Assembly: GCF_003390325.1 (NCBI RefSeq)
Contig: NZ_QUOK01000001.1
Coordinates: forward strand, 620,001 to 684,000
Length of the DNA stretch: 64,000 nt
From: Rhodohalobacter sp. SW132
Lineage (GTDB): Bacteria; Bacteroidota; Rhodothermia; Balneolales; Balneolaceae
Direction of reading: 5' to 3'
Part shown: positions 1 through 64,000 of the stretch, one piece after another
Layout: every line of letters begins with the position of its first letter
How positions within the stretch are numbered: the stretch's first letter is position 1
The notes under the pieces: model-generated
What the model was told of the DNA's origin: nothing
What the model saw: only the letters and a program-made list of their open reading frames with translations
Databases searched by the model: none
Program-made: the position numbers and the translations under genes

Positions 1-1
1 T

Positions 2-268
2 ACCGAGGAAGAACAGCAATTGGCTATTCGGTCAAATTTTTTAGCTTTTGAAGATTTTCATAACTGGAGTGAGGTTATTACTACTCCACATGGTGATTTT
101 CATATAAGCGTGGAAGTGTATTATGTAGACGATATCAATTTTGAAAGAGTAGAAGCTCAGACAACATTCAAAAAAATTGATGTAACGGTAAGAAGTGAAT
201 TTCTGAGGGGGATCAATGAGCCCCGAAATTATCAGTTAGAGTTTATTCGAAATTACTACGCTGAGTAG
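2..268 (+). CDS. C-terminal part of a pilin-like or secreted protein (5' truncated)
   Basis: The frame is open from base 2, so the start lies outside the window; the TTG at base 20 is probably internal. The visible 89 residues are beta-rich and polar (VYYVDD, KIDVTV, YQLEFIRNYY), as in the globular C-terminal half of a minor pilin. The stop is 20 bases before the next gene, which has a hydrophobic N-terminal helix, and a PilX-like gene follows, so the three probably form one operon. I do not recognise a family for this fragment; the pilus link rests on its neighbours. Confidence 0.6.
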   Translation, partial: TEEEQQLAIRSNFLAFEDFHNWSEVITTPHGDFHISVEVYYVDDINFERVEAQTTFKKIDVTVRSEFLRGINEPRNYQLEFIRNYYAE

Positions 269-288
269 TGTAACAAGGAATACTGTCC

Positions 289-966
289 ATGAATTTAGGA
301 ATCGTAACAAGTTATATAGTAGCCGGGGTAATACTTTTAGGTATTGTTATGATGAATATACGCGTTCAAAACAGTGGTGCTGAATTGACTATCTCTCAAA
401 TGAACAGACAATATGTAACCGATATTTCGGACATGCTGAATGATGATTTATCTAATATGGGATATGATGTAAATAGAATCACCCGGGATCCCGAAACAGA
501 TGTAGTACGAATTATGGATTGTGCACAGTCTCACAGAATCAGGTTTTATAGAAATTTGTGTGAAACTGAGGCAGAGTGCAATGATCCGAATCGAATACCT
601 GAACGTATTGAATGGCGATTTTTGCTTGATAATGAAATCTCTGCAACCAACCCCGCCCACAGGACATTGTTGAGAACGGTAACCGAATTTGACCCTTCTA
701 CCGGAGATCCCCTTGCCGTTAATACCCAGGAAATAAATGTAGGCGTAACACAATTCAATATCGAGTACTACGAGACGGTAGGCTCAAATAGCAATATATC
801 ACCTGGATGCGGGTCAAATGTGACAAATGTCAGACAGTTTAAAGTTACACTTGAAGTACAAAGTGCTGAAAAAATATATAGTCGTTCATTGGCTGAAGGT
901 CGTTATGTCCGATCGGTTTGGGAAAAACGATTTACTCCTGCAAACTTGCAGATCAATACAAACTAA
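289..966 (+). CDS. Pilin-like membrane-anchored protein (minor pilin/PilW-like)
   Basis: A 225-residue protein with one hydrophobic helix at about residues 5-22 followed by a charged stalk helix (QNSGAELTISQMNRQYV) and a mostly beta C-terminal domain with three cysteines (CETEAEC, GCG). This is the lollipop layout of type IV pilins and type II secretion pseudopilins. No clear prepilin-peptidase site (G/FxxxE) precedes the helix, so it may not be processed in the usual way. The next gene starts 11 bases after the stop and is PilX-like, which supports a minor-pilin operon. Family assignment is inference from architecture and context. Confidence 0.65.
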   Translation: MNLGIVTSYIVAGVILLGIVMMNIRVQNSGAELTISQMNRQYVTDISDMLNDDLSNMGYDVNRITRDPETDVVRIMDCAQSHRIRFYRNLCETEAECNDPNRIPERIEWRFLLDNEISATNPAHRTLLRTVTEFDPSTGDPLAVNTQEINVGVTQFNIEYYETVGSNSNISPGCGSNVTNVRQFKVTLEVQSAEKIYSRSLAEGRYVRSVWEKRFTPANLQINTN

Positions 967-977
967 CAGGCAGAGTT

Positions 978-2114
978 ATGGGCAGAGCAATGTTAATTAT
1001 TTGTGCAGGCGTTCTTGTATCACTGGGTATCACCAGTATAAGTACATCCAATCAAGGTAAAATGCTTAACCAAAGCACGGTTAATTACGCAGAATATACC
1101 ATGGCCAAGAACTCGGCGCACACAGCTATCCAAATAGCGACACAACACATCAACCAGAATGAAGACTGGCCAAACCAATATAATAGTGAAACAAATTACT
1201 GGAATCCCACAATTCAGGGACTGGAAGTACGGCTACATACGGAATTCGAGGATAATGATTTCTGGGAAACAGGAGAGCACGACCTGCTCTGGTTTTATTC
1301 CAAAGCACAAATTGGAGAAGAATTTGGAAACAAAATTGTAGAAGTCATTAGTCATTATCGAAAACGACCATTTTTTGAATTAGTACCCGATTTTAGAGGA
1401 GCCCTTCAATTACCAACAGATATTGGAGAATTTAATGTAGATGGGAATGCTCACAATATTAGTGGAATTCCGCCCGCTTCAAGCGGCTGTGATATTGGTG
1501 ATGTAAAACCACCTGTAGTTGTTAATTCACAGGAAACTAAAGATAAACTGATAAATGCCGGTGTAAATCTGGAAGGCAAAGAAGGAGATACAAATCCGGA
1601 TGAGATTGAGGTAGATTCTGATTTGAACTACGAACCAACAGATGAACTCATTGAGCGCCTCTACCATGCAAATAATACAGTTACAGTTAATTCCGATTAC
1701 AGTGCCACATTAGGTACCGCTCAGAACCCCGGCGTATTCTTTATTGAAGGTCATGTAAGACTCACCGGACAGCAAACTGAAGGGTTCGGAATTATGGTAA
1801 TCAGAGCGGATGCCAGCATGGAAATGGAAGATCCCAGTTTAAGCGTTGCGGGTAACTTTGAATTTAATGGATTAGTTATTTTTGAAAACGCTTATGCTTT
1901 TGATGGCCGCGGAACACCAACTATAAATGGATCTGTTTTAGTTGGCGAAACACCGGATCATACCGGAGATAAAATCGACATCGACCTGGGTGGTAATATT
2001 AACATCAACTACGACTGCAAAGGCGAGATGTATGCTAAAATGGCCGCTGATAATGCCGTGCAGCAGAATAAGTACACTTTGGTGGTTTCATCAGAAAATC
2101 TCAAATTCAATTAA
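978..2114 (+). CDS. PilX-like minor pilin / pilus assembly protein
   Basis: I choose the ATG at 978 (378 residues) because it places a hydrophobic helix (about residues 4-20, LIICAGVLVSLGITSIS) at the N-terminus and does not overlap the upstream gene; an upstream in-frame start at 918 would. After the helix comes the pattern of small and polar residues seen in PilX-type N-termini (YTMAKNSAHTAIQIATQHI). The C-terminal half has a repeated beta pattern (PGVFFIEGHVRLTG, GNFEFNGLVIF, TINGSVLVG), as in proteins annotated near type IV pilus minor pilins. It is the last gene of its operon; a convergent trhO follows. Confidence 0.65.
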   Translation: MGRAMLIICAGVLVSLGITSISTSNQGKMLNQSTVNYAEYTMAKNSAHTAIQIATQHINQNEDWPNQYNSETNYWNPTIQGLEVRLHTEFEDNDFWETGEHDLLWFYSKAQIGEEFGNKIVEVISHYRKRPFFELVPDFRGALQLPTDIGEFNVDGNAHNISGIPPASSGCDIGDVKPPVVVNSQETKDKLINAGVNLEGKEGDTNPDEIEVDSDLNYEPTDELIERLYHANNTVTVNSDYSATLGTAQNPGVFFIEGHVRLTGQQTEGFGIMVIRADASMEMEDPSLSVAGNFEFNGLVIFENAYAFDGRGTPTINGSVLVGETPDHTGDKIDIDLGGNININYDCKGEMYAKMAADNAVQQNKYTLVVSSENLKFN

Positions 2115-2163
2115 CATATTTTTGAACCGGCAAAAAAATTGCAGATCGTTTTAACCTCATCTG

Positions 2164-3123
2164 CTATTTACTGATTTTTATATCCCTCTCTTTAAAATCG
2201 TCATCAAAATAGTTGTACCATTTTCTGAATGGCCGGAACGCATTATCTGCATTAAAGGGGCGCCGATATTCGCTGTTCATGCACTCTTCGCTGCAGCATC
2301 CTTTATATTTTTCGGCTCCCTCCTCGGAGCAGACAAACAGTTTATTACACTCCATATTGGCACAATTGATAAAACTGTCTGCCGGTTTTCCAGTGATCTC
2401 ACAATGCGCAATCGGCTGCAGATCCCCTTTGTTTACAGGCACTACCAGCCGGTCATCAAATACAAAACATTTTCCTTTAAAATGCTTTCCATCTTCTTCT
2501 TTCGCATAATTTAAAATCCCGCCGTGCAGCTGATTCACGTCATCCCAGCCTTTCTGCTTCATCAAAACAGAAAATTTTTCGCAGCGAATCCCGCCGGTGC
2601 AGTACATCAGCACTTTTTTATCTTTGGGTATATCAGACTCATCAAGCCACCTTGGGAAATCATAAAAATTCTCAACCTGCGGTTTGATAGCTCCCTCAAA
2701 ATGTCCGACTTCACTTTCATAGTCGTTTCGCACGTCGATCATCACATAATCCTTGTTCGACTCCATCGTTTCGCGCCACTCCGATGGCGACAGATGCCGG
2801 CCGCCCTCTTCCGGATTAAGTCCGTCGACATGAATCGAAACAATCTCCTCCCGAACTTTACAGGTAAGGCGCGGAAATGGAATCGTATCCGCTTCTTCGG
2901 TTTTAAATTCGGTCTCTTCAAATCCATCCAGCGACCACACATACTGCCTGTAGGCTTCCATCTGTTCAGGTGTGCCGCCGAGCGTACCGTTCAGGCCCTC
3001 TTTGCCGATATAAACCCGGCCTTTCACATCCAGATCCTGCAGAAATGCTTTATGCGCTTTACAAAACTGCTCAGGCTCCCGGATTTCTTTAAACTTGTAG
3101 TAGAGAATGACTTCGTAACTCAT
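2164..3123 (-). CDS. trhO: tRNA uridine(34) hydroxylase TrhO (rhodanese-domain, YceA family)
   Basis: TrhO uses oxygen to make 5-hydroxyuridine at tRNA position 34, the first step to cmo5U or mo5U. The 319-residue protein has the family layout: an N-terminal acylphosphatase-like domain (residues 1-95), a rhodanese domain (about 120-220) with the active-site loop MYCTGGIRCEKF (Cys175, Cys181), and a cysteine-rich tail (CEITGK, NCANMECNKLF, CCSEEC) that probably binds metal. Length and motifs match the family over the whole protein. It is transcribed divergently from the metalloprotease gene at 3218. Confidence 0.95.
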   Translation of the reverse strand: MSYEVILYYKFKEIREPEQFCKAHKAFLQDLDVKGRVYIGKEGLNGTLGGTPEQMEAYRQYVWSLDGFEETEFKTEEADTIPFPRLTCKVREEIVSIHVDGLNPEEGGRHLSPSEWRETMESNKDYVMIDVRNDYESEVGHFEGAIKPQVENFYDFPRWLDESDIPKDKKVLMYCTGGIRCEKFSVLMKQKGWDDVNQLHGGILNYAKEEDGKHFKGKCFVFDDRLVVPVNKGDLQPIAHCEITGKPADSFINCANMECNKLFVCSEEGAEKYKGCCSEECMNSEYRRPFNADNAFRPFRKWYNYFDDDFKERDIKISK

Positions 3124-3217
3124 AAAAAAGAGACGATAAACTTTATTGATCCGTTATTTTTTGCTAACCCGTTAAATTACGATCTTTTTAACCCTTTTCG
3201 TACCCAAAAATATCCCT

Positions 3218-5002
3218 TTGTTTAGATTTCCCGCACTTTCCATTCTATTGGTTTTGATCTCAGTGATGATCTTTACCGATCGTGCATCCGGTCAGCAGAG
3301 TGCCTTTCACTCAGGCCACCCGGTGTTGGATCAGATTCGTGCAGCAGAATCAGCCGGTGAAATCAGTAAGGATGAATCGGTACTGCAGATGTTTTACGCA
3401 GGCTATAGCCCCGAACGACTGAATGACGCATTTACACCCGCTGATGGAGGTTCGCCAATAAAATGCATGGTGCCATTTTATCAGCACTATAACGAGGTGA
3501 AACCTGAACTCTCTTCAGCCACTATTGCAGAAATTGAAGAACTCACCTATCACTCCCGAACGGCAACGGAGTTCAGTTATGTCACACCATCTGGTAAGTT
3601 CATTCTCTATTACGATACCACCGGCACGGATGCTGTTCCTGCTGAACAGACATTGCAGGAAGCCGTGGACGAAAACATCCCCGATTATATATGGCATGCC
3701 GCTTTTGCCGCTGATTCATCCTACAGGCACCAGGTAGAACAGCTCGGTTTTACCGATTTTATACTCAGCTCTCCCTACGAAATTGATTTTCAAAATTTTG
3801 GTTTTTACGGAACGACAACACGGTCTGGCTCCACATCATATATCACCCTTCATTCCAACTTTAACGGATTTCCGTTGAATACGCACCCCCTTGGCAACCG
3901 GATCGGCGCACTGTATGCCACTATTGCCCACGAAATCAAACATGCCATCCAGTATGCAGCAAACCGATGGAGAGGCAGTGCCGGATCTTTCAACTGGATA
4001 GAAATGGATGCCACCATGATGGAAGAGATTGTTTTTGAAGATGTAAATGACTACTACAACTATATCCGATTCTCCTTTAATTCTGATCAGCCGAGCAACA
4101 ATTCTATTTTTGGAAATCCACAAGACCCAACTCCCGGCGCCTACTGGCACGTAACCTGGATGCTCTTTTTTGCTGAAAAATTTGGCATGGATTTCTGGGT
4201 GGATGTCTGGGATGATGTGGCCCATCAGCCTGAAATTCTCTTTACGGATGCTATCGAACTTCAGCTTGGTTCCCGCGGCGAAACGTTTGAATCTAATCAT
4301 CTCCAAAACTTAACGTGGCATCTGGGATCCGGTCAGCGTTTTGGCGGTGCTAATTTCGGTTTTGAAGACAGGGTGAATTATCCTATTCCGTTCATACAAT
4401 CTGAACTATCTGCCATACCCGACAGTGCATCAAATACCTCACTTCGATCCCTGGGCGCCCATTATTTCCATGCGTCCGCTTCCGGACCCGCCCTTGGATC
4501 ACCGCAAATTCTGTTAAATTCCCCCACGCCCGGAGTTGGTGTGGGCGTGATCGGTATTTTTCACGATGGTTCATCCGAAAAGCGAATAGCTACCCAGAGC
4601 AATCAAAGCACACCAACAAACCTCGAGCTTGTTACCGGCTGGAACTGGAGTGATCTGTCAGATCTTTATATATCCGTCGTGAACACGAACCGCACCCGCA
4701 CGGCCGACTATACCGTTGAAGTCCGCTCAGCTCTCCCTCAGCAGTCTCTGCTTGCAAATAACTACCCAAACCCGTTCCGCACAGCAACAACGATCGAATT
4801 TTCACTGCTTTCAGAGCAAAAAGTTCGGCTTGATGTATTTGATTCTCTTGGCCGACGGGTTTCTACTCTACTTGACAGAACCCTGGATGAAGGTGTTCAC
4901 CAGGCTGATTTTAACGGCTCAGGCCTTGCTTCGGGCGTTTATTTTTATCGCCTGATTACGGATAGTGATATTACTACAAATAAAATGCTGCTAATCAAAT
5001 AA
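3218..5002 (+). CDS. Secreted metalloprotease, MXAN_6640-like, with type A (T9SS) sorting domain
   Basis: A 594-residue secreted protein. The TTG start is chosen because it gives a complete signal peptide (residues 1-26, ending ASGQ); the next Met would remove most of it. The zinc motif HEIKHAIQ (HExxH) lies near residue 238, and E264/E270 in the MDATMMEEI stretch could supply the third ligand. The last 80 residues start NNYPNPF and end SGVYFYRLI...KMLLIK, a classic type A C-terminal sorting domain of Bacteroidota-type secretion, so the enzyme is probably exported and surface-attached or released. Substrate unknown. Overall layout resembles proteins named MXAN_6640 family putative metalloprotease. 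Confidence 0.85.
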   Translation: MFRFPALSILLVLISVMIFTDRASGQQSAFHSGHPVLDQIRAAESAGEISKDESVLQMFYAGYSPERLNDAFTPADGGSPIKCMVPFYQHYNEVKPELSSATIAEIEELTYHSRTATEFSYVTPSGKFILYYDTTGTDAVPAEQTLQEAVDENIPDYIWHAAFAADSSYRHQVEQLGFTDFILSSPYEIDFQNFGFYGTTTRSGSTSYITLHSNFNGFPLNTHPLGNRIGALYATIAHEIKHAIQYAANRWRGSAGSFNWIEMDATMMEEIVFEDVNDYYNYIRFSFNSDQPSNNSIFGNPQDPTPGAYWHVTWMLFFAEKFGMDFWVDVWDDVAHQPEILFTDAIELQLGSRGETFESNHLQNLTWHLGSGQRFGGANFGFEDRVNYPIPFIQSELSAIPDSASNTSLRSLGAHYFHASASGPALGSPQILLNSPTPGVGVGVIGIFHDGSSEKRIATQSNQSTPTNLELVTGWNWSDLSDLYISVVNTNRTRTADYTVEVRSALPQQSLLANNYPNPFRTATTIEFSLLSEQKVRLDVFDSLGRRVSTLLDRTLDEGVHQADFNGSGLASGVYFYRLITDSDITTNKMLLIK

Positions 5003-5012
5003 ACCGGATTTC

Positions 5013-6173
5013 TCAATTCTCCCCTCTTGAGATCAGCTCAAGTACGATATAATCCGCAAGTTTAAGTCCCTTTTCAGTTAAACGAAGCTCCGATTGTTCG
5101 TTATCAATTTTCTGCATGAATACGCAGTTTCGCTCTTCCTGAATTCTCAGCCAGTCCCGCTGACGATCATTCAGCTTATAACCATATTTCCCACTCAGCT
5201 CTTCCGTCGTGATACCTGATACGGTTCGCAGCCCAAGCATTAATCGTTCTTCTGCCAGGGTGGTGAGAGTCAGATCTTCCACTTCATCCTGAAGTGAATC
5301 CCAATTCTTTTCCAGGTACGGTTTGATATCCGGTCGATTTCTCCAGCGCCGGGCACCATTTTTATTCCAAAGCAGAGAGTGAGCAGACGGGCCCAGCCCA
5401 AGATAGTTCACATGTTTCCAGTAGTTACTGTTGTGAACTGCCTCTTTTCCCGGTTTGGAAAAATTGCTGACTTCGTAGCGCTGAAGCCCGGCCATCCTCA
5501 GTTTATCCTGCACAAGCGTAAAATGAGCTTCTACAGTATCATCTTCCGGGGGCTGAATTCGTCCCAGTTCCACCTGTTTCCCAAGTCTTGTTTTCGGTTC
5601 AATTGTGAGGGAGTAAGCTGAAATGTGCGGCGGATCGAAACTTAGCAGCCGGTCAATGTCTTTCTCCAAAGCCTGCAGGCTCTGACCGGGGTTGCCATAA
5701 ATAAGATCTGCCGTAAATGATGAGAACCCGGTTTCGCGGATCAATTCCAGCGCACGTACAGCCTCGTCCTTTGTATGGGCGCGGTTCATGAATGAAAGCA
5801 GATCTGGATCAAAAGACTGCACGCCCATGCTTACCCTGGTAAACCCAAGATTTTTCAGTTGATGCAGATATTCCTTCGAAACGTCATCCGGGTTCATTTC
5901 GATGGTCGTTTCGTCAGACTCAACATCAAAAACATCATCCAAAACAGTGAGAATATCGCTGAGCTGCGCTGAAGTGAGGAGTGATGGGGTGCCGCCGCCA
6001 AAGTAAATAGTTCGGATTTTTTGTGCGGAAAATGGTTTATCCCGATAAGATTTGATCTCTTCAATCAGTGCATCTACAAACGGCTGGCGGAGCTGATCGC
6101 GGGTAAGAAAGTAAAAATTGCAGTAGCTGCACGCCTGTTTACAGAACGGAATATGCAGATAGATTCCAGCCAT
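5013..6173 (-). CDS. hemW: Radical SAM heme chaperone HemW
   Basis: HemW is a radical-SAM relative of HemN that binds haem and delivers it to respiratory proteins. The 386-residue protein begins with the HemW-type cluster motif CKQACSYCNF (Cys11, Cys15, Cys18) and, unlike true HemN, has Phe rather than Cys two residues after the third cysteine. The FGGGTPS SAM-binding loop (58-64), GVQSF and the HNSNYW stretch typical of the family are present, as is the C-terminal HemW/HemN winged-helix region. It sits tail to tail with the metalloprotease gene, 10 bases apart. Confidence 0.93.
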   Translation of the reverse strand: MAGIYLHIPFCKQACSYCNFYFLTRDQLRQPFVDALIEEIKSYRDKPFSAQKIRTIYFGGGTPSLLTSAQLSDILTVLDDVFDVESDETTIEMNPDDVSKEYLHQLKNLGFTRVSMGVQSFDPDLLSFMNRAHTKDEAVRALELIRETGFSSFTADLIYGNPGQSLQALEKDIDRLLSFDPPHISAYSLTIEPKTRLGKQVELGRIQPPEDDTVEAHFTLVQDKLRMAGLQRYEVSNFSKPGKEAVHNSNYWKHVNYLGLGPSAHSLLWNKNGARRWRNRPDIKPYLEKNWDSLQDEVEDLTLTTLAEERLMLGLRTVSGITTEELSGKYGYKLNDRQRDWLRIQEERNCVFMQKIDNEQSELRLTEKGLKLADYIVLELISRGEN

Positions 6174-6255
6174 ACCGATTTGAATGAGATTTGAAATGGA
6201 TCACTTAGTCAGGCAGGTTCAACATCCGCTGATGACCTCAGGATGTTTACGCCAT

Positions 6256-6819
6256 CTATTTTGAATCGGCCTTCTCTTCAGGTGTGTAAAATGGATTCGA
6301 TTCGTAGGTATCCACCTGCCGGTATGTTCGCTGATATTTCACATAATTTTCTGCGGATGTTTTGATCGACTTCATCTCCTCATCCGTTAATTTCCGTGCT
6401 TTTTTAGCGGGTGAACCCATGTACAGGTATCCCGATTCAAGTGTTTTACCGGGCGGCACAAGTGTTCCTGCGGCAACGATCACATCAGATAGAATAACCG
6501 CCTCATCAAGTATCGTTGCGTGAATTCCAATCAGTACCCGATCGTGGATTGTACAACCATGAACCATCGCATTGTGGCCAATGGTCACATCATCACCAAT
6601 GACCGTCGGGCCGGTCTGGTTCATTACGTGAATAGAAGCGTTGTCCTGAACGTTCGTGCGCTCCCCGATCCTGATATAGTTAACATCACCCCGGATGGTT
6701 GAGTTGAACCATATGGAACTATCCGCACCGATTTTCACGTCACCAATGATATCGGCACTGGGTGCTACGAAAACCGAATCATTATACTCAGGGGAGCGGT
6801 CTAAAAACTGGTAGATCAT
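6256..6819 (-). CDS. Gamma-class carbonic anhydrase family protein
   Basis: A 187-residue left-handed beta-helix protein with hexapeptide repeats (PSADIIGDVKIGADSSIWFNSTIRGDVN and onward). Putative zinc ligands are visible: His in ASIHV and the HNAMVH pair typical of gamma carbonic anhydrases and YrdA/PaaY proteins. Whether it has anhydrase activity or acts as a thioesterase-like or orphan family member cannot be told from sequence. It starts 5 bases after the end of the upstream dsbA-like gene on the same strand, so the two are probably cotranscribed. Confidence 0.9.
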   Translation of the reverse strand: MIYQFLDRSPEYNDSVFVAPSADIIGDVKIGADSSIWFNSTIRGDVNYIRIGERTNVQDNASIHVMNQTGPTVIGDDVTIGHNAMVHGCTIHDRVLIGIHATILDEAVILSDVIVAAGTLVPPGKTLESGYLYMGSPAKKARKLTDEEMKSIKTSAENYVKYQRTYRQVDTYESNPFYTPEEKADSK

Positions 6820-6824
6820 CTTTT

Positions 6825-7442
6825 TTAGTTGGTGCGATACATTTGCAGCTCAACAATAGACTTAAACTGCTCGTAGCTTTGAGGGTTCTGCTGAAGTTTT
6901 CGTCCGTTCACAAAAAAGGTTGGCGTTGAATTCACTGTTCTCCGCAGTCCTTCCTGTCTTTGATATTCCACACGTTCTGCAATTTCATCTGACTCTACAT
7001 CTTCGCGAAACTGATCCATATCCAGACCAATTTCTTCGGCATATCCTTGAAACAGCTCCCATGCATTACCTCGCGACCACTCCGCCTGGTTCTCAAAAAT
7101 CAGGTCGTGCATATCGTAAAAATGTCCTTGTTCCCGCGCAGCTTCGGCAGAATGAGCAGCCAGACGGCTAAACTGGAATCCGCTCAGCGGAAAGTGACGG
7201 TAGTTAAATTCCACCATATCGCCGAACTCATCTTTCAGCCTTTGTTCTAAAGGCACAAAATCTCTGCATGCCGGGCATTGAAAATCGCTGTATTTCAATA
7301 TTTCAACTTTTTGTGCTGTTCGCTCCCCTTGAGCAGAAGATGAGCTGTTATCGGAATTCCCGGACAAACCATAATAAAGTGCTCCGCCGGCGATGAGCAG
7401 AAAAGCAGCAAACAGAGCAATTTGTACATTTTTGTTATTCAT
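6825..7442 (-). CDS. DsbA-like thiol:disulfide oxidoreductase, membrane-anchored
   Basis: A 205-residue envelope protein. An uncleaved signal anchor (about residues 8-26) is followed by a Ser-rich linker and a thioredoxin fold with the DsbA-type inserted helical domain. The active site is CPAC (Cys56, Cys59) in KYSDFQCPACRDF, and the cis-proline loop is NSTPTFFVNG. This resembles the BdbD/DsbA group with a CPxC site that forms or isomerises disulfides in exported proteins. It is the first gene of a two-gene unit with the carbonic anhydrase gene. Confidence 0.9.
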   Translation of the reverse strand: MNNKNVQIALFAAFLLIAGGALYYGLSGNSDNSSSSAQGERTAQKVEILKYSDFQCPACRDFVPLEQRLKDEFGDMVEFNYRHFPLSGFQFSRLAAHSAEAAREQGHFYDMHDLIFENQAEWSRGNAWELFQGYAEEIGLDMDQFREDVESDEIAERVEYQRQEGLRRTVNSTPTFFVNGRKLQQNPQSYEQFKSIVELQMYRTN

Positions 7443-7473
7443 AGAATCGATTTTTTAGAAAAAATATTAGATT

Positions 7474-7481
7474 TAAAGATA
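7474..7481 (-). promoter_or_regulatory. Candidate -7 element for the dsbA-like gene
   Basis: Read on the minus strand this is TATCTTTA, one base from the Bacteroidota-type -7 box TAnnTTTG, 32 bases upstream of the dsbA-like start. I do not see a matching TTG at the expected -33 distance, so the call is weak. Confidence 0.25.
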
Positions 7482-7570
7482 CTCTGATTTCGGGTAAATA
7501 TCACCGCCGATGTGGTATGATTTTATCCCGAAAATTACCTGCAGGTGCGTTAAAAGTTAACAGTCCTTCA

Positions 7571-7649
7571 AAGTCATCGGATGAGTCACACACAAATCGT
7601 ATATTGATCCGGAATGACTCGATTTTTCGATAAACTCATCCGATGACTT
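7571..7649. repeat. Perfect 16-bp inverted repeat with 47-bp spacer
   Basis: AAGTCATCGGATGAGT at 7571-7586 and its exact reverse complement at 7634-7649 flank a spacer in the 233-bp gap between the sufE and dsbA-like genes, both on the minus strand. A related sequence lies at 49861-49881 (see findings), which suggests a dispersed palindromic repeat rather than a local terminator; no U-run follows either arm. Confidence 0.75.
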
Positions 7650-7675
7650 CATAACATTTAATCGATGATCCACCA

Positions 7676-8107
7676 CTACGCTTGATTTGCCAATTTCGCC
7701 TTGTAAGCCATAGCGTAAATTTTCATCTGTTTAATCATAGATGCAAGGCCATTAGATCGTGTTGGGGATAGATGCTCCTGCATACCGATTTTTTTTATGA
7801 ACTCAGGATTGGTGGCCAATATGGTATCGGGTTCTTCACCGGAATAGAAATTAACCATCAATGCAACAAGGCCTTTCGTAATGGCAGCATCGCTATCAGC
7901 CCTGAAAATCACCTTACCTTCATCAAGCTCTGTAGTCAGCCACACTTGCGATTGACATCCACGCACAAGGTTTTCTTCTATTTTATGTTCATCTTCAAGC
8001 GGAGAAAGTTTTTGACCTGTTTTTATGATGTACTTATAACGTTCCTGCCAGTCGGACAGTGCTTGAAATTCCCGGATAATTCGATCCTGCTTTTCCTTTA
8101 TAGTCAT
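7676..8107 (-). CDS. sufE: SufE-family Fe-S cluster sulfur acceptor
   Basis: SufE takes persulfide sulfur from the cysteine desulfurase SufS and passes it to the SufBCD scaffold. I choose the ATG at 8107 (143 residues), which matches the usual SufE length; the longer frame to 8188 adds a 27-residue hydrophobic extension without family resemblance. The acceptor cysteine is Cys51 in the conserved VRGCQSQVW, and the C-terminal half shows LVALMVNFYSGE and GLASMIKQMK as in the family. No other suf gene is in the window. Confidence 0.93.
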   Translation of the reverse strand: MTIKEKQDRIIREFQALSDWQERYKYIIKTGQKLSPLEDEHKIEENLVRGCQSQVWLTTELDEGKVIFRADSDAAITKGLVALMVNFYSGEEPDTILATNPEFIKKIGMQEHLSPTRSNGLASMIKQMKIYAMAYKAKLANQA

Positions 8108-8303
8108 TGTAAAAAATCTGAACTGATAAAAATTGATTCCTTTATGGAAGATATAAAATATTACGGGAAATCTGTCCCATGATCTCAACCAGGGTATGTT
8201 CAGATATGATCAGGAATAGCCAAATCAGGGAAGCCCAAAACAGAAAACGCCGGGCTATACCGGCACTTTCTGGTGATGCTGTGATAAGAAAACTGGTTAA
8301 TGG

Positions 8304-9563
8304 TTACGCGCGTTTTTCAGAAGATACTTCTGTTGAAGTTGCCCCTTTAATCGCTTTCACAGAGGTGCTTTCGGCATCCCAATCAGGCTTTGCGTAATCA
8401 ATAACTTCAACATAATCGCCCTCTTTGGTTTTAATCCGGAATTGCTCCGTATTGGGTTTTCCATCCAATACCACTTTGAAATGGTTGATTACTTTTCCGA
8501 TATCACTTTCGTGAATAAAGTCTGTGAGATCTGTTTTGTTAATCTCGGAACCTGTAATTCCCGTAATCTTGGAAAAATTGTCCGTAACGTATTCAAATTC
8601 AAACTGACCCTCATCAACAGGCACCAGTTTGTAGCTAAAATCCCGCGCCTGGTCAAACATACTTTCTATACCCTCACCCTTGCCAGACAGCATGGATAGA
8701 ATTCTTTTTTGGAGTGATTTATTCTGAAACGCTATCCGAATTATTTTTTGCCCGTTTGCTGATAACAGACGTGCTTTCGCTTCTACTTCAATATTTGTTC
8801 CTTTTTTGTTGATAATTTCAAGATCGTAGGTCTGATCATCAAAATCACTTGGCTTAAATACATCAAATTTATGGCGAAAATTTTCTACGAGTTCATCCGA
8901 AAGAATCTCCCATATTTTTTTCTTCTTCAGCTCTTCTTCATCAAAACCTGTAAGATCACGAAACGCTTTATTTGAGGTTACAATATTTCCCTGCTCGTCG
9001 AGATCAACAAGTGTTTTCTTCGATTCTTCCGTAAGTTTATCAAATTCAACTTCGGTATCCACGATCCGTTTCTCTGAACGTTTTCGCTCTGTTATATCGT
9101 GCTGATAGGATACCCAGTGCGTGATTTCGCCATCGCGATTTGTTAGCGGATGAATATCCCACTGGTTGATGAATTCAGTTCCGTCTTTTCTGTAATTTAC
9201 GGTGTGCCCAAAAAAGGATTGACCATCTTTAAGTCTCTTTTTCAGCTTATCAAGAACTGCGCGGTCTGTTTTTTCACCTTGCAGCATCCGTGGTGTATTT
9301 CCGATTGCCTCTTCACGAGTATAACCCGTCATACGAGTAAAACCATCATTTACGTAGACGATCTCAGGTCCCGGCTTCTCAAGATTCAAGTTTGTAATTA
9401 AGATTGAGTCATAATCACTTCGAATTGAATTTTCGAGTAGCTGCAGATGATTTTCAGCCTGTTCTTTTTTTGCTGTTATTTCCTCAAATAAAGCCTGTAG
9501 TTCTTCAGCTGATTTTTGATTTTTTGCATATTTCTGTATGGCATCTTTAATATGCTGATCCAT
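8304..9563 (-). CDS. PAS-only sensor protein (three PAS domains, no output domain)
   Basis: A 419-residue soluble protein. Residues 1-50 form a charged helix or coiled coil. PAS1 (about 50-160) is LOV-like in wording (YVNDGFTRMTGYTREEAIG, then NYRKDGTEF and the DITERK exit motif), but the position of the photoactive cysteine holds Pro (GNTPRMLQG), so it cannot form the flavin adduct. PAS2 (about 165-285) has IVTSNKAFRDLTGF; PAS3 (about 300-400) has YVTDNFSKITGI. No kinase, GGDEF, EAL, HTH or methyl-accepting domain follows, and the protein ends in a short polar tail. It may act through protein contacts with a partner encoded elsewhere. Confidence 0.85.
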   Translation of the reverse strand: MDQHIKDAIQKYAKNQKSAEELQALFEEITAKKEQAENHLQLLENSIRSDYDSILITNLNLEKPGPEIVYVNDGFTRMTGYTREEAIGNTPRMLQGEKTDRAVLDKLKKRLKDGQSFFGHTVNYRKDGTEFINQWDIHPLTNRDGEITHWVSYQHDITERKRSEKRIVDTEVEFDKLTEESKKTLVDLDEQGNIVTSNKAFRDLTGFDEEELKKKKIWEILSDELVENFRHKFDVFKPSDFDDQTYDLEIINKKGTNIEVEAKARLLSANGQKIIRIAFQNKSLQKRILSMLSGKGEGIESMFDQARDFSYKLVPVDEGQFEFEYVTDNFSKITGITGSEINKTDLTDFIHESDIGKVINHFKVVLDGKPNTEQFRIKTKEGDYVEVIDYAKPDWDAESTSVKAIKGATSTEVSSEKRA

Positions 9564-9868
9564 AAAACTCTTCTTAGGTTAAAAATAAACTCACAGGAAG
9601 CTATAGCTTGTCACCTGCACAATTTTCTACATACTGAACACGACAGATTTGCGCTATAATTCCGTGTTTACTCAAATTTTTGAAATTATATATTTACTAC
9701 ACAAGATTAGTAGAAACAATAAGATAGCCTATGATATAAAATGAAAAATCCAATCTCTCCCGATATTTTAATCTTTTTAACCGGGAGCTCTGAGAAGGAA
9801 ACTAAGATCAACCCTCCATAAATGTAAAAATGCCGGCATACTTTTTACCGGTATTTTTTATTCAAAGA
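9564..9868. other. Gene-free stretch between the PAS gene and the acyl-CoA dehydrogenase gene
   Basis: 305 AT-rich bases. It holds the presumed promoter region of the PAS gene on the minus strand, a short inverted repeat (CTCCCG at 9757-9762, CGGGAG at 9782-9787) and the terminator at 9826-9858. A 26-codon ATG frame at 9741 has no support. Nothing else seen. Confidence 0.6.
9826..9858 (-). terminator. Rho-independent terminator after the acyl-CoA dehydrogenase gene
   Basis: AAAAATGCCGG and CCGGTATTTTT pair as an 11-bp stem (one wobble) around an 11-base loop, with A and T tracts on both sides, so it could end transcription in either direction. It lies 11 bases past the stop of the minus-strand dehydrogenase gene. 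Confidence 0.8.
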
Positions 9869-11032
9869 TTAGCGCAATATGATTTTAGCAATCGTATTCA
9901 GCTGCATATTGGAGGTGCCCTCGTAAATTTTCCCGATTTTTGAATCACGAAAATACTTTTCCACCGGGTACTCTTTTACATACCCGTAGCCGCCAAAAAG
10001 ATCAACAGCCATTGAACTTAGATTTTCAGCTACTTCAGAACTGTAGTATTTAGCCATCGCTGCTTCTTTTAAAAAGGGTTGATTATCCTCTTTCAAACGA
10101 GCCGCATTGTAAACCAGAAGCCTGGCCATTTCAAGTTCAGTTGCCATTTTCGCAAGCTGAAACTGGACGCCCTGGAAGTCTGAAATTGCCTGATCAAACT
10201 GTTTTCGTTCTTTTGTGTATGAAATAGCCGCATCGAGCGATGCCTGGGCAATTCCAATCATTTGCGCACCAATTCCAATCCGACCCTCATTAAGAGTTTC
10301 AATGGCTACTTTATATCCTTTACCCACGGTTCCAAGTATATTCTCTTTCGGCACGCGAACATTTTCAAGCAGTATTTCACAGGTAGAACTTGCACGTATT
10401 CCAAGCTTGTTCTCTTTTTTTGATACCGAGAAGCCCTCCATATCCCGCTCAACTATGAATGCGGTTATACCTTTGTATCCGGCGGATGAGTCAACAGTTG
10501 CGAATACCAGAAAAATATCTGCCTCATTCGCATTTGTAATCCATAACTTGGTTCCATTCAGGATGTAATCATCACCGTCCTCTTTGGCCGCACATTTAAG
10601 AGCAAACGCGTCGCTTCCTGAACCGGCTTCCGACAGGCAGTACGCACCCACTTTTTCAGTTGCCAGCTGGGGTAAAAATTTCTCCTTCACTTCATCAGAA
10701 CCCCACCGGATAAATGCGTTGTTCACCAATGTATTCTGAACATCCATAAAAACCCCCACGGATGCATCCACTCTGGAAATCTGCTCAATGGCAACAATAC
10801 TCATCATAAAAGTGCCGCCGCCGCCCTGGTACTTTTCCGGAATTTCAATCCCCATCAGGCCCATTTCAAAAAACTGTTTGATCAGGCCCGGGTCAAGTTT
10901 AGCATTCTCCTCCATCTCCTGAACTTTCGGCTGAATAATGGTATCCGCAAAATCGGCAGCTGCCTCTTTCAGCATCTGTTCGTCTTCCGTGAGTTTTGTC
11001 AGGGGCGGCATTTTTGAGTCTTCGAGAGTCAT
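9869..11032 (-). CDS. Acyl-CoA dehydrogenase (short/branched-chain-like)
   Basis: FAD enzyme that makes the 2,3-double bond in acyl-CoA during fatty-acid or branched-chain amino-acid breakdown, passing electrons to electron-transfer flavoprotein. The 387-residue length is normal. Visible family signatures are the FAD-binding CLSEAGSGSD, WITNANEAD, the middle-domain stretch KLGIRASSTCEI and the C-terminal FGGYGYVKEYPVEKYFRDSKIGKIYEGTSNMQ, in which Glu371 of YEGTS is the expected catalytic base. That wording is closest to the short/branched-chain group; the exact substrate cannot be fixed from sequence. Transcribed alone and followed by a terminator. Confidence 0.92.
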   Translation of the reverse strand: MTLEDSKMPPLTKLTEDEQMLKEAAADFADTIIQPKVQEMEENAKLDPGLIKQFFEMGLMGIEIPEKYQGGGGTFMMSIVAIEQISRVDASVGVFMDVQNTLVNNAFIRWGSDEVKEKFLPQLATEKVGAYCLSEAGSGSDAFALKCAAKEDGDDYILNGTKLWITNANEADIFLVFATVDSSAGYKGITAFIVERDMEGFSVSKKENKLGIRASSTCEILLENVRVPKENILGTVGKGYKVAIETLNEGRIGIGAQMIGIAQASLDAAISYTKERKQFDQAISDFQGVQFQLAKMATELEMARLLVYNAARLKEDNQPFLKEAAMAKYYSSEVAENLSSMAVDLFGGYGYVKEYPVEKYFRDSKIGKIYEGTSNMQLNTIAKIILR

Positions 11033-11134
11033 ATTCTTTTAATGCTTGATAAAATTTTCTTTTTTGAGCCGGGTACAGCTCACTGTCTGTGAATGTATGG
11101 ATTTTGGAGCAGAGTCTCTTTCCGATACATGTCG

Positions 11135-11142
11135 CAAAGATA
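11135..11142 (-). promoter_or_regulatory. Candidate -7 element for the acyl-CoA dehydrogenase gene
   Basis: The minus strand reads TATCTTTG, an exact match to the Bacteroidota-type -7 box TAnnTTTG, about 100 bases upstream of the dehydrogenase start. A TTG at the usual -33 spacing is not evident, so only the -7 half is supported. Confidence 0.35.
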
Positions 11143-11290
11143 GTGAATAGGAAGCGCTTTTATTACCTGTTTCAAAATTTTAATGAAGTCGCCCTGTCGA
11201 AAATTACCTGTGACCGGAACGTTTTCTGCAGAATTGATTTAACACAATCATTGTTTACAAGCGGAACCCTTATGATTATATTAATAAGAT

Positions 11291-13339
11291 ATGTCAAAAT
11301 TCAAACTTCATTCTCCCTGGGAACCTGCAGGCGATCAGCCAAACGCGATCAAAGAGCTCACCCAGGGCATTGAGCACGATGATAAATTCCAAACATTGCT
11401 TGGAATAACCGGTTCCGGCAAAACGCGTACAATCGCAGGTGTGATTGAAAACGTGCAGAAGCCTACGCTTGTAATGAGCCACAATAAGACGCTTGCCGCT
11501 CAGCTTTATCGTGAATTCAGTGATTTCTTCCCTGAAAACCGGGTTGAATTTTTTATCTCATACTACGACTACTATCAGCCGGAAGCCTACATTTCGAGCC
11601 AGGATAAGTTTATTGAGAAAGATTTATCGATTAATGAAGAAATTCAGCGGCTCAGGCTCCGGGCAACCAGCTCGCTGCTATCCGGCCGTAGAGATGTGAT
11701 TATTGTCTCCTCGGTTAGCTGCATTTACGGAATCGGCTCTCCATCAGAATATGAAAAACTGATCGTAACTCTGAAGACCGGCATGGAGATTCCAAGAAAC
11801 ACACTTCTCTACGATTTTGTGGATCTGCACTACAGGCGAAGCGACCGCGATTTTACCCGCGGCACGTTCCGCGTACGCGGCGATGTGATTGATGTTTACC
11901 CCGCTTATTCCGAAGAAGGACTGCGCATTTCCATGTGGGGTGATGAAATCGAAACCCTGGAAGTTTTTGATATCGATACCGGGAAGATTCTGGACAGTGT
12001 TGAAGAGTTTCGAATTTATCCTGCATCTCATTATGTAACGTCCAAAGACCGCCTGAGTGATGCGATCGAACAAATCCGACAGGAGATGTACTGGCGGGTG
12101 GACATCCTGAGAGATGAACAGAAATTTCTGGAAGCCAAGCGGCTGGAGCAGCGCACTACGTTTGATATTGAGATGATGCAGGAGATCGGGTATTGCTCTG
12201 GAATTGAAAACTATTCCCGCTACCTGAGTGCGCGAAAACCGGGTGAGCGCCCCTACTGCCTCTTCGACTATTTTCCGGATGATTTCATGCTGGTTGTGGA
12301 TGAGAGTCATCAAACCGTACCGCAGATCGGAGCGATGTACGGCGGTGATCGCTCCAGAAAAGTTGAGCTTGTTGAACACGGGTTCCGCCTGCCATCCGCA
12401 CTCGACAACCGTCCGCTTACGTTTGAGGAATGGGAATCGATGATCAAACAAGCTATTTTTGTGAGCGCCACACCGGCTGATTATGAACTTGAACAATCAG
12501 ATGGTGTCTACGTAGAACAAATTATCCGGCCAACCGGACTGATGGAACCCGAAATAGAAGTCCGTCCGCTTGGAAACCAGGTCGATGATCTTTTAGATGA
12601 AATTCAAAAGCGGGTAGAAAAGAATGAGCGCGTCTTATGTATCACACTTACAAAACGCCTGAGTGAAGAACTCAGCGAATACCTGAAAGGGCTTGGAATC
12701 AGCGCTGCCTATATGCACAGTGAGCTCGACGCCATGCAGCGGGTTGAAGTGCTGTACAAGTTCCGGCGAGGTGATTTTAGCGTGCTCGTTGGAATTAACC
12801 TGCTCCGTGAAGGAATTGACATCCCGGAATTAAGCCTGGTTGCTATCCTGGATGCTGATAAAGAAGGTTTCCTCCGATCAGAGACGTCGCTGTTTCAGAT
12901 CGTGGGTCGTGCTGCCCGTAATGTTAAAGGGAAAGCCATTCTTTATGCTGATAAAATGACCAAAAGCATCAAAAAAGTTGTTGAAGAGACAGATCGCCGG
13001 CGAAAGATTCAAAAAGAATACAACGAAAAACATGGTATTACACCAAAAACAATCGTTAAAGAACTGAAGCCACTGGTTGATCCTTCTCTTATTTCCACTA
13101 AAGATTTTGATCTCGATTCAGGCGTAAAAACCGATGATGATTACCTTGAAGTTGTAAAAGTTGCTGAAGATGGCATCCAATACAAGCCAAATCCTGCAAT
13201 GAAAGAAGTTACATTTGAAAGCAAGGATAAATTTATCGATTATTTGCGTGACTCGATGTTGCAGTCAGCGAAGAATATGGAATTCGAAGAAGCTGCCCGC
13301 ATCCGCGATCAAATTGAAAAACTTGAAAAAGAACTCTGA
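11291..13339 (+). CDS. uvrB: Excinuclease ABC subunit UvrB
   Basis: Damage-verifying helicase-like subunit of nucleotide excision repair. The 682-residue protein is full length: Walker A GITGSGKT (38-45), the beta-hairpin that clamps DNA (SYYDYYQPEAYI), DESHQT motif II, GRAARN motif VI and the C-terminal UVR domain (AKNMEFEEAARIRDQIEKL) that binds UvrA and UvrC. The start follows a 258-base gap; I see no clear LexA-type palindrome in it. The pmtA-like gene begins 15 bases after the stop and is probably read from the same transcript, ending at the terminator at 13968. Confidence 0.98.
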   Translation: MSKFKLHSPWEPAGDQPNAIKELTQGIEHDDKFQTLLGITGSGKTRTIAGVIENVQKPTLVMSHNKTLAAQLYREFSDFFPENRVEFFISYYDYYQPEAYISSQDKFIEKDLSINEEIQRLRLRATSSLLSGRRDVIIVSSVSCIYGIGSPSEYEKLIVTLKTGMEIPRNTLLYDFVDLHYRRSDRDFTRGTFRVRGDVIDVYPAYSEEGLRISMWGDEIETLEVFDIDTGKILDSVEEFRIYPASHYVTSKDRLSDAIEQIRQEMYWRVDILRDEQKFLEAKRLEQRTTFDIEMMQEIGYCSGIENYSRYLSARKPGERPYCLFDYFPDDFMLVVDESHQTVPQIGAMYGGDRSRKVELVEHGFRLPSALDNRPLTFEEWESMIKQAIFVSATPADYELEQSDGVYVEQIIRPTGLMEPEIEVRPLGNQVDDLLDEIQKRVEKNERVLCITLTKRLSEELSEYLKGLGISAAYMHSELDAMQRVEVLYKFRRGDFSVLVGINLLREGIDIPELSLVAILDADKEGFLRSETSLFQIVGRAARNVKGKAILYADKMTKSIKKVVEETDRRRKIQKEYNEKHGITPKTIVKELKPLVDPSLISTKDFDLDSGVKTDDDYLEVVKVAEDGIQYKPNPAMKEVTFESKDKFIDYLRDSMLQSAKNMEFEEAARIRDQIEKLEKEL

Positions 13340-13354
13340 ACCCAACATACACCC

Positions 13355-13948
13355 ATGAGTAAAATCGACTTTTTTAAAACCTTTATTAAAGATCGCGACG
13401 TAGCATCTGTTATTCCCACTTCTATGAGGTGCGTAAAAAAAGTGTGTACCCATATCGATTTTTCCCAAGATTTTACCCTTGTTGAATACGGCCCGGGAAA
13501 TGGAGTGTTTACCAAATATCTTCTGGATAAGATGACAGAAGGGAGCCGCCTTATACTTATCGAAGCCAATGAAGATTTTGTGACTGAACTGAATGAAACC
13601 ATTAAAGATCCGAGGGTTTCCATCAACAATGTACTTGCCGGTGATGTAGAAACCGTTCTGGATCCCGATCAGGTCGGAAATGTGGACTATGTACTTTCAG
13701 GTATTCCCTTCTCCTTTCTCAAAAAAGATCGTAAACGGGCGGTTCTAATTGCCACAAAACGAATTTTGAAGGATGGGGGAAAATTTATCGCCTATCAAAC
13801 CAGCGGGCACCTGAAAAAACCGGTTATGGAGGTTTTTGGCAATTACGATATCGAATTTGAGATGCTCAATATTCCGCCCTACCTGATTTACGACGTAGTG
13901 AAAAACAGCAACGGAGCTGAATCAGCTGCAGGTAAAACGGGAAGCTGA
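13355..13948 (+). CDS. Class I SAM-dependent methyltransferase, phospholipid N-methyltransferase (PmtA)-like
   Basis: A 197-residue Rossmann-fold methyltransferase. SAM motif I is VEYGPGNGVFTKYLL (about 43-57), followed by the acidic motif II (LILIEANEDF). The segment before motif I, VASVIPTSMRCVKKV, resembles the membrane-binding start of Sinorhizobium-type PmtA enzymes, which methylate phosphatidylethanolamine; rRNA-dimethylase (KsgA)-like proteins share parts of this pattern, so the substrate is inferred only. It follows uvrB by 15 bases and its last codons lie just before a strong terminator. Confidence 0.75.
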   Translation: MSKIDFFKTFIKDRDVASVIPTSMRCVKKVCTHIDFSQDFTLVEYGPGNGVFTKYLLDKMTEGSRLILIEANEDFVTELNETIKDPRVSINNVLAGDVETVLDPDQVGNVDYVLSGIPFSFLKKDRKRAVLIATKRILKDGGKFIAYQTSGHLKKPVMEVFGNYDIEFEMLNIPPYLIYDVVKNSNGAESAAGKTGS

Positions 13949-13967
13949 ACCTGGAATCTGTCACCAT

Positions 13968-14009
13968 AAAAAAAGCCCTGAATGAATGTATTCTTTCAGG
14001 GCTTTTTTG
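13968..14009. terminator. Bidirectional terminator between the uvrB operon and secG
   Basis: A long stem (AAAAAAGCCCTGAA with TTTCAGGGCTTTTTT) flanked by A and T runs sits between two convergent transcription units: pmtA-like gene on the plus strand and secG on the minus strand. Confidence 0.92.
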
Positions 14010-14066
14010 TAGAAAATAGTTAGTACAGCTTCCTGCCTTTCACGATCCGATAGGATTGTAGAAATC

Positions 14067-14444
14067 TTAATTCTCTTCGTCAGGATCGTCCTGCTGAGGA
14101 ATTGCCGGCTGTGACTGCGAAGGCGCCGTAAAATCATTCATTTCGCCAGGTTGTTCCTGCTGCAGGCCTGGTACTCCCTGCTGCTGGATTGTGCTTTGCC
14201 CGGATCCTCCGCGATCGATGGCAAAATTTGCAAGGACACTCAGTGCCAGAAAAAGTGTTGCAAGAATCGTTGTGGTTTTTGAAAGTAAATCTGCGGTTCG
14301 TCTGGCTCCCATTGCAGCACCACCGGCCATACCCGCGGCAAGACCACCGGTGAGCCCCTCTTTCTGACCCGGCTGCAGCAATACAACTACAATCAATAAA
14401 ATTGCGATGAGCGTGATCAGTGATATGATAATTCCGTAAAGCAT
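14067..14444 (-). CDS. secG: Preprotein translocase subunit SecG
   Basis: Small partner of SecY and SecE in the protein-export channel. The 125-residue protein has two membrane helices (about 3-23 and 55-73) joined by the Gly/Ala-rich cytoplasmic loop LLQPGQKEGLTGGLAAGMAGGAAMGARR typical of SecG, in which QxGKxxGL-like wording is recognisable. The C-terminus is a low-complexity Gln/Pro/Asp tail, longer than in E. coli but common in Bacteroidota relatives. Single gene, divergent from the mscS gene. Confidence 0.92.
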   Translation of the reverse strand: MLYGIIISLITLIAILLIVVVLLQPGQKEGLTGGLAAGMAGGAAMGARRTADLLSKTTTILATLFLALSVLANFAIDRGGSGQSTIQQQGVPGLQQEQPGEMNDFTAPSQSQPAIPQQDDPDEEN

Positions 14445-14580
14445 AGGTTTTTTGTAAATTTGTTGAACAATCTATAGAACCATAAAAATATCACTATTTA
14501 AGCTTTTAAAAAAATCGTATCTCACGAAAAGAATATTTCACAAATAATGAATCCTTCGCCAGTCACCCAATTCCAGCTAT

Positions 14581-15549
14581 ATGGATGATTTTCAGCAATA
14601 TTTAGAGCAGCTTTTATCGCAAACACCGCTGCAGATGGGTAACATCATCGAAACGATTATAATTATCCTGGTTCTCATTGTGATTCGTTTCGTAATTGTT
14701 CGAATTGTATACCGGCAGGCAGAGGATACATCCACACGGTATCGCTGGCGTAAAAACGTTACATACACAATTGTATTCATCGGTTTTTTGCTGATTGGCA
14801 GAACCTGGATTGAAGCAATCGGTTCACTTGCAACGTTTCTGGGGCTGCTATCAGCCGGTTTAGCAATCGCATTGCGCGATCCTGTTACCGACATGGCCGG
14901 GTGGGCTTTTCTGATGTGGCGAAAACCGTTCAATGTCGGAGACCGTATTCAGATCGGGGAAAATAAAGGAGACGTTGTGGATATCCGTTTTTTTAAATTC
15001 ACGATCCTCGAGATTGGAAACTGGGTACACGCCGATCAAAGTACCGGCCGGTTGATTCACATTCCGAACCACCTGGTGCTTCGGGACCCGATCGCCAATT
15101 ACACCAGTGACTTTGAATTTATCTGGAACGAGATCGAGGTGATCTTCACCTTTGAGACCAACTGGCGAAAAGCGAAATCAATCATTGAAAAAATTACAAA
15201 CGATCATCTGAAGGATTACGTGAACGACGCAGAACAGCAAATTCGCCGGGCAACGAAATCATATCTCATCCACTATCGTAACCTCACTCCCATTGTGTAT
15301 ACGGATGTGGTGGATGACGGAATCAAAATGACGATACGCCACCTTAGTAATCCAAGAAGCCGGCGCGGTATTAATCAGATGATCTGGGAAGACGTTCTGG
15401 ATGCAGTAGCAAATGAAAATGATATTGATTTTGCGTATAAAACGGTGCGAATATATCAAAATCAGATCGAGGGTAAAGAGAAGCTGAAACCGGCAAAAGA
15501 CGATTTAGAGCATTCATCAGAACAATCTATTTCGGGATCGGCTGAATAA
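14581..15549 (+). CDS. MscS-family mechanosensitive ion channel
   Basis: A 322-residue small-conductance channel that opens when membrane tension rises and lets osmolytes out after hypo-osmotic shock, in keeping with a saline habitat. Helices at about 20-42 and 58-76 are followed by the pore helix (SLATFLGLLSAGLAIALRDPVTDMAGWAF) and the beta domain that starts KPFNVGDRIQIGENKGDVVDI. The C-terminal alpha/beta domain and a charged tail complete the usual cage. Its last 23 bases overlap the end of the convergent SRAP-like gene. Confidence 0.92.
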   Translation: MDDFQQYLEQLLSQTPLQMGNIIETIIIILVLIVIRFVIVRIVYRQAEDTSTRYRWRKNVTYTIVFIGFLLIGRTWIEAIGSLATFLGLLSAGLAIALRDPVTDMAGWAFLMWRKPFNVGDRIQIGENKGDVVDIRFFKFTILEIGNWVHADQSTGRLIHIPNHLVLRDPIANYTSDFEFIWNEIEVIFTFETNWRKAKSIIEKITNDHLKDYVNDAEQQIRRATKSYLIHYRNLTPIVYTDVVDDGIKMTIRHLSNPRSRRGINQMIWEDVLDAVANENDIDFAYKTVRIYQNQIEGKEKLKPAKDDLEHSSEQSISGSAE

Positions 15550-16162
15550 GAGCAGGATCGTTTTTAGATTCGTCTTTCACCTCTTTTGTTACCCTGTGAA
15601 CGGTGAGTTCGGTTATAATAAATTGTGCCGACACCTCATCAACAATCTCTTCCAGGTCCACGCCCTGCAGCCACTTTTTCCCAAGGGATCGTTTCATAAT
15701 CATAGGCATTGCCTCGCTGATGGGCTTTATGAGCGTGTTCGATTCGGTCATTAACATTTCTGTATACGGTTCTTCATCACCCTTAAAAATGTGGGCGGCT
15801 GCATAGAGCAGCGTATTATCTATCTTTCGCACAAAAAATGGATGATCTTTCTTTTTCTCATCCTTCCAGATATAAAATCCACTCAAAGGTATCAGCGCTC
15901 TTTCATTTGCATCTGACTCAAGCTTTTTCAGCTCATCCAGATCTGTAATGCCGGGTGGCGCACTGCTCTTTTCCATGCTTTTCCCCCAGCGAACTCTTTT
16001 AATCACAAACTCATCTTCGCCAGATTTTGCAGTAATAACCGGGATATGATATCCCCGAGACAGATTGTAATGCGGATCGAATATTACCTCTCCTGAAGGT
16101 TCCAGGTTAAAGTGTTCCATCAGGATTTCCCCATCCGCAAAAAAAGCAATTCGGTTTGACAT
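15527..16162 (-). CDS. Catalytically degenerate SRAP (HMCES/YedK-like) protein
   Basis: Normal SRAP proteins use Cys2 to crosslink abasic sites in single-stranded DNA and protect them. This 211-residue protein keeps the fold signatures (HYNLSRGYHIPVI for YNxAPGxxxPVI; ALIPLSGFYIWKDEKKKDHPFFV for RCLIPAdGFYEW...PFfi; ISEAMPMIM for iHdRMPvIL), but the start MSNR replaces MCGR, Ile98 replaces the active-site Glu, Ser149 stands where the His is expected, and the NAR motif is not visible. I choose the ATG at 16162 by analogy with the family start; one at 16177 adds MPDTL. It may bind DNA without crosslinking. It overlaps the convergent mscS gene by 23 bases. Confidence 0.8.
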   Translation of the reverse strand: MSNRIAFFADGEILMEHFNLEPSGEVIFDPHYNLSRGYHIPVITAKSGEDEFVIKRVRWGKSMEKSSAPPGITDLDELKKLESDANERALIPLSGFYIWKDEKKKDHPFFVRKIDNTLLYAAAHIFKGDEEPYTEMLMTESNTLIKPISEAMPMIMKRSLGKKWLQGVDLEEIVDEVSAQFIITELTVHRVTKEVKDESKNDPALIQPIPK

Positions 16163-16177
16163 AAGTGTATCGGGCAT

Positions 16178-16544
16178 TTATAGTTTTGTTCGAAGTATCT
16201 CTATATATACATTTATAAACAGTTCTCTTCAAGAAGCGTTCACATTCTCCATTGCAGAAAAATCTTATCCATTCAAAAGTGTACCAAGGCTGTTTTAATA
16301 CCGTTACTAAATCGGTATGTATATATGCTACAGTTTATATATTTTACGTGAGTCTTGTTACTGTTCAACGAATGTGTTTCATTTATTTAAGGCGCCCGGA
16401 TTATACCGGAATTTAAAACGCTTTCTTTTATGTTAACAGTAGTTTTTTGAACTGTTATTCATTGAACAGATCGGGCACACTTTTTTAGATATGCTTGTTC
16501 TTTGTTAATTGAAATATTGATTATTAAACGAAAGAGGTACAAAG
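16178..16544. other. Long AT-rich leader upstream of the degenerate DEAD-box gene
   Basis: About 370 bases with no coding frame. It contains the promoters of the divergent SRAP-like and DEAD-like genes, a 6-9-6 palindrome ATACCG...CGGTAT at 16298-16318 that could be an operator, and a short hairpin AACAGT/ACTGTT at 16435-16456. None is well enough marked to name a regulator. Confidence 0.5.
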
Positions 16545-17939
16545 TTGTCGTTTCATCAATTTCGACTAAGTTCTGATATTTTGAAGGGGTTAAAAGATGT
16601 TCAAATTGAAAGCCCCTCATTGTTGCAAAAGAAAATTTTTAATGAAGTTGAGACAGGAACTGATTTAGTTATCAATACCACCTCCGAAGATAAACCGGAG
16701 CTGGGATATTTACTGTCACTGTTAAATTCAATTTCAAAATCGGACCGGCGCCAGGGCACACGCGCTATCATTTTAGCTTCGGATGCCAAAAGGGCGAAGG
16801 AACTGGATGAGTGGGTATGGGCCATCGGCTATCATGCGGGTATTGAAAGTGCCTGCCTGGCGGGTGAAGGCGATACTAAAGAAGATCTGGCAAGTCTCTC
16901 TGCCGGCCCGGTTATCGTCATCTCCACGCCAAAACGGCTCGCGGATATTCTGGAGACCGGCCGTATGGTATTCCGTGAGGTAGAGAAGCTGATTGTGGAT
17001 CAGGCTGATCAGATTGAGGATTGGGACCCGGTTGAGATTATCTCCAAAAGAATTATCAACAGTAAGTGCCAGAAAATTCTGGCCGCCGCAAAAGACAGCC
17101 AGGCACTTCGCGATGCCGAAGAAAATCTGCTTACCGATCCTAAGCTAATGACTCCATCTGAAAAGGCAGAGGCTAAAAAAGGGAATTTAACACAAGATGT
17201 GATCAAGAAAGATCTTACGCAGTACTACATCAATGTCCCACCTCGTTCAAAAATCTCGATCTTAATGGCTCATCTTGATGAGAATAAAAAAGATACGGTT
17301 GTGATTTTTGCTGCCTCCCGCCGAACTGCAGACAGACTCTACAAAATATTGAGGAAAAGCGGCCGCAGGGCTGTCAGCGTGCATGATAAGGTTGATGAGA
17401 ATACATTTAAACAGCGCTTTGGAATGTTTACGGACGGAAATGTTCAGCACCTGATTGTAGGAGAACTTTCCGCCAATGACATCGATCTGGAACACGCCAC
17501 AAAAGTAATCAATTACGATGTTCCTGAAGATGTTAATGAATATAAGCTCCGGGCTGAGCTGGTAGGTGATGGGAAAGCCACCAAAATCTTATCGCTTGTT
17601 TCCAAGCAAGACCGTGGGGATATAAAAGAAATTTGCAATTCTCTTGGTTATGCACCGAAAGAGCTACCCGTACCCAATGAGATAAAAGAGCAGCGCAGTA
17701 GTTCAAAAAACAACGGGCAATCGGGCAAAGAGAAAACGAAATCGCGAAGTAAAAGCAACCGGGGATCAAAGAAAGACAAATCGAAGAGCAAACAGAAAAA
17801 AGCGCCCCGCAGAAATAAAAAAAGTGAACCTGAAGGCCTGCCACGCCCTACATTCGATCAACTCAGCGGCGGCCGCAAAGGAAAGCAAAAAGAAGAAAAA
17901 AGCGGTGTGATTGGTTTCTTCAAAAAACTTTTTTCCTGA
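16545..17939 (+). CDS. Degenerate DEAD-box helicase-like protein with basic C-terminal tail
   Basis: 464 residues from a TTG start preceded by a good ribosome site (AGAGG at 16533-16537, 7 bases upstream). Both RecA-like domains of a DEAD-box RNA helicase can be traced: Q-motif region SPSLLQKKIF, STPKRLADIL (motif Ib), LIVDQADQIEDW where DEAD stands in active enzymes, and a second domain with TVVIFAASRRTADRL. The ATP motifs are gone: the Walker A position reads NTTSEDKPE, DEAD is DQAD, SAT is AAK, and HRxGRxGR is degraded to YKLRAELVG. Residues about 380-450 are a Lys/Arg/Ser-rich disordered tail likely to bind RNA. It may be an ATP-independent RNA-binding paralogue. Single gene. Confidence 0.8.
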   Translation: MSFHQFRLSSDILKGLKDVQIESPSLLQKKIFNEVETGTDLVINTTSEDKPELGYLLSLLNSISKSDRRQGTRAIILASDAKRAKELDEWVWAIGYHAGIESACLAGEGDTKEDLASLSAGPVIVISTPKRLADILETGRMVFREVEKLIVDQADQIEDWDPVEIISKRIINSKCQKILAAAKDSQALRDAEENLLTDPKLMTPSEKAEAKKGNLTQDVIKKDLTQYYINVPPRSKISILMAHLDENKKDTVVIFAASRRTADRLYKILRKSGRRAVSVHDKVDENTFKQRFGMFTDGNVQHLIVGELSANDIDLEHATKVINYDVPEDVNEYKLRAELVGDGKATKILSLVSKQDRGDIKEICNSLGYAPKELPVPNEIKEQRSSSKNNGQSGKEKTKSRSKSNRGSKKDKSKSKQKKAPRRNKKSEPEGLPRPTFDQLSGGRKGKQKEEKSGVIGFFKKLFS

Positions 17940-18297
17940 ACCATTCTTTGAACGTGAGTTCGATTCTTAAAAACACCAGATTTCACAAATTACGAACCGG
18001 TCGATTTTTGATTGAACAGTCACCTGAAAAAATTCCGGGATGGTTACTTTAATGGATGAGGCGAATGAAGATTAACAGCGTAACCTATGCTCGATTGTTA
18101 AATTGGATGTGTAAAAGTACTGTTTCTCAGGGAGATGCAGTTCCGAATACATGAGAATATCTATAAAACGAACTGAGCAGTGAAGTATTAAAGCGAAGTG
18201 ATCTAAAACGGATTTTCAGTGGTCAAAAAACGTTTTATACTGTCGGGATATTTGGAATTACTCTCTGAACCGGATATAAATTTGGTAACGGTATTTA
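17940..18297. other. Gene-free convergent gap
   Basis: 358 bases between the DEAD-like gene and the small PLDc_N-type gene. Only frames of about ten codons are present, and I see no strong hairpin, repeat or RNA gene. Confidence 0.5.
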
Positions 18298-18468
18298 CTA
18301 ATACTTGTATTGAAAATAGATAAGCGGCCCGACAAACGGGAAAAGCAGAAATACGAATACCCACCAAAGTTCAAATTTATCTCCCTTTTTGATCTCCATA
18401 AAAAGATCAATTGTGGCCCATATAGAGAGCACACATATGATAAGTAGTAAAAGACTGATTGCTGACAT
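18298..18468 (-). CDS. Small membrane protein with PLDc_N-like domain
   Basis: The frame runs further upstream, but the supported start is the ATG at 18468, preceded by AGAAGGA about 9 bases upstream. This gives 56 residues with two membrane helices (about 4-22 and 34-51) and the wording WWVFVFLLFPFVGPLIYFQYKY, typical of the PLDc_N family (short membrane domain also found at the N-terminus of cardiolipin synthases and phospholipase-D-like proteins). Function unknown. It follows the YdjM-like gene on the same strand with a 109-base gap. Confidence 0.75.
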   Translation of the reverse strand: MSAISLLLLIICVLSIWATIDLFMEIKKGDKFELWWVFVFLLFPFVGPLIYFQYKY

Positions 18469-18577
18469 CGATTTGATTCCTTCTAAATAAATTGTAAAAG
18501 TCCTTGATTTCTCTACGCAAAATCCGGCCTTATCGGGTAAGATCCGAGTTAGAGTCTTCTTAATTTTGATGTACGCG

Positions 18578-19585
18578 TTATTCTGGCAGGTCACGTCCGA
18601 AAAGCATCCCGCTAAAACGGGTTCGTATCTCCTCGCCTGAGTCTCTGAAGTAGAGAAATGGAAGATGCGTATCGGTATTGGTAGTATCAGTTTCAACGCC
18701 CCAGAGTGGAATCAGTGAAGTGGGGAGCATAGAATAGCGGGCATCGCCAATCACATCCGGTTTATCCGGGTGACGTATGAGGTAGGCTTCAGATAGTCGT
18801 TCAAAACGCTGGAGGTCTGAATAGAGAGTTCTACCTTGAAATTCACTGAACTCATCTTCAATAAATACAAGCGGTTCACCCTCTCCGGGGAAAACGGTGA
18901 TACCGGAAAAATATCCTGTTCGGACACCATCCGTAAAAACGGAATCTCCGGAAATGTAGGTTGTGCGCCATAAGACCTGGTTTCCTATGGTGGGTTTCAC
19001 AACGGAGCGCTCAATGAAGTGACCGCGTTCAGCCGCAGTCTGAGTCATTGCGCCTTCCGCACGGTTGTTCTGCATCCAACCCACAGCCAGAATGATTGCC
19101 ATCCAGGCCCAGGCTACATATATCAGCCATTTTTTGTTCAGCCCGATAGCAAGGGCGGTGAAAAGAATCAATCCGGCAGAAAAAACCGGGTCAACTACAG
19201 AGACAAGATTCCATGCAAAACGCGTATCCACAAACGGCCAGAAGAGTTCAGTTCCGTAGCTGGTAATCACATCCATAAACCAGTGCGTTGCATACCCCGC
19301 CAGGGAGTAGAGATAGAGATCCCGGAAAGTGAGGTGCCTTCGCAATACCCACCAAAAAAGGGCGGCTGCAATCAGGGCCCCTACAGGAATAAAAACCAGT
19401 GCATGGGTAAACTGGCGATGCACCTCCAGGTTGAAAAGAGGATCTGAGGGTAGATGGATAAAGGTCTCCACGTCGGCAATCAGCGCGGCCCCGGCCCCGG
19501 CAACTACAGCCGGTTTTCTGTTTTTTTCGCTCGAAACTGAGTAGGCCGCCATTGCGCCGACTACTCCGTGTGTTAACGGGTCCAT
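18578..19585 (-). CDS. YdjM-like inner-membrane metal-dependent hydrolase
   Basis: 335 residues beginning MDPLTHGVVGAM, the signature of the YdjM/DUF457 group. Conserved acidic and His positions (DPLTHG, ADVETFIHLPSD, HRQFTHAL, THWFMDVITSYGTELFWPF) probably bind metal at the membrane face. Four or five membrane helices fill residues 1-180, and a soluble domain of about 150 residues follows, longer than the E. coli protein. In E. coli ydjM is under LexA control; here dinB lies just upstream on the same strand (102-base gap), which would fit a damage-response link but does not show it. Confidence 0.85.
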   Translation of the reverse strand: MDPLTHGVVGAMAAYSVSSEKNRKPAVVAGAGAALIADVETFIHLPSDPLFNLEVHRQFTHALVFIPVGALIAAALFWWVLRRHLTFRDLYLYSLAGYATHWFMDVITSYGTELFWPFVDTRFAWNLVSVVDPVFSAGLILFTALAIGLNKKWLIYVAWAWMAIILAVGWMQNNRAEGAMTQTAAERGHFIERSVVKPTIGNQVLWRTTYISGDSVFTDGVRTGYFSGITVFPGEGEPLVFIEDEFSEFQGRTLYSDLQRFERLSEAYLIRHPDKPDVIGDARYSMLPTSLIPLWGVETDTTNTDTHLPFLYFRDSGEEIRTRFSGMLFGRDLPE

Positions 19586-19687
19586 CTGTTAGGAATGATC
19601 TGTTATTTTAGATTTTTATTTAAAGCTGGTATGAAAGCCACAACGTCTTTTGGCAGACATTGATCTGTCCTCAAAAACAAACTACCC

Positions 19688-20788
19688 TCAAATCCGCCGG
19701 ATTTCAAAAGGAAGTTCGAGCTGTTCACCAAACGATCCGCCCTCGTGTAAATTGAGCGAAGAAACAGAAATGCCCAGAAGACGCACTTCACGCTCGCCGG
19801 CTTCCGTTTCGTCAAGCAGACGAATTGCCGTTTGTGATATTTCACTGGCACTGCTGACAAACTGAGGATATGTGTAACTGCGGGTAACCGTTTCAAAATT
19901 TTTATATCGCACTTTCAGTGTTACGGTTTTGCCGGCTGCGTTGAGTTTGCCCATCGAATTTGAAATCTTTTCAGAAAGTTCAGTCAAAAATGTGCGAATC
20001 CAGTTGAGGTCAGAAACATCCTCGGAGAATGTACGCTCTTTTCCGATCGATTTACGGGTTCGGTGGGATTTAACTTTCCGGTTGTCGATTGCACGTGCAA
20101 TCCGGTAGTAGTGGTGACCCGATTTGCCAAATTGCTTCACCAGGTCAACTTCCTCCCACTTTTTCAGATCGGCTCCGGTACGGATACCCAGCGATTCCAT
20201 TTTCTGCTTAGTGGCTTTGCCAACGCCGTAAAACTCACCAATTGCAAGATTTTCGATAAAGGCTTCGGCTTCATCAGGGTGAATTACACTGAGGCCGTCA
20301 GGTTTATCCAGATCTGATGCGATTTTTGCGAGGAATTTATTGAATGAAACACCTGCTGATGCAACCAGGCCGGTCTGCTCATAAATCTCTTTTTTGATGG
20401 CCCGGGCGATCAGTGTACCGGATGGAATTCCTTTCAGATTTTCAGTGACATCCAGGTATGCTTCATCAAGCGAAAGAGGCTCCACAAGTTCGGTGTAGCG
20501 GTAAAAAATCTCACGGATTTGGTGCGATATCTCCCGGTAGACTTCAAACCGGGGCTTTACGAAAATGGCGGACGGACACTGTTTGACGGCCCTTGATGCC
20601 GGCATGGCCGAGTGAATTCCATACTTTCTTGCTTCATAACTGGCAGCAGCCACCACACCGCGCCCTTGCGGCGAACCTCCCACCACTACCGGTTTTCCGC
20701 GATATTCCGGATGATCGCGCTGCTCTACAGAAGCGTAAAACGCATCCATGTCTATATGGATAATTTTTCTGGGGTCTGTTTGAATCAC
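19688..20788 (-). CDS. dinB: DNA polymerase IV (Y-family translesion polymerase)
   Basis: Error-prone polymerase that copies past damaged bases. The 366-residue protein has the catalytic motifs HIDMDAFYASVEQ (Asp13) and PLSLDEAYLDV (Asp108, Glu109), the steric-gate region, the helix-hairpin-helix thumb (EFYGVGKATKQKMESLGI) and the little-finger domain. It ends with the sliding-clamp motif QLELPF (356-361), six residues from the C-terminus, so it should dock on DnaN. Divergent from the GlsB/YeaQ gene across a 96-base gap; no clear LexA box seen. Confidence 0.97.
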   Translation of the reverse strand: MIQTDPRKIIHIDMDAFYASVEQRDHPEYRGKPVVVGGSPQGRGVVAAASYEARKYGIHSAMPASRAVKQCPSAIFVKPRFEVYREISHQIREIFYRYTELVEPLSLDEAYLDVTENLKGIPSGTLIARAIKKEIYEQTGLVASAGVSFNKFLAKIASDLDKPDGLSVIHPDEAEAFIENLAIGEFYGVGKATKQKMESLGIRTGADLKKWEEVDLVKQFGKSGHHYYRIARAIDNRKVKSHRTRKSIGKERTFSEDVSDLNWIRTFLTELSEKISNSMGKLNAAGKTVTLKVRYKNFETVTRSYTYPQFVSSASEISQTAIRLLDETEAGEREVRLLGISVSSLNLHEGGSFGEQLELPFEIRRI

Positions 20789-20884
20789 TTCAGAAATTTT
20801 TTGGCGCGGGGAAGCAATAAAAAATCATTTTTTGTACCTTTAGCCACAATGTAAGAATCTTGTAAAGACAAAATTGAATTATCG

Positions 20885-21163
20885 ATGGAAGAATTGAATG
20901 GTGTAACGATTTACTGGTTAATTTCAATCGGGCTGTTGGTTGGGTTCATTATTGATCTTCTGATGATGAAAAAAGGGATTGGCATGATCGGCAATGTAGT
21001 TTGGGGTGCGATTGGTTCGATAATTGTGGGTGTTTCCATGATTCTTCTGGGTGTTTTTGCACCGCTCATTTACGCTACTCTCGGGTCCATTGCATTCCTG
21101 TTTTTAATCAATGTGTTCAGTTTTGATCAGGAGCACAAAAATTCTGCCCAGACAAGTCAATAA
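20885..21163 (+). CDS. GlsB/YeaQ/YmgE-family small membrane protein
   Basis: 92 residues with three hydrophobic segments rich in glycine (VGFIIDLLMMKKGIGMIGNVVWGAIGSIIVGVSM), matching the transglycosylase-associated (YeaQ/YmgE/GlsB) family often induced by stress. The name transglycosylase-associated is historical and no enzyme activity is known. A TACCTTTA box at 20835-20842 resembles the -7 element TAnnTTTG on this strand. The charged tail (DQEHKNSAQTSQ) is cytoplasmic or periplasmic and featureless. Confidence 0.8.
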   Translation: MEELNGVTIYWLISIGLLVGFIIDLLMMKKGIGMIGNVVWGAIGSIIVGVSMILLGVFAPLIYATLGSIAFLFLINVFSFDQEHKNSAQTSQ

Positions 21164-21236
21164 TATATCCAACGTTTAAGTGTAGGGCCGCGCTATTCAA
21201 CGATCAGAAAAGAAACTTCCGCCGCTATCCGGTAAT

Positions 21237-21725
21237 GTGCTTTGGCTGATTCCATCTGATCCGGCCAGGCAGTTGTACCGGAATGCGATTGACCATTTTT
21301 CTGCTCTGTACGGTACTCCCGAATTTACTCCTCACCTCACGTTTGGCTCCCTGCCTGAAATCTCCTCAGAAAAACTGGAGTCAATTCTCAAAAAGTATTC
21401 TTCTCAAATCAACAGTCTTGAACTTGAAGCGGATTTCCTGCGATGCAGCAGCAATCCGTTTCGCAACCTGGTACATCAGCTTACTGTAAGTGACCGATAT
21501 CGTGAGTTGGCAGAAGGATTAGTATCAGAAATCCCGGATTTTAGGCCTAAAAGAGAGCTGCATATTAGTTTAAAGTACGGTTATGATCATTGTGCAGAAC
21601 TGGATCGGGTGTTTGGGGAATCAAATCTTCAGCTACCGGATAAAATCAGATTTTCTGCTATTGAAATGATCAGCCTTGGCAGTACTGTCGAAGATTGGAA
21701 GGTCCTCTTTCGCAAAACGATATAG
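21237..21725 (+). CDS. 2H phosphoesterase-family protein (cyclic phosphodiesterase/RNA ligase-like)
   Basis: About 162 residues carrying the two HxT/S motifs that define the 2H superfamily: HLTFG (about residue 34) and HISLKYG (about residue 107). Members hydrolyse 2',3'-cyclic phosphates or act as 2'-5' RNA ligases or cyclic phosphodiesterases; the plant CPDase-like length and spacing fit best here. Start is uncertain: the GTG at 21237 is the first standard codon, but the frame is open to a stop at 21183 and an ATT at 21195 would add LSGN-type residues. It ends 86 bases before the glutamate dehydrogenase start. Confidence 0.7.
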   Translation: MLWLIPSDPARQLYRNAIDHFSALYGTPEFTPHLTFGSLPEISSEKLESILKKYSSQINSLELEADFLRCSSNPFRNLVHQLTVSDRYRELAEGLVSEIPDFRPKRELHISLKYGYDHCAELDRVFGESNLQLPDKIRFSAIEMISLGSTVEDWKVLFRKTI

Positions 21726-21811
21726 AGATCAGGCGTGTTTCATTTGGTAGTGTCGGTCAGATTCACGAACCTTACACACAACCGTTAAATCACTTAATAA
21801 AATATAGAGCT

Positions 21812-23215
21812 ATGGAAGGGTATAAATTTTTTGAACAGGTCAATAGTGCATTTGATCAGGCAGCTTCTTACACAGATTTTGATAAAGGGCTGCTATCACA
21901 GATGAAAATTTGCAATGACGTGCTGCATATTACCTTTCCTCTTGAGAAAGATGACGGAAAAATTGAGGTGATTGAAGCCTGGCGGGTAGAACACAGTCAT
22001 CACAAGCTGCCAACAAAAGGCGGAATTCGATATAGTATGACGGTAAACGAAGATGAAACGATGGCGCTTGCCGCACTGATGACCTATAAATGCGCAGTGG
22101 TAGACGTGCCGTTTGGCGGTGCTAAAGGCGGAATCAAGATAGACAAATCAAGATATTCAGAATCGGAGCTTGAGCGCATTACGAGAAGGTATACGTATGA
22201 GTTGATGAAAAAAAACTTCATCGGGCCGGGAATTGATGTGCCGGCACCGGATTACGGAACCGGTGCCCAGGAAATGGGATGGATCCTGGATACATTTCGT
22301 CAAATGAGCACCGATATCAATGCAGAAGGGTGTGTAACAGGAAAACCTGTGGAGATGGGCGGAATCCGCGGACGTACAGAAGCTACCGGGCGTGGCGTTT
22401 ATTTTGGAATTAAAGAAGCGTGTGACAATAAAGAGGATATGAAAAATCTTGGCCTCGAACCCGGTCTCGAAGGCAAAACATTTGTGGTACAGGGACTCGG
22501 AAACGTTGGCTATCACGCCGCAAAATATATGGCAGAAGCAGGCGCAAAAATGGTTGGCGTTGCTGAAATTGGCGGTTCAATCTATAGCGAAAAGGGTATC
22601 GACCTGGATAAGCTGATGGAATACAGAAAAGAGAAAGGGCTTATCGCCGGGTTTGAAGGAACGGAAACGCTTGAGGATAACAGTTCAGTTCTTAAAAGTG
22701 AGTGCGATATTCTGATTCCGGCAGCTCTCGAAAACCAGCTGAACGAAAAAAATGCGGACAAGATACAGGCAAAAATTATTGGTGAGGCGGCAAACGGTCC
22801 CACAACGGCAAAAGCTCATCAGATCATAAAAGACCGTGGTGCCCTGATTATTCCCGATAATTATCTGAATGCGGGTGGTGTAACAGTTTCTTACTTCGAG
22901 TGGCTGAAAAACATTCAGCACATGCGGTTTGGGAGAATGGGTAAACGTTTTGAAGAGAACAGCTACAAAAAAATACTATCGGTCATCGAAACCATATCAG
23001 ACAGAAAATTTACGGATAAAGAACTTGGATTTTTAGCCCAGGGTGGCGGTGAATCAGAACTTGTGGATTCCGGCCTCGAGGAGACGATGATTAATGCGTA
23101 TAATCAAATCAATGAAATTCGGAAAAAACATGGGGTTGATTTGAGGACGGCGGCATTTATCAGCGCCATTAATAAAGTAGGTATTATCTACGGCCGAATG
23201 GGAATTTTCCCGTGA
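21812..23215 (+). CDS. Glu/Leu-type NAD(P) glutamate dehydrogenase
   Basis: 467 residues from the ATG at 21812; the longer frame from 21695 overlaps the upstream gene and adds no family sequence. The enzyme interconverts glutamate and 2-oxoglutarate plus ammonia. Visible motifs are KGGIRYSMTVNEDETMALAALMTYKCAVVDVPFGGAKGGI with the catalytic lysine of the GGAKGG loop, PAPDYGTGAQEM, the substrate-loop GRTEATGRGV, and a Rossmann GxGNVG loop (VQGLGNVGYHAA). Cofactor preference cannot be read with confidence. A hairpin follows 20 bases after the stop. Confidence 0.95.
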   Translation: MEGYKFFEQVNSAFDQAASYTDFDKGLLSQMKICNDVLHITFPLEKDDGKIEVIEAWRVEHSHHKLPTKGGIRYSMTVNEDETMALAALMTYKCAVVDVPFGGAKGGIKIDKSRYSESELERITRRYTYELMKKNFIGPGIDVPAPDYGTGAQEMGWILDTFRQMSTDINAEGCVTGKPVEMGGIRGRTEATGRGVYFGIKEACDNKEDMKNLGLEPGLEGKTFVVQGLGNVGYHAAKYMAEAGAKMVGVAEIGGSIYSEKGIDLDKLMEYRKEKGLIAGFEGTETLEDNSSVLKSECDILIPAALENQLNEKNADKIQAKIIGEAANGPTTAKAHQIIKDRGALIIPDNYLNAGGVTVSYFEWLKNIQHMRFGRMGKRFEENSYKKILSVIETISDRKFTDKELGFLAQGGGESELVDSGLEETMINAYNQINEIRKKHGVDLRTAAFISAINKVGIIYGRMGIFP

Positions 23216-23234
23216 TAGGCAGGCATATAAAAAG

Positions 23235-23264
23235 ACCTCTGCAGTCTTTCAAAACTGCAGAGGT
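23235..23264. terminator. Stem-loop after glutamate dehydrogenase gene
   Basis: An 11-bp perfect stem (ACCTCTGCAGT with ACTGCAGAGGT) and an 8-base loop lie 20 bases past the stop. No T-run follows on the plus strand; on the minus strand the stem is followed by TTTTTAT. It may be an mRNA 3' end stabiliser or a weak terminator. Confidence 0.6.
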
Positions 23265-23435
23265 ACTATGTTTAAAAAGCATGATATTAACCAAAACATC
23301 ATACAAAACGGTACGTGCCCACTTCAGGATTGTTTCAAAACTGTTAGCAAATTTTCTGTTACATCAGATGAGTTGAAACAAACTCAATCAAGAATGGATT
23401 TCACGCCTCATCTTTTACAGCTATAAATTTTTAAT

Positions 23436-23453
23436 ACCGCACAACCATGTGGT
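23436..23453. promoter_or_regulatory. Candidate operator 1: ACCRCA-N6-TGYGGT palindrome
   Basis: ACCGCA-CAACCA-TGTGGT, 64 bases upstream of the LuxR-type regulator start. The right half CATGTGGTG is identical to that of the copy at 27698-27715. See the finding on the three-site set. Confidence 0.5.
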
Positions 23454-23517
23454 GCAGATGGTTGGAGTATTTTGAAAATTAGATAAAATCAAACTACACC
23501 AGCGACACCTTGAACAA

Positions 23518-24258
23518 GTGATCCTGGATAATGTGAGTGGCTTTTTATTTAATAATCAAATGATACTGATGGCTCCCCATGCGAATGAAATTGTAGTCGG
23601 TTTTGTGCGTACTGTAGCGCCTCTTCCACTGATTACAAACGATACGGAATCGATGCATGTACTGCAGAAAGAGAGATTTGAGTTAGAGCCTTCAAACCAT
23701 GTTTCATCATCCAGCAGTAACCGTATAAGTATCGATGGGTTTAATAGCAGCGATCGGCTTGTTGAGCAGATCGCTGAAAATTCTCCCGATGTGTTAATCA
23801 CGGAGTCTAACCTCAGCAGCCAGGATGACATAAATCTTCTTAAAAGATTGAGAACCTGCAGCAAATCCTTGAAAATATTGCTGATCGTGAAACGGTACAA
23901 AAGTAGTATTATAGAGAAAGGCAGAGAACTTGGAGTCAATGGCTATCTGCACTGCAGCTATAATGAAGCTGCTTTTAAAAAAGCAATTCACAGCCTCAAT
24001 AATGGGATATTTTATGTTTGCCCAAAACTCAGGTCGCAGTTTCAACTGAATTGTAAAAACCCATTTGATAATCTTACAAAGCGGGAGAAAGAGGTGGTGA
24101 AATTATCTGTTGCCGGAATATCTGCCAGTGAAATCGGTGAAGAACTTTCGGTGAGCATGAATACCATAAAATCACACCGCAGACGTATTTATTTAAAACT
24201 TGGATTAAAAAATTTAAAAGAGCTTCTTACCTTAGCCGATTTCGCTGGAAACCCTTAG
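23518..24258 (+). CDS. LuxR-type regulator with degenerate receiver domain
   Basis: About 246 residues. The C-terminus (about 185-242) is a LuxR/NarL helix-turn-helix (LTKREKEVVKLSVAGISASEIGEELSVSMNTIKSHRRRIYLKLGLKN). The region 80-160 follows a receiver fold (SPDVLITESNLSSQDDINLLKRLRTCSKSLKILLIVKR...ELGVNGYLHCSYNEAAFKKAIHSLNNG), but the phosphoacceptor Asp is Glu96, the N-terminal acidic pair is missing and the conserved Lys is not obvious. It is probably not phosphorylated in the normal way and may be constitutive or ligand-controlled. Start is uncertain: GTG at 23518 or ATG at 23560; neither has a clear ribosome site. A possible operator lies just upstream. Confidence 0.8.
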   Translation: MILDNVSGFLFNNQMILMAPHANEIVVGFVRTVAPLPLITNDTESMHVLQKERFELEPSNHVSSSSSNRISIDGFNSSDRLVEQIAENSPDVLITESNLSSQDDINLLKRLRTCSKSLKILLIVKRYKSSIIEKGRELGVNGYLHCSYNEAAFKKAIHSLNNGIFYVCPKLRSQFQLNCKNPFDNLTKREKEVVKLSVAGISASEIGEELSVSMNTIKSHRRRIYLKLGLKNLKELLTLADFAGNP

Positions 24259-24530
24259 TGCAATCAGCCGATTGTTGATTGTACACTCAACACAAAACTA
24301 AATTTAAATAGAAGTAGTTTTTATCCTGTCGAATCGAAACTGTTTTATTCGTAATAGTCTGCAGAACAAGGATATCGAAGTGTTCGTAAAGAAGAGAGGG
24401 TAACACAGACATGGGGCGTTTCCTGGCGGGCAAAGTCGCCTGAGCCCGATATAGCCTTGATTATCGTGTCTGAATTGGTGCCGGGTAGTGTTAAAAAAAT
24501 ATAGGCCTTCAAATAAATTTTTCAAATGGT
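24259..24530. other. Intergenic segment with possible structured RNA
   Basis: Immediately after the LuxR stop an imperfect inverted repeat (GTGCAATCA...TGATTGTAC, about 24259-24290) can fold. Further on, CAGACA (24406-24411) and TGTCTG (24467-24472) enclose a GC-rich core with CGGGC (24427-24431) and GCCCG (24444-24448). This could be a leader of the microprotein-kinase transcript. I could not match it to a riboswitch class. Confidence 0.3.
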
Positions 24531-24680
24531 ATGAACCCAAAATCAACCAAAATGCGTATGGATTCCGATAAAAAGCATGAATTTGAGTATTACTTTAAGA
24601 ACCCAAAATTAACAGACGATGAAAATGATGATGATAAAGAAGAACCTCGGGATGTTGATATTCGGCATCCTGACCAGTAA
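24531..24680 (+). CDS. Acidic microprotein 1 with C-terminal DVDIRHP motif
   Basis: A 49-codon ATG frame (MNPKSTKMRM..., ending RDVDIRHPDQ). The middle is strongly acidic (DDENDDDKEE). The next small frame, three bases downstream in another reading frame, ends with a matching motif (DVNVKHP), which suggests both are real and related. No signal peptide, membrane helix or known domain. No strong ribosome site; alternative Met codons at positions 8 and 10. Function unknown; it lies between a LuxR-type regulator and the sensor kinase gene. Confidence 0.5.
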   Translation: MNPKSTKMRMDSDKKHEFEYYFKNPKLTDDENDDDKEEPRDVDIRHPDQ

Positions 24681-24682
24681 GG

Positions 24683-24826
24683 TTGTTCGGGGCAAAATTT
24701 GATCTACCTGAAATCGAACGTGAATCTTCGGCCTTAATGAGTACATTTGAAGGATCAGTTAATCATTCAGAAAGTGATGATGACCCCATTGATGTTAATG
24801 TGAAACACCCTATTGAAGAAGGCTAA
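24683..24826 (+). CDS. Acidic microprotein 2 with C-terminal DVNVKHP motif
   Basis: 47 codons from a TTG at 24683 (preceded by TAAGG overlapping the stop of microprotein 1); a shorter version starts at the ATG 24737. The C-terminus SDDDPIDVNVKHPIEEG parallels EEPRDVDIRHPDQ of microprotein 1: acidic run, DV[DN][IV][RK]HP, short tail. Ends 46 bases before the histidine kinase start. I do not recognise the family; translation should be tested. Confidence 0.4.
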   Translation: MFGAKFDLPEIERESSALMSTFEGSVNHSESDDDPIDVNVKHPIEEG

Positions 24827-24872
24827 TCAGTAAACGGGTTTTTTAGATTTACTGAATTGGTTACATTCGGGA

Positions 24873-27698
24873 ATGCTACGAATTTTTATTGCACTATTAT
24901 TGGCTTCAATTCCGCATCAGGTTTTCGGTCAGGGTGTGCCCCTGATGACTCATTTCAGCCCTGAGGAGTATGATGCACATCGTCAGAACTGGGCTGCTGC
25001 GCAAGGGCATGATGGCAAAATGTATATTGGAAATTCAGCCGGAATTTTAATTTATGACGGTTCCAATTGGCAGCATCTGAGTGTTAGCACTGGAAACATT
25101 GTGCGAACTCTTAAAGTGGCCTCCGATTCATTAATTTACTATGGGGGGCAAAATGAATTTGGAGTTGTTCAGCACGATTCACTCAACAACCCAATTGTGA
25201 GGAGTTTGCGGAACACCCTGGTTGCAGACACCCTGGAACTTGGTCCGGTTTCAAGTATAAAGGAACATGACAATGCGATCTATTTTCAGTCAAGTAACCA
25301 TATCTTTATATATACTGAAAACCGTATCGATGTGATTGAGGCCGAGACCTCTTTTACACCTATGGTTACACTTGATAATGAGCTGCATGTCCACCAGCGT
25401 GGCATCGGAATAATGAGAGTGGATGGAGCTACTCTGTCAGCAATACCGGGAGGTGAACAGTTTAGTGGTAGTGAAGTATACGGAGGGGTGTCATTTGATG
25501 ATAAAAATCTGATCTTTACAAGAGATTTTGGGATTACCGTTTATGAAAATGGAAATTTTGAAGATGCTGACAATGAATGGATCAGTCAGATTTCAGACCA
25601 ACTGGTTTGGAGGGTAGCAAAAATAGATAGTGCTACATTTGCTATAGGAACGCTGTTAGGGGGAGTGTTTATTGCGGATAAGGATCTGAATCTGCTGAAT
25701 GTTGTAAACGAACAGAAAGGGTTGCAGACCAATCTCGTCTATAACCTCTTTACCGATCACGAAAATAATATCTGGGCAGCACTCGATAATGGAATAAGCA
25801 TTATTCATTATGGCCAGCCACTATCAACCTATGGTGAAAGGTCGAATTTATACGGCGGAGTAACAGGCCTCGAGAAAATCGGCAGCCGTATCTATGCCGG
25901 AACAACCGAGGGGCTGTTTGTGATGGATACTGAAGTGGAAGATGAGTTTCGACGGGTGGATAATGTCAGCCGGGTAGTGGGTATGGGCCGTATAGCGGAT
26001 GAGATACTTTTATCAGAAAGTAACCGGACAATCCGGGTGTTTGATGAGCATACCGAAATTGTGAGTGATCAAAACTTTCACAATGTGTACTATCAGCCGG
26101 GACAGGATTCGGTTTATACAACAAATGGCAGTGGAATCTACAGATCACCTGTGAAATTTCCAGAGAGTACCGAATACCTTTTTGATGCAGGTTCAAGAAT
26201 TGCAGAACTGCTTCTGTATCAAAATGAGATTTGGGTTCTGACGGATACAGAAGTACGAACATTCAGTAAACAAGGTGAGACTTTACATATATTTTCACTT
26301 GAGCATGATAGCGGGGTAACAAGATTTTTGAAAAATATTGGAGGCAGGATTGTAGCCGGAACAGATTGGGGGATGTATATTTATGATGAAAATGAGGGTT
26401 CTTTTATAAGACAGAGGCGTCATGATGGTTCGGGGTTTGGCCAGACTTATATGATGTCAGAGTGCCAGGAGCAGGATCTCTGGCTTCGGGCACGCGGAAA
26501 AATGATGAAGGCATCCCTGAATGATGACCCTTGGGAATTTACGGATACACCCTATCAGCTGATTGGCAGTAAAGCTAACGACACTATTTATAAAATTATT
26601 TGTGATGATGATAATACCTGGTTTGGCGGAGCATACGGACTATACTACATGCCAGGGAGGGATTGGAATTATCAGACCGAATTCAATACAAGCATCACTC
26701 GGTTCTACGTAAACAGAGACTCATTGATATATGGTGGTTTTGGAACACCTGAGGAGTCTATAGTTCTGCCGTATGATGATAATCAGCTGCGATTTACATT
26801 TGCGGGTGCAAGTTATATCAAACCGGGGGATACAGAATACAGCGTGATGCTTGACGGGTTTGATAACGACTGGGGGAACTGGACAACCGAAGATTTTAAA
26901 GATTATACAAATATTCGCGAAGGCTCATATACACTGCGGGTGCGAAGCAGAAATATCTATGGGATTGAAGGGAATGAAGCCTCATTCGCGTTTTCCATTC
27001 TCCCGCCATGGTACAGAACCTATTGGGCTTATTTTCTATATCTTATGGCCATCGGAGCGGTATTATTTACAGCTCACCACATTCGTGTACGCCAGATTTT
27101 GAAAATTCAGAACATCAGAAATCGGATCGCCGATGATCTCCACGATGAGGTAAGTGCTACTCTCAGTAGTATCAGTTATTTTGCAAAAGCCGTTGAAAGA
27201 CAGCCGGCTGAAAAACGAGGGCGCTTCGTTTCACTGATTTCTGAAAGCGCGGATGATGCCAAGGATAAAATCACAGATATCATCTGGGCGATAAACCCCA
27301 AACACGATGACTGGCAAGGCTTGATGGCGAAGTGCCGGCGGTTTGCTTCAGACCTGCTGGAGAGTAAGGAGATCCGGCATCATATCGATATAACGGAAGA
27401 GTTGGTCGGCAAACCCGATGTTGAGGTGAGGCAGCATTTTTGGCTGATTTTTAAAGAAATTATCACAAACTCGACTCGTCATTCAGAAGCTACACAGGTC
27501 AATATTTCGATCAAAAAGACCGGGAAAAAAATTCTTTTGATCGTGCAGGATAATGGCAAGGGGTTTAATACGAACCTTGTCGAAAAAGGCAATGGTTTGC
27601 ATACTGTATTTCAGCGCGCAGAAAAAATCGGTGCAAAGGCCGAGTTGAAAACTGAAGAAGAATTTGGTGTGCGCTGGTCTGTTCATGTTGATCTTTAA
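24873..27698 (+). CDS. Sensor histidine kinase with periplasmic beta-propeller and Y_Y_Y domain
   Basis: 941 residues. Signal peptide 1-19 (ending VFGQ), then a periplasmic seven-bladed-type regulator propeller (repeats such as GKMYIGNSAGILIYDGSNWQHL and NNIWAALDNGISIIHYG), a Y_Y_Y domain (about 620-705), one membrane helix (about 716-735), a HisKA_3 helix with the phospho-acceptor His757 in RIADDLHDEVSATLSSIS, and an HATPase domain ending in DNGKGFN and GNGLHTVFQRAEKIGA. This is the NarX/DesK-type kinase group common in Bacteroidota relatives, often tied to carbohydrate or surface sensing. The partner response regulator is encoded 148 bases downstream. Confidence 0.93.
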   Translation: MLRIFIALLLASIPHQVFGQGVPLMTHFSPEEYDAHRQNWAAAQGHDGKMYIGNSAGILIYDGSNWQHLSVSTGNIVRTLKVASDSLIYYGGQNEFGVVQHDSLNNPIVRSLRNTLVADTLELGPVSSIKEHDNAIYFQSSNHIFIYTENRIDVIEAETSFTPMVTLDNELHVHQRGIGIMRVDGATLSAIPGGEQFSGSEVYGGVSFDDKNLIFTRDFGITVYENGNFEDADNEWISQISDQLVWRVAKIDSATFAIGTLLGGVFIADKDLNLLNVVNEQKGLQTNLVYNLFTDHENNIWAALDNGISIIHYGQPLSTYGERSNLYGGVTGLEKIGSRIYAGTTEGLFVMDTEVEDEFRRVDNVSRVVGMGRIADEILLSESNRTIRVFDEHTEIVSDQNFHNVYYQPGQDSVYTTNGSGIYRSPVKFPESTEYLFDAGSRIAELLLYQNEIWVLTDTEVRTFSKQGETLHIFSLEHDSGVTRFLKNIGGRIVAGTDWGMYIYDENEGSFIRQRRHDGSGFGQTYMMSECQEQDLWLRARGKMMKASLNDDPWEFTDTPYQLIGSKANDTIYKIICDDDNTWFGGAYGLYYMPGRDWNYQTEFNTSITRFYVNRDSLIYGGFGTPEESIVLPYDDNQLRFTFAGASYIKPGDTEYSVMLDGFDNDWGNWTTEDFKDYTNIREGSYTLRVRSRNIYGIEGNEASFAFSILPPWYRTYWAYFLYLMAIGAVLFTAHHIRVRQILKIQNIRNRIADDLHDEVSATLSSISYFAKAVERQPAEKRGRFVSLISESADDAKDKITDIIWAINPKHDDWQGLMAKCRRFASDLLESKEIRHHIDITEELVGKPDVEVRQHFWLIFKEIITNSTRHSEATQVNISIKKTGKKILLIVQDNGKGFNTNLVEKGNGLHTVFQRAEKIGAKAELKTEEEFGVRWSVHVDL

Positions 27699-27715
27699 CC
27701 ACATGTGCATGTGGT
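27698..27715. promoter_or_regulatory. Candidate operator 2: ACCRCA-N6-TGYGGT palindrome
   Basis: ACCACA-TGTGCA-TGTGGT; with the inner bases it is a perfect 8-bp-arm palindrome (ACCACATG/CATGTGGT). It begins at the last base of the kinase stop codon, 131 bases upstream of the response-regulator start, so it could control a separate regulator transcript or act as an RNA hairpin. Confidence 0.5.
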
Positions 27716-27846
27716 GAGTAAGGGTTCAGAATGCCTTACATTTCATGGAGGGTAAAGAATGAGTCCGGAATAAAAAAAACGATCAACCTATTGTATCTAA
27801 TAGCAAATCCCCGGGCTAAAGCTGCAAAATTTTAGAAAAAAATTGA

Positions 27847-28488
27847 ATGAGTAAGGAACTGATTAAAGTATCGATCATTGAAGATAACGCCTATATGCGA
27901 GAGGGCTGGGAGACATTTATCGATTTCGAAAAAGATATGTGTGTTGTGGGATCGTTCGACTCGTGTGAAAAAGCATTCGAAGACAGTGAATTTCAAAAAT
28001 CAGACCTGGTGTTACTGGATATTAACCTGCCCGGTATGGATGGAATTGAAGGTCTTGATCATATCAGGAAAAAAGATCCCGAAAAAATTGTAATCATGGT
28101 TACCGTACATGATGATGACGATCACATTTTTGCAGCACTGAAAGCAGGGGCGGTCGGGTATCTCATGAAAAAAGTAACTCCTGATGAACTTGTGGATGCA
28201 GTTCGGGATGCGTACAAGGGCGGATCACCTATCACACCCAATATTGCCCGTAAAGTAATTCAGACTTTTCATAGGTCGGAAAAACTTGAAGAAGAACTGA
28301 GTGACCGTGAACGCGAAATATTAACCGAACTCGCAAGAGGATTATCGTACGCTGCTATCGGTAAAAAAATATTTCTGTCGGTTGATGGAATCCGTCACCA
28401 CATCCGGAATATCTACCGGAAACTTGAAGTGAACTCAAAGTCAGAAGCTGTTGCAAAAGGGTTGAAAAACAGACTGATAGATCTTTAA
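27847..28488 (+). CDS. NarL/LuxR-type response regulator
   Basis: 213 residues. Receiver domain 1-125 with the acidic pair ED (12-13), phosphoacceptor Asp58 in VLLDINLPGMDG, the Thr of MVTVHDD and the Lys of GYLMKKVTPDEL. HTH domain about 148-210 (LSDREREILTELARGLSYAAIGKKIFLSVDGIRHHIRNIYRKLEVNSKSEAV). All residues needed for phosphorylation are present, in contrast with the regulator at 23518. Cognate of the kinase just upstream by position. A palindrome and gap upstream suggest it may have its own promoter. Confidence 0.95.
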   Translation: MSKELIKVSIIEDNAYMREGWETFIDFEKDMCVVGSFDSCEKAFEDSEFQKSDLVLLDINLPGMDGIEGLDHIRKKDPEKIVIMVTVHDDDDHIFAALKAGAVGYLMKKVTPDELVDAVRDAYKGGSPITPNIARKVIQTFHRSEKLEEELSDREREILTELARGLSYAAIGKKIFLSVDGIRHHIRNIYRKLEVNSKSEAVAKGLKNRLIDL

Positions 28489-28521
28489 ACCTGAGTTTGA
28501 TGCACAGAGTAATACTCAGGT
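28489..28521 (+). other. Stem-loop just after the response-regulator stop
   Basis: ACCTGAGT (28489-28496) and ACTCAGGT (28514-28521) form an 8-bp stem. No T-run follows, so it is more likely an mRNA 3' structure than a full terminator. The same ACCTGAGTT wording occurs in the palindrome at 56428. Confidence 0.5.
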
Positions 28522-28708
28522 AGTTTCATTGAAAAAAGATTATTTAATCGTCGTATTTGTTTTTTGAGAGTCAAACCCAACCCGGGTCAATATACGATAC
28601 ATATCTGACTGACCCATTCTCCCCTTGAATAGTTCACCACTTACACGAAAGCAGAGAATCAATGAACAATATTTATGCCTACGCATATATACCTATGATT
28701 TTTTAAAT

Positions 28709-28726
28709 ACCACATGTTTATGCGGT
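28709..28726. promoter_or_regulatory. Candidate operator 3: ACCRCA-N6-TGYGGT palindrome
   Basis: ACCACA-TGTTTA-TGCGGT; the left half ACCACATG equals that of the copy at 27698. It lies about 87 bases upstream of the terminator at 28813, where no protein gene is present, so it may control a small RNA. Confidence 0.45.
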
Positions 28727-28764
28727 GACAAACTCTCAGTAATTCCTGATATTATTGTGAGAGC

Positions 28765-28850
28765 TAATTAGATGTTTTAGGATTAGAGATGCCTAAAATG
28801 TGATAAGAGAGGAAAAGTGCTCCTGCTGTTAATCGGCAGGGGCACTTTTT
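28765..28850 (+). ncRNA. Candidate small RNA ending at the 28813 terminator
   Basis: The segment between operator 3 and the terminator has no protein frame. TATTATTG at about 28750-28757 is one mismatch from the Bacteroidota -7 box TAnnTTTG; a start near 28765 would give an RNA of about 85 bases ending in a strong terminator. The 5' end is a guess; only the terminator is well supported. Confidence 0.25.
28813..28850 (+). terminator. Rho-independent terminator in the gene-free stretch
   Basis: AAAAGTGCTCCTGC pairs with GGCAGGGGCACTTTTT (one mismatch) and is followed by a T-run. It is 325 bases past the response-regulator stop, far for a simple gene end. Confidence 0.88.
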
Positions 28851-29066
28851 GCTTATGAAAGATATTCGTAAAAATACTTAGATGCGGGTATTGCAAATTT
28901 CAGAATAATGAATAAAATTATAGGAAAGACTTAGTTTATTTTACTCAGGAATATTTGAATAGAGTTTAGGATTGTGTGGTGTATTAAATTTCGTTTGGTT
29001 CTGATGACTATTGAAGGACTGATCACCTTTTACACCACGCAGTCTCATGATCAAATCGAGAGGCAG

Positions 29067-29119
29067 AAAAACAGGTGTTCCGGCAGGCGCGGTGATGGTC
29101 GGCCGGGGCCCCTGTTTTT
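29067..29119. terminator. Second strong terminator in the gene-free stretch
   Basis: Outer stem AAAAACAGG/CCTGTTTTT with an inner CCGGC/GCCGG stem; A and T tracts on both sides allow use in either direction. No gene ends nearby. Confidence 0.85.
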
Positions 29120-29208
29120 ATTTTTAAAATGAACGAATCTTACCTTTAAGTAAGAAGCTACCGTCTTCAACTTGTTAAAAGCCAAAGTCTACTAAAGCGA
29201 AATAAAAA

Positions 29209-29235
29209 AGCCTGTAGTGATTGTTGCAGGCTTCG
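29209..29235 (-). terminator. Minus-strand terminator-like hairpin
   Basis: On the minus strand AAGCCTG and CAGGCTT form a 7-bp stem with a 13-base loop, followed by TTTTTTATTT. It could end an antisense transcript coming from the sigma-factor side. Confidence 0.5.
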
Positions 29236-29302
29236 CAGAATAAAGTGCAGTCAGAACCTGAGCATTCGATTTAAAAAATAGCAAAAAGAAGTCCGATAAG
29301 GA

Positions 29303-29390
29303 CGTCATCTCGCATTCCGAAGCCTCGGGGCGTGACCTACTATCCTTACCAAAAGTCAGGAGATGCCACACCGGGGCGGGGCATAACATA
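29303..29390 (+). repeat. Dispersed repeat, copy A
   Basis: About 88 bases beginning CGTCATCTCGCATTC and ending GGCATAACATA. It aligns with the reverse complement of 56511-56587 through CGTCATCTCGCA, GCGTGA-CT, TCCTTA-CAA, CAGGAGATGCC and GCAT-ACATA. Non-coding and intergenic in both places. Confidence 0.75.
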
Positions 29391-29559
29391 ACTGTTGACA
29401 AGTATCCTTAACTGACGACCTTATTGAACTGCTATTGGTGAAATCTGACAAATTTAAAAATCGTACTCACGTTTAAAACTATTCTTCCCTCTGCATCGTC
29501 TTATCTGCAGAACATATAACTGCATTACGGATCCACGCCGATTATCCTTAATTACATAA

Positions 29560-30135
29560 ATGGACGACGTTCTACTAATTAAAAAAGTACAGCAGGGTGA
29601 TACCCGGGCTTTTTCCGAACTGGTGAACCGGTGGCACGAACGTATACATCGTTTTGCGTATCGATTTTTTTCGGATGAAGATGAGGCAAATGAGATCGCC
29701 CAAAAAACGTTCATAAAAATGTATCAAAATGTGAACGATATCGACAATCCGGAGAAATTCGGGTCGTGGATGTACCGGGTGGCCAATAATCTCTGTCTCG
29801 ATGAACTGAAACGGGCCGGACGAAGAAAAGCCACTCCACTTGAAGCCTGGGTTGAGCAGAGTGGCGGTCTTGAATCGGATACAATTTCACCGGCTGCTGA
29901 ACTGGATCGCAAAGAACTTGGGGATATCCTTCAGCAGGCGCTGATGCTGCTGCCGGATGAGCAGCGAACCGTCATTATCCTGAAAGAGTATGAAGGTCTG
30001 AAATTCAGGGAAATCGCCGAAATTTTGGAAGAACCCGAAAGTACCGTCAAATCGAGGCTCTATTACGGGCTTAGATCAACGCGTAAAATTTTACTGAAAT
30101 GGAATATTCAACATCACTTTTTGAACAATGACTGA
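29560..30135 (+). CDS. ECF-family RNA polymerase sigma factor
   Basis: 191 residues with region 2 (about 10-80: AFSELVNRWHERIHRFAYRFFSDEDEANEIAQKTFIKMYQNV, then FGSWMYRVANNLCLDELKR) and region 4 (about 125-180: LPDEQRTVIILKEYEGLKFREIAEILEEPESTVKSRLYYGLRSTRK). No extra domains, so it is a plain extracytoplasmic-function sigma. Its last codons overlap the start of the anti-sigma gene by 8 bases, the usual sign of translational coupling and of mutual control. Confidence 0.95.
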   Translation: MDDVLLIKKVQQGDTRAFSELVNRWHERIHRFAYRFFSDEDEANEIAQKTFIKMYQNVNDIDNPEKFGSWMYRVANNLCLDELKRAGRRKATPLEAWVEQSGGLESDTISPAAELDRKELGDILQQALMLLPDEQRTVIILKEYEGLKFREIAEILEEPESTVKSRLYYGLRSTRKILLKWNIQHHFLNND

Positions 30136-30835
30136 ACAGGAAGCAAAACTAAAGCTAATGGACTATCTCTACGATGAGATGGACGAAGGCGAACGTATAG
30201 AGTTTGAAGAGGCGCTGATGATTAACCCGGAGCTTCAAAAAGAGCTCGATAGCCTTCGGTCTACCCGCAGTCTGCTCCAGACCGAATCAAAAGAGATACC
30301 GCACCGGGAGATGCTTCTGCTGAAAATTCCCGATGCCGGGACGGATTCAGCAAAAGAGTCGCATCAAACTCACAAAACAGGAGCCAAAAACTCAAATCGG
30401 CTTAGTTACACCATATTAGCTGCGGCCGCTGCACTACTCCTTACCACACTTCTTGTAACGTGGAGTAACCTGCACATTACTCGCACTGATACGGGAATGG
30501 AAATCACCTTTGGTCAGACTTCGGTTCAGGCTCCCGCTGATCGATCCGACTCCATTTCAGAAGAAGAAATCATCACGCTCATCACTCAGTTACAGCAGGA
30601 AAATGCCCTTCTGTTTTCTGAACTGTTGAACGAATCACGGCTTGAACAGCAGCAACAGCTCGAAAATGTGGTTACCGATCTCGCAACGTATTACGAAGAA
30701 CAGCGCAGGCAGGATCTGATGCTGATTAGCGAAACACTGCTTCAGATGGAAGAAGAAACGTACTTCCGCCTGATGCAAACCGATGAAACCATTGAGGACC
30801 TGATATTTGCCCTCACATACCCCGCCAATCCATAA
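30128..30835 (+). CDS. Membrane-bound anti-sigma factor
   Basis: 235 residues. The N-terminal 50 residues form an anti-sigma helical domain (KLMDYLYDEMDEGERIEFEEALMINPELQKELDSLRS) without the HxxxCxxC zinc motif. One membrane helix (about 93-113) leads to an outer part rich in Gln and Glu (QQENALLFSELLNESRLEQQQQLENVVTDL...), likely a coiled coil. It should hold the preceding sigma factor at the membrane until a signal arrives; the long periplasmic coiled coil may sense it or bind the product of the next gene, 12 bases downstream. Confidence 0.88.
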   Translation: MTEQEAKLKLMDYLYDEMDEGERIEFEEALMINPELQKELDSLRSTRSLLQTESKEIPHREMLLLKIPDAGTDSAKESHQTHKTGAKNSNRLSYTILAAAAALLLTTLLVTWSNLHITRTDTGMEITFGQTSVQAPADRSDSISEEEIITLITQLQQENALLFSELLNESRLEQQQQLENVVTDLATYYEEQRRQDLMLISETLLQMEEETYFRLMQTDETIEDLIFALTYPANP

Positions 30836-30847
30836 ATTCAAAAGAAT

Positions 30848-32185
30848 ATGAAACGCCTTAATATAATTTTAGCTGTATTGTTTATTACTGTGCTGCCATT
30901 GCACGCATCGGCCCAAACCGGTATCGATAACGACCGGATGGACCGCGATCTGAGAATCATGGAAAATGTGCTTTCCGAACTATTTCAGGTTGACACCGGA
31001 GACGAGAATATCCGGATTCGGATTGCCGGAACTCAATTCAACAGAAGTTCCCGGGGGGTCGATGTATCGGGAACATACTATCCCGACTATGGCGTAGTAT
31101 TTTCAATATCCAACCAGGCGCTGCGAATGCTTTCTGTCCGGTCAGACAACAATGATATCGATCTTGTTTTTCGATATGGAGCGGGAGGTGAAAACGGGTC
31201 CACCGAAATTACAGAAGAAAATGTAAGAGCCCGAATTTTGGAGTTTTTCAAGGAGTATGCACCAAATATCGGGCAGTTGCAGGATAACGACCGGGTAATG
31301 GTTGCAATTGGCCAGGCCCCAGCCAATCGTCCCAGAACTCCGGGTATTATGATTCAGACCAGCCGACCCGCCACCGACCCGATGATACCTGAAATGATAA
31401 TCTGGACAGATGCCGTCTCACTGAAACAATACCGATCAGGAAGCCTGAGCAGCACTCAATTTGAAGATCTGCTGCAGACGGGAAGTATAAAAAGCAGATC
31501 TGAATTGAGAGATTTCACCATTTTTGCTTCTGTCATCAAAACTTCCCTTGAACATCCGGATTTAAAAAACATGGTCGTTCGGCGTGATCCGTCATTCCAT
31601 TATCTGCCGGGAATGGGCGTGCATTTTAATGCTGAAATACGCACACACGGACTGGGCTCACCACAGGACAGGGATCAGATCTGGGGCCGGCTCGACTCGC
31701 TGTCCGGTAATTTTGAAATGCTGGCTGAGCAGCTGGAAGAGTCTCTTGCACCTCTGGTGGCGCGGCTTGACAGCAACTACAACTCCGTCCGATGGGACTT
31801 TGACAGGGATAGCCTTGCCGCTCTTTGGCGAGGTGACAGCCTGAACGTACGTATTCGGGAACTGCGTGACCAGGCGATGGACCATCATCGATCCCATAAC
31901 CGGCAGAACAGACCGCGTATTAGTGCTATTGAAATTGATTTTAATGAAGAAGGTTCGGAAGAAGAGATTCAGGAGCAGATTGAAATCGTGCATCGTGAGA
32001 TAACTGCCGCAATCAAAGATTACGCCTCCACACTACGTAACCTTCCGGATGATGAACTTCTGATTGTAACCCTTTACTGGAACAGCAGACACCCTGCAAC
32101 CCCCTATCAATCGGAAATCCGAATCCGTAAATCAGACCTCCTGAATGGCAGTGAACCCGAAGTGGTGATCACCTCAAGATCGTAA
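30848..32185 (+). CDS. Secreted protein of unknown function in the ECF operon
   Basis: 445 residues with a signal peptide (1-22, ending ASAQ) and no membrane helix or lipobox. The mature protein is rich in charged residues, with a helix-prone region near the C-terminus (EEEIQEQIEIVHREITAAIKDYASTLRNL) and a final beta segment (LIVTLYWNSRHPATPYQSEIRIRKSDLL). No domain recognised. As third gene of a sigma/anti-sigma operon it is a good candidate for a periplasmic modulator of the anti-sigma factor. A terminator follows 35 bases after the stop. Confidence 0.85.
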   Translation: MKRLNIILAVLFITVLPLHASAQTGIDNDRMDRDLRIMENVLSELFQVDTGDENIRIRIAGTQFNRSSRGVDVSGTYYPDYGVVFSISNQALRMLSVRSDNNDIDLVFRYGAGGENGSTEITEENVRARILEFFKEYAPNIGQLQDNDRVMVAIGQAPANRPRTPGIMIQTSRPATDPMIPEMIIWTDAVSLKQYRSGSLSSTQFEDLLQTGSIKSRSELRDFTIFASVIKTSLEHPDLKNMVVRRDPSFHYLPGMGVHFNAEIRTHGLGSPQDRDQIWGRLDSLSGNFEMLAEQLEESLAPLVARLDSNYNSVRWDFDRDSLAALWRGDSLNVRIRELRDQAMDHHRSHNRQNRPRISAIEIDFNEEGSEEEIQEQIEIVHREITAAIKDYASTLRNLPDDELLIVTLYWNSRHPATPYQSEIRIRKSDLLNGSEPEVVITSRS

Positions 32186-32220
32186 CTCCTACACATACAA
32201 CACCTCAAATATGTAACCTA

Positions 32221-32256
32221 AAGCTGCACGGCCTGATCGCCGCTGCAGCTTTTTTA
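32221..32256 (+). terminator. Terminator of the ECF sigma operon
   Basis: AAGCTGCACGGC and GCCGCTGCAGCTT pair with a single bulge, followed by TTTTTT. It ends the three-gene operon that starts at 29560. Confidence 0.9.
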
Positions 32257-32338
32257 TTTTGCCCATTTTGCAAAAATTTCTGTTCATGCAGTCTCAATCC
32301 TTTACCTTCATTAAAATCCAGTCACACCAACACTCTTC

Positions 32339-33649
32339 ATGAAACATCTCCTCATACCGGTTTTCGTTCTTTTTGTTTTAGGTACTGCGTGCAGTTCTGA
32401 CCCTCAGCCTGAATCAACCGCAAGCTTCACATTTGACTCCGTTTCAGCCGAACAGGCAGGCTTGCACCCTGACTCACTCCACAGAGTAACTGAGTTTCTT
32501 CGGGATGGTGTGGATACCGGAAAAATTCCAGGTTCTGTTTTGACCATCGTAACGGACGGGGCAATCGTTTACAGCGAAGCCGAAGGCATGGCCGACATTG
32601 AGGCTGAAATTCAAATGGATCAGCATCATATTTTCAGGATGGCATCCATGACCAAGCCGGTAACTTCTGTAGCTGTGCTTATGCTTGCCGAAGAGGGTAA
32701 ATTGAGTGTGAATGATCCCGTTTCGAAATTTATTCCAGAGTTTTCAGAACCTGCCATTCTCGAATCGGTCGATTTGACGGATACAACCTGGAGTTCCAGG
32801 CCTGCGGAAAATGAAATTACCCTTCATCATCTGCTCACGCATACGTCCGGGGTTGCCTATGGTTTTATTGATGAAGAGCTTGGACCCATTTATCAAAAAG
32901 CTGATGTACCCGACGGAACCGTCATGGATGGCCGAACCCTCGAACAGACAATGAGCCGGCTGGGGGATCTTCCCCTGAAGCATGAGCCCGGCTCAGCGTG
33001 GACATACGGCCTCAGCACTGATATTCTGGGCCGGGTTGTGGAAGTCGCTTCAGAAATGCCGCTGGACCAATTTTTTCAAGAGAAGATTTTTGAACCGCTT
33101 GGCATGCACGATACCGGCTTTAACATTCAGCCTGAAGAACGGGAACGTATCGTGGCACTTTACCGAAACACCCGGCCAAATGAGCTCCAAAAAATTCCCC
33201 GGTTATCTGTTCAGAGTTCTGATACCCTGTCAACGGATACCGGGCAGATGCCGCACGTGGGGTATTTTTCCGGCGGATCCGGCTTGTTTGGAACTGCTGA
33301 AGATTACCAGCGATTTCTGCAGACCATCCTGAATGACGGGCAGCTGGGGGATGTCCGGCTTTTTAGTGAAGAGACCGCCCGTTACCTGAAAGAACATCAA
33401 ATTAATGACCTTCGTCTTGGAAAAGACGGATTCAGTTACGCTTTCCAGGTAACGCTGCAGGATGGAGATTTAAAGAATAACCGTCGGCCCGGCAGGCTTC
33501 AGTGGGGCGGACTATTCCAGACCCATTTCTGGCTCGATCCAGCCCGAAATACCACCGTGGTACTCATGACGCAGGTGTACCCTTCCATGCACCAGCAGGA
33601 ACTGTATGATGAAGTGGAGCTAAGGGTAAACCGCTCATTCACAGAATAA
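32339..33649 (+). CDS. Serine hydrolase (class C beta-lactamase/esterase-like) lipoprotein
   Basis: 436 residues. Lipobox LGTAC gives lipidated Cys18, so the enzyme is tethered to the envelope. The penicillin-binding-protein fold motifs are SMTK (nucleophile Ser103, Lys106) in FRMASMTKPVTSVAVLML, LLTHTSG, and YGLS in the position of the YxN motif. Members hydrolyse esters, peptides or amides; actual beta-lactamase activity is less likely than esterase activity in this group. Flanked by its own gaps; no operon partner. Confidence 0.9.
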   Translation: MKHLLIPVFVLFVLGTACSSDPQPESTASFTFDSVSAEQAGLHPDSLHRVTEFLRDGVDTGKIPGSVLTIVTDGAIVYSEAEGMADIEAEIQMDQHHIFRMASMTKPVTSVAVLMLAEEGKLSVNDPVSKFIPEFSEPAILESVDLTDTTWSSRPAENEITLHHLLTHTSGVAYGFIDEELGPIYQKADVPDGTVMDGRTLEQTMSRLGDLPLKHEPGSAWTYGLSTDILGRVVEVASEMPLDQFFQEKIFEPLGMHDTGFNIQPEERERIVALYRNTRPNELQKIPRLSVQSSDTLSTDTGQMPHVGYFSGGSGLFGTAEDYQRFLQTILNDGQLGDVRLFSEETARYLKEHQINDLRLGKDGFSYAFQVTLQDGDLKNNRRPGRLQWGGLFQTHFWLDPARNTTVVLMTQVYPSMHQQELYDEVELRVNRSFTE

Positions 33650-33773
33650 CGTGCACTATTTTCAAGCCGGATTTTTTTAGATATGCTGACCGAAGTATGG
33701 GAGCGCTTGCAATACTGAACCCGTAGCGATATACTTATTTTAAGTGTGTTATATACACTCAGATCATATTTTT

Positions 33774-35294
33774 ATGAAAGTTCGTTTATCACTTCATTTT
33801 CCTGCATCCGTTCAAATGTCACAACCATATAACCAATCAGCCTTAATCCTAATCCTGTTACTTTTCACATTCGCGTTGATTTCCGGTTGTGATCCCACCT
33901 CCTCCGACGAACCTGAACAGGAACCAGATGATCAGAATCAGCAATATGATCCGGGTGTTCCAGATGATTATTCCGATATTTCACATATCGACAATTTCTC
34001 GAGCTGGGGGCATTACAACGTTCACGACCCATCCATGATCAAATATGATGACTACTACTATATTTTTTCTACCGATGTGTTTTTTGGCGGCGGCGGAGTT
34101 GATGAAGATGATCCGCGGAGAGACCCTAAAATTCCGATTCGTAAATCTGATGACCTGGTAGACTGGCAGCCGATTGGCCATGTATTTGACGAAATGCCGG
34201 GTGATGTCATCGATTTTATGCGGGAGATTCAGCCAGATTATCGTCCGCTTGCCGTTTGGGCACCGTTCATCAAACAGGTTGGCGATGAGTTCCGGCTCTA
34301 CTACTCCGTGCCCGCCAATAATGATTTGCAAACTGCTTATCTCGGGCTGGCTACAAGTCCGCATCCCGAAGGTCCGTGGGAGAATCAAGGGCTTGTTTTG
34401 GCAACGTATGACGGGGATGAACACAACGGAATTGATCCCGCGCTGATGATCGATCGTGCAACCGGCAGGCACTGGCTTTTCCACGGCTCCTGGCAGGCTG
34501 GAATTTTTGTTGTTGAAGTGGACCCTGAAACCGGGTTCCGTCTCGATGAGCAGGATAAAGGGGAAATCGTCGCCACGCGTCCGCTCTCCAACGGAAGTGC
34601 CGCAATGGAGGGCGCTGAAGTCCTTTATCGTCCGGAAAATGACATGTATTATATGTTCGTAACCTACGACTGGCTGATGGAGCCGTATAACGTTAGGGTG
34701 GGCCGTGCTGAACAACCGCAGGGTCCCTACCTCGATATGTTTGGGAAAAACCTGGCGGATCACACCAACAACTACCCGAAAATTACGGCTCAATACCGGT
34801 TTTCCGGTCACTACGGCTGGAAAGGAGTTGGCCACACCGGCCTGCTGAACGACGATGGCGACTATTATCTTGCGAGTAACGGAAGGCTTGGCGGACCGTC
34901 TCCAAATGAACACCTGATGCTGCTGCACCTGCGCCGAATATTCTGGACAGATGATGGCTGGCCAATTCTCTCACCACAGCGATACGCCGGTGTGCCGCAG
35001 ATCGACCTTCAGAGTGAAGATGTGCACGGCCGGTGGGAATACATTTCATTGAATGAAACATTTTCAAAAAACGACCCGCTCTTTATCACCCTTTCATCTG
35101 ACGGAACTGTAAATAACAATTCGAACAGCACATGGAATTTTGATGGAACTGATCTGATCCTGAATCTCGAAGGGAGGGAATCGTTTACCGCGAAAGTAAT
35201 TCGTGGATGGGATTGGGAAAATGACCGGGTGACACTTCTGTTTTCCGGCTTGAGTTCGGACGGGATCGGGCAATGGGGTAAGAAATCTGACTAA
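33774..35294 (+). CDS. GH43-family glycosidase lipoprotein, endo-arabinanase-like
   Basis: I choose the ATG at 33774 (506 residues); one at 33816 also leaves a full lipoprotein signal, and a GTG at 33744 looks too far upstream. The lipobox is LISGC. A five-bladed propeller follows with the three GH43 carboxylates: Asp in NVHDPSMIKYDDYYYIF (base), Asp in NGIDPALMIDRATGRHWLFHGSW, and Glu in GSAAMEGAEVLYRPENDMYYMFVTYDW (acid). Wording is closest to arabinan endo-1,5-alpha-L-arabinosidases. The last 80 residues are a separate lipocalin-like domain. It would cut plant or algal arabinan at the cell surface; no other sugar-use genes are adjacent. Confidence 0.87.
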   Translation: MKVRLSLHFPASVQMSQPYNQSALILILLLFTFALISGCDPTSSDEPEQEPDDQNQQYDPGVPDDYSDISHIDNFSSWGHYNVHDPSMIKYDDYYYIFSTDVFFGGGGVDEDDPRRDPKIPIRKSDDLVDWQPIGHVFDEMPGDVIDFMREIQPDYRPLAVWAPFIKQVGDEFRLYYSVPANNDLQTAYLGLATSPHPEGPWENQGLVLATYDGDEHNGIDPALMIDRATGRHWLFHGSWQAGIFVVEVDPETGFRLDEQDKGEIVATRPLSNGSAAMEGAEVLYRPENDMYYMFVTYDWLMEPYNVRVGRAEQPQGPYLDMFGKNLADHTNNYPKITAQYRFSGHYGWKGVGHTGLLNDDGDYYLASNGRLGGPSPNEHLMLLHLRRIFWTDDGWPILSPQRYAGVPQIDLQSEDVHGRWEYISLNETFSKNDPLFITLSSDGTVNNNSNSTWNFDGTDLILNLEGRESFTAKVIRGWDWENDRVTLLFSGLSSDGIGQWGKKSD

Positions 35295-35383
35295 ATACCC
35301 TTTGTCGGATTACTGAAACTGATTCATGAAATGTTCATTGAAAGCGCCTATCTTAACCGGTCTTTCAACCCCCAAAACCATTC

Positions 35384-36637
35384 ATGAATAAACCGGCTCT
35401 TGCGACAGTATTTTTGGTAGTGATGATCGACCTGCTCGGGTTCGGCATTGTGCTGCCGCTGCTGCCGTTTTACGCACAAGAGTTTGCCGCCTCAGCCGTG
35501 ACCATCGGGCTGCTTTATAGCGTTTATTCCTTTATGCAGCTCATTTTTTCACCGATCTGGGGAAGCCTCTCCGACCGAATCGGGCGACGGCCTATCATGC
35601 TGCTGAGTACGTTCGGTGCCGTTCTTGCCTACATCATTTTTGGCCTTGCAGAAACGCTGGGCGTGCTCTTTTTCTCACGAATCATCGCCGGTGTGATGGG
35701 GGGTAATATATCAACCGCGCAGGCCTATATCGCCGATGTGACCGATAAAGAGAACCGCGCCAAGGGAATGGGGCTGATTGGTGCGGCGTTTGGTATCGGG
35801 TTTGTCGTGGGACCGGCATCCGCCACTCTGCTAATTCACTCCTCCTTTCACGATTTTATAGCCGGTATCGGGTTTGTGGAGTTTGCCGACTGGATGCGCG
35901 CCAATAAATTTGCCCTGCCCGGATTCTTTGCCGCTGCCCTATCATTCTGCAGTTTTCTGATGGTGCTTTTTAAGCTTCCCGAAACGGTGGATACGTCTAA
36001 AGAGAAACCCGCAGGTATGAGCCGGCCAAGTGTATTCACCCCGCGGTTCTGGCGTGAACTCTCCAGGCAGAAGAGCCTCACCTCACGCGGATTTCTGATC
36101 CCGCTGATCATCGGCTTTTTCCTGCTCTCCTTTGGCGAATCGAGCCTCTACAGCGCCTTTCCGCTTTTTGCCGAACAGGAACTAAACCTGACGGCCGAAC
36201 AGGTGGGGATCCAGTTTTTCTATATCGGTATTGTAGCCGTTGTGATCCAGGGGTTTCTGATCAAACCGCTGACAAACCGCTTCAACGAAGAAAAACTCTT
36301 CCTGACCGGAAATATCCTGATGATCATCGGCCTGGCCTGTATTCCGCTCGCCGGCTCCATGACCCAGCTCGCCCTGGCGCTCTGCCTGATGGCGGTGGGC
36401 AAAAGCCTCAACACACCCACCATCACCAGCCTGATCTCCCAGGAAGCCGATGAAGAACATGTGGGCGCCGTAATGGGAACTGCCCAGGGGATGTCGGGCC
36501 TCGGACGGATGATTGGCCCTACCTGGGGCGGCGCACTCTTTGCGATCTATTTCGGTCTTCCGTTTGTCGCCACCGCAGCCATTGTTGGCGGAACCCTCTG
36601 GATCGGGTGGAGACTGCTCGGCACAGGAGACAAATAG
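35384..36637 (+). CDS. MFS transporter, TCR/Tet family
   Basis: 417 residues with twelve membrane helices. The DHA1-type signatures are visible: helix 1 VFLVVMIDLLGFGIVLPLLPFYA, the loop motif GSLSDRIGRRPIML between helices 2 and 3, and motif C-like GAAFGIGFVVGPA in helix 5, which marks antiporters. Closest wording is to the tetracycline (TetA-like) efflux group, but many members export other compounds, so resistance cannot be claimed. Higher G+C than several neighbours. It starts 89 bases after the GH43 gene. Confidence 0.9.
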   Translation: MNKPALATVFLVVMIDLLGFGIVLPLLPFYAQEFAASAVTIGLLYSVYSFMQLIFSPIWGSLSDRIGRRPIMLLSTFGAVLAYIIFGLAETLGVLFFSRIIAGVMGGNISTAQAYIADVTDKENRAKGMGLIGAAFGIGFVVGPASATLLIHSSFHDFIAGIGFVEFADWMRANKFALPGFFAAALSFCSFLMVLFKLPETVDTSKEKPAGMSRPSVFTPRFWRELSRQKSLTSRGFLIPLIIGFFLLSFGESSLYSAFPLFAEQELNLTAEQVGIQFFYIGIVAVVIQGFLIKPLTNRFNEEKLFLTGNILMIIGLACIPLAGSMTQLALALCLMAVGKSLNTPTITSLISQEADEEHVGAVMGTAQGMSGLGRMIGPTWGGALFAIYFGLPFVATAAIVGGTLWIGWRLLGTGDK

Positions 36638-37143
36638 GACGCGGAACTGTTGAGAGCTGACTTCGTCAGCGTGGAACTTTTGAATTGTCAAATTGCAGAT
36701 ATGAAAACTGCCTTTTGAGTAATAATCATTTTCGTAACGCTCCGAAATTAAAATTTTTACAGTTCAACATCACGTTGAGCGTAGTTAAAAGACCGCGGAT
36801 CCCCCGCATAGATCCCTTTTTAAAAATCCTCGACAACTTTGCCGCGATTTATGGGTCCGTAATATAGGTTGATATCAATTTTTTCATTTAATTCGATTAC
36901 TTATATCTAAAAATATCATCGGTGACACCGAATCATTTCATCTGCCATACGCAAAGAAGTCGTGGGGTTGATTAAATCCGGTAAACTCAGTAAGCGGCTT
37001 CTTCGTATTATTACCGGGTTTTAAAGATCACAATTTACCTGTTTGAAAATTTGAGTACATTTCACCCAGTCAACATACCCTAAACCACTGCGTGACGGTG
37101 CTTTTTAACTGAACGCAGCCAAAAAACTTTTAAAAAACTGATT
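36638..37143. other. Gene-free stretch upstream of the lactonase gene
   Basis: 506 bases. It holds a small hairpin GCTGAC/GTCAGC near 36655, wording CACGTTGAGCGTAGTT near 36770 that resembles a common Bacteroidota palindromic repeat, a 13-bp palindrome TCGGTGACACCGA near 36920, and an inverted repeat CCGGTAA/TTACCGG (36978-36984, 37011-37017). A 60-codon frame at 36685 shows no protein-like pattern. No RNA gene recognised. Confidence 0.5.
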
Positions 37144-38301
37144 ATGAATAAAACTCTATTCGGCTTTGGCGTACTTCTTATAGTATTAGCAGTGGGCATG
37201 ACAGGTTATTCCGAACAACAATCTTCAGCTGAGATCATCTATATCGGAACGTTCTCCGGCCAGGGCAGTGAAGGTCTATATGTGTATGAGTTCGACAGAA
37301 GCACAGAAAAAATGATGGAAATTCAAATCGTCAGTGACCGGGAAGGCCCAAATTTCCAGGCAATCCATCCAGATGAAAACTACCTCTATTCTGTCAGCGG
37401 TCAACCTTTTTCCGAAGATACAGATTATGGAACTGTATCCGCTTATGAGATTGATGAACATTCTGGTAAACTCACTCTGATAAATGAGCAATCTGTTGAA
37501 GGCAGGGGCACCGCTCATGTAAGTGTAGATCCAAAAGGAAGGTTTGTATATGTATCAAATTATGGTGAAGGAAATTTAAGCGTCTTTTTGATTAATGATG
37601 ATGGCAGTCTCACAGAAGCTGTTGATGTCGTGCATCATGAAGGAAGCAGTGTAAATGAGCAACGGCAGAACAGGCCGCATGTTCATTCAGTCATTCCCTC
37701 AGCTGACGGCCGGTTTATCTATGTTCCAGATTTAGGAATCGATAAAATCATGATTTATGAAGTAAATGAAACCACAGGAATTCTAACACCTGCCGAAACA
37801 CCTTATGCTGAAAGCACTCCCGGATCGGGGCCGAGGCATTTCACGATTCATCCAAATAACGAATTTGCATATTCAGCCGAAGAACTAAGCTCAACTGTGG
37901 CTGTTTATACCATTGACCCGTCTTCCGGGGCATTAAATGAAATACAGCGTGTGAGTATGCTGCCTGAGGGTTTTGACGAATCCAGTTCGGCAGCTGACAT
38001 TCATATTTCGCCCGATGGACGATTTCTTTATGCATCCAATCGCGGGCACGACAGCCTGGTCATCTTCGAGATCGATTCCTCAGACGGAGAACTTTCCTTG
38101 GTCGGCCATGAGTCAACCAGAGGCGGGCATCCCCGAAATTTTATGATGGATCAGCATGGTGAGTTTGTTTTTGTAGCAAACAGGGATAACAATAATGTAG
38201 TTGTATTCGCAAGAGACAAAGAAACAGGTAAACTAAATTATACGGGTGAAGAAGCCTCTGTTCCCAGGGCTGTCTGTGTGACTCAGTTTTTTTTACGTTG
38301 A
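37144..38301 (+). CDS. Lactonase-family beta-propeller protein (6-phosphogluconolactonase-like), exported
   Basis: 385 residues. A hydrophobic N-terminus (1-22) indicates export. The rest is a seven-bladed propeller with the lactonase repeats FQAIHPDENYLYSV, AHVSVDPKGRFVYVSNYGEGNLSVF, PHVHSVIPSADGRFIYVPDLGIDKIMIYE, PGSGPRHFTIHPNNEFAYSAEE, DIHISPDGRFLYASNRGHDSLVIFEID and HPRNFMMDQHGEFVFVANRDNNNVVVF. The family includes YbhE/Pgl, but because this protein is exported it is more likely to act on other lactones or be a binding propeller. Confidence 0.88.
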   Translation: MNKTLFGFGVLLIVLAVGMTGYSEQQSSAEIIYIGTFSGQGSEGLYVYEFDRSTEKMMEIQIVSDREGPNFQAIHPDENYLYSVSGQPFSEDTDYGTVSAYEIDEHSGKLTLINEQSVEGRGTAHVSVDPKGRFVYVSNYGEGNLSVFLINDDGSLTEAVDVVHHEGSSVNEQRQNRPHVHSVIPSADGRFIYVPDLGIDKIMIYEVNETTGILTPAETPYAESTPGSGPRHFTIHPNNEFAYSAEELSSTVAVYTIDPSSGALNEIQRVSMLPEGFDESSSAADIHISPDGRFLYASNRGHDSLVIFEIDSSDGELSLVGHESTRGGHPRNFMMDQHGEFVFVANRDNNNVVVFARDKETGKLNYTGEEASVPRAVCVTQFFLR

Positions 38302-38369
38302 ATTGGGAGATCGCAGATCGGAGTCCGCGATGACTTTACAGGTATTGATACACTCTCACTTTTCACTTC

Positions 38370-38729
38370 TCACTTTTGCCTGTTAAGCAATTCCCGATCT
38401 CTCTTCGGCATTCCTGCCACTACCAGGTTGTACGAATCAGTGATCCATTCTTTGATCAGCTCATCCGGCAGATTATCCTGCATACTCACTGTATTCCAGT
38501 GTTTCTTGCTCATATGATAGCCCGGAACCACCAGTCCGGGATACATCTCCCGAAGCTCTATCGCTTTCACCGGATCACACTTCAGGTTGATGCTCTCAAA
38601 CTCTTCGATATCACAAATCGAAAAAATCTTGCCCATCACTTTAAAGCAGAGGGTATTTTCATCAAACGGCAGATCTTCCGCTGCGCCGGAGAATGAAAGG
38701 CAAAAGTTGCGATACTCTTCAATATTCAT
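38370..38729 (-). CDS. MmcQ/YjbR-family DNA-binding-fold protein
   Basis: 119 residues matching the YjbR (CyaY-like fold) family along its whole length: NIEEYRNFCLSFSGAAEDLPFDENTLCFKVMGKIFSI, then ESINLKCDPVKAIELREMYPGLVVPGYHMSKKHWNTVSM and the C-terminal helix with NLVVAGMPKRDRELL. The family is widespread with no proven function; DNA binding has been proposed from structure. Single gene, convergent with the lactonase gene. Confidence 0.92.
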   Translation of the reverse strand: MNIEEYRNFCLSFSGAAEDLPFDENTLCFKVMGKIFSICDIEEFESINLKCDPVKAIELREMYPGLVVPGYHMSKKHWNTVSMQDNLPDELIKEWITDSYNLVVAGMPKRDRELLNRQK

Positions 38730-38867
38730 CTCAAATATGATATTTAGATTTTAACTTCTGACAATAATTAAGCAAAAAAAATGCTTCCCATGATTATACA
38801 ATTCCTTCTTTATATTAATCACTTGAGATTCAGAAATTTCTACACATAAATCAAGCAGATCCAAAAC

Positions 38868-39578
38868 ATGAAAAAACGGCTGAAAGAGATTGTTGAGCAA
38901 GATGAAAGTTCTGCAGGCAGAATCTTCAATCTGTTTATCATCGCTTTAATTCTCCTTTCTGTTCTCAGCATCTCCATAAAAACACTGCCCGACCTTGATG
39001 AATCGATCGTCCGCTTTCTCGAAATTTTTGAGCTTGTGGTAGTGATCATCTTTACGGTTGAATATGTTCTACGCATATATGTTGCCGACAAAAAACTGGG
39101 CTACATCTTCAGTTTTTATGGGGTGATCGACCTGATCGCTATTCTTCCATTTTATATCGCCACTGGCATCGACCTAAGGTCGCTGCGAATTTTCCGCGTA
39201 TTACGCCTGCTTCCAATTCTCAAACTTGTACGGTACAGCGAGGCTGCTTCACTCCTGATGCGGGTTTTTAAATCCATCAGACGAGAACTGATCGTTTTCC
39301 TGTTTGTAACAATTTGCATGCTGTATGTTGCAGCAATCGGCATTTACTATTTTGAAAATCCCGCACAGCCCGAAGAGTTCAGTTCTGTTTTTCACAGCCT
39401 ATGGTGGTCTGTTTCTACTTTTACACTACTTGGTTATGGTGATGTTTATCCTGTTACCTTAGGCGGGCGTATTTTTACTTTTTTTGTATTGATAACAGGC
39501 ATTGCTATGATCGCTTTGCCGACGGGATTGGTTGCTGCAGCACTAAGAAAAGAGATCGATCTTGAACCAGAGGAATAA
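38868..39578 (+). CDS. Six-helix voltage-gated-type potassium channel with altered filter
   Basis: 236 residues. Helices S1 (about 19-36), S2 (52-72), S3 (80-98), an S4 voltage-sensor helix with spaced arginines (RSLRIFRVLRLLPILKLVR, 104-122), S5 (140-160), pore loop and S6 (202-225). The selectivity filter reads TLLGYGD (186-192), where typical channels have TVGYGD preceded by Thr; here a Leu replaces the filter Thr that lines the innermost ion site. The protein has no C-terminal ligand domain. It probably carries K+ but selectivity or conductance may differ. Confidence 0.9.
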   Translation: MKKRLKEIVEQDESSAGRIFNLFIIALILLSVLSISIKTLPDLDESIVRFLEIFELVVVIIFTVEYVLRIYVADKKLGYIFSFYGVIDLIAILPFYIATGIDLRSLRIFRVLRLLPILKLVRYSEAASLLMRVFKSIRRELIVFLFVTICMLYVAAIGIYYFENPAQPEEFSSVFHSLWWSVSTFTLLGYGDVYPVTLGGRIFTFFVLITGIAMIALPTGLVAAALRKEIDLEPEE

Positions 39579-39725
39579 AAACATTTGTACTTCAAATAAA
39601 AACACCCTACTCAATTGAAGCAAAACAATATCTTTAGTATTGTTAAGTCTTTGATAAAAACATTTTATTGATTCTGCATTCATCCTTTACCGGGTACATT
39701 ATAACCATAACCAAAATCACTGCAT

Positions 39726-40589
39726 ATGAATTGTGATCGTAAAACCTTCCTGAAAATGTCTGGCATGATGGCTTCCGGGCTTGCCGTTGGAACTCTGCCA
39801 TTCTTAAAATCATGCGCCCCTGCCGAACAACAGGCCGACACTGCATTTGGCCTGCAACTCTATACTCTGCGGGATGTCATCACTGACGACCCTGAAGCCA
39901 CGCTGCGACAGGTTGCCGAATATGGCTACACCGAAATTGAAAGTTACGAAGGCCCGATGGGTATGTGGTGGAATATGGGAAATAACGGCTTTAAAGATTT
40001 GATGGATGAGCTGGGAATGACCGCCATTTCAACCCATGCAAATGTGTTTGAAGATTTTGAACGCAAGGCAAATGAAGCAGCCGAAATCGGCCTGAAATTT
40101 ATTGTATCTCCATGGATTGGTCCACAGGACTCCCTGGACGATTATCGCGAAATTGCGGATCAGTTTAATGAGATGGGTGAGATTGCAAACAGCGCCGGCA
40201 TACGTTTCGCCTACCATAATCACGCCTACACATTTGAAGAGCAGGATGGCCAGATGCCGCAGGATGTTTTGATGGAAAATACCGATCCCGACCTGGTAGA
40301 GTACCAGATGGACATCTACTGGGTTGCTCTTGCCGGTGAAGATCCCGCTGCGTGGATTGAAAAGTATCCCGGAAGATTTACAACCTGCCACGTGAAAGAC
40401 CTGAGTAACGGTGCCAATCCGGAATCAACGATTCTCGGGACCGGTTCTATTGATTACCAGGAGCTTTTGCCCTTTTCAGCCGAGCACGGAATGGAAAATT
40501 TCATTGTAGAGCAGGAAGCATACACAGGTACCACGCCGATGGATGCCATTCGCGAAAATGCCGAATATATGCGCGGTATTGACATTTAA
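39726..40589 (+). CDS. Sugar phosphate isomerase/epimerase-family TIM-barrel protein, exported
   Basis: 287 residues. The N-terminus (MNCDRKTFLKMSGMMASGLAVG) looks like a Tat-type signal (RK instead of RR) ending at a possible lipobox Cys30. The body is an AP-endonuclease-2/xylose-isomerase-like TIM barrel: GLQLYTLRDVI, EIESYEG, ISTHANVFEDF, IRFAYHNHAYTFE, EYQMDIYWVALAGED, FTTCHVKDL, with Glu, Asp, His and Glu metal ligands in the usual places. Exported members are common in this group of bacteria; the substrate is unknown. A strong terminator follows. Confidence 0.9.
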   Translation: MNCDRKTFLKMSGMMASGLAVGTLPFLKSCAPAEQQADTAFGLQLYTLRDVITDDPEATLRQVAEYGYTEIESYEGPMGMWWNMGNNGFKDLMDELGMTAISTHANVFEDFERKANEAAEIGLKFIVSPWIGPQDSLDDYREIADQFNEMGEIANSAGIRFAYHNHAYTFEEQDGQMPQDVLMENTDPDLVEYQMDIYWVALAGEDPAAWIEKYPGRFTTCHVKDLSNGANPESTILGTGSIDYQELLPFSAEHGMENFIVEQEAYTGTTPMDAIRENAEYMRGIDI

Positions 40590-40610
40590 CTCAAATATCT
40601 GCCAATCCTG

Positions 40611-40663
40611 AAACCGGAGTGGCTCAGTTTATATTTTATTTCACTGAGCCTTCCGGTTTTTTT
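40611..40663 (+). terminator. Strong terminator after the TIM-barrel gene
   Basis: AAACCGGA/TCCGGTTT and GGCTCAGT/ACTGAGCC form a two-part stem, followed by TTTTTTT. It also faces the end of the minus-strand small membrane protein gene. Confidence 0.93.
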
Positions 40664-40699
40664 ATCAAAAAAAGATTCACATTCCGTTAACCGGCCGGA

Positions 40700-40957
40700 T
40701 CAGCCATCGGTTTTTGGTTCCTTCTGTACTTTTTCTTCAGAGTCTCTCTTCAACTTCTCCCGATATCGCTTCAGCCTGAAACTTGCCCAAATCCCCACGA
40801 TCAGAATAAAAGCGAGCCCCCAAAAAAGACTCCAGAAAAGCGACAAGTTCAGTGCGAAATAATTGAGCGCAAAAATAATCACAAAAGCTACCACCGCCTG
40901 GATGGTGAATATTAACTTTAACTGTGTGTTCATCAACTGTGAAAACCGGTTTAGCAT
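40700..40957 (-). CDS. Small two-helix membrane protein of unknown function
   Basis: 85 residues with helices at about 13-32 and 38-58 and a highly charged tail (RLKRYREKLKRDSEEKVQKEPKTD) that should face the cytoplasm. Start could also be Met10. It resembles AtpI/Z-type or other short membrane proteins only in general layout, and I name no family. Divergent from the GntR gene, 56 bases apart. Confidence 0.7.
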   Translation of the reverse strand: MLNRFSQLMNTQLKLIFTIQAVVAFVIIFALNYFALNLSLFWSLFWGLAFILIVGIWASFRLKRYREKLKRDSEEKVQKEPKTDG

Positions 40958-41013
40958 TCTGGTTTATGCCCGCTTGTAGCGAACGGGCTTATTAAGTCTT
41001 ACCTTCAAAAAAT

Positions 41014-41907
41014 ATGAAAAACTCAGCAAAATATATTGCAGATCGCATTCGGCTGATGATTGCCACCAAGCAGTTCCAGGTCGGAGAGATGCTGCCCTCC
41101 ACGCGGGAACTCGGCAGGCAGCTTGAAGTCAGCTTTCACACAGTGCGGAAAGCGTACGGCCATCTTGAAAATGAGGGATTGATAACCGGCGAGCAGGGGC
41201 GCGGATTTATCATCAACCGGCAGAATACATCCTTAGATAAATCACAACGTCTGGAAATCGGAGCAGAAAAACTAAAGGAAGTTCTTGAGGAACTGGTCGG
41301 ATACGGACTGGATGAATCTGAAATTGAAATGCTTGTTGCCGAACAGGTTAGCTACATGGAGTGGCCCGACAGAATTCAGAGCTGCGCCACGATCGGCGAA
41401 ACCCGAGAGCTGGCAACCATTTTAGCCAAATCTATCCGCGAACAGGTTGGCGTAAAAAGCGACACGCTCAGCCTGGCCGACTACGACAAAGCGCTCACTT
41501 ATGATGCGCTCTTCATCCCTATTCAGCTTGTGAGTGAATTTCACGGTGCATCCGACTCCACCCGGATTATGCCGGTGGTCTACCATTATGATGCCGATGT
41601 TCTCATCTCCATTGTTACCCGCGCATCGCTGGACGCCATTGGTCTTGTGACAGCTGAAGAAAATTCGATTCAGAAAATCATCAAACAGTTAAAATCTTCC
41701 ATCAACTTTAGCGGATCATTCGTTGCGGGCGCTACATACGGAAAATCGCTGCCCCTCTTTGTGAGAAACACCGATCTTGTGGTTTACACTCCTGCGTGTG
41801 CCCGGCTCGTAGAACAAAAAGTGCCGGAAAAAAAGCGTCTTAAACTGAATTACATCCTCTCTGATAAAAGCGCTGATATGATACGTGCTGAACTTTGGGA
41901 TCAGTAA
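41014..41907 (+). CDS. GntR-family transcriptional regulator
   Basis: 297 residues. N-terminal winged helix (about 5-70): IADRIRLMIATKQFQVGEMLPSTRELGRQLEVSFHTVRKAYGHLENEGLITGEQGRGFII, which is the GntR DNA-binding signature. The C-terminal 200 residues are unlike the short YtrA type and not clearly FadR, HutC or MocR; they show an alpha/beta pattern (DALFIPIQLVSEFHG, RIMPVVYHYDADVLISIVT, FVAGATYGKSLPLF) that may bind a ligand. Target unknown; the downstream helicase gene, 264 bases away, is a possible one. Confidence 0.88.
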   Translation: MKNSAKYIADRIRLMIATKQFQVGEMLPSTRELGRQLEVSFHTVRKAYGHLENEGLITGEQGRGFIINRQNTSLDKSQRLEIGAEKLKEVLEELVGYGLDESEIEMLVAEQVSYMEWPDRIQSCATIGETRELATILAKSIREQVGVKSDTLSLADYDKALTYDALFIPIQLVSEFHGASDSTRIMPVVYHYDADVLISIVTRASLDAIGLVTAEENSIQKIIKQLKSSINFSGSFVAGATYGKSLPLFVRNTDLVVYTPACARLVEQKVPEKKRLKLNYILSDKSADMIRAELWDQ

Positions 41908-42171
41908 TCCATTTCAGAAAAAAATTTTCTGTTTTGGCTGATGTTGTCCGCCCTGATCTGATATATTTAAAACTGCCGCCTGGAAGATAGGACACACCAA
42001 ACACACTGTGATCTGTTCCAGTATACTGTAAACCGAGGGCTGCACGACAAAAAGCACCGGGATTTTATTGCAGAAAAAAGTCGACAGTGCTTCATTAAAA
42101 TCTTAATTTACTTTGTTTCTTTTCGCAATCGGGCAGCCGGAATTTGTCGATGCCTTCTGTAAATAAAAGTT

Positions 42172-44100
42172 ATGTCAGATATTCACGATTTGCTGGACCG
42201 GGCCTATGAAGCTCTTGAATCGGAGATCAAAGCCGTTCAGGAGAAACCTTCGAGTGACCTGCTGTTTAACGGGGAGAAAAGCAGCGTTCAGCCGCCCGAT
42301 AAAGAGGTGGATTACAAATTTGAGTCTCACCAGCCTTCCATCCGGTTTGCAGAAGAGATTCGTGCTAAAATTGATGGTAAAGAGTATACCGTTCATCCGA
42401 TCTCATTTGAAAATAACGAGCTGATTCTCCGTTTTCCGGAAGATGCAGGGCCTTCGATCAGCGAGTGCAGCGTGGAATGGGAAAATGATTTTATCCTGAA
42501 AAAAACGCTGCTTGAAATTGAACGGATCACAGATGCGGGCAAAGGTGTGCAGGAGCGAATTAAACGTCTTTTTAAGCCTGAAGAAAATTCTTTACCTGGC
42601 GATACAGAAATCAAGGAAGATGGCTACCGCAACCAGGCACAAATTGACGCCATCAAAAAAACGATGGTAAATCGTACTGTATTTATCTGGGGGCCGCCCG
42701 GAACCGGGAAAACAGCTACCCTTGGCTACATCATCGCAAATTACCTTAGAAACGGTAAATCTGTCCTCTTTGCTTCCAATACCAACCGCGCGGTGGATGT
42801 TGGCCTGCTTAGCACGCTGAGCGCCATTCGGGAAGTTGAAACCGGAATTCAGCCGGGAGAAATTTCCCGGTTCGGCGAAATCGCGCTTCAGGATTCCGGC
42901 CTGGAACCGTACGTTTTTGAGGACCAGGTTGACAGAAAGGTGAAAGAGAAAAAAGAGTCGGCCAGTGAATGGGTGGATCTGCTTGAACGCCGCGAAAAAA
43001 CACTCCGTGCAACAAAAGAGCGGCTTCAATCCGGGAAAAAACTATCCGGAAAACTGGAACTTGAACTCAAATTGATTGACCAGAAAATTGAAGATCTCGG
43101 CGGGCGGGATGAACTTGAAATAAAAATTGAAGAACAAACGCGCATCAGCGAACGGAATGAACTGCGCCAGCGCCGGCTAGTGGCAACAACACTTGCCAAA
43201 GTGTGCACTTCGGACCTCTTTTTCGATCTCGATTTCGACGCCGTAGTCGTTGATGAAGGATCGATGGCCTCCCTGCCTTACATGATGGCGCTCGCCTCGC
43301 ACTGCAAGTGGCATATGGTGGTTGTCGGGGATCCGATGCAGCTCCCGCCCATTGCACTCACCACCAACCGGGAGTCTCGCGAGTTTCTCGAAAAAGATAT
43401 TTTCACAACCGTTTCGGGGGCTGAATCTACCGAAGAGCTTTTCCGGTGGCATGACGAAAATCCCGGAATTACCGCTTTTTTTGATACTCAATACCGCCTC
43501 GAACAATCCCTTGCGGATGTGATCAGCACCGTTTTTTACGAGGGCAGATTAAAAACCGGGAAACAAAGTGATGAACTTCAAGTGAATCAAAATGGGAAAG
43601 CATTTCACCTGGTTGACAGCTCCCGATACGGCGCCTACCTGGAACAAAAATCCGGCGAACGCGGATTCAAACCCGTTAACCTGGTTCACCAGGAGGTTGT
43701 AGAACGCCTGATTCAAAAGCTTGCAACACGCGGAGTTTCCATGAACCAGATCGGCATCATTGTGCCGTTCCGCAGTGCCGTTTACGATATGCGAAACAGG
43801 CTCTATGAATCGGGGATCCGAAGCGTTGAAGTTGGAACCATCCACACGTTCCAGGGCCGGGAAAAAGATTACATCATTTTTGATACTGTGATGAGCGGTG
43901 AAAAACAGCGCGGCTCGATCCGCCACTACTCGGTCCGCCCGCTGGATGAAAGTAAGAACGGACTGAGTGTTCCGCGACTGCTGAACGTGGCGTTTTCAAG
44001 AAGCCGGAAAGAGCTGGTTGTAATTGCTGATATGACTCATATCAAACGCGTGTATGGCGGTAAATTCCTGGGCCGCCTGCTGGATAGAATTAAATCGTAA
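42172..44100 (+). CDS. UPF1/DNA2-like superfamily 1B helicase
   Basis: 642 residues. After an N-terminal beta-barrel-like region (1-150), Walker A GPPGTGKT is at 174-181, followed by motif Ia (NTNRAVD), a long coiled-coil insertion (about 250-330), motif II as DEGS in VVVDEGSMAS (most relatives have DEAS), motif III GDPMQLPP, QYRL (motif IV), VGTIHTFQGREKD (motif V) and NVAFSRSRKEL (motif VI). All motor motifs are present, so it should be an active RNA or DNA translocase. Such stand-alone UPF1-like proteins are often of unknown role. Upstream GntR gene is on the same strand. Confidence 0.9.
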   Translation: MSDIHDLLDRAYEALESEIKAVQEKPSSDLLFNGEKSSVQPPDKEVDYKFESHQPSIRFAEEIRAKIDGKEYTVHPISFENNELILRFPEDAGPSISECSVEWENDFILKKTLLEIERITDAGKGVQERIKRLFKPEENSLPGDTEIKEDGYRNQAQIDAIKKTMVNRTVFIWGPPGTGKTATLGYIIANYLRNGKSVLFASNTNRAVDVGLLSTLSAIREVETGIQPGEISRFGEIALQDSGLEPYVFEDQVDRKVKEKKESASEWVDLLERREKTLRATKERLQSGKKLSGKLELELKLIDQKIEDLGGRDELEIKIEEQTRISERNELRQRRLVATTLAKVCTSDLFFDLDFDAVVVDEGSMASLPYMMALASHCKWHMVVVGDPMQLPPIALTTNRESREFLEKDIFTTVSGAESTEELFRWHDENPGITAFFDTQYRLEQSLADVISTVFYEGRLKTGKQSDELQVNQNGKAFHLVDSSRYGAYLEQKSGERGFKPVNLVHQEVVERLIQKLATRGVSMNQIGIIVPFRSAVYDMRNRLYESGIRSVEVGTIHTFQGREKDYIIFDTVMSGEKQRGSIRHYSVRPLDESKNGLSVPRLLNVAFSRSRKELVVIADMTHIKRVYGGKFLGRLLDRIKS

Positions 44101-44131
44101 AACGACCGGGGTTTTACTTCGGCAAAACTTC

Positions 44132-45256
44132 CTATACCGCAATTTCATATACCCTGATGGAATCTCCCACCTCCGGATCTTTATGAATGGAGTAGATTGT
44201 ATTGTTGATGATTTCCTTTACATCGTCAAATTCAGATAATAAAAATCGCCCAACGGGGTTTCCCTGCAGATCCAATATCACAAACTCTTTTCCTTCTTCA
44301 CGGTTATCAGTATGTAGCCAGATCTTATTTTCTGATACCCATGCATCAAGAAATGGTGGTTTCAAATCGTGAACCCGCGGCTCTACACCGCGCCGGTCAT
44401 CTCTGTCGGTATCCCTGAAAGCATAATCAAGATCCTCTGCCGTCACCGGGCGATCCTCGACATCAAGGGTGATTGTACGATCGAGTGAGTGGTTTAAATC
44501 GTAAAATTCAATAGTGGAGAGTCCGGGCCTGGCTACAAGGTATGTACCATCGGGCCTCACCAGAAAACGGTCTGTATTTCGGTACGGAATGGTATTGATC
44601 CGGAATCCTCCATTCATCATAACGATATGAGGATTGGGGTTTTGAAGCAATTGCAGTGAATCCCGAACAATCTCACCGTTGAAATCAGCAATTTGAATGG
44701 GATACGACCGGTAATCTTCCGGATTTGTTACCAGGCTCTGAATATCCCGAATGACATTTCTGGGAGTTACATAATATTCATTCTCTGGCCGATAGCCAAT
44801 CACGTTATTCCCATATTGATCATTTTGATCCGTTGAACGGGTTGATTGATATCTGAAAATGGAATTTTCATCAGGGCCAAATATATCGCGCCGGGCTCCC
44901 TGATGCTCTACCATAAGCTGGCCCTGCCCCGCATCTTTAATGAAGAAAAAGCTGGAAAGCTCTCCGGGACCTCCCCCTTCCGTTGCCACAGTTTGAAGGT
45001 GTTCACCCGATGCTGAAAATTGCTCCAGCGTAACACTTCCCCAGTCAGATACAAGAATTGAACCGTCTGAAGCCACATACAATTCATTTAATTGAGCCGG
45101 AAAATAGTTCTCACTTTCACCGGCTTCCATAATAAGCTCGAAATCAATTTCCGGTACGTTCGAATAAATGAGCTGATCATCCGACGGCCCCTCTCCGCTG
45201 CAACTGATAAAAAGTGGAACCCATAGGAAAAATGCGATGACAGAATAGTTTTTCAT
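44132..45256 (-). CDS. 6-bladed beta-propeller lipoprotein
   Basis: 374 residues from the ATG at 45256; the frame runs on upstream, but this start gives a proper lipoprotein signal (MKNYSVIAFFLWVPLFISCSGEG, lipidated Cys19). The mature protein begins with a DUF4934-like 6-bladed propeller pattern (LNELYVASDGSILVSDWGSVTLEQFSASGEHLQTVATEGGGPGELSSFFFI, later DGTYLVARPGLSTIEFYDL and NKIWLHTDNREEGKEFVILDLQGNPVGRFLL). Such proteins are abundant in Bacteroidota relatives; the role is probably sensing or binding at the cell surface. Divergent from the P1 peptidase gene. Confidence 0.85.
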   Translation of the reverse strand: MKNYSVIAFFLWVPLFISCSGEGPSDDQLIYSNVPEIDFELIMEAGESENYFPAQLNELYVASDGSILVSDWGSVTLEQFSASGEHLQTVATEGGGPGELSSFFFIKDAGQGQLMVEHQGARRDIFGPDENSIFRYQSTRSTDQNDQYGNNVIGYRPENEYYVTPRNVIRDIQSLVTNPEDYRSYPIQIADFNGEIVRDSLQLLQNPNPHIVMMNGGFRINTIPYRNTDRFLVRPDGTYLVARPGLSTIEFYDLNHSLDRTITLDVEDRPVTAEDLDYAFRDTDRDDRRGVEPRVHDLKPPFLDAWVSENKIWLHTDNREEGKEFVILDLQGNPVGRFLLSEFDDVKEIINNTIYSIHKDPEVGDSIRVYEIAV

Positions 45257-45435
45257 ATAAGTTAAATGGCTTTTTACTAAGTAAGTAGTGAGGTTGATTA
45301 TACATCTATTCCATAATTTTTGCAATTGAAGAATTCTCTTCAACTATCATTAAACGATCTTTGAATTTCAGAATTAGCTCTGAATTCAGTTTCTTATCAG
45401 AACTGCATATCAAAACTGTTCTAAACTCTTCAACC

Positions 45436-46629
45436 ATGAAATTTTTACTACCCTTCATTATGCTTTTTGCCCTCTCAATTGATCATTCCAGCGCCCAGGA
45501 TCGTGAACGGGTTCGTGATCTTGGGATTTCCCCCGGTATTTTACCGACCGGCCCTTTGAACGCAATCACAGATGTTGAAGGCGTGAAAGTGGGGCATTCT
45601 ACAAAAATCGAGGGAGACGAGATTCGTACCGGTGTTACGGCCATTCTGCCTCATAGCGGAAATCTTTTCAGAGATCGCGTTCCGGCTGCGGTGTATGTTG
45701 GGAACGGGTTTGGAAAAGCGCTCGGCTTTACCCAGGTGCAGGAACTTGGTGAGCTTGAAACACCGATCGGGCTCACAAATACACTCAGCATTCATACCGT
45801 TGCCAACGGAATTACAGATTATGTACTCAGTCAGCCGGGCAATGAAAATGTCCGGTCCGTAAACCCGCTTGTTGGTGAAACCAATGATGGATATCTGAAC
45901 AACATCAGGGCACGGGCTCTCGGCATTGAAGATGTGCACAGCGCCATTGAATCAGCAGAAACCGGAGCTGTTGAAGAAGGCAACGTTGGCGCAGGTACCG
46001 GAACGCGTGCGCTCGGATTTAAAGCCGGCATCGGGACGGCATCACGCCAGCTCCCGGATGACAGGGGCGGATACACGGTTGGCGTTTTGGTTCAGTCAAA
46101 TTTTGGTGGAATCCTTACTGTAAACGGGGCCCCGGTGGGCGAAGAGCTTGGAAACCATTACATGTCTCATAACTTTGATGAAACGACATCAGAAAGCTCC
46201 TACGCTTCTGATGAACGAGATAAAACCGGGTACGATTTTGATGTAGACGGTTCGGTGATGATTATAGTTGCCACGGATGCACCCGTCACTTCCAGGAACC
46301 TGGAACGGCTTGCCAAACGGGCTTTCCTCGGAGTTGCAAAAGTGGGCGGATTTGCATCCAACGGAAGCGGTGATTACGTAATTGCATTCTCCACCCATGA
46401 TGATGTTCGCATACGGCTTGATGAAGATGGGCCTGCACTTCATAACAGAGAACTCAAAAATGCAGAGATGACTCCTCTCTTCCTCGCCGCCGTCGAAGCC
46501 ACCGAAGAAGCCATACTCAATTCAATCTTTACAGCCGGGGGGATGTCTGGCCATAACGGCAGCGAAATGGAAGGAATCCCGGTAGATCAGGTACTTGAAA
46601 TCCTGCAAAAATACTCCGCTGTTCGATAA
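45436..46629 (+). CDS. P1-family (DmpA-like) N-terminal nucleophile peptidase, exported
   Basis: 397 residues from the ATG at 45436, which gives a signal peptide ending SSAQ; the upstream in-frame start at 45361 has none. The family self-cleaves to expose an N-terminal Ser nucleophile: the cleavage site is DG|SVM with Ser273 in DFDVDGSVMIIVATDAPV. Other signatures are GVKVGHSTK, NGFGKALGFTQVQELGELETPIGLTNTLS, NPLVGETNDGYLNNIR and VGAGTGTRALGFKAGIGTASR. Members are beta-peptidyl or D-/L-aminopeptidases. Likely periplasmic. Confidence 0.93.
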   Translation: MKFLLPFIMLFALSIDHSSAQDRERVRDLGISPGILPTGPLNAITDVEGVKVGHSTKIEGDEIRTGVTAILPHSGNLFRDRVPAAVYVGNGFGKALGFTQVQELGELETPIGLTNTLSIHTVANGITDYVLSQPGNENVRSVNPLVGETNDGYLNNIRARALGIEDVHSAIESAETGAVEEGNVGAGTGTRALGFKAGIGTASRQLPDDRGGYTVGVLVQSNFGGILTVNGAPVGEELGNHYMSHNFDETTSESSYASDERDKTGYDFDVDGSVMIIVATDAPVTSRNLERLAKRAFLGVAKVGGFASNGSGDYVIAFSTHDDVRIRLDEDGPALHNRELKNAEMTPLFLAAVEATEEAILNSIFTAGGMSGHNGSEMEGIPVDQVLEILQKYSAVR

Positions 46630-46812
46630 ATACTATCTGATTTTGAAACTATAGTTCGATTTAGCCATTGTTATACAGAATAATAACGGCAACCGGCTTA
46701 CAAATGATTTGTCCGACCGGTACTCAGTGTGCTCCTCGGCGTTTCTAAGGTTGTCTGATCACGGTGTGAACTATAGTTTTAACATCCACGTCAGGGGCTT
46801 TTTACCATCAGT
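46630..46812. other. Convergent gap with paired AACTATAGTT palindromes
   Basis: The 12-base arms AAACTATAGTTC (46646-46657) and GAACTATAGTTT (46768-46779) are exact reverse complements 110 bases apart; each core is itself a 10-base palindrome. The segment between has no frame. It may be ends of a small mobile remnant or a pair of operator sites. Confidence 0.5.
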
Positions 46813-47298
46813 CTAATCTTTGCTTTTACGGATGAAAGCTGCCACCACCGCAGACGTTACCACACCCATAAAAAACGTACCGATCACGCCCTGAACCATA
46901 TAATTCGTAAGGCTGAAATACGCCTCTGCTTCATCTCTTTCCAATACACCACTGCTTACTGAATATTCAATCATATTCTGCAAATAATCTGGTGTGATAA
47001 CGGTATGGATAATAATCTGCGCGAGTGGATTAAGGAGTACAATCACTATTGTAATGTAAAAACCACAAATTACGCCCTGACGCCAGGTCATCACGCCGGA
47101 ATACGCTTTTTTCCTCTTCTCCAACAGAGCCGCCACAAACACCGCGATAGCCGGGAGTGCAAAAAACAAGCTTGCCGTTGCGTGGTTTGCAATATTCGTA
47201 GTATGCCATCCCATAATCCGTTCAAACATCATCCAGATCAGCATAACGAGGGTAAAGATTGCCCCCCATTTCAATTCATGTTTAAATTTATCCATCAA
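46813..47298 (-). CDS. DUF4199-family membrane protein
   Basis: 161 residues with four membrane helices (about 10-28, 38-58, 72-94 and 135-155), matching DUF4199 proteins: KWGAIFTLVMLIWMMFER, a central MTWRQGVICGFYITIVIVLLNPLAQII and a C-terminal GTFFMGVVTSAVVAAFIRKS. The family is confined mainly to Bacteroidota and relatives, with no known function. First of a run of minus-strand genes but separated from the matrixin gene by 85 bases. Confidence 0.87.
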   Translation of the reverse strand: MMDKFKHELKWGAIFTLVMLIWMMFERIMGWHTTNIANHATASLFFALPAIAVFVAALLEKRKKAYSGVMTWRQGVICGFYITIVIVLLNPLAQIIIHTVITPDYLQNMIEYSVSSGVLERDEAEAYFSLTNYMVQGVIGTFFMGVVTSAVVAAFIRKSKD

Positions 47299-47383
47299 CT
47301 ATAATCCAGATTTGATTTTCGGACATTCAGGTACAGGCACCTTTTGATCCACTTTCACATTACCTGCTAAATCCATTGCAACG

Positions 47384-48331
47384 TTAGTTACAGAGATTCT
47401 GCACGGCTGAAATATCCTCGTCTGTGAGCATCACTGCAGGATAGTACTCTTGCTCGCCCATCCGGTTGTGCATCACGGATTCCGGATTAGAGAGATGCCC
47501 GATCCCCAATGCGTGGCCCAACTCGTGGGCAAGAATCAGCCGTAATTCTCTTTTATTCATAAACTGACTGACCGTGATAACTCCTCCTCTTCCGATTTTT
47601 TGGAATGTGGCTTTCGTAAAACGTAAATCCCCCGCATACTCACTGTTATACTGTTCAATCAGTCGATTATTCTCGTTTACTTTATCATTAATGTCATCCA
47701 TCTCTCGATTAATTCTATCAGCTTTTTCATCCAGCCAAGCCCGTTCATTCATCCCACGTTCCTGCAGTCGCTCCACATCACTTTTTCTCTGAGTGAACTG
47801 CTCATACTCCTCTTCAGTAAACCCTCCCGCCTCATTTTTATCTCTCACCCATTCATTCAAAGAGCTAAGCTCATCCGTTGTACGCCCGGTGAGGTTCAGA
47901 TATTCAGCAGAACGGGCATCAAACAACTCCCTTTGCTGCTCATGCTGTGCCTGCATCCGGTCGATTTGAGCCTGACCTGATCGTATCCTCTCCCTGAACC
48001 GAAGCTCAGCATCCGTTCGCTCCTGGCGTTCATCATAGACAAACCGAATGATGATATCTGCATCCTCATCACCCGGTCCGGCAGGTTCAAGAAACGATTT
48101 ACCTGTACTGTTCCATAACGAAGCGGCCTCAGTAGCCGCTGATTTGACCTCCCCGGGATCAATCGCAAATTGAGTGTCTACCGTTCCGAGAGAAAAGCTC
48201 ATCGGTTCGCTGCACGGTTTCTGCTGGGTAAATGCCGCAACCCCTCCAGAAATTGGTTTATAGATGTATACTCCTGCTGCAAGAAATGCAGTTATCACAA
48301 TCAGCAGAAGATATTTTAGGGATTTTGACAT
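47384..48331 (-). CDS. Matrixin-like zinc metalloprotease with coiled-coil insertion
   Basis: 315 residues. An N-terminal signal anchor (about 6-24) is followed by a matrixin-type beta segment (VKSAATEAASLWNSTG...ADIIIRFVYDERQ), a helical insertion of about 130 residues (110-240, rich in Glu, Arg and Gln), and the zinc site HELGHALGIGH (His269, His273, His279) with the Met-turn-like SVMHNRM. The insertion lies inside the catalytic domain before the active-site helix, unlike typical matrixins. Likely a membrane-anchored periplasmic or surface protease; substrate unknown. Confidence 0.87.
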   Translation of the reverse strand: MSKSLKYLLLIVITAFLAAGVYIYKPISGGVAAFTQQKPCSEPMSFSLGTVDTQFAIDPGEVKSAATEAASLWNSTGKSFLEPAGPGDEDADIIIRFVYDERQERTDAELRFRERIRSGQAQIDRMQAQHEQQRELFDARSAEYLNLTGRTTDELSSLNEWVRDKNEAGGFTEEEYEQFTQRKSDVERLQERGMNERAWLDEKADRINREMDDINDKVNENNRLIEQYNSEYAGDLRFTKATFQKIGRGGVITVSQFMNKRELRLILAHELGHALGIGHLSNPESVMHNRMGEQEYYPAVMLTDEDISAVQNLCN

Positions 48332-48446
48332 GCAAACTGGGGTTTTTAACGTCTATAACACTCTGTAATCCAAACTTATTTTATCGGCATTCCTGATATG
48401 TACCACAAGTTTATTCCATCGGCACCCGAAAATCCATCCTTACAAA

Positions 48447-48917
48447 TCAGAGTCGGGCGGGGACAGTAATAGTCATTTCACCGTGATTCTCAAATGTAAG
48501 CGTGAGCTCAAAGGTGTCGCCATCCTGAAGCTGACGGGTGAGCTGAATCAACATCACATGGAGACCGCCCTGTTCAAGACGCACCGTAGATCCAGCCTCT
48601 ATTTCAAGGTTTTGAATCTCCCGCATCCCCATCATTCCTTCTTCACTTTCGTACGATTCATGAATTTCCACATTCCGGGCAACATCAGACGCTACAGAGC
48701 GCAGAATATCTGTTTCATCATCAAAATTAGAGATGATGAAATAGGCGGCACTCATTCTTCCCTCGCTTCCCGGGCGTGCCCACGCATCTTCGATATGAAT
48801 TCCGGTAGCATCAGAAAGTGCTGTATCGCCCGAATCATCACTGCTTCCGCCACAGCCGGCTATCAGAAGGAGAATCCCGGAGAACAAAAATAGTGTTGTG
48901 ATGATTAACCTGACCAT
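48447..48917 (-). CDS. PCuAC-type periplasmic copper chaperone lipoprotein
   Basis: 156 residues. Lipobox IAGC gives lipidated Cys22. The copper site has the PCuAC pattern H(x)nM...HxM: His86, the Met cluster at 95-98 (GMMGMR), and His120-x-Met122 in LEQGGLHVML. The family carries Cu(I) and hands it to the CuA site of cytochrome c oxidase, often with a SCO protein, whose gene lies 65 bases upstream on the same strand, so the two probably act together in oxidase assembly. Confidence 0.92.
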   Translation of the reverse strand: MVRLIITTLFLFSGILLLIAGCGGSSDDSGDTALSDATGIHIEDAWARPGSEGRMSAAYFIISNFDDETDILRSVASDVARNVEIHESYESEEGMMGMREIQNLEIEAGSTVRLEQGGLHVMLIQLTRQLQDGDTFELTLTFENHGEMTITVPARL

Positions 48918-48982
48918 ATTTTAAGTATTACTTTTCTGTTAAAACAATTTTTTAATCGGAAAGCTGCAATGAGCTGGCAAGG

Positions 48983-49576
48983 TCAAAGCTTTTCCAGATC
49001 TTCAGCGATCAGGTTTACCGGCGTCATACTTCCGCCATATTCAAAAACCAGGCGAGACCGGTCGTCAATAAGCAGAATTTTATCCGAATGGCTCATAAAA
49101 TAGATCGGATCGCCCCCTTCCACTTCCCGTTCATCGCTGATGGATGTTCTGACTTTTACGCGCCTCATGAGCTCATCAATTGTCTCCGGATCACCGGTGA
49201 GAAACTGAAATGGTTCGCGATCCATCTCAAAAGCATACGCGTAGTGCCGAAGAACATCGGGCGTATCGCGTTCCGGATCAAAAGTAATCAAAGCAAACTG
49301 GGTTCCTTCGGGATGAACCCCTTCCTCATACACCTTTTTAATGTTCGCCGTAATGAATGAGCAGATATCGGGACAGTGTGTATAAACAAACCCAACCACC
49401 AGCGGAGCTCCGTTAAAATCATCAGGAAACGTAACCTGCTCCCCGTCCTGGTTGATCAATTCAAAAGATTGATCGCTGTAATCATCCAGACGATCACTGC
49501 CACAACCCTGCAGGATCAGGAGTATGAGAATTGTTGCTGCTATTCGAAAACCGAAACTATTGAAATACATATACAC
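48983..49576 (-). CDS. SCO-family cytochrome oxidase copper assembly protein
   Basis: 197 residues, lipoprotein (LQGC, Cys25). Thioredoxin-like fold with the SCO copper-binding motif CPDIC (Cys68, Cys72) in GFVYTHCPDICSF and the distal ligand His163 in YFMSHSDKI. SCO proteins reduce the CuA cysteines or pass copper to them together with PCuAC, encoded next. The presumed leader of this operon contains a strong nested hairpin (49596-49682), starting 20 bases upstream of the ATG. Confidence 0.94.
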   Translation of the reverse strand: MYMYFNSFGFRIAATILILLILQGCGSDRLDDYSDQSFELINQDGEQVTFPDDFNGAPLVVGFVYTHCPDICSFITANIKKVYEEGVHPEGTQFALITFDPERDTPDVLRHYAYAFEMDREPFQFLTGDPETIDELMRRVKVRTSISDEREVEGGDPIYFMSHSDKILLIDDRSRLVFEYGGSMTPVNLIAEDLEKL

Positions 49577-49595
49577 ATTTATATTAAGTGAGGAA

Positions 49596-49682
49596 CCGCA
49601 GATGCATCTAACGTTTTACCTGCATAAAAAATTTACTCTTATGCAATGAAAAACGTGTGAAGTAAAGATCTTGTATCTGCGG
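49596..49682 (-). promoter_or_regulatory. Structured leader candidate of the SCO/PCuAC operon
   Basis: Three nested complementary pairs: 49596-49606 with 49672-49682 (11 positions, one G-T), 49611-49617 with 49650-49656 (ACGTTTT/AAAACGT, 7), and 49621-49627 with 49639-49645 (TGCATAA/TTATGCA, 7). The 87-base element would sit just before the SCO start codon in the mRNA. No riboswitch class recognised; it could also be a small repeat element. Confidence 0.45.
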
Positions 49683-49860
49683 AAATATTGAAAATGAATT
49701 TAAGCTTAACGTACGTATCTTGTAATGATAAAATAATTACTATTTTACTTCGTATGTAGTTCTTACAAATTCGTGTTATGTCAAAGGTGAACTATCCAAG
49801 ATGAGTTGCCGCATATTTTTTAATAGTCGGCGGATACAGGTTCAATATCTCCTTCAAGGA

Positions 49861-49881
49861 TGACTCATCCGATACATTGAA
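49861..49881. repeat. Second site of the ATCGGATGAGT-type repeat
   Basis: TGACTCATCCGAT-ACATTGAA matches the reverse complement of 7567-7588 (TGACTCATCCGATGACTTTGAA) at 20 of 22 positions with one gap. Confidence 0.5.
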
Positions 49882-50000
49882 CATGATTATTTATCTTTAA
49901 CAGCACCAGGTGGCTTACAACTGTTTAGCCATTCATATTATTCATTTGCTTTAGTGTTACCCGATCAGCACCGCTATTTCAAACTATCTATCTGACGCGC

Positions 50001-51929
50001 TTGAAATTTTTTACAACTCTTATAATCACAAATATTCTGTTAGTTGTGTTTTTCTGCACAAATCCGCTCCCGGCGGAGGCGGCCGAAATGCTGGACCGGA
50101 ATGAGCCAACTGACCCAGTAATCTGGAGTGTTTCGTTTGAGGGCAATGAAAATTATTCCAGAATTGTGCTGGAAGAGGTTATCGCATCACGGAGTCCAAA
50201 TCTGATACGAAAACTATTCCGGCGTTACAGCGAGTTCAGATTGAATGAAACAGAACTCCGGAGAGACAGAATTCGCCTGATGCGCTTTTACGAAAGACGG
50301 GGGTATGATCAGGTTGAGGTAGATTTTGAAATTACTGAGGGAAACAAAGAGTGGAAAAAAAATATCACGTTTAGAATTCGTGAAGGAGAACCCATAAGAA
50401 TTTCTTCTTCGAATATCGTAATTGATGCCCCTGAGAATATTGCAGAATACATCGAGTCCCTCGAACAGTTTAATAGCGATAAAGACTCTCATGATCTCAG
50501 AGAAAGCCATCGCTATCAAACCATCCGAAAGCCTGATGTTGAAGGGCGTTTTAATGAAACCATGCAGAATTATGGATTTCCCTGGGCCGAAACAGAAGTT
50601 GTAGCAGATATCGATTCACTTGCCAAATCAGCTGATGTACAGGTTGTGCTTCGCCCCGGTGCGAGAAGTTATTTTACCAATTTTGAATTTGAAGGTATTG
50701 AATCCGTACCGGAACGCATTGTCCGGCGGGAAATGGGAATCAGGGACGGAGAACTTTATGACCGCCGTAAAATTCAGGAGGCACAACGGCAGATTTTCGG
50801 TCATCACCTGTTTCGATTTGCTACCATTACGCTGCCTGAGCAAGAACAGGATTCTACACTTGACCTGAGAATCAGGGTCCGTGAAAATCCGCTGCGGACT
50901 GTACAGGCAACTGTGGGTTTTGGCAGTGAGGAGCTGCTCCGCGGCCAGGTTTCCTGGCAGCACCGAAATATCAGCGGAACCGGACACAGGCTTGGATTTA
51001 ATGCACGCGGATCTTTTATTGAACAGCGTTTAGGCGGTGATTATCTCATTCCCTATGTATTTAATACACGCAGCAGTTTCGTCACATCCCCATTCGGGCA
51101 GCGCAGGCTGGAGCCCGCCTTTGAACTGTTACGCGCAGGTATTACAAACAGTCTGGTCTACCAGATCGGAAGAACGCAAACAGCCACCGCCTCTTATGAA
51201 TACACAATGAACGAAGAGCTCTCCCGGCGGCAGGATGTGAGCCTCCCGGATACCGTACTCGGCTACAATGTTTCGTCTCTTGTTTTCACCGGGTACTACA
51301 GCCAGAGTGTATCCCGTGAGCCCGAGGGGTGGGTGATTCAGCCATCAGCTGAATTTTCGGGAACGTTCGGAGAGGCTACCTATAAGTTTCAAAAACTCAC
51401 CCTGGATGTACGTCATTATTTACCGGTTTCAAGCAGTACTACTATTGCAGGGCGAATCAACACCGGAACAATTTTTTACACACAGCCGGATAGTCTCCCC
51501 TCAAATATTCGTTTCTTTTCCGGAGGCACCAACTCCGTCAGGGGCTGGTCGAGGCAGTCTCTCGGGCCAAAACGCCCATCCTTTGATGGCGGAGAATTCG
51601 ACGGATTTGTGCCGCGCGGCGGACGAGCCATGTTCACTTTTAATATTGAATTACGGCAGCAATTAAACTTCCTCTTTAATGGATTTGGAATGGGATTATT
51701 CCTGGATGGAGGCCAGGTCTGGCGTGCACTCGACAGAATGGACGAACGCCCCATTCAGTTCGGTACCGGTGGCGGGTTACGATATCAATCACCAATCGGC
51801 CCGATACGCATCGACATTGGGTATAAAATTAATCCCTTTGATGAAGACCTGAATCGTTATAATGACGTTGACAGGGGCAGTGAGTGGGACAGAATTGGAA
51901 TTCACTTTAGCATAGGGCAGGCATTTTGA
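50001..51929 (+). CDS. TamA/BamA-like Omp85 outer-membrane assembly protein
   Basis: 642 residues from a TTG start that gives a clean signal peptide (1-27, ending AEA); no ATG gives one. POTRA-type domains occupy about 35-285 (VIWSVSFEGNENYSRIVLEEVIASR, FTNFEFEGIESVPERIVRREMGIRDGELYD), and the rest is an Omp85 barrel, with the characteristic motifs FFSGGTNSVRGWSRQSLGP (VRGY/F-type) and GLRYQSPIGPIRIDIGYKIN near the end. The last bases overlap the next start (TTGA), coupling it to the TamB-like gene. The pair should insert or transport envelope lipids or proteins between the membranes. Confidence 0.93.
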   Translation: MKFFTTLIITNILLVVFFCTNPLPAEAAEMLDRNEPTDPVIWSVSFEGNENYSRIVLEEVIASRSPNLIRKLFRRYSEFRLNETELRRDRIRLMRFYERRGYDQVEVDFEITEGNKEWKKNITFRIREGEPIRISSSNIVIDAPENIAEYIESLEQFNSDKDSHDLRESHRYQTIRKPDVEGRFNETMQNYGFPWAETEVVADIDSLAKSADVQVVLRPGARSYFTNFEFEGIESVPERIVRREMGIRDGELYDRRKIQEAQRQIFGHHLFRFATITLPEQEQDSTLDLRIRVRENPLRTVQATVGFGSEELLRGQVSWQHRNISGTGHRLGFNARGSFIEQRLGGDYLIPYVFNTRSSFVTSPFGQRRLEPAFELLRAGITNSLVYQIGRTQTATASYEYTMNEELSRRQDVSLPDTVLGYNVSSLVFTGYYSQSVSREPEGWVIQPSAEFSGTFGEATYKFQKLTLDVRHYLPVSSSTTIAGRINTGTIFYTQPDSLPSNIRFFSGGTNSVRGWSRQSLGPKRPSFDGGEFDGFVPRGGRAMFTFNIELRQQLNFLFNGFGMGLFLDGGQVWRALDRMDERPIQFGTGGGLRYQSPIGPIRIDIGYKINPFDEDLNRYNDVDRGSEWDRIGIHFSIGQAF

Positions 51930-54900
51930 CAGAATCAGAACAACAACCCCCCAATAAACGAAGGAGCTACCTGAAGTGGATGATCGCACTGTTTGTGATC
52001 ATTCTCCTTATAGGTGGTGCACGGATGGCGCTGAAAAGCGACTGGCTGCTGGATTATGCGAGAGATCTGATTGTGGAACAGGCGAATCAGCAAATAAACG
52101 GTGAACTTGAGATCGGTACCATCCGGGGTGATCTGCTCTTCGGGCTCACCATCACCGATATTCGGATTTCAGACCTCAACTCCGATGAAATTCTTTCGGC
52201 TGATACACTTCGGGTCCGCTACACACTTCCCAGAGTTATCCGCACCCCTCACCGCCTTGATCTTCTCAGCTTAAACGGGGTTCAGGCCAACCTTGTGCAG
52301 GACGAGGATTCTGTCTGGAATGCAGAAAAACTAATTCCAGCCACCGAAGAAGATCCTGAAGAATCAGATCCTGTTTACTGGTCAATTGACAGAATAATTC
52401 TCGACCACACAAATGTCTCTGTTCGATCTGATATTCTTCTGCCCGACGGTTTCCTTGAGGTAGAAGATCTTGCATTGCAAACGATGGTAGAAATGTACCC
52501 CGACCGATGGCTGGTCTCCCTTGATGAGCTATCACTCACGCTTCGTGAAGGGCGGCTTCCGTCACCGATTGAACTAAATATGCAGGCCGTTGCGAGGGAT
52601 GAACAAATTACGCTCGAATCACTGGTTGTAAACACCGGGCGATCACTGCTCCGTGCCCGTGCCTCGTACGACGACGGGGAAAGAATTACCGGTGAGGCTG
52701 AATTAGCCCCGATTGCACGAAATGATATCGAAGCGTACCTCGAGGAGTATCCTCTTAAAAAGGATCTTCAAATTGGACTCACCGCTGAAGGCAGCCTGAC
52801 GGATTTGAATATCTCTGTAACTGCTGATGCCGGCACAGGCGGTAATTTTTCCCTCAGCGCCGGAACCGATCTGTCCGACCCTTATATTCTGCACTCTCTG
52901 GATCTTGAGGTCAACCAATTCAATGGCGTTGAACTTCTTGGTGATACAACCCTTCCAACCATTGAATACCTCACTTTTTCGGGTTCCGGGATGATCAATC
53001 CTGCTGAACCGGAGCGGGCAAACTGGAGCGGCGATCTTCTTGTGGATACCTTCTCGCTTGATGAATATTTTCTTGATCGTGCAGAATTCAGCTATTCTGT
53101 TGAAAATGAGTCTGCCTCTCTTACAGGTTCCCTCACCAAACAGAATGAAGAAATTGAGCTGAATGCTTCCGCTTCAGCCCTGTTTTCAGACGCTCCGCAA
53201 TGGCGTGCCAACCTCTCCACTGCCGAATTGAATCTTGCAACCTGGCTGCAAAACCCCGATTTAGACAGCCAACTAACCATCAACCTGGAAGCCGACGGAA
53301 GCGGGATTGAACCCGAGGCCCTTCGCAGTAATGTAGATCTGCTCGTATCAGACGGACGATTTGGCGACCAGGAGTTTTCATCGGTTCAGTTTACCGGACA
53401 CATCAACCCGATGGAAGTTACGGGTGATCTTCTTGCGCTGATTGATGAAAGCCGCTTTTTTGCAAACTTCACGATTGATGACTGGGCTGATGCACCAAAC
53501 TATATTTTCGAACTTGGAATGGAGAGTGTAAACCTTGCCGAGTTAAACGGACTTGAAGAGCTGCCTACCTATCTGAACGGGACGCTACAGGGAGAAGGAC
53601 GCTCATTTGACCTGGAAACTCTGCAAATGTCAGCTGTCGCCAGGCTGGATTCGAGTATTGTAAATGGAGAGCCTATTGATACCCTTCGGGCAGATCTCAC
53701 TATCGAAAACCAGGCCTTATTTGTTGAAAATGCCATTTTGGAAAGTCCGATTGCAGATTTTGATTTTTCACTCCGTCAACACATTACAGATTTTAATCAC
53801 CCACAGAACCAACTTCAGTTCACGGCTATCATCAAAGATCTTTTCCCCATTGCGCCGCTATTTGGATTAGATAATCTTGCCGCTGAAGGTCGTATTGAAG
53901 GAGAATTGGAAAGAAACGCTGAAGATATCCTGGAGTTCAGAAGCACACTCGAGCTCGAAAATATTGTAGTGGACACACTTTTTACTGCAGAACGAATCAC
54001 AGGCGGGGCTACGGTCCGGCTGCTGGATGAAATTGAAGCCGAATCGAACGTGCAGATTTCACAACCTGAAGTTGCCGGACAAATGGTTCAGGATTTCAAC
54101 ATCACTGCCTCCGCTACGCTGGCTGAGGATGAAACTTTCGGAAATCTCGGTTTTGAGTTAATCAACGATGAGGAGAGCCGATTAGTCCACTCCGGTCGCT
54201 ACAGTATCACGCCTGAACGTACGCTGCTCACCACTACCCAGATTGAGTTTGAAACTCCGGCAAATACTCTCTCTCTGCTGAGGCCCTTTGATATCACATT
54301 TGCTGATGACATACTTTCCGTAGATACCCTCAGAATTCAGTCGCCAGATGCTTCAACCTATATCGAATTCTGGGCTCCGCACGTGGATTCCCTGTCACAA
54401 AATCTCGGGCTCGATGCGAGCGAACTGAACCTGGGGGTTCTGCAGCGAACAACCATCGGGGAGGAATTTGTAGACGGATATCTTTCCGGTAAAATCCAGG
54501 TAAACAACAGCCCCGACTCTCTCAACCTTCAGGCTTCGGGCCTTCTCGAACAGCTTCAATTCGAAGATGGAGAAATGGATTCACTGCAATTCTCTGTTGA
54601 TCTCGCCAATGAATGGCTCGGTTTAGAGTTAAATGCGTCACATGATGGATCCGAATTATTCAGCGGAAGCACAAGAGTTCCATTTCTGCCCGGTGATCCT
54701 GCAACCTTTGATGACCAGTTTTTTGATCGCGAAATTGAAGGCGATTTTGTCCTGAACAATACAGACATCAACTATTGGCTCTCTTTTGTGCCCGGTTCGG
54801 TGGCAGAAGAGACCGAAGGAACACTTTCATTTAACGGCCGGCTGGGTGGGCAGGCAGGCAGACCAGAATTCTCCGGTGAACTTGAATTCAGAGATGGCCG

Positions 54901-56392
54901 GCTTTCTGGCGTACCCATCGATGCGGTAGATATTGGAATTCAGTATGAGCACGATGAGCAGGAGGCTAGCTTTGACGGCAATATTATTTCCAGAGGTGAT
55001 GAAATTCTCAGTTTCGATTCAAGAGTTCCATTTAAAATTGACCTGAGAGAGCTCGAATTGCAACTCCCATCCGATGATGACGACATTCACGTAGACATTC
55101 AGACAAACGATTTCAACCTGGCAATTTTTAACGATTTTGTGGATCGGGATGTCATCCGGCAAATTGCAGGGCGGGTCAACGGCAGCCTGAATATTTCGGG
55201 TACATTTGCGAACCTGGAGCCATCAGGTCAATTTCAACTCACGCGTGGATCAATGCGAATCGTGCCTGCGGGAATCACCATTGAGAGTATTGGCAGCCGC
55301 ATAAGTTTCAGGTCAAACCAGCTGGAGCTCCATGAATTCTCTATGCAAAGCGGCCCTGGCCGTATCCGGGCATCGGGCACCGTTGAAATTGATAACCTCG
55401 TACCGGGTGAATTAGATATCCGGATCAGGGGAAATCAGTTCAGAGCTATAAATACTCCGGAGTATAACGCTATAATAGATCTCACCTCGAATATTACCGG
55501 AACCTTTGAAGAACCAAGCCTACGCGGGTCACTCACTTTTCTGAGCGGATATGTGAATCTGCAAAATTTTGGAGAACGAGCGGTAGAAGACGTCGCTTTG
55601 GAAGGTGAAGATGAGGTGGAACCGATGGCTTTTTATGATTCCATGGAAATCGAAATGGATGTGAATTTCCGGCGCCAATTTTTTATTCGGAACAGACAGT
55701 TCCTGGATCTTGAAATTGAACTGGGTGGTCAGGTAGATCTGCTAAAACGGCCCCAGGACGACCTGGAGATGTTCGGGCAGCTTGAAGGGGTTCGCGGATA
55801 TGCCAGGCCGCTTGGCAGAAACTTCGAGATTGATGAAGCCTTCGTCACCTTTTCCGGACCTGTTGAAAACCCTGAGCTTAACGTTCGAACACAATATATA
55901 CCCCCTCAGGCGCGAACCGATGTGGTCATTTATTACATCATCGAGGGCACAGCACAAGATCCGGAATTTCGTTTTGAAAGTGAGCCCCAGATGGAGCTGC
56001 AGGATATTTTCAGCTACACGGTTTTTGGGCGCCCATTTTATGAACTTGAATCCTGGGAACAGGTTGTAGCCGGCAGTGGCGGAGGACCATCTGCTGCTGA
56101 TGTGGCACTTGATGTGCTGCTCGACCGTGTTGAATTGCTGGCTTCCCAGCGCCTCGGAATTGATGTGGTTCAGATCGATAACTCCCGGACCGGGTCAAAC
56201 AGCACAACTTCTATCCTTACAGGCTGGTACCTGAACCGGAGAACCTTTTTTGCACTGATTAATGAGGTGAGTACTACTCCAAAAACACTCTTTTTACTTG
56301 AGTATTTGCTCACTGAAAACCTGGAGCTCATCATCACGCAGGGAGATGACAGCCGCGAAGGGGTTGACCTCAGGTGGAAATACGATTATTAA
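51926..56392 (+). CDS. TamB-like translocation and assembly module protein (DUF490)
   Basis: 1488 residues starting at a TTG that overlaps the tamA-like stop (TTGA). An N-terminal membrane helix (about 18-35) anchors it in the inner membrane; next come the AsmA-like opening (LEIGTIRGDLLFGLTITDIRISD) and a very long beta-rich middle, expected to form a hydrophobic groove spanning the periplasm. The C-terminal domain (about 1180-1488) has the TamB signatures YINLQNFG-type repeats, GQLEGVRGYARPLGRNFEIDEAFVTFSGPVENPELNVRTQY and LLDRVELLASQRLGIDVVQI. Works with the upstream TamA-like barrel; AsmA-family proteins are thought to move phospholipids outward. Confidence 0.93.
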   Translation: MTESEQQPPNKRRSYLKWMIALFVIILLIGGARMALKSDWLLDYARDLIVEQANQQINGELEIGTIRGDLLFGLTITDIRISDLNSDEILSADTLRVRYTLPRVIRTPHRLDLLSLNGVQANLVQDEDSVWNAEKLIPATEEDPEESDPVYWSIDRIILDHTNVSVRSDILLPDGFLEVEDLALQTMVEMYPDRWLVSLDELSLTLREGRLPSPIELNMQAVARDEQITLESLVVNTGRSLLRARASYDDGERITGEAELAPIARNDIEAYLEEYPLKKDLQIGLTAEGSLTDLNISVTADAGTGGNFSLSAGTDLSDPYILHSLDLEVNQFNGVELLGDTTLPTIEYLTFSGSGMINPAEPERANWSGDLLVDTFSLDEYFLDRAEFSYSVENESASLTGSLTKQNEEIELNASASALFSDAPQWRANLSTAELNLATWLQNPDLDSQLTINLEADGSGIEPEALRSNVDLLVSDGRFGDQEFSSVQFTGHINPMEVTGDLLALIDESRFFANFTIDDWADAPNYIFELGMESVNLAELNGLEELPTYLNGTLQGEGRSFDLETLQMSAVARLDSSIVNGEPIDTLRADLTIENQALFVENAILESPIADFDFSLRQHITDFNHPQNQLQFTAIIKDLFPIAPLFGLDNLAAEGRIEGELERNAEDILEFRSTLELENIVVDTLFTAERITGGATVRLLDEIEAESNVQISQPEVAGQMVQDFNITASATLAEDETFGNLGFELINDEESRLVHSGRYSITPERTLLTTTQIEFETPANTLSLLRPFDITFADDILSVDTLRIQSPDASTYIEFWAPHVDSLSQNLGLDASELNLGVLQRTTIGEEFVDGYLSGKIQVNNSPDSLNLQASGLLEQLQFEDGEMDSLQFSVDLANEWLGLELNASHDGSELFSGSTRVPFLPGDPATFDDQFFDREIEGDFVLNNTDINYWLSFVPGSVAEETEGTLSFNGRLGGQAGRPEFSGELEFRDGRLSGVPIDAVDIGIQYEHDEQEASFDGNIISRGDEILSFDSRVPFKIDLRELELQLPSDDDDIHVDIQTNDFNLAIFNDFVDRDVIRQIAGRVNGSLNISGTFANLEPSGQFQLTRGSMRIVPAGITIESIGSRISFRSNQLELHEFSMQSGPGRIRASGTVEIDNLVPGELDIRIRGNQFRAINTPEYNAIIDLTSNITGTFEEPSLRGSLTFLSGYVNLQNFGERAVEDVALEGEDEVEPMAFYDSMEIEMDVNFRRQFFIRNRQFLDLEIELGGQVDLLKRPQDDLEMFGQLEGVRGYARPLGRNFEIDEAFVTFSGPVENPELNVRTQYIPPQARTDVVIYYIIEGTAQDPEFRFESEPQMELQDIFSYTVFGRPFYELESWEQVVAGSGGGPSAADVALDVLLDRVELLASQRLGIDVVQIDNSRTGSNSTTSILTGWYLNRRTFFALINEVSTTPKTLFLLEYLLTENLELIITQGDDSREGVDLRWKYDY

Positions 56393-56427
56393 GTATTGAC
56401 CTGAGGTCGATTTCAATGATGATTATA

Positions 56428-56631
56428 AACCTGAGTTCTTTTCTTAAATTTATCGTATATCAACAAAAACAGTCCAAAAAGGGCGTTAGTTAAATTAATT
56501 CGTCAACAATTATGTCATGCCGGACTCCGATCCGGCATCTCCTGCCTTGTTAAGGACGGGAGATCACGCATCGAGTGCGAGATGACGCCCTTTTTGGACT
56601 GTTTTTTACATTTTTAAATCGAACTCAGGTT
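56428..56631. repeat. Nested long inverted repeat between tamB-like and ackA genes
   Basis: Outer arms AACCTGAGTTC (56428-56438) and GAACTCAGGTT (56621-56631) are perfect complements. Inside them are perfect 22-base arms at 56465-56486 and 56585-56606 containing CAGTCCAAAAAGGGCG, ending in a T-run, which can act as a bidirectional terminator for the two convergent genes. The loop between the inner arms holds the dispersed repeat copy B. Confidence 0.85.
56511..56587 (-). repeat. Dispersed repeat, copy B
   Basis: On the minus strand it begins CGTCATCTCGCACTC and ends GGCATGACATA, matching copy A at 29303-29390. It contains its own palindrome ATGCCGGA...TCCGGCAT (56517-56537). It sits in the loop of the 22-base inverted repeat. 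Confidence 0.75.
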
Positions 56632-56682
56632 ATAAAACTAACACATCATTGAATGAAATCAGGCTATTGGTGCATACAGTAA

Positions 56683-57906
56683 TCAAACCCAGGGAGACTG
56701 GTCCGAGGCCTGGGCAATTTTTGCCGTGTCGATAGCGATCACCAGCTCTTCGTTTGTCGGGATCACATACACCTCTGTTTTTGAATTATCGGTGCTGATT
56801 TTTTGAATCGCTCCACGGTCGGGCGAATCGTTTTTCGTATCGTCCACTTCAATTCCAAGATAGCTCATCTCTTCGAGTGATCGCTTTCGGATCAGCGGAG
56901 AGTTTTCACCGATACCGGCCGTAAAAATAATTGCGTCGCACCCGTTCATCGACGCAATATATGAGCCGATATACTGCTTGATTTTATAGCAAAACACATC
57001 AATTGCCTGCTGACAGCGCCGGTCTCCGTTCGACGCTTCTTCTATCAAATCCCTCATGTCACTGGCATAACCGCTGAGGCCCAGAAGCCCGCTATGACGA
57101 TTAAGAAGAGCGTGTACGTTGGCAAGCGACAGCTCCTCTTTCTCAATCAGATAAAATAGAATAGAAGGGTCGAGATCGCCGCTTCGTGTTCCCATCACCA
57201 ATCCGGAAAGCGGAGTAAAACCCATCGAGGTATCGATCGATTTTCCGCCATCAATGGCTGTGATCGACGCACCATTTCCCAGGTGGCAGGTGATTAATTT
57301 TGTATTCCCCGCCTTTTTTCCGGTCTTTTTGTAATATTGGCGGCTCACGAAGTAGTGCGATGTTCCATGAAATCCGTACTTACGAATTTTATATCGCCGG
57401 TAAAGCCGGTTCGGAATTCCATAAAGAAATGCTTTATTGGGTAGTGAGTGATGAAAAGCCGTATCAAATACAGCCACATGCGGAATATCCGGCAGGTTTT
57501 TTTTCGCTGCCTGTATACCGCGTAAATTTGGCGGATTATGAAGCGGGGCAAGGTCAAAAGCCTGTTCAATCGCAGCAAGTACGTCCTCATCAATCAGCAC
57601 GGAATCTTTGAACATCTCACCACCATGCACAACCCGGTGTCCTACGGCCTCAATGTCTGATGGTGAAGAGATGATTTTGTTCTCCGTATCCAGCAGGTAG
57701 TTCATGATCTCCTGGAGCGCCTCGCTGTGATTGGCAATCGTTCGCGTGTTTTTTGTATGACGCCCTCCTTCTGGTTCATGTTTTACAATAGATGTCACAG
57801 CCCCGATCCTCTCTACAAGTCCCCTGCATAAATTTTTCTCTTCGGATGTGTCGATCAGGTTGTATTTTACGGATGAACTGCCGCAGTTGATGACGAGTAT
57901 AAGCAT
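56683..57906 (-). CDS. ackA: Acetate kinase
   Basis: 407 residues, full length. Converts acetyl phosphate and ADP to acetate and ATP. Begins MLILVINCGSSSVKYNLID (the Asn and phosphate-binding signature), then GHRVVHGGE, HVAVFDTAFH, KYGFHGTSH (catalytic His and Arg region), LGNGASI, TSMGFTPLSGLVMGTRSGDLDP, and GIGENSP near the end. The phosphotransacetylase gene that usually accompanies it is not in the window. Separated from tamB-like gene by the nested palindrome. Confidence 0.97.
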   Translation of the reverse strand: MLILVINCGSSSVKYNLIDTSEEKNLCRGLVERIGAVTSIVKHEPEGGRHTKNTRTIANHSEALQEIMNYLLDTENKIISSPSDIEAVGHRVVHGGEMFKDSVLIDEDVLAAIEQAFDLAPLHNPPNLRGIQAAKKNLPDIPHVAVFDTAFHHSLPNKAFLYGIPNRLYRRYKIRKYGFHGTSHYFVSRQYYKKTGKKAGNTKLITCHLGNGASITAIDGGKSIDTSMGFTPLSGLVMGTRSGDLDPSILFYLIEKEELSLANVHALLNRHSGLLGLSGYASDMRDLIEEASNGDRRCQQAIDVFCYKIKQYIGSYIASMNGCDAIIFTAGIGENSPLIRKRSLEEMSYLGIEVDDTKNDSPDRGAIQKISTDNSKTEVYVIPTNEELVIAIDTAKIAQASDQSPWV

Positions 57907-58129
57907 CTGTTTTTATTTATTTTTATAATTGGCGTTCATTCTAAAATATGAAAAGACTTGGTGACATTCCTGAATCTGAACCGATCTTTTATCTGTTTCT
58001 CGGGCTGAAATATTTATCATCGGTAACATCTCATATACTTTCTAAATGGACAATCAAATCCGTCTTCAGGCAGCCTGTCATCACTTCTTTTACCGGTATA
58101 AATCTGCATAAATCTGAAAACATTCTCTC

Positions 58130-58333
58130 ATGAAGTTTCGCATTCCAATTCTCACTTACATGGTCGCTTTCCTGGCAGGCGCGGCATTCAAACTGATTCA
58201 GTATATCATTCAGCCCGAAGCTGTTGCAGATTTCAACACGGTGATTGTGGAATTAACCATCGTGTCGGCACTGGTTGCTGGCGGTGTCTCCATTTTCTAC
58301 GCATTTAAAGCGAAAAAAAATAACCCTGAGTAA
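58130..58333 (+). CDS. Small membrane protein of unknown function
   Basis: 67 residues with two hydrophobic helices (about 8-28 and 36-59) and a Lys-rich end (FKAKKNNPE). The residues between (QYIIQPEAVADFNTVIVELT) are mildly amphipathic. No family recognised. Its ATG overlaps the stop of an upstream 61-codon frame (57948-58133) that I do not consider a gene. Confidence 0.65.
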   Translation: MKFRIPILTYMVAFLAGAAFKLIQYIIQPEAVADFNTVIVELTIVSALVAGGVSIFYAFKAKKNNPE

Positions 58334-58456
58334 GATTTACAATCTCCGTCATCTGTTAAATTAAATTAATAACTCCCACTAACTTTTAACATCTTCAGCC
58401 TTGATTGTTAGAGAGGTATCAGAGATCATTTGATACAAAATTAATACTAAAGATAT

Positions 58457-59842
58457 ATGCGCCCAGTACTATTTATATCGGCTTTAACGGCAACTCTTAT
58501 TTTTGCCTGTACATCCGATCAAAACGGTTACGACTCTATTCTCCTCGATCATCTTGATCCGGAGATTACGGAAATGCTGGATCTGGTTTCGGCTGATACA
58601 CTGGAAAAAAATATCCGCCACCTGGCCGATTTTGGAACTCGTCACACGCTATCAGAAACCGAAAGTGATACGCATGGAATTGGTGCAGCCCGCCGGTGGA
58701 TCAAACAGGAACTGGACCGATACAGCCAAAATAGTGATAACAGGCTTGAAGTGGAATTTCACCGATTTATTCAGGATCCAACCCGCAGAATTCACGAACC
58801 TGTTGAAATTGTAAATGTTGTAGCTACTCTTCACGGTACAGATCCCAATGACGATCGTATTTTTGTTGTAAGCGGCCACTACGACTCCAGGGCCACGAGC
58901 GTAATGGATGCCGAAAGCCTGGCACCGGGCGCTAATGACGATGCATCAGGCACCGCAGCTGTAATGGAAATGGCGCGGATAATGGCCAATTACGAGTTTC
59001 CTGCTACTCTTGTTTTCATGGCGGTTGCCGGGGAAGAACAGGGGCTGCTTGGCGCTTACCGCTGGGCCGAGGAAGCCGCCGAGCAAGGGAAAAATATTGC
59101 CGGGATGATTACAAACGATATCATAGGGAATCACCAGGCCGAAGGCGGACAGCTTTATGATCCTAACCGCGTACGCCTTTTTGCACAAGGCGTCCCCCCT
59201 CAGCGCCGGCTTGATATGGAAACCCGCCGATATCTGCAGACCGGTGGTGAAAGCGACATGCCTACCCGTCAATTAGCGCGGACGATAAAAGAGACTTCTG
59301 AAAGCTACCTCCCCGAGATGGATGTTTGGCTCATCTACCGCCTTGATCGGTACCTGCGAGGGGGAGATCACAGCGCTTTTATTGACCAGGGATACCCGGC
59401 GGTACGATTTTCTGAACCGCACGAAGAGTTCGCCCACCAGCATCAAAACGTCCGGGAAGAAAACGGTGTACAGTACGGAGATCTGCCCGAATTTGTTGAT
59501 TTTCCTTATGTAGGGCGTGTCACCCAGGTGAATCTGGCTGCACTTGCGAACCTGGCGCGATCACCCAAACCGCCTGCCAATGTTGGTATGAATATTTCAA
59601 GACTTGAAAACGATACGCGACTTCGCTGGGAGATGTCAGATTCGGAACACCTGGGCGGGTACGAAATTCTTTGGCGTGAAACGACTTCACCGGTCTGGCA
59701 GCATAAAGAGTTTGTGGAGGCCGGAGTTCACACATACACCGCGAAAAACGTCTCAAAAGATAACTGGATTTTCGGGGTCCGTGCAGTCAGCCAGAATGGT
59801 CATACCGGAATCCCGGTCTATCCAATGCCTTTCAGAGAGTAA
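58457..59842 (+). CDS. M28-family zinc aminopeptidase lipoprotein with C-terminal fibronectin-like domain
   Basis: 461 residues. Lipidated Cys18 (TLIFAC). The M28 co-catalytic zinc site is visible: His in VVSGHYDSR, the bridging Asp in PGANDDASGTAAVMEMAR, the catalytic Glu pair in AVAGEEQGLLGAYRWAE, Asp in ITNDIIGN and the final His in RFSEPHEEFAHQHQN. After about residue 375 an FN3-like domain (NISRLENDTRLRWEMSDSEHLGGYEILWRETTSPVWQ) follows, which may bind polymer or the cell surface. Exported peptide-trimming enzyme. Confidence 0.93.
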   Translation: MRPVLFISALTATLIFACTSDQNGYDSILLDHLDPEITEMLDLVSADTLEKNIRHLADFGTRHTLSETESDTHGIGAARRWIKQELDRYSQNSDNRLEVEFHRFIQDPTRRIHEPVEIVNVVATLHGTDPNDDRIFVVSGHYDSRATSVMDAESLAPGANDDASGTAAVMEMARIMANYEFPATLVFMAVAGEEQGLLGAYRWAEEAAEQGKNIAGMITNDIIGNHQAEGGQLYDPNRVRLFAQGVPPQRRLDMETRRYLQTGGESDMPTRQLARTIKETSESYLPEMDVWLIYRLDRYLRGGDHSAFIDQGYPAVRFSEPHEEFAHQHQNVREENGVQYGDLPEFVDFPYVGRVTQVNLAALANLARSPKPPANVGMNISRLENDTRLRWEMSDSEHLGGYEILWRETTSPVWQHKEFVEAGVHTYTAKNVSKDNWIFGVRAVSQNGHTGIPVYPMPFRE

Positions 59843-59858
59843 CAGAATAGCAGAAGTA

Positions 59859-60854
59859 TCACACCTGACTATCCAGAAAGGGAAGGATGGTCTCTTCAAG
59901 AAAGTTAAACACATTTCTCTGGTAGGCTCTCGATCCGGAACCGCTCTCTACATCGGATGTAATACTGATGACAGCGTCCAGTTCAGGGATCATCAAAATG
60001 TACTGCCCTCCATTTCCCCATGCGAAATATACATATGTTTCACCTACCGGCTTACTCCACCACATGTAACCGAAATTGTAATCGTTGAAATTACTATGGG
60101 TATACACTTCAAGCGATTCCTCAATCCAGGATTCAGAAATCAGCCTGCGCCCGTTGTACACGCCGCCATCCATCACCAGTCGGCCCAGTTTTAATAGCGC
60201 TTCAGTGCTGATCGCCACGTTATTTCCACCCATATAATATCCCTGCGGATCTCTGTCCCAGCCGCCTACGGTTATGTTCATCGGCCCAAAAAGATATTGA
60301 TTGGCAAACTGCAGTGTACTCATACCTGTGGCACGAGTTAAAATAACCGATAGCAAATGCGAAGTTCCGGTGCTGTACATCATTCTGCCACCCGGCTCCT
60401 CTTCAAAATCCCGGTTTAGCGCAAAACGGATCCAGTTTGAGCTTACAACCCACCGGCCGTAGTTATGAAAACTTGTGGTCTCCATTCCCGTACGCATCGT
60501 CAGCAGGTTTTTAAGTGTTAATGACTCTTTTACGGGATCAGGATGCTCATTAAAATAGTCCGGGAAAAACTCTCCTATCTGCTGATCCACTCCCTCGAGG
60601 TATTGCTGATCAATCGCTATACCAATTAGGAGCGAGAGTACACTTTTTGATGCGGATTTAATATTGGTCGTTCGATTGGCATCCATACCGCCGCGGAATT
60701 CATCAAACAGCAGTTCTCCATCCTGCTCGATCATGACACCATAAATTGTTCCTATATCAAATATTTGGCTCAAATCATTTTCTGAAGATGATGATTGCCC
60801 GTTTATGGATAATGGAATGCAAAACAAAAGTATCAGCAGACAACTGCGGTACAT
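59859..60854 (-). CDS. Exported serine hydrolase, beta-lactamase-fold (second copy)
   Basis: 331 residues with a signal peptide (1-20, ending NGQ). The nucleophile motif is SASK (Ser67, Lys70) in NIKSASKSVLSLLIGIAID, the second motif is YST in MMYSTGTSHLLSVILTRATG, and a GNGG stretch (AWGNGGQYI) stands in place of the KTG-like third motif. Esterase or peptidase more likely than beta-lactamase. Sequence is well diverged from the lipoprotein at 32339. Convergent with the M28 gene, 16 bases apart. Confidence 0.9.
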   Translation of the reverse strand: MYRSCLLILLFCIPLSINGQSSSSENDLSQIFDIGTIYGVMIEQDGELLFDEFRGGMDANRTTNIKSASKSVLSLLIGIAIDQQYLEGVDQQIGEFFPDYFNEHPDPVKESLTLKNLLTMRTGMETTSFHNYGRWVVSSNWIRFALNRDFEEEPGGRMMYSTGTSHLLSVILTRATGMSTLQFANQYLFGPMNITVGGWDRDPQGYYMGGNNVAISTEALLKLGRLVMDGGVYNGRRLISESWIEESLEVYTHSNFNDYNFGYMWWSKPVGETYVYFAWGNGGQYILMIPELDAVISITSDVESGSGSRAYQRNVFNFLEETILPFLDSQV

Positions 60855-61096
60855 AGTTCGATGGATGGGTTAAGAATTGTCTGTGACTTAACGATTGAAA
60901 TCAGCCGAATCATTCATGAAATACAAACTTTTACGCACTCGTGTCAGAGGAGCTCTTGATCACGTCTGTGAACCGTTCGGTACTTCTGCTGCGATTTTAT
61001 CCACCCAAAAAAACTGGGCAATCATTTTGAAATCGTCAGTTAACATTGCTTGTTTTAAAGCTTGTTCAGTCCCTTTTTCAGTTCTACAAAAACTAT

Positions 61097-61405
61097 TCAA
61101 CTACCGAATTTACTTTCAAGCCTTTCTAAGTTTTTCCTTTGAAACAAATAAACGATAGGAGTAATGGATGGAAAAAATACCATAAAAATTATCCAAAATT
61201 TCTTGTGGTAAAATTTTCTGTATGCAATATCACCAATCACAATGAGCCAGGCAGATGCTGATAAAATCATTGCTGCATGAATAATGACCTTAGGAGCAGC
61301 CCCTTCTTGAAGTAAGTACATAAGTGCAACTATCGTAAGCAGAACACTACTTATGACAATGATCCAAACTAACCTGGAGTTTACTTTAAATGCGGAATAT
61401 TCCAT
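61097..61405 (-). CDS. Small three-helix membrane protein of unknown function
   Basis: 102 residues with helices at about 13-31, 38-58 and 70-90, ending in a charged tail (QRKNLERLESKFGS). Polar spacing (GDIAYRKFYHKKFW) between helices 2 and 3. No family recognised; preferred over the overlapping plus-strand frame at 60895-61158, which has no protein-like pattern. Lies downstream of the ABC export operon on the same strand, 65 bases after its last gene. Confidence 0.65.
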   Translation of the reverse strand: MEYSAFKVNSRLVWIIVISSVLLTIVALMYLLQEGAAPKVIIHAAMILSASAWLIVIGDIAYRKFYHKKFWIIFMVFFPSITPIVYLFQRKNLERLESKFGS

Positions 61406-61470
61406 ATCGCTTTAACTTTGTGTTAAAGATTAATCATACTTCGCTCTGAAACATTTCATGATCTGTCTTT

Positions 61471-62160
61471 TCAGATATGAAACTCACGTTTGGCAGGTTC
61501 TTCAACCACCTTACCATCGAACAGATGAATTTTCCGGGATGCATATTCGGAGTCGTGCGGTGAGTGAGTTACCATAATGATGGTCGTGCCCTGCTGATTC
61601 AGTTCCGTTAAGAGCTGCATTACCTCATCACCGTGATCCGAATCGAGATTACCGGTTGGCTCATCGGCAAGAATCAGGCCGGCATCAGCTACAACCGCAC
61701 GTGCAATAGCCACTCGCTGCTGTTGACCGCCGGATAGCTGCTGTGGAAAATGATCCCTTCGTGGCATCATGTTCATTCGGTCGAGTGCAGATTCAACTTT
61801 CTCTTTTCGTTTAGCAGGGGGAAGACCGAGATACATCAACGGAAGTTCTATATTTTCAAAAACTGTCAGCTCATCAATCAGGTTAAAACTCTGAAACACA
61901 AACCCGATATTTCCTTTTCGAAGAGCCGCTCTTTCCCGTTCACTAAATGCGGATGTCTCACGGCCCATGAAATAATACTCTCCTCCCGAAGGTTCATCAA
62001 GCAGGCCAAGAATGTTCAGCAGCGTTGATTTGCCACAACCGGATGGGCCCATAACTGCTATAAATTCACCTTCAGCAACTTCAATCTCCACTTTATTCAG
62101 AGCTGTGGTTTCAATTTCTTCGGTTGTATAAAGTTTATTCAGTGCTTCTGTTTTGATCAT
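61471..62160 (-). CDS. MacB/LolD-type ABC transporter ATP-binding protein
   Basis: 229 residues, a complete ABC ATPase: Walker A GPSGCGKST (38-46), Q-loop FQSFNL, signature LSGGQQQR, Walker B LILADEPTGNLDS and the H-loop MVTHSPHD. The opening (ALNKVEIEVAEGEFIAVMG) and the NLD after Walker B are typical of the MacB/LolD/FtsE-like group that drives FtsX-type permeases. Works with the HlyD-like protein and permease encoded just upstream in the same direction. Confidence 0.95.
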   Translation of the reverse strand: MIKTEALNKLYTTEEIETTALNKVEIEVAEGEFIAVMGPSGCGKSTLLNILGLLDEPSGGEYYFMGRETSAFSERERAALRKGNIGFVFQSFNLIDELTVFENIELPLMYLGLPPAKRKEKVESALDRMNMMPRRDHFPQQLSGGQQQRVAIARAVVADAGLILADEPTGNLDSDHGDEVMQLLTELNQQGTTIIMVTHSPHDSEYASRKIHLFDGKVVEEPAKREFHI

Positions 62161-62289
62161 TTAACGGTACCCGAACTTCAGGATGTGATATTCTGGACAT
62201 TAGATTCATTATCAGAATCTTTATCTGATGAATGTGGATAACTTAACGATAATTTAACAACTGGTTCTATTTACTTTTCCGGCAGATGT

Positions 62290-63561
62290 TCAATTCAGGA
62301 TTAGTACTTCTGAATTGCTGAAGGTGTCATACCCGGATGTGATGACTTTGTCGCCGGGGTTCAGGCCTTCCAGAACTTCAAAATATTGCGTATTTCCGCG
62401 TCCCAAACGGATCTGCTGCCGGTAGGCACGCTCCCCGGAGTCATCTACCCTGTAAATCCAGCTGCCGCCGGTTTGCTGATAAAATCCGCCCCGGGCAAGA
62501 AGCACGGCCTGTGTTTGATCACCGAGTTCAAGCCGGACCCGAACGGATTGTCCCCGACGGATACCCTCCGGGACTTCCCCCGTAAAATCCATATCCACCT
62601 GGAAACGTCCATCCTGTATCACAGGGAACAGCCGGGTAATCACCAGGTTATACCGGCTTCCGGCAAACGGAAAACTGCCTTCAAGTCCTGCAGTTACTCT
62701 TGAAAGGTAGAACTCGTCGATCTCTACCCGGATTTTAAATCCATCAAGCTGGTCAATTTGCCCCAGTCGTTCTCCCTGCGAAACCGATTGACCCTGGTTC
62801 AGTTCAACCGTGGAAAGCTGACCCGATATCGGGGCCGTTACCACAAGATTAGTCAGTATTTGCTGAACACCTTCAAGACTTTGCCACATTCTCTCCTCGG
62901 AATTATCCAGCTGCACCAATTGATTCTGCATTTGCAGTGAATCTTTTTGATACGACTCGTAATTCAGTTCATACCTGCGCTGCTGAAACCGGTAGTTGTG
63001 CCGCGTCTCTTCAAATTCTTGTTCAGATATCAGGTTGTTTTCGTAAAGCGCACTGTCTCTCCTAAACCTGGGTTCCAGGAGTGCCATTTGAGTTTCAGCA
63101 TTTGCGAGCTCTTCCCGCAGCCGCAGATGATTTTGCTCGAGATTCAGTCTTGAATTTCGGACGTTATTAATCTGATCATAAATGCCCGCCTCCTGCTGCA
63201 TAACACTGAGCTGAAGATTGGAATTTGAAAGAACAAGCAGCGTATCACCCTGTTCCACCATTTCCCCTGATTCCACCATTACTTCCTGTACAACTCCTCC
63301 CTCCACGGCATCCAAAATGGTTGAACGCAGCGGCTGTACCGTTCCCGAAACTTCAATAAACTCCTGAAATGCACTTTCCGTTACTTCATGGATTAGAATC
63401 TGGTCGGTGTTTACGGTCTCACTGGAACGAGAGTCCAAAAAAAACAGAGTGTATATCACAAAAGCCACGACCAGCAATACTCCGCCAATCAACACAAGTT
63501 TTCCTTTGCTGATCCTCTTTTTTTCTATTTTTCTGTCCATTCCCATAATTAAAACCTGCAC
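62290..63561 (-). CDS. HlyD/MacA-type periplasmic adaptor of an ABC export system
   Basis: 423 residues. A signal anchor (about 21-43) is followed by the lipoyl-half motif (VEGGVVQEVMVESGEMVEQGDTLLVLSN), a long coiled-coil hairpin (about 120-235), the second lipoyl half (VTAPISGQLSTVELNQGQSVSQGERLGQID) and a beta-barrel domain ending GDKVITSGYDTFSNSEVLIL. Start may be Met1, Met6 or Met8. It should bridge the FtsX-type permease to an outer-membrane factor; none is encoded in the window. Located between the permease and ATPase genes. Confidence 0.93.
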   Translation of the reverse strand: MQVLIMGMDRKIEKKRISKGKLVLIGGVLLVVAFVIYTLFFLDSRSSETVNTDQILIHEVTESAFQEFIEVSGTVQPLRSTILDAVEGGVVQEVMVESGEMVEQGDTLLVLSNSNLQLSVMQQEAGIYDQINNVRNSRLNLEQNHLRLREELANAETQMALLEPRFRRDSALYENNLISEQEFEETRHNYRFQQRRYELNYESYQKDSLQMQNQLVQLDNSEERMWQSLEGVQQILTNLVVTAPISGQLSTVELNQGQSVSQGERLGQIDQLDGFKIRVEIDEFYLSRVTAGLEGSFPFAGSRYNLVITRLFPVIQDGRFQVDMDFTGEVPEGIRRGQSVRVRLELGDQTQAVLLARGGFYQQTGGSWIYRVDDSGERAYRQQIRLGRGNTQYFEVLEGLNPGDKVITSGYDTFSNSEVLILN

Positions 63562-63574
63562 TGCTTAACTTTAA

Positions 63575-64000
63575 CTACTCTCTCCTCAAACTTTCTACGG
63601 GGCTGAGCAGCGATGCCCGTATGGAAAAAGAGCTGATCGCAAAAATACTGATTACTACAGATATTACTGAACTTGCAAAAAATGTAATGCCAAGATACCA
63701 TAAAAGGTTGATCGCGTAGGGAAATTCTTTAAAACCTGTACTTGCCAGAAAATACACAATGGGCAGCGCAATCAAATGAGCTACCACAATCAGTTTAACA
63801 TAATCTTTACTGAGCAGGTAAAAAATCTGTACCGCAGTTGCGCCCATCGCTTTCCGTATACCGATTTCCCGTGTTCGTTTGCTGATGGAATATGATGCAA
63901 GACCAAGAAGACCCAGGCATCCGATCCCCAGTGCTAAAATAGTAAACACACCCATCAGCGTGCTGAACTGCTGCTCTTGCTGGTACATTTCATCAATTTT
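63575..64000 (-). CDS. FtsX/MacB-type ABC transporter permease (5' part outside window)
   Basis: The frame runs off the right edge; the last 141 residues are visible. They show the C-terminal FtsX domain of MacB-like permeases: YQQEQQFSTLMGVFTILALGIGCLGLLGLASYSISKRTREIGIRKAMGAT, two further membrane helices and the final LLSPVESLRRE. The motif RTREIGIRKAMGA is diagnostic. With the adaptor and ATPase genes it forms a tripartite export operon; the gap to the adaptor gene is 13 bases. Confidence 0.93.
   Translation of the reverse strand, partial: KIDEMYQQEQQFSTLMGVFTILALGIGCLGLLGLASYSISKRTREIGIRKAMGATAVQIFYLLSKDYVKLIVVAHLIALPIVYFLASTGFKEFPYAINLLWYLGITFFASSVISVVISIFAISSFSIRASLLSPVESLRRE

Follow-up and report, generated by a model that had tools for sequence, protein, structure and literature searches.

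Comparative sequence evidence indicates that the SRAP-family gene in the window (the whole 64,000-nucleotide stretch of Rhodohalobacter sp. SW132 DNA analysed here) encodes a retained pseudoenzyme, hereafter pseudo-SRAP, in which the fold of the family has been kept and every residue of its abasic-site chemistry has been replaced. The adjacent, divergently encoded helicase-like gene, which the first-pass annotation had missed, is likewise catalytically dead by motif content, and it is the best lead to the function of the pair. Taken together, discarded chemistry, strong purifying selection and a retention wider than that of the active enzyme show a second use of the SRAP fold, one apart from crosslinking. 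Neither a SRAP pseudoenzyme nor a link between SRAP and DEAD-box proteins was found in the literature searched, which left most subscription papers outside.

A SRAP fold without the crosslinking residues

The coordinates, strand and frame of the gene had been assigned correctly from the start: an intact frame runs from an ATG at 16162 to a stop at 15527 and encodes 211 aa (Table 1). Pfam SRAP (PF02586) matches residues 1-196 at 76.2 bits (gathering cut-off of 27.1), and a comparison with PDB sequences returned SRAP entries only, with YedK on top. The AlphaFold2 model (pLDDT 87.9, pTM 0.86) has the SRAP (BB1717-like) fold by both Foldseek and VIA-align. YedK is the top Foldseek match (E 9.5e-13), with non-SRAP structures scoring far lower, and YedK 6kbu aligns to the model with a VIA-align Z of 22.0 and an rmsd of 2.8 over 197/211 residues. 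The statement in the first-pass annotation that the fold signatures are kept in an intact frame is therefore borne out by profile, structure and frame alike, and the structural comparison that it proposed returned a SRAP fold with YedK as the best match.

Table 1 Features of the pseudo-SRAP locus in the window (positions of the window).
Feature	Position	Strand	Description and basis
SecG gene	14067..14444	-	Synteny marker
MscS-type channel gene	14581..15549	+	Synteny marker; convergent with the SRAP gene in most relatives; in the window the two 3' ends share 23 bp tail to tail (15527-15549)
Pseudo-SRAP	15527..16162	-	211 aa SRAP-fold protein without catalytic residues or cysteine; Pfam, AlphaFold/VIA-align, alignment
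C-terminal LIQPIPK tail	15530..15550	-	P210 and K211 in 40/40 of the dead clade; canonical SRAPs vary here or lack them
Ser149, replacing catalytic His160	15716..15718	-	His in 29/29 canonical, 2/40 dead clade
Ile98, replacing catalytic Glu105 (GFYIW, canonical GFYEW)	15869..15871	-	Glu in 29/29 canonical, 0/40 dead clade
Gly71-Thr73, where NAR (Asn75, Arg77) has been lost	15944..15952	-	Alignment, loose in that stretch
Ser2 codon, replacing that of catalytic Cys2	16157..16159	-	Cys in 29/29 canonical, 0/40 dead clade
Intergenic region between the divergent pseudoenzyme genes	16163..16544	.	CPBP gene of most relatives absent
Pseudo-helicase	16545..17939	+	DEAD-box fold without ATPase motifs, TTG start; motif alignment, Pfam, model

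An in-frame ATG upstream at 16177 (MPDTLMSNR) contributes only MPDTL, which holds no cysteine, and the MSNR start is favoured by the homologues, whose own starts fall at the M-x-x-R or M-x-R position. A hidden upstream start supplying Cys2 was thus ruled out, as was another Cys or Glu in the active site, since the cysteine count of the protein is zero and Ile98 occupies the Glu105 position. These were the two findings that the first-pass annotation had set against its own reading, and neither was made.

In the literature, Cys2 of SRAP proteins has been called "absolutely conserved" by Aravind and colleagues (PMC3765255), and in YedK it forms the thiazolidine, with Glu105 serving ring opening and Schiff base formation and His160 assisting (PMC9436759). 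By aligning 40 members of the dead clade with E. coli YedK and with 29 canonical SRAPs from their own order, we found all three positions replaced in the window protein (Table 1), and the motifs first read from the sequence (MSNR for MCGR, GFYIW for GFYEW, ISEAMP for HDRMP, NAR absent) agree with this alignment. Across the dead clade Glu105 is replaced by Lys (20 members), Ile (12), Leu (6), Gln (1) or Val (1). Asn75 and Arg77, both absent from the window protein, occur in 2/40 and 3/40 members, scattered in a stretch where the alignment is loose. Arg77 is thereby gone in 37/40 members, together with Arg162 in 27/40 (Ala in the window protein) and Thr149 in 12/40; Arg4, Asn37 and Trp106 are present in 40/40. 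We take Arg77 and Arg162 to be the equivalents of the DNA contacts R98 and R212 of HMCES. The predicted mature N-terminus lies in the Cys2 register in 36/40 members, and the register is shifted in the other 4/40 and in all three copies from family f5. Since the protein is cysteine-free and the general acid/base pair is lost, we infer that pseudo-SRAP forms no thiazolidine crosslink.

Loss in place and retention across Balneolaceae

In Balneolaceae the gene order at the locus is DEAD-box gene, CPBP protease, SRAP, MscS and SecG. In the sister family f3 the neighbourhood is alike, except that the MscS-SecG block is inverted and that the SRAP is active, the locus SRAPs (L120-L123, L147, L148) retaining MCGR, NAR, GFYEW/GFFEW and H-x-RMP (HDRMP). 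Among 78 SRAPs placed in a tree, the 40 Cys-less Balneolaceae proteins form one side of a branch with a support of 100/99, so that the tree proposed in the first-pass annotation places the Cys-less form in a single clade. In a rooted tree, this clade is joined by f3 and by the Cys-less f5 proteins encoded next to CPBP (85/95), and the canonical Balneolaceae SRAPs, whose genes sit at unrelated genomic places, fall outside this group (98/96). Because the f3 locus holds an active SRAP and because of this rooted grouping, the dead gene is most likely the direct descendant of the SRAP native to the order, with the chemistry lost in place, and the active Balneolaceae copies most likely come from another lineage. 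Cys2 may have been lost either once for Balneolaceae and f5 together or separately in each (tree support for a common loss, 63/0). SRAPs from other families of the class (n=9) have NAR in 9/9 and a readable MCGR start in 8/9. Since sister families carry the active and the dead form at syntenic positions, the ancestral biochemistry can be compared directly with the derived one.

A functional operon with MscS, SecG or CPBP was ruled out. The active f3 gene lies in this synteny too, and CPBP is present in some genomes and absent from others, so that these genes are to be read as position markers. The CPBP proteins retain their EExxxR motif, and the locus as a whole is therefore not decaying. In the window, tblastn of the gap at 16163-16544 gave no trace of a CPBP remnant. 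A methyltransferase-like ORF lies between uvrB and secG (window 13355-13948).

Distribution was assessed in 67 Balneolaceae genomes with a completeness of at least 90%; family f1 was equated with Balneolaceae by inference, its loci being identical to those of named genomes. A clade-profile search recovered the dead SRAP in 63 of the 67, whole in 62 and split across two contigs in G076, and it is missing in G007, G018, G086 and G087 (genomes of 1.5-2.6 Mb). In a scan of named genomes, the Cys-less kind was met in Rhodohalobacter, Fodinibius/Aliifodinibius, Balneola and Gracilimonas. One locus (L062), from a MAG labelled Chitinophagaceae T5-Br10_B2g13, clusters with Rhodohalobacter in both SRAP and helicase trees and is probably mislabelled. 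The source genome also encodes a canonical MCGR SRAP, a point that the first-pass annotation had marked for checking, at G000:C1:962773-963426 (200 bits), 0.33 Mb from pseudo-SRAP, and most relatives carry both kinds. The dead SRAP is the sole SRAP match in at least 19 carrier genomes, and for five of high completeness (98-100%; G008, G016, G020, G021, G022) the Pfam profile confirms that no canonical SRAP is present. The dead form is retained in more Balneolaceae genomes than the active SRAP, and a single clade kept in 63 of 67 genomes goes beyond a chance occurrence.

Pairwise dN/dS is 0.05-0.13 within the dead clade and, similarly, 0.02-0.08 among canonical SRAPs. This range and the retention in 63/67 genomes rule out pseudogene status. 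With a mean within-group identity of only 0.39 (canonical set: 0.43), fixed positions in the clade are not due to mere recency. Where canonical SRAPs show a conservation of 95% or more, mean retention in the dead clade is 0.83 for structural and 0.38 for polar positions (Mann-Whitney p 0.008), Arg4 and Asn37 being the polar positions retained in all members. Several positions are newly fixed, the C-terminal PIPK being the clearest mark of the clade's own; residues 62 to 90 show no conservation, and the median pI is rather acidic (5.0). The intact frame, the dN/dS values, the wide retention, the SRAP fold and the failure of both refuting conditions lend good support to the earlier proposal that a non-catalytic role is under selection.

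A dead helicase as the candidate partner

The neighbouring DEAD-box gene has lost its ATPase motifs. In the window's copy, motif I reads TTSEDKPE (for AQTGTGKT), motif II DQAD, motif III AAK (for SAT) and motif VI LRAELVGD (for HRIGRTAR), and motifs Ia and V are also missing. Motifs I, III and VI are gone in 27/27 Balneolaceae copies compared, with motif II altered in all except L070; the f3 locus helicases are intact in 6/6 copies (AQTGTGKT, DEAD, SAT, HRIGR). The Pfam profiles DEAD and Helicase_C still match the protein, at 44 and 40 bits respectively, and its model has two RecA-like domains, for which Foldseek matches include CshA and eIF4A. The pseudo-helicases form one clade on a long stem, have dN/dS values of 0.03-0.14 and share 36 fixed positions that vary or differ in intact helicases. 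Their C-terminal tail, GVIGFFKKLFS, is conserved. Elsewhere in Balneolaceae there is an intact type-1 helicase, which is closer in sequence to the f3 locus helicase. Because it persists there, decay in place and decay after duplication of the locus helicase are both possible.

Within the same 67 genomes, the pseudo-helicase is present in 62/63 that carry the dead SRAP and in 0/4 that do not, a co-occurrence that rests on two absence groups of small genomes (1.5-2.6 Mb, with many gene losses) for two near-universal genes. The sole exception is G078, in which 0.5 kb separate the SRAP gene from the end of its contig. A UvrB tree places the four non-carriers in two groups, and its starred branches force at least two changes. 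G007 and G086 are nested among carriers, and the pair was therefore lost in both. At the empty site of G007 (L208), CPBP lies beside SecG, and SRAP and pseudo-helicase are both missing. In the window and in L057, L058 and L063, CPBP is absent and the pair is present and directly divergent. The CPBP gene thus dissociates from the pair in both directions. Both members were also retained in six genomes in which they are on different contigs (G020, G039, G041, G042, G044, G058).

Among five locus genes in 19 genomes, the rate covariation of helicase and SRAP (partial r 0.44, Mantel p 0.0005) is the highest for either gene, although that of MscS and CPBP is higher still (0.60) without any known link between them. 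Co-occurrence, for which counts per genome are non-independent, and rate covariation are together suggestive of a functional link and are not proof of it. In f5 the locus SRAP is without Cys2 and yet the helicase, 11-12 kb away, is intact, so that the order as a whole shows no strict coupling of the two losses. No shared promoter motif was seen by eye among 32 upstream regions.

Candidate roles and comparison with known systems

In the explanation that we favour, and to which we give an even chance as a whole, a retained pseudo-SRAP acts non-covalently with the pseudo-helicase by binding or scaffolding. An active abasic-site crosslinking SRAP would have become pseudo-SRAP by descent in place, losing Cys2, Glu105, His160 and NAR on the line of descent to Balneolaceae. 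Selection holds the fold, its Pro/Gly/Trp/Met core, Arg4 and Asn37 and has fixed the LIQPIPK tail. The putative partner would be the divergently encoded pseudo-DEAD-box helicase, whose ATPase motifs would have been lost in the same lineage as the SRAP chemistry, and the partnership may act on nucleic acid through the two RecA-like domains and the Lys/Arg-rich tail of the helicase. As at least 19 carriers are without a canonical SRAP, the pair would work independently of one. We hold more tentatively, at somewhat under even, that the two dead enzymes, whose active ancestors were co-located, make up a non-catalytic complex throughout the family, with binding alone having taken the place of covalent abasic-site capture. 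If such a complex exists, a SRAP and an RhlE-type helicase would already have cooperated in their active state. The data suggest that two dead enzymes have possibly been re-used together for a new non-catalytic job, and the loss of catalysis in the same lineage makes the neighbouring helicase a concrete, testable partner.

The first-pass annotation had pointed to a non-catalytic role such as the binding of abasic sites or ssDNA; its non-catalytic part stands, and the proposed ligand is possible but weakened by the loss of Arg77 and Arg162, both DNA-contacting positions, and by the acidic pI. The corresponding alternative, a stand-alone protein whose pocket shields abasic sites or damaged ssDNA without a crosslink and to which the helicase is unrelated, is one that we regard as unlikely but worth serious weight. 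It would fit the intact fold and the invariance of Arg4, Asn37 and Trp106, and Glu, His and Asn mutants of YedK/HMCES lose crosslinking and still bind DNA (PMC9436759). It fits poorly with the erosion of Arg77, Arg162 and Thr149, the unconserved residues 62 to 90 and the acidic median pI, and it leaves aside the co-occurrence and rate covariation with the pseudo-helicase. An altered chemistry, in which the N-terminal alpha-amine (of Ser2 once Met is removed, or of Met1 in MKR/MER types) would form a transient Schiff base with AP sites, with slow lyase activity in place of a stable crosslink, appears improbable. Here the preserved N-terminal register of most members and the Lys at the Glu105 place in half of them are favourable, and YedK C2A/C2S forms a borohydride-trappable Schiff base, with DNA cleavage products arising from SRAP without the Cys2 thiol (PMC9436759). 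Against this, Glu105, which YedK requires for ring opening and the Schiff base, is lost in 40/40 members with no conserved polar substitute (K/I/L/Q/V), and the register is shifted in the remaining members and in f5.

We consider it similarly improbable that the dead SRAP binds proteins in a role of its own and that two independent pseudoenzymes are adjacent by coincidence. The pseudo-SRAPs of family f38 (L218, L221, L223) did arise without a helicase in reach, and the f5 helicase is intact, but same-lineage loss, co-absence in two groups, independence from CPBP and mutual best rate covariation speak for a connection. That pseudo-SRAP regulates the canonical SRAP of its cell, or competes with it in a dominant-negative manner, is conceivable in the source genome and the majority of its relatives, which hold both; it is very unlikely given the many genomes in which the dead copy is the only SRAP match, five of them Pfam-confirmed and near complete. 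A relic gene drifting to loss could account for the four small genomes without it and for the low SRAP profile score. This last reading is already contradicted by the selection data (low dN/dS, no stops, retention in nearly all genomes, and new fixed positions in spite of the low clade identity), and we give it hardly any weight.

Further SRAPs with missing residues were met outside Balneolaceae. Family f5 (L034, L037, L040; L210, L211) has a SRAP by CPBP that reads GFYEW/GYFEW in 2/3 and resembles an intermediate state. In f38 (Bacteroidota), SRAPs of L218, L221, L223 (about 1492-2196) and L226 start with MIER/MVER (L226 with MLPNF), and three of the SRAPs, with GFYAW and ITDRMP, are another case in which Cys2, Glu and His have been lost; no helicase was found within 1.5 kb of the Cys-less f38 SRAPs in the phylum-wide sample. 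Partial losses are seen in Marinoscillum (L088:6001-6699; MIDR, GFYIW) and in Xanthovirga (L089:356-1069; MCDR with Cys2 kept, GFYLW, NAE), where an intact DEAD-box helicase about 0.75 kb from the SRAP gene hints at a possible wider SRAP-helicase link. In another phylum, SRAP-like proteins of Pseudomonas and Halopseudomonas (L090:5965-6615; L091:5947-6597) have MTGR, GYYLW and LAERMP with NAR kept, Cys2, Glu and His being gone. Since SRAPs without Cys2 or Glu thus occur in f38, Marinoscillum, Xanthovirga and Pseudomonas as well, SRAP catalysis has been lost repeatedly, and Balneolaceae are the case with family-wide retention and a dead partner.

Compared with YedK/HMCES (PF02586), pseudo-SRAP shares the fold over its whole length, the M-x-x-R start, WG, GFYxW, MP and a C-terminal LIQP, together with the invariant Arg4, Asn37 and Trp106; it differs in the absence of Cys2, Asn75/Arg77, Glu105 and His160, in the loss of Arg162 from most of the clade and in its fixed LIQPIPK tail, and structure alignments give an identity of 16-21%. 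The active f3 SRAP is its positional orthologue, between SecG/MscS and CPBP/DEAD, and is among its closest active relatives on the rooted tree. The f5 proteins (MFSR/MLTR) are like pseudo-SRAP in being without Cys2, His160 and an intact NAR and in being divergent to the CPBP gene, but they keep Glu105 in 2/3, have no LIQPIPK tail and are accompanied by the distant, intact helicase. With the bacterial DEAD-box proteins CshA, SrmB and RhlE, the pseudo-helicase shares two RecA-like domains in weak matches (121, 111 and 102 bits) that are far under the curated cut-offs, the ATPase motifs being missing. Utp25/Def, a eukaryotic ribosome assembly factor with no SRAP partner known, offers by description, not by sequence, a precedent for it as a DEAD-box-like pseudohelicase of the SSU processome (PMC9539457).
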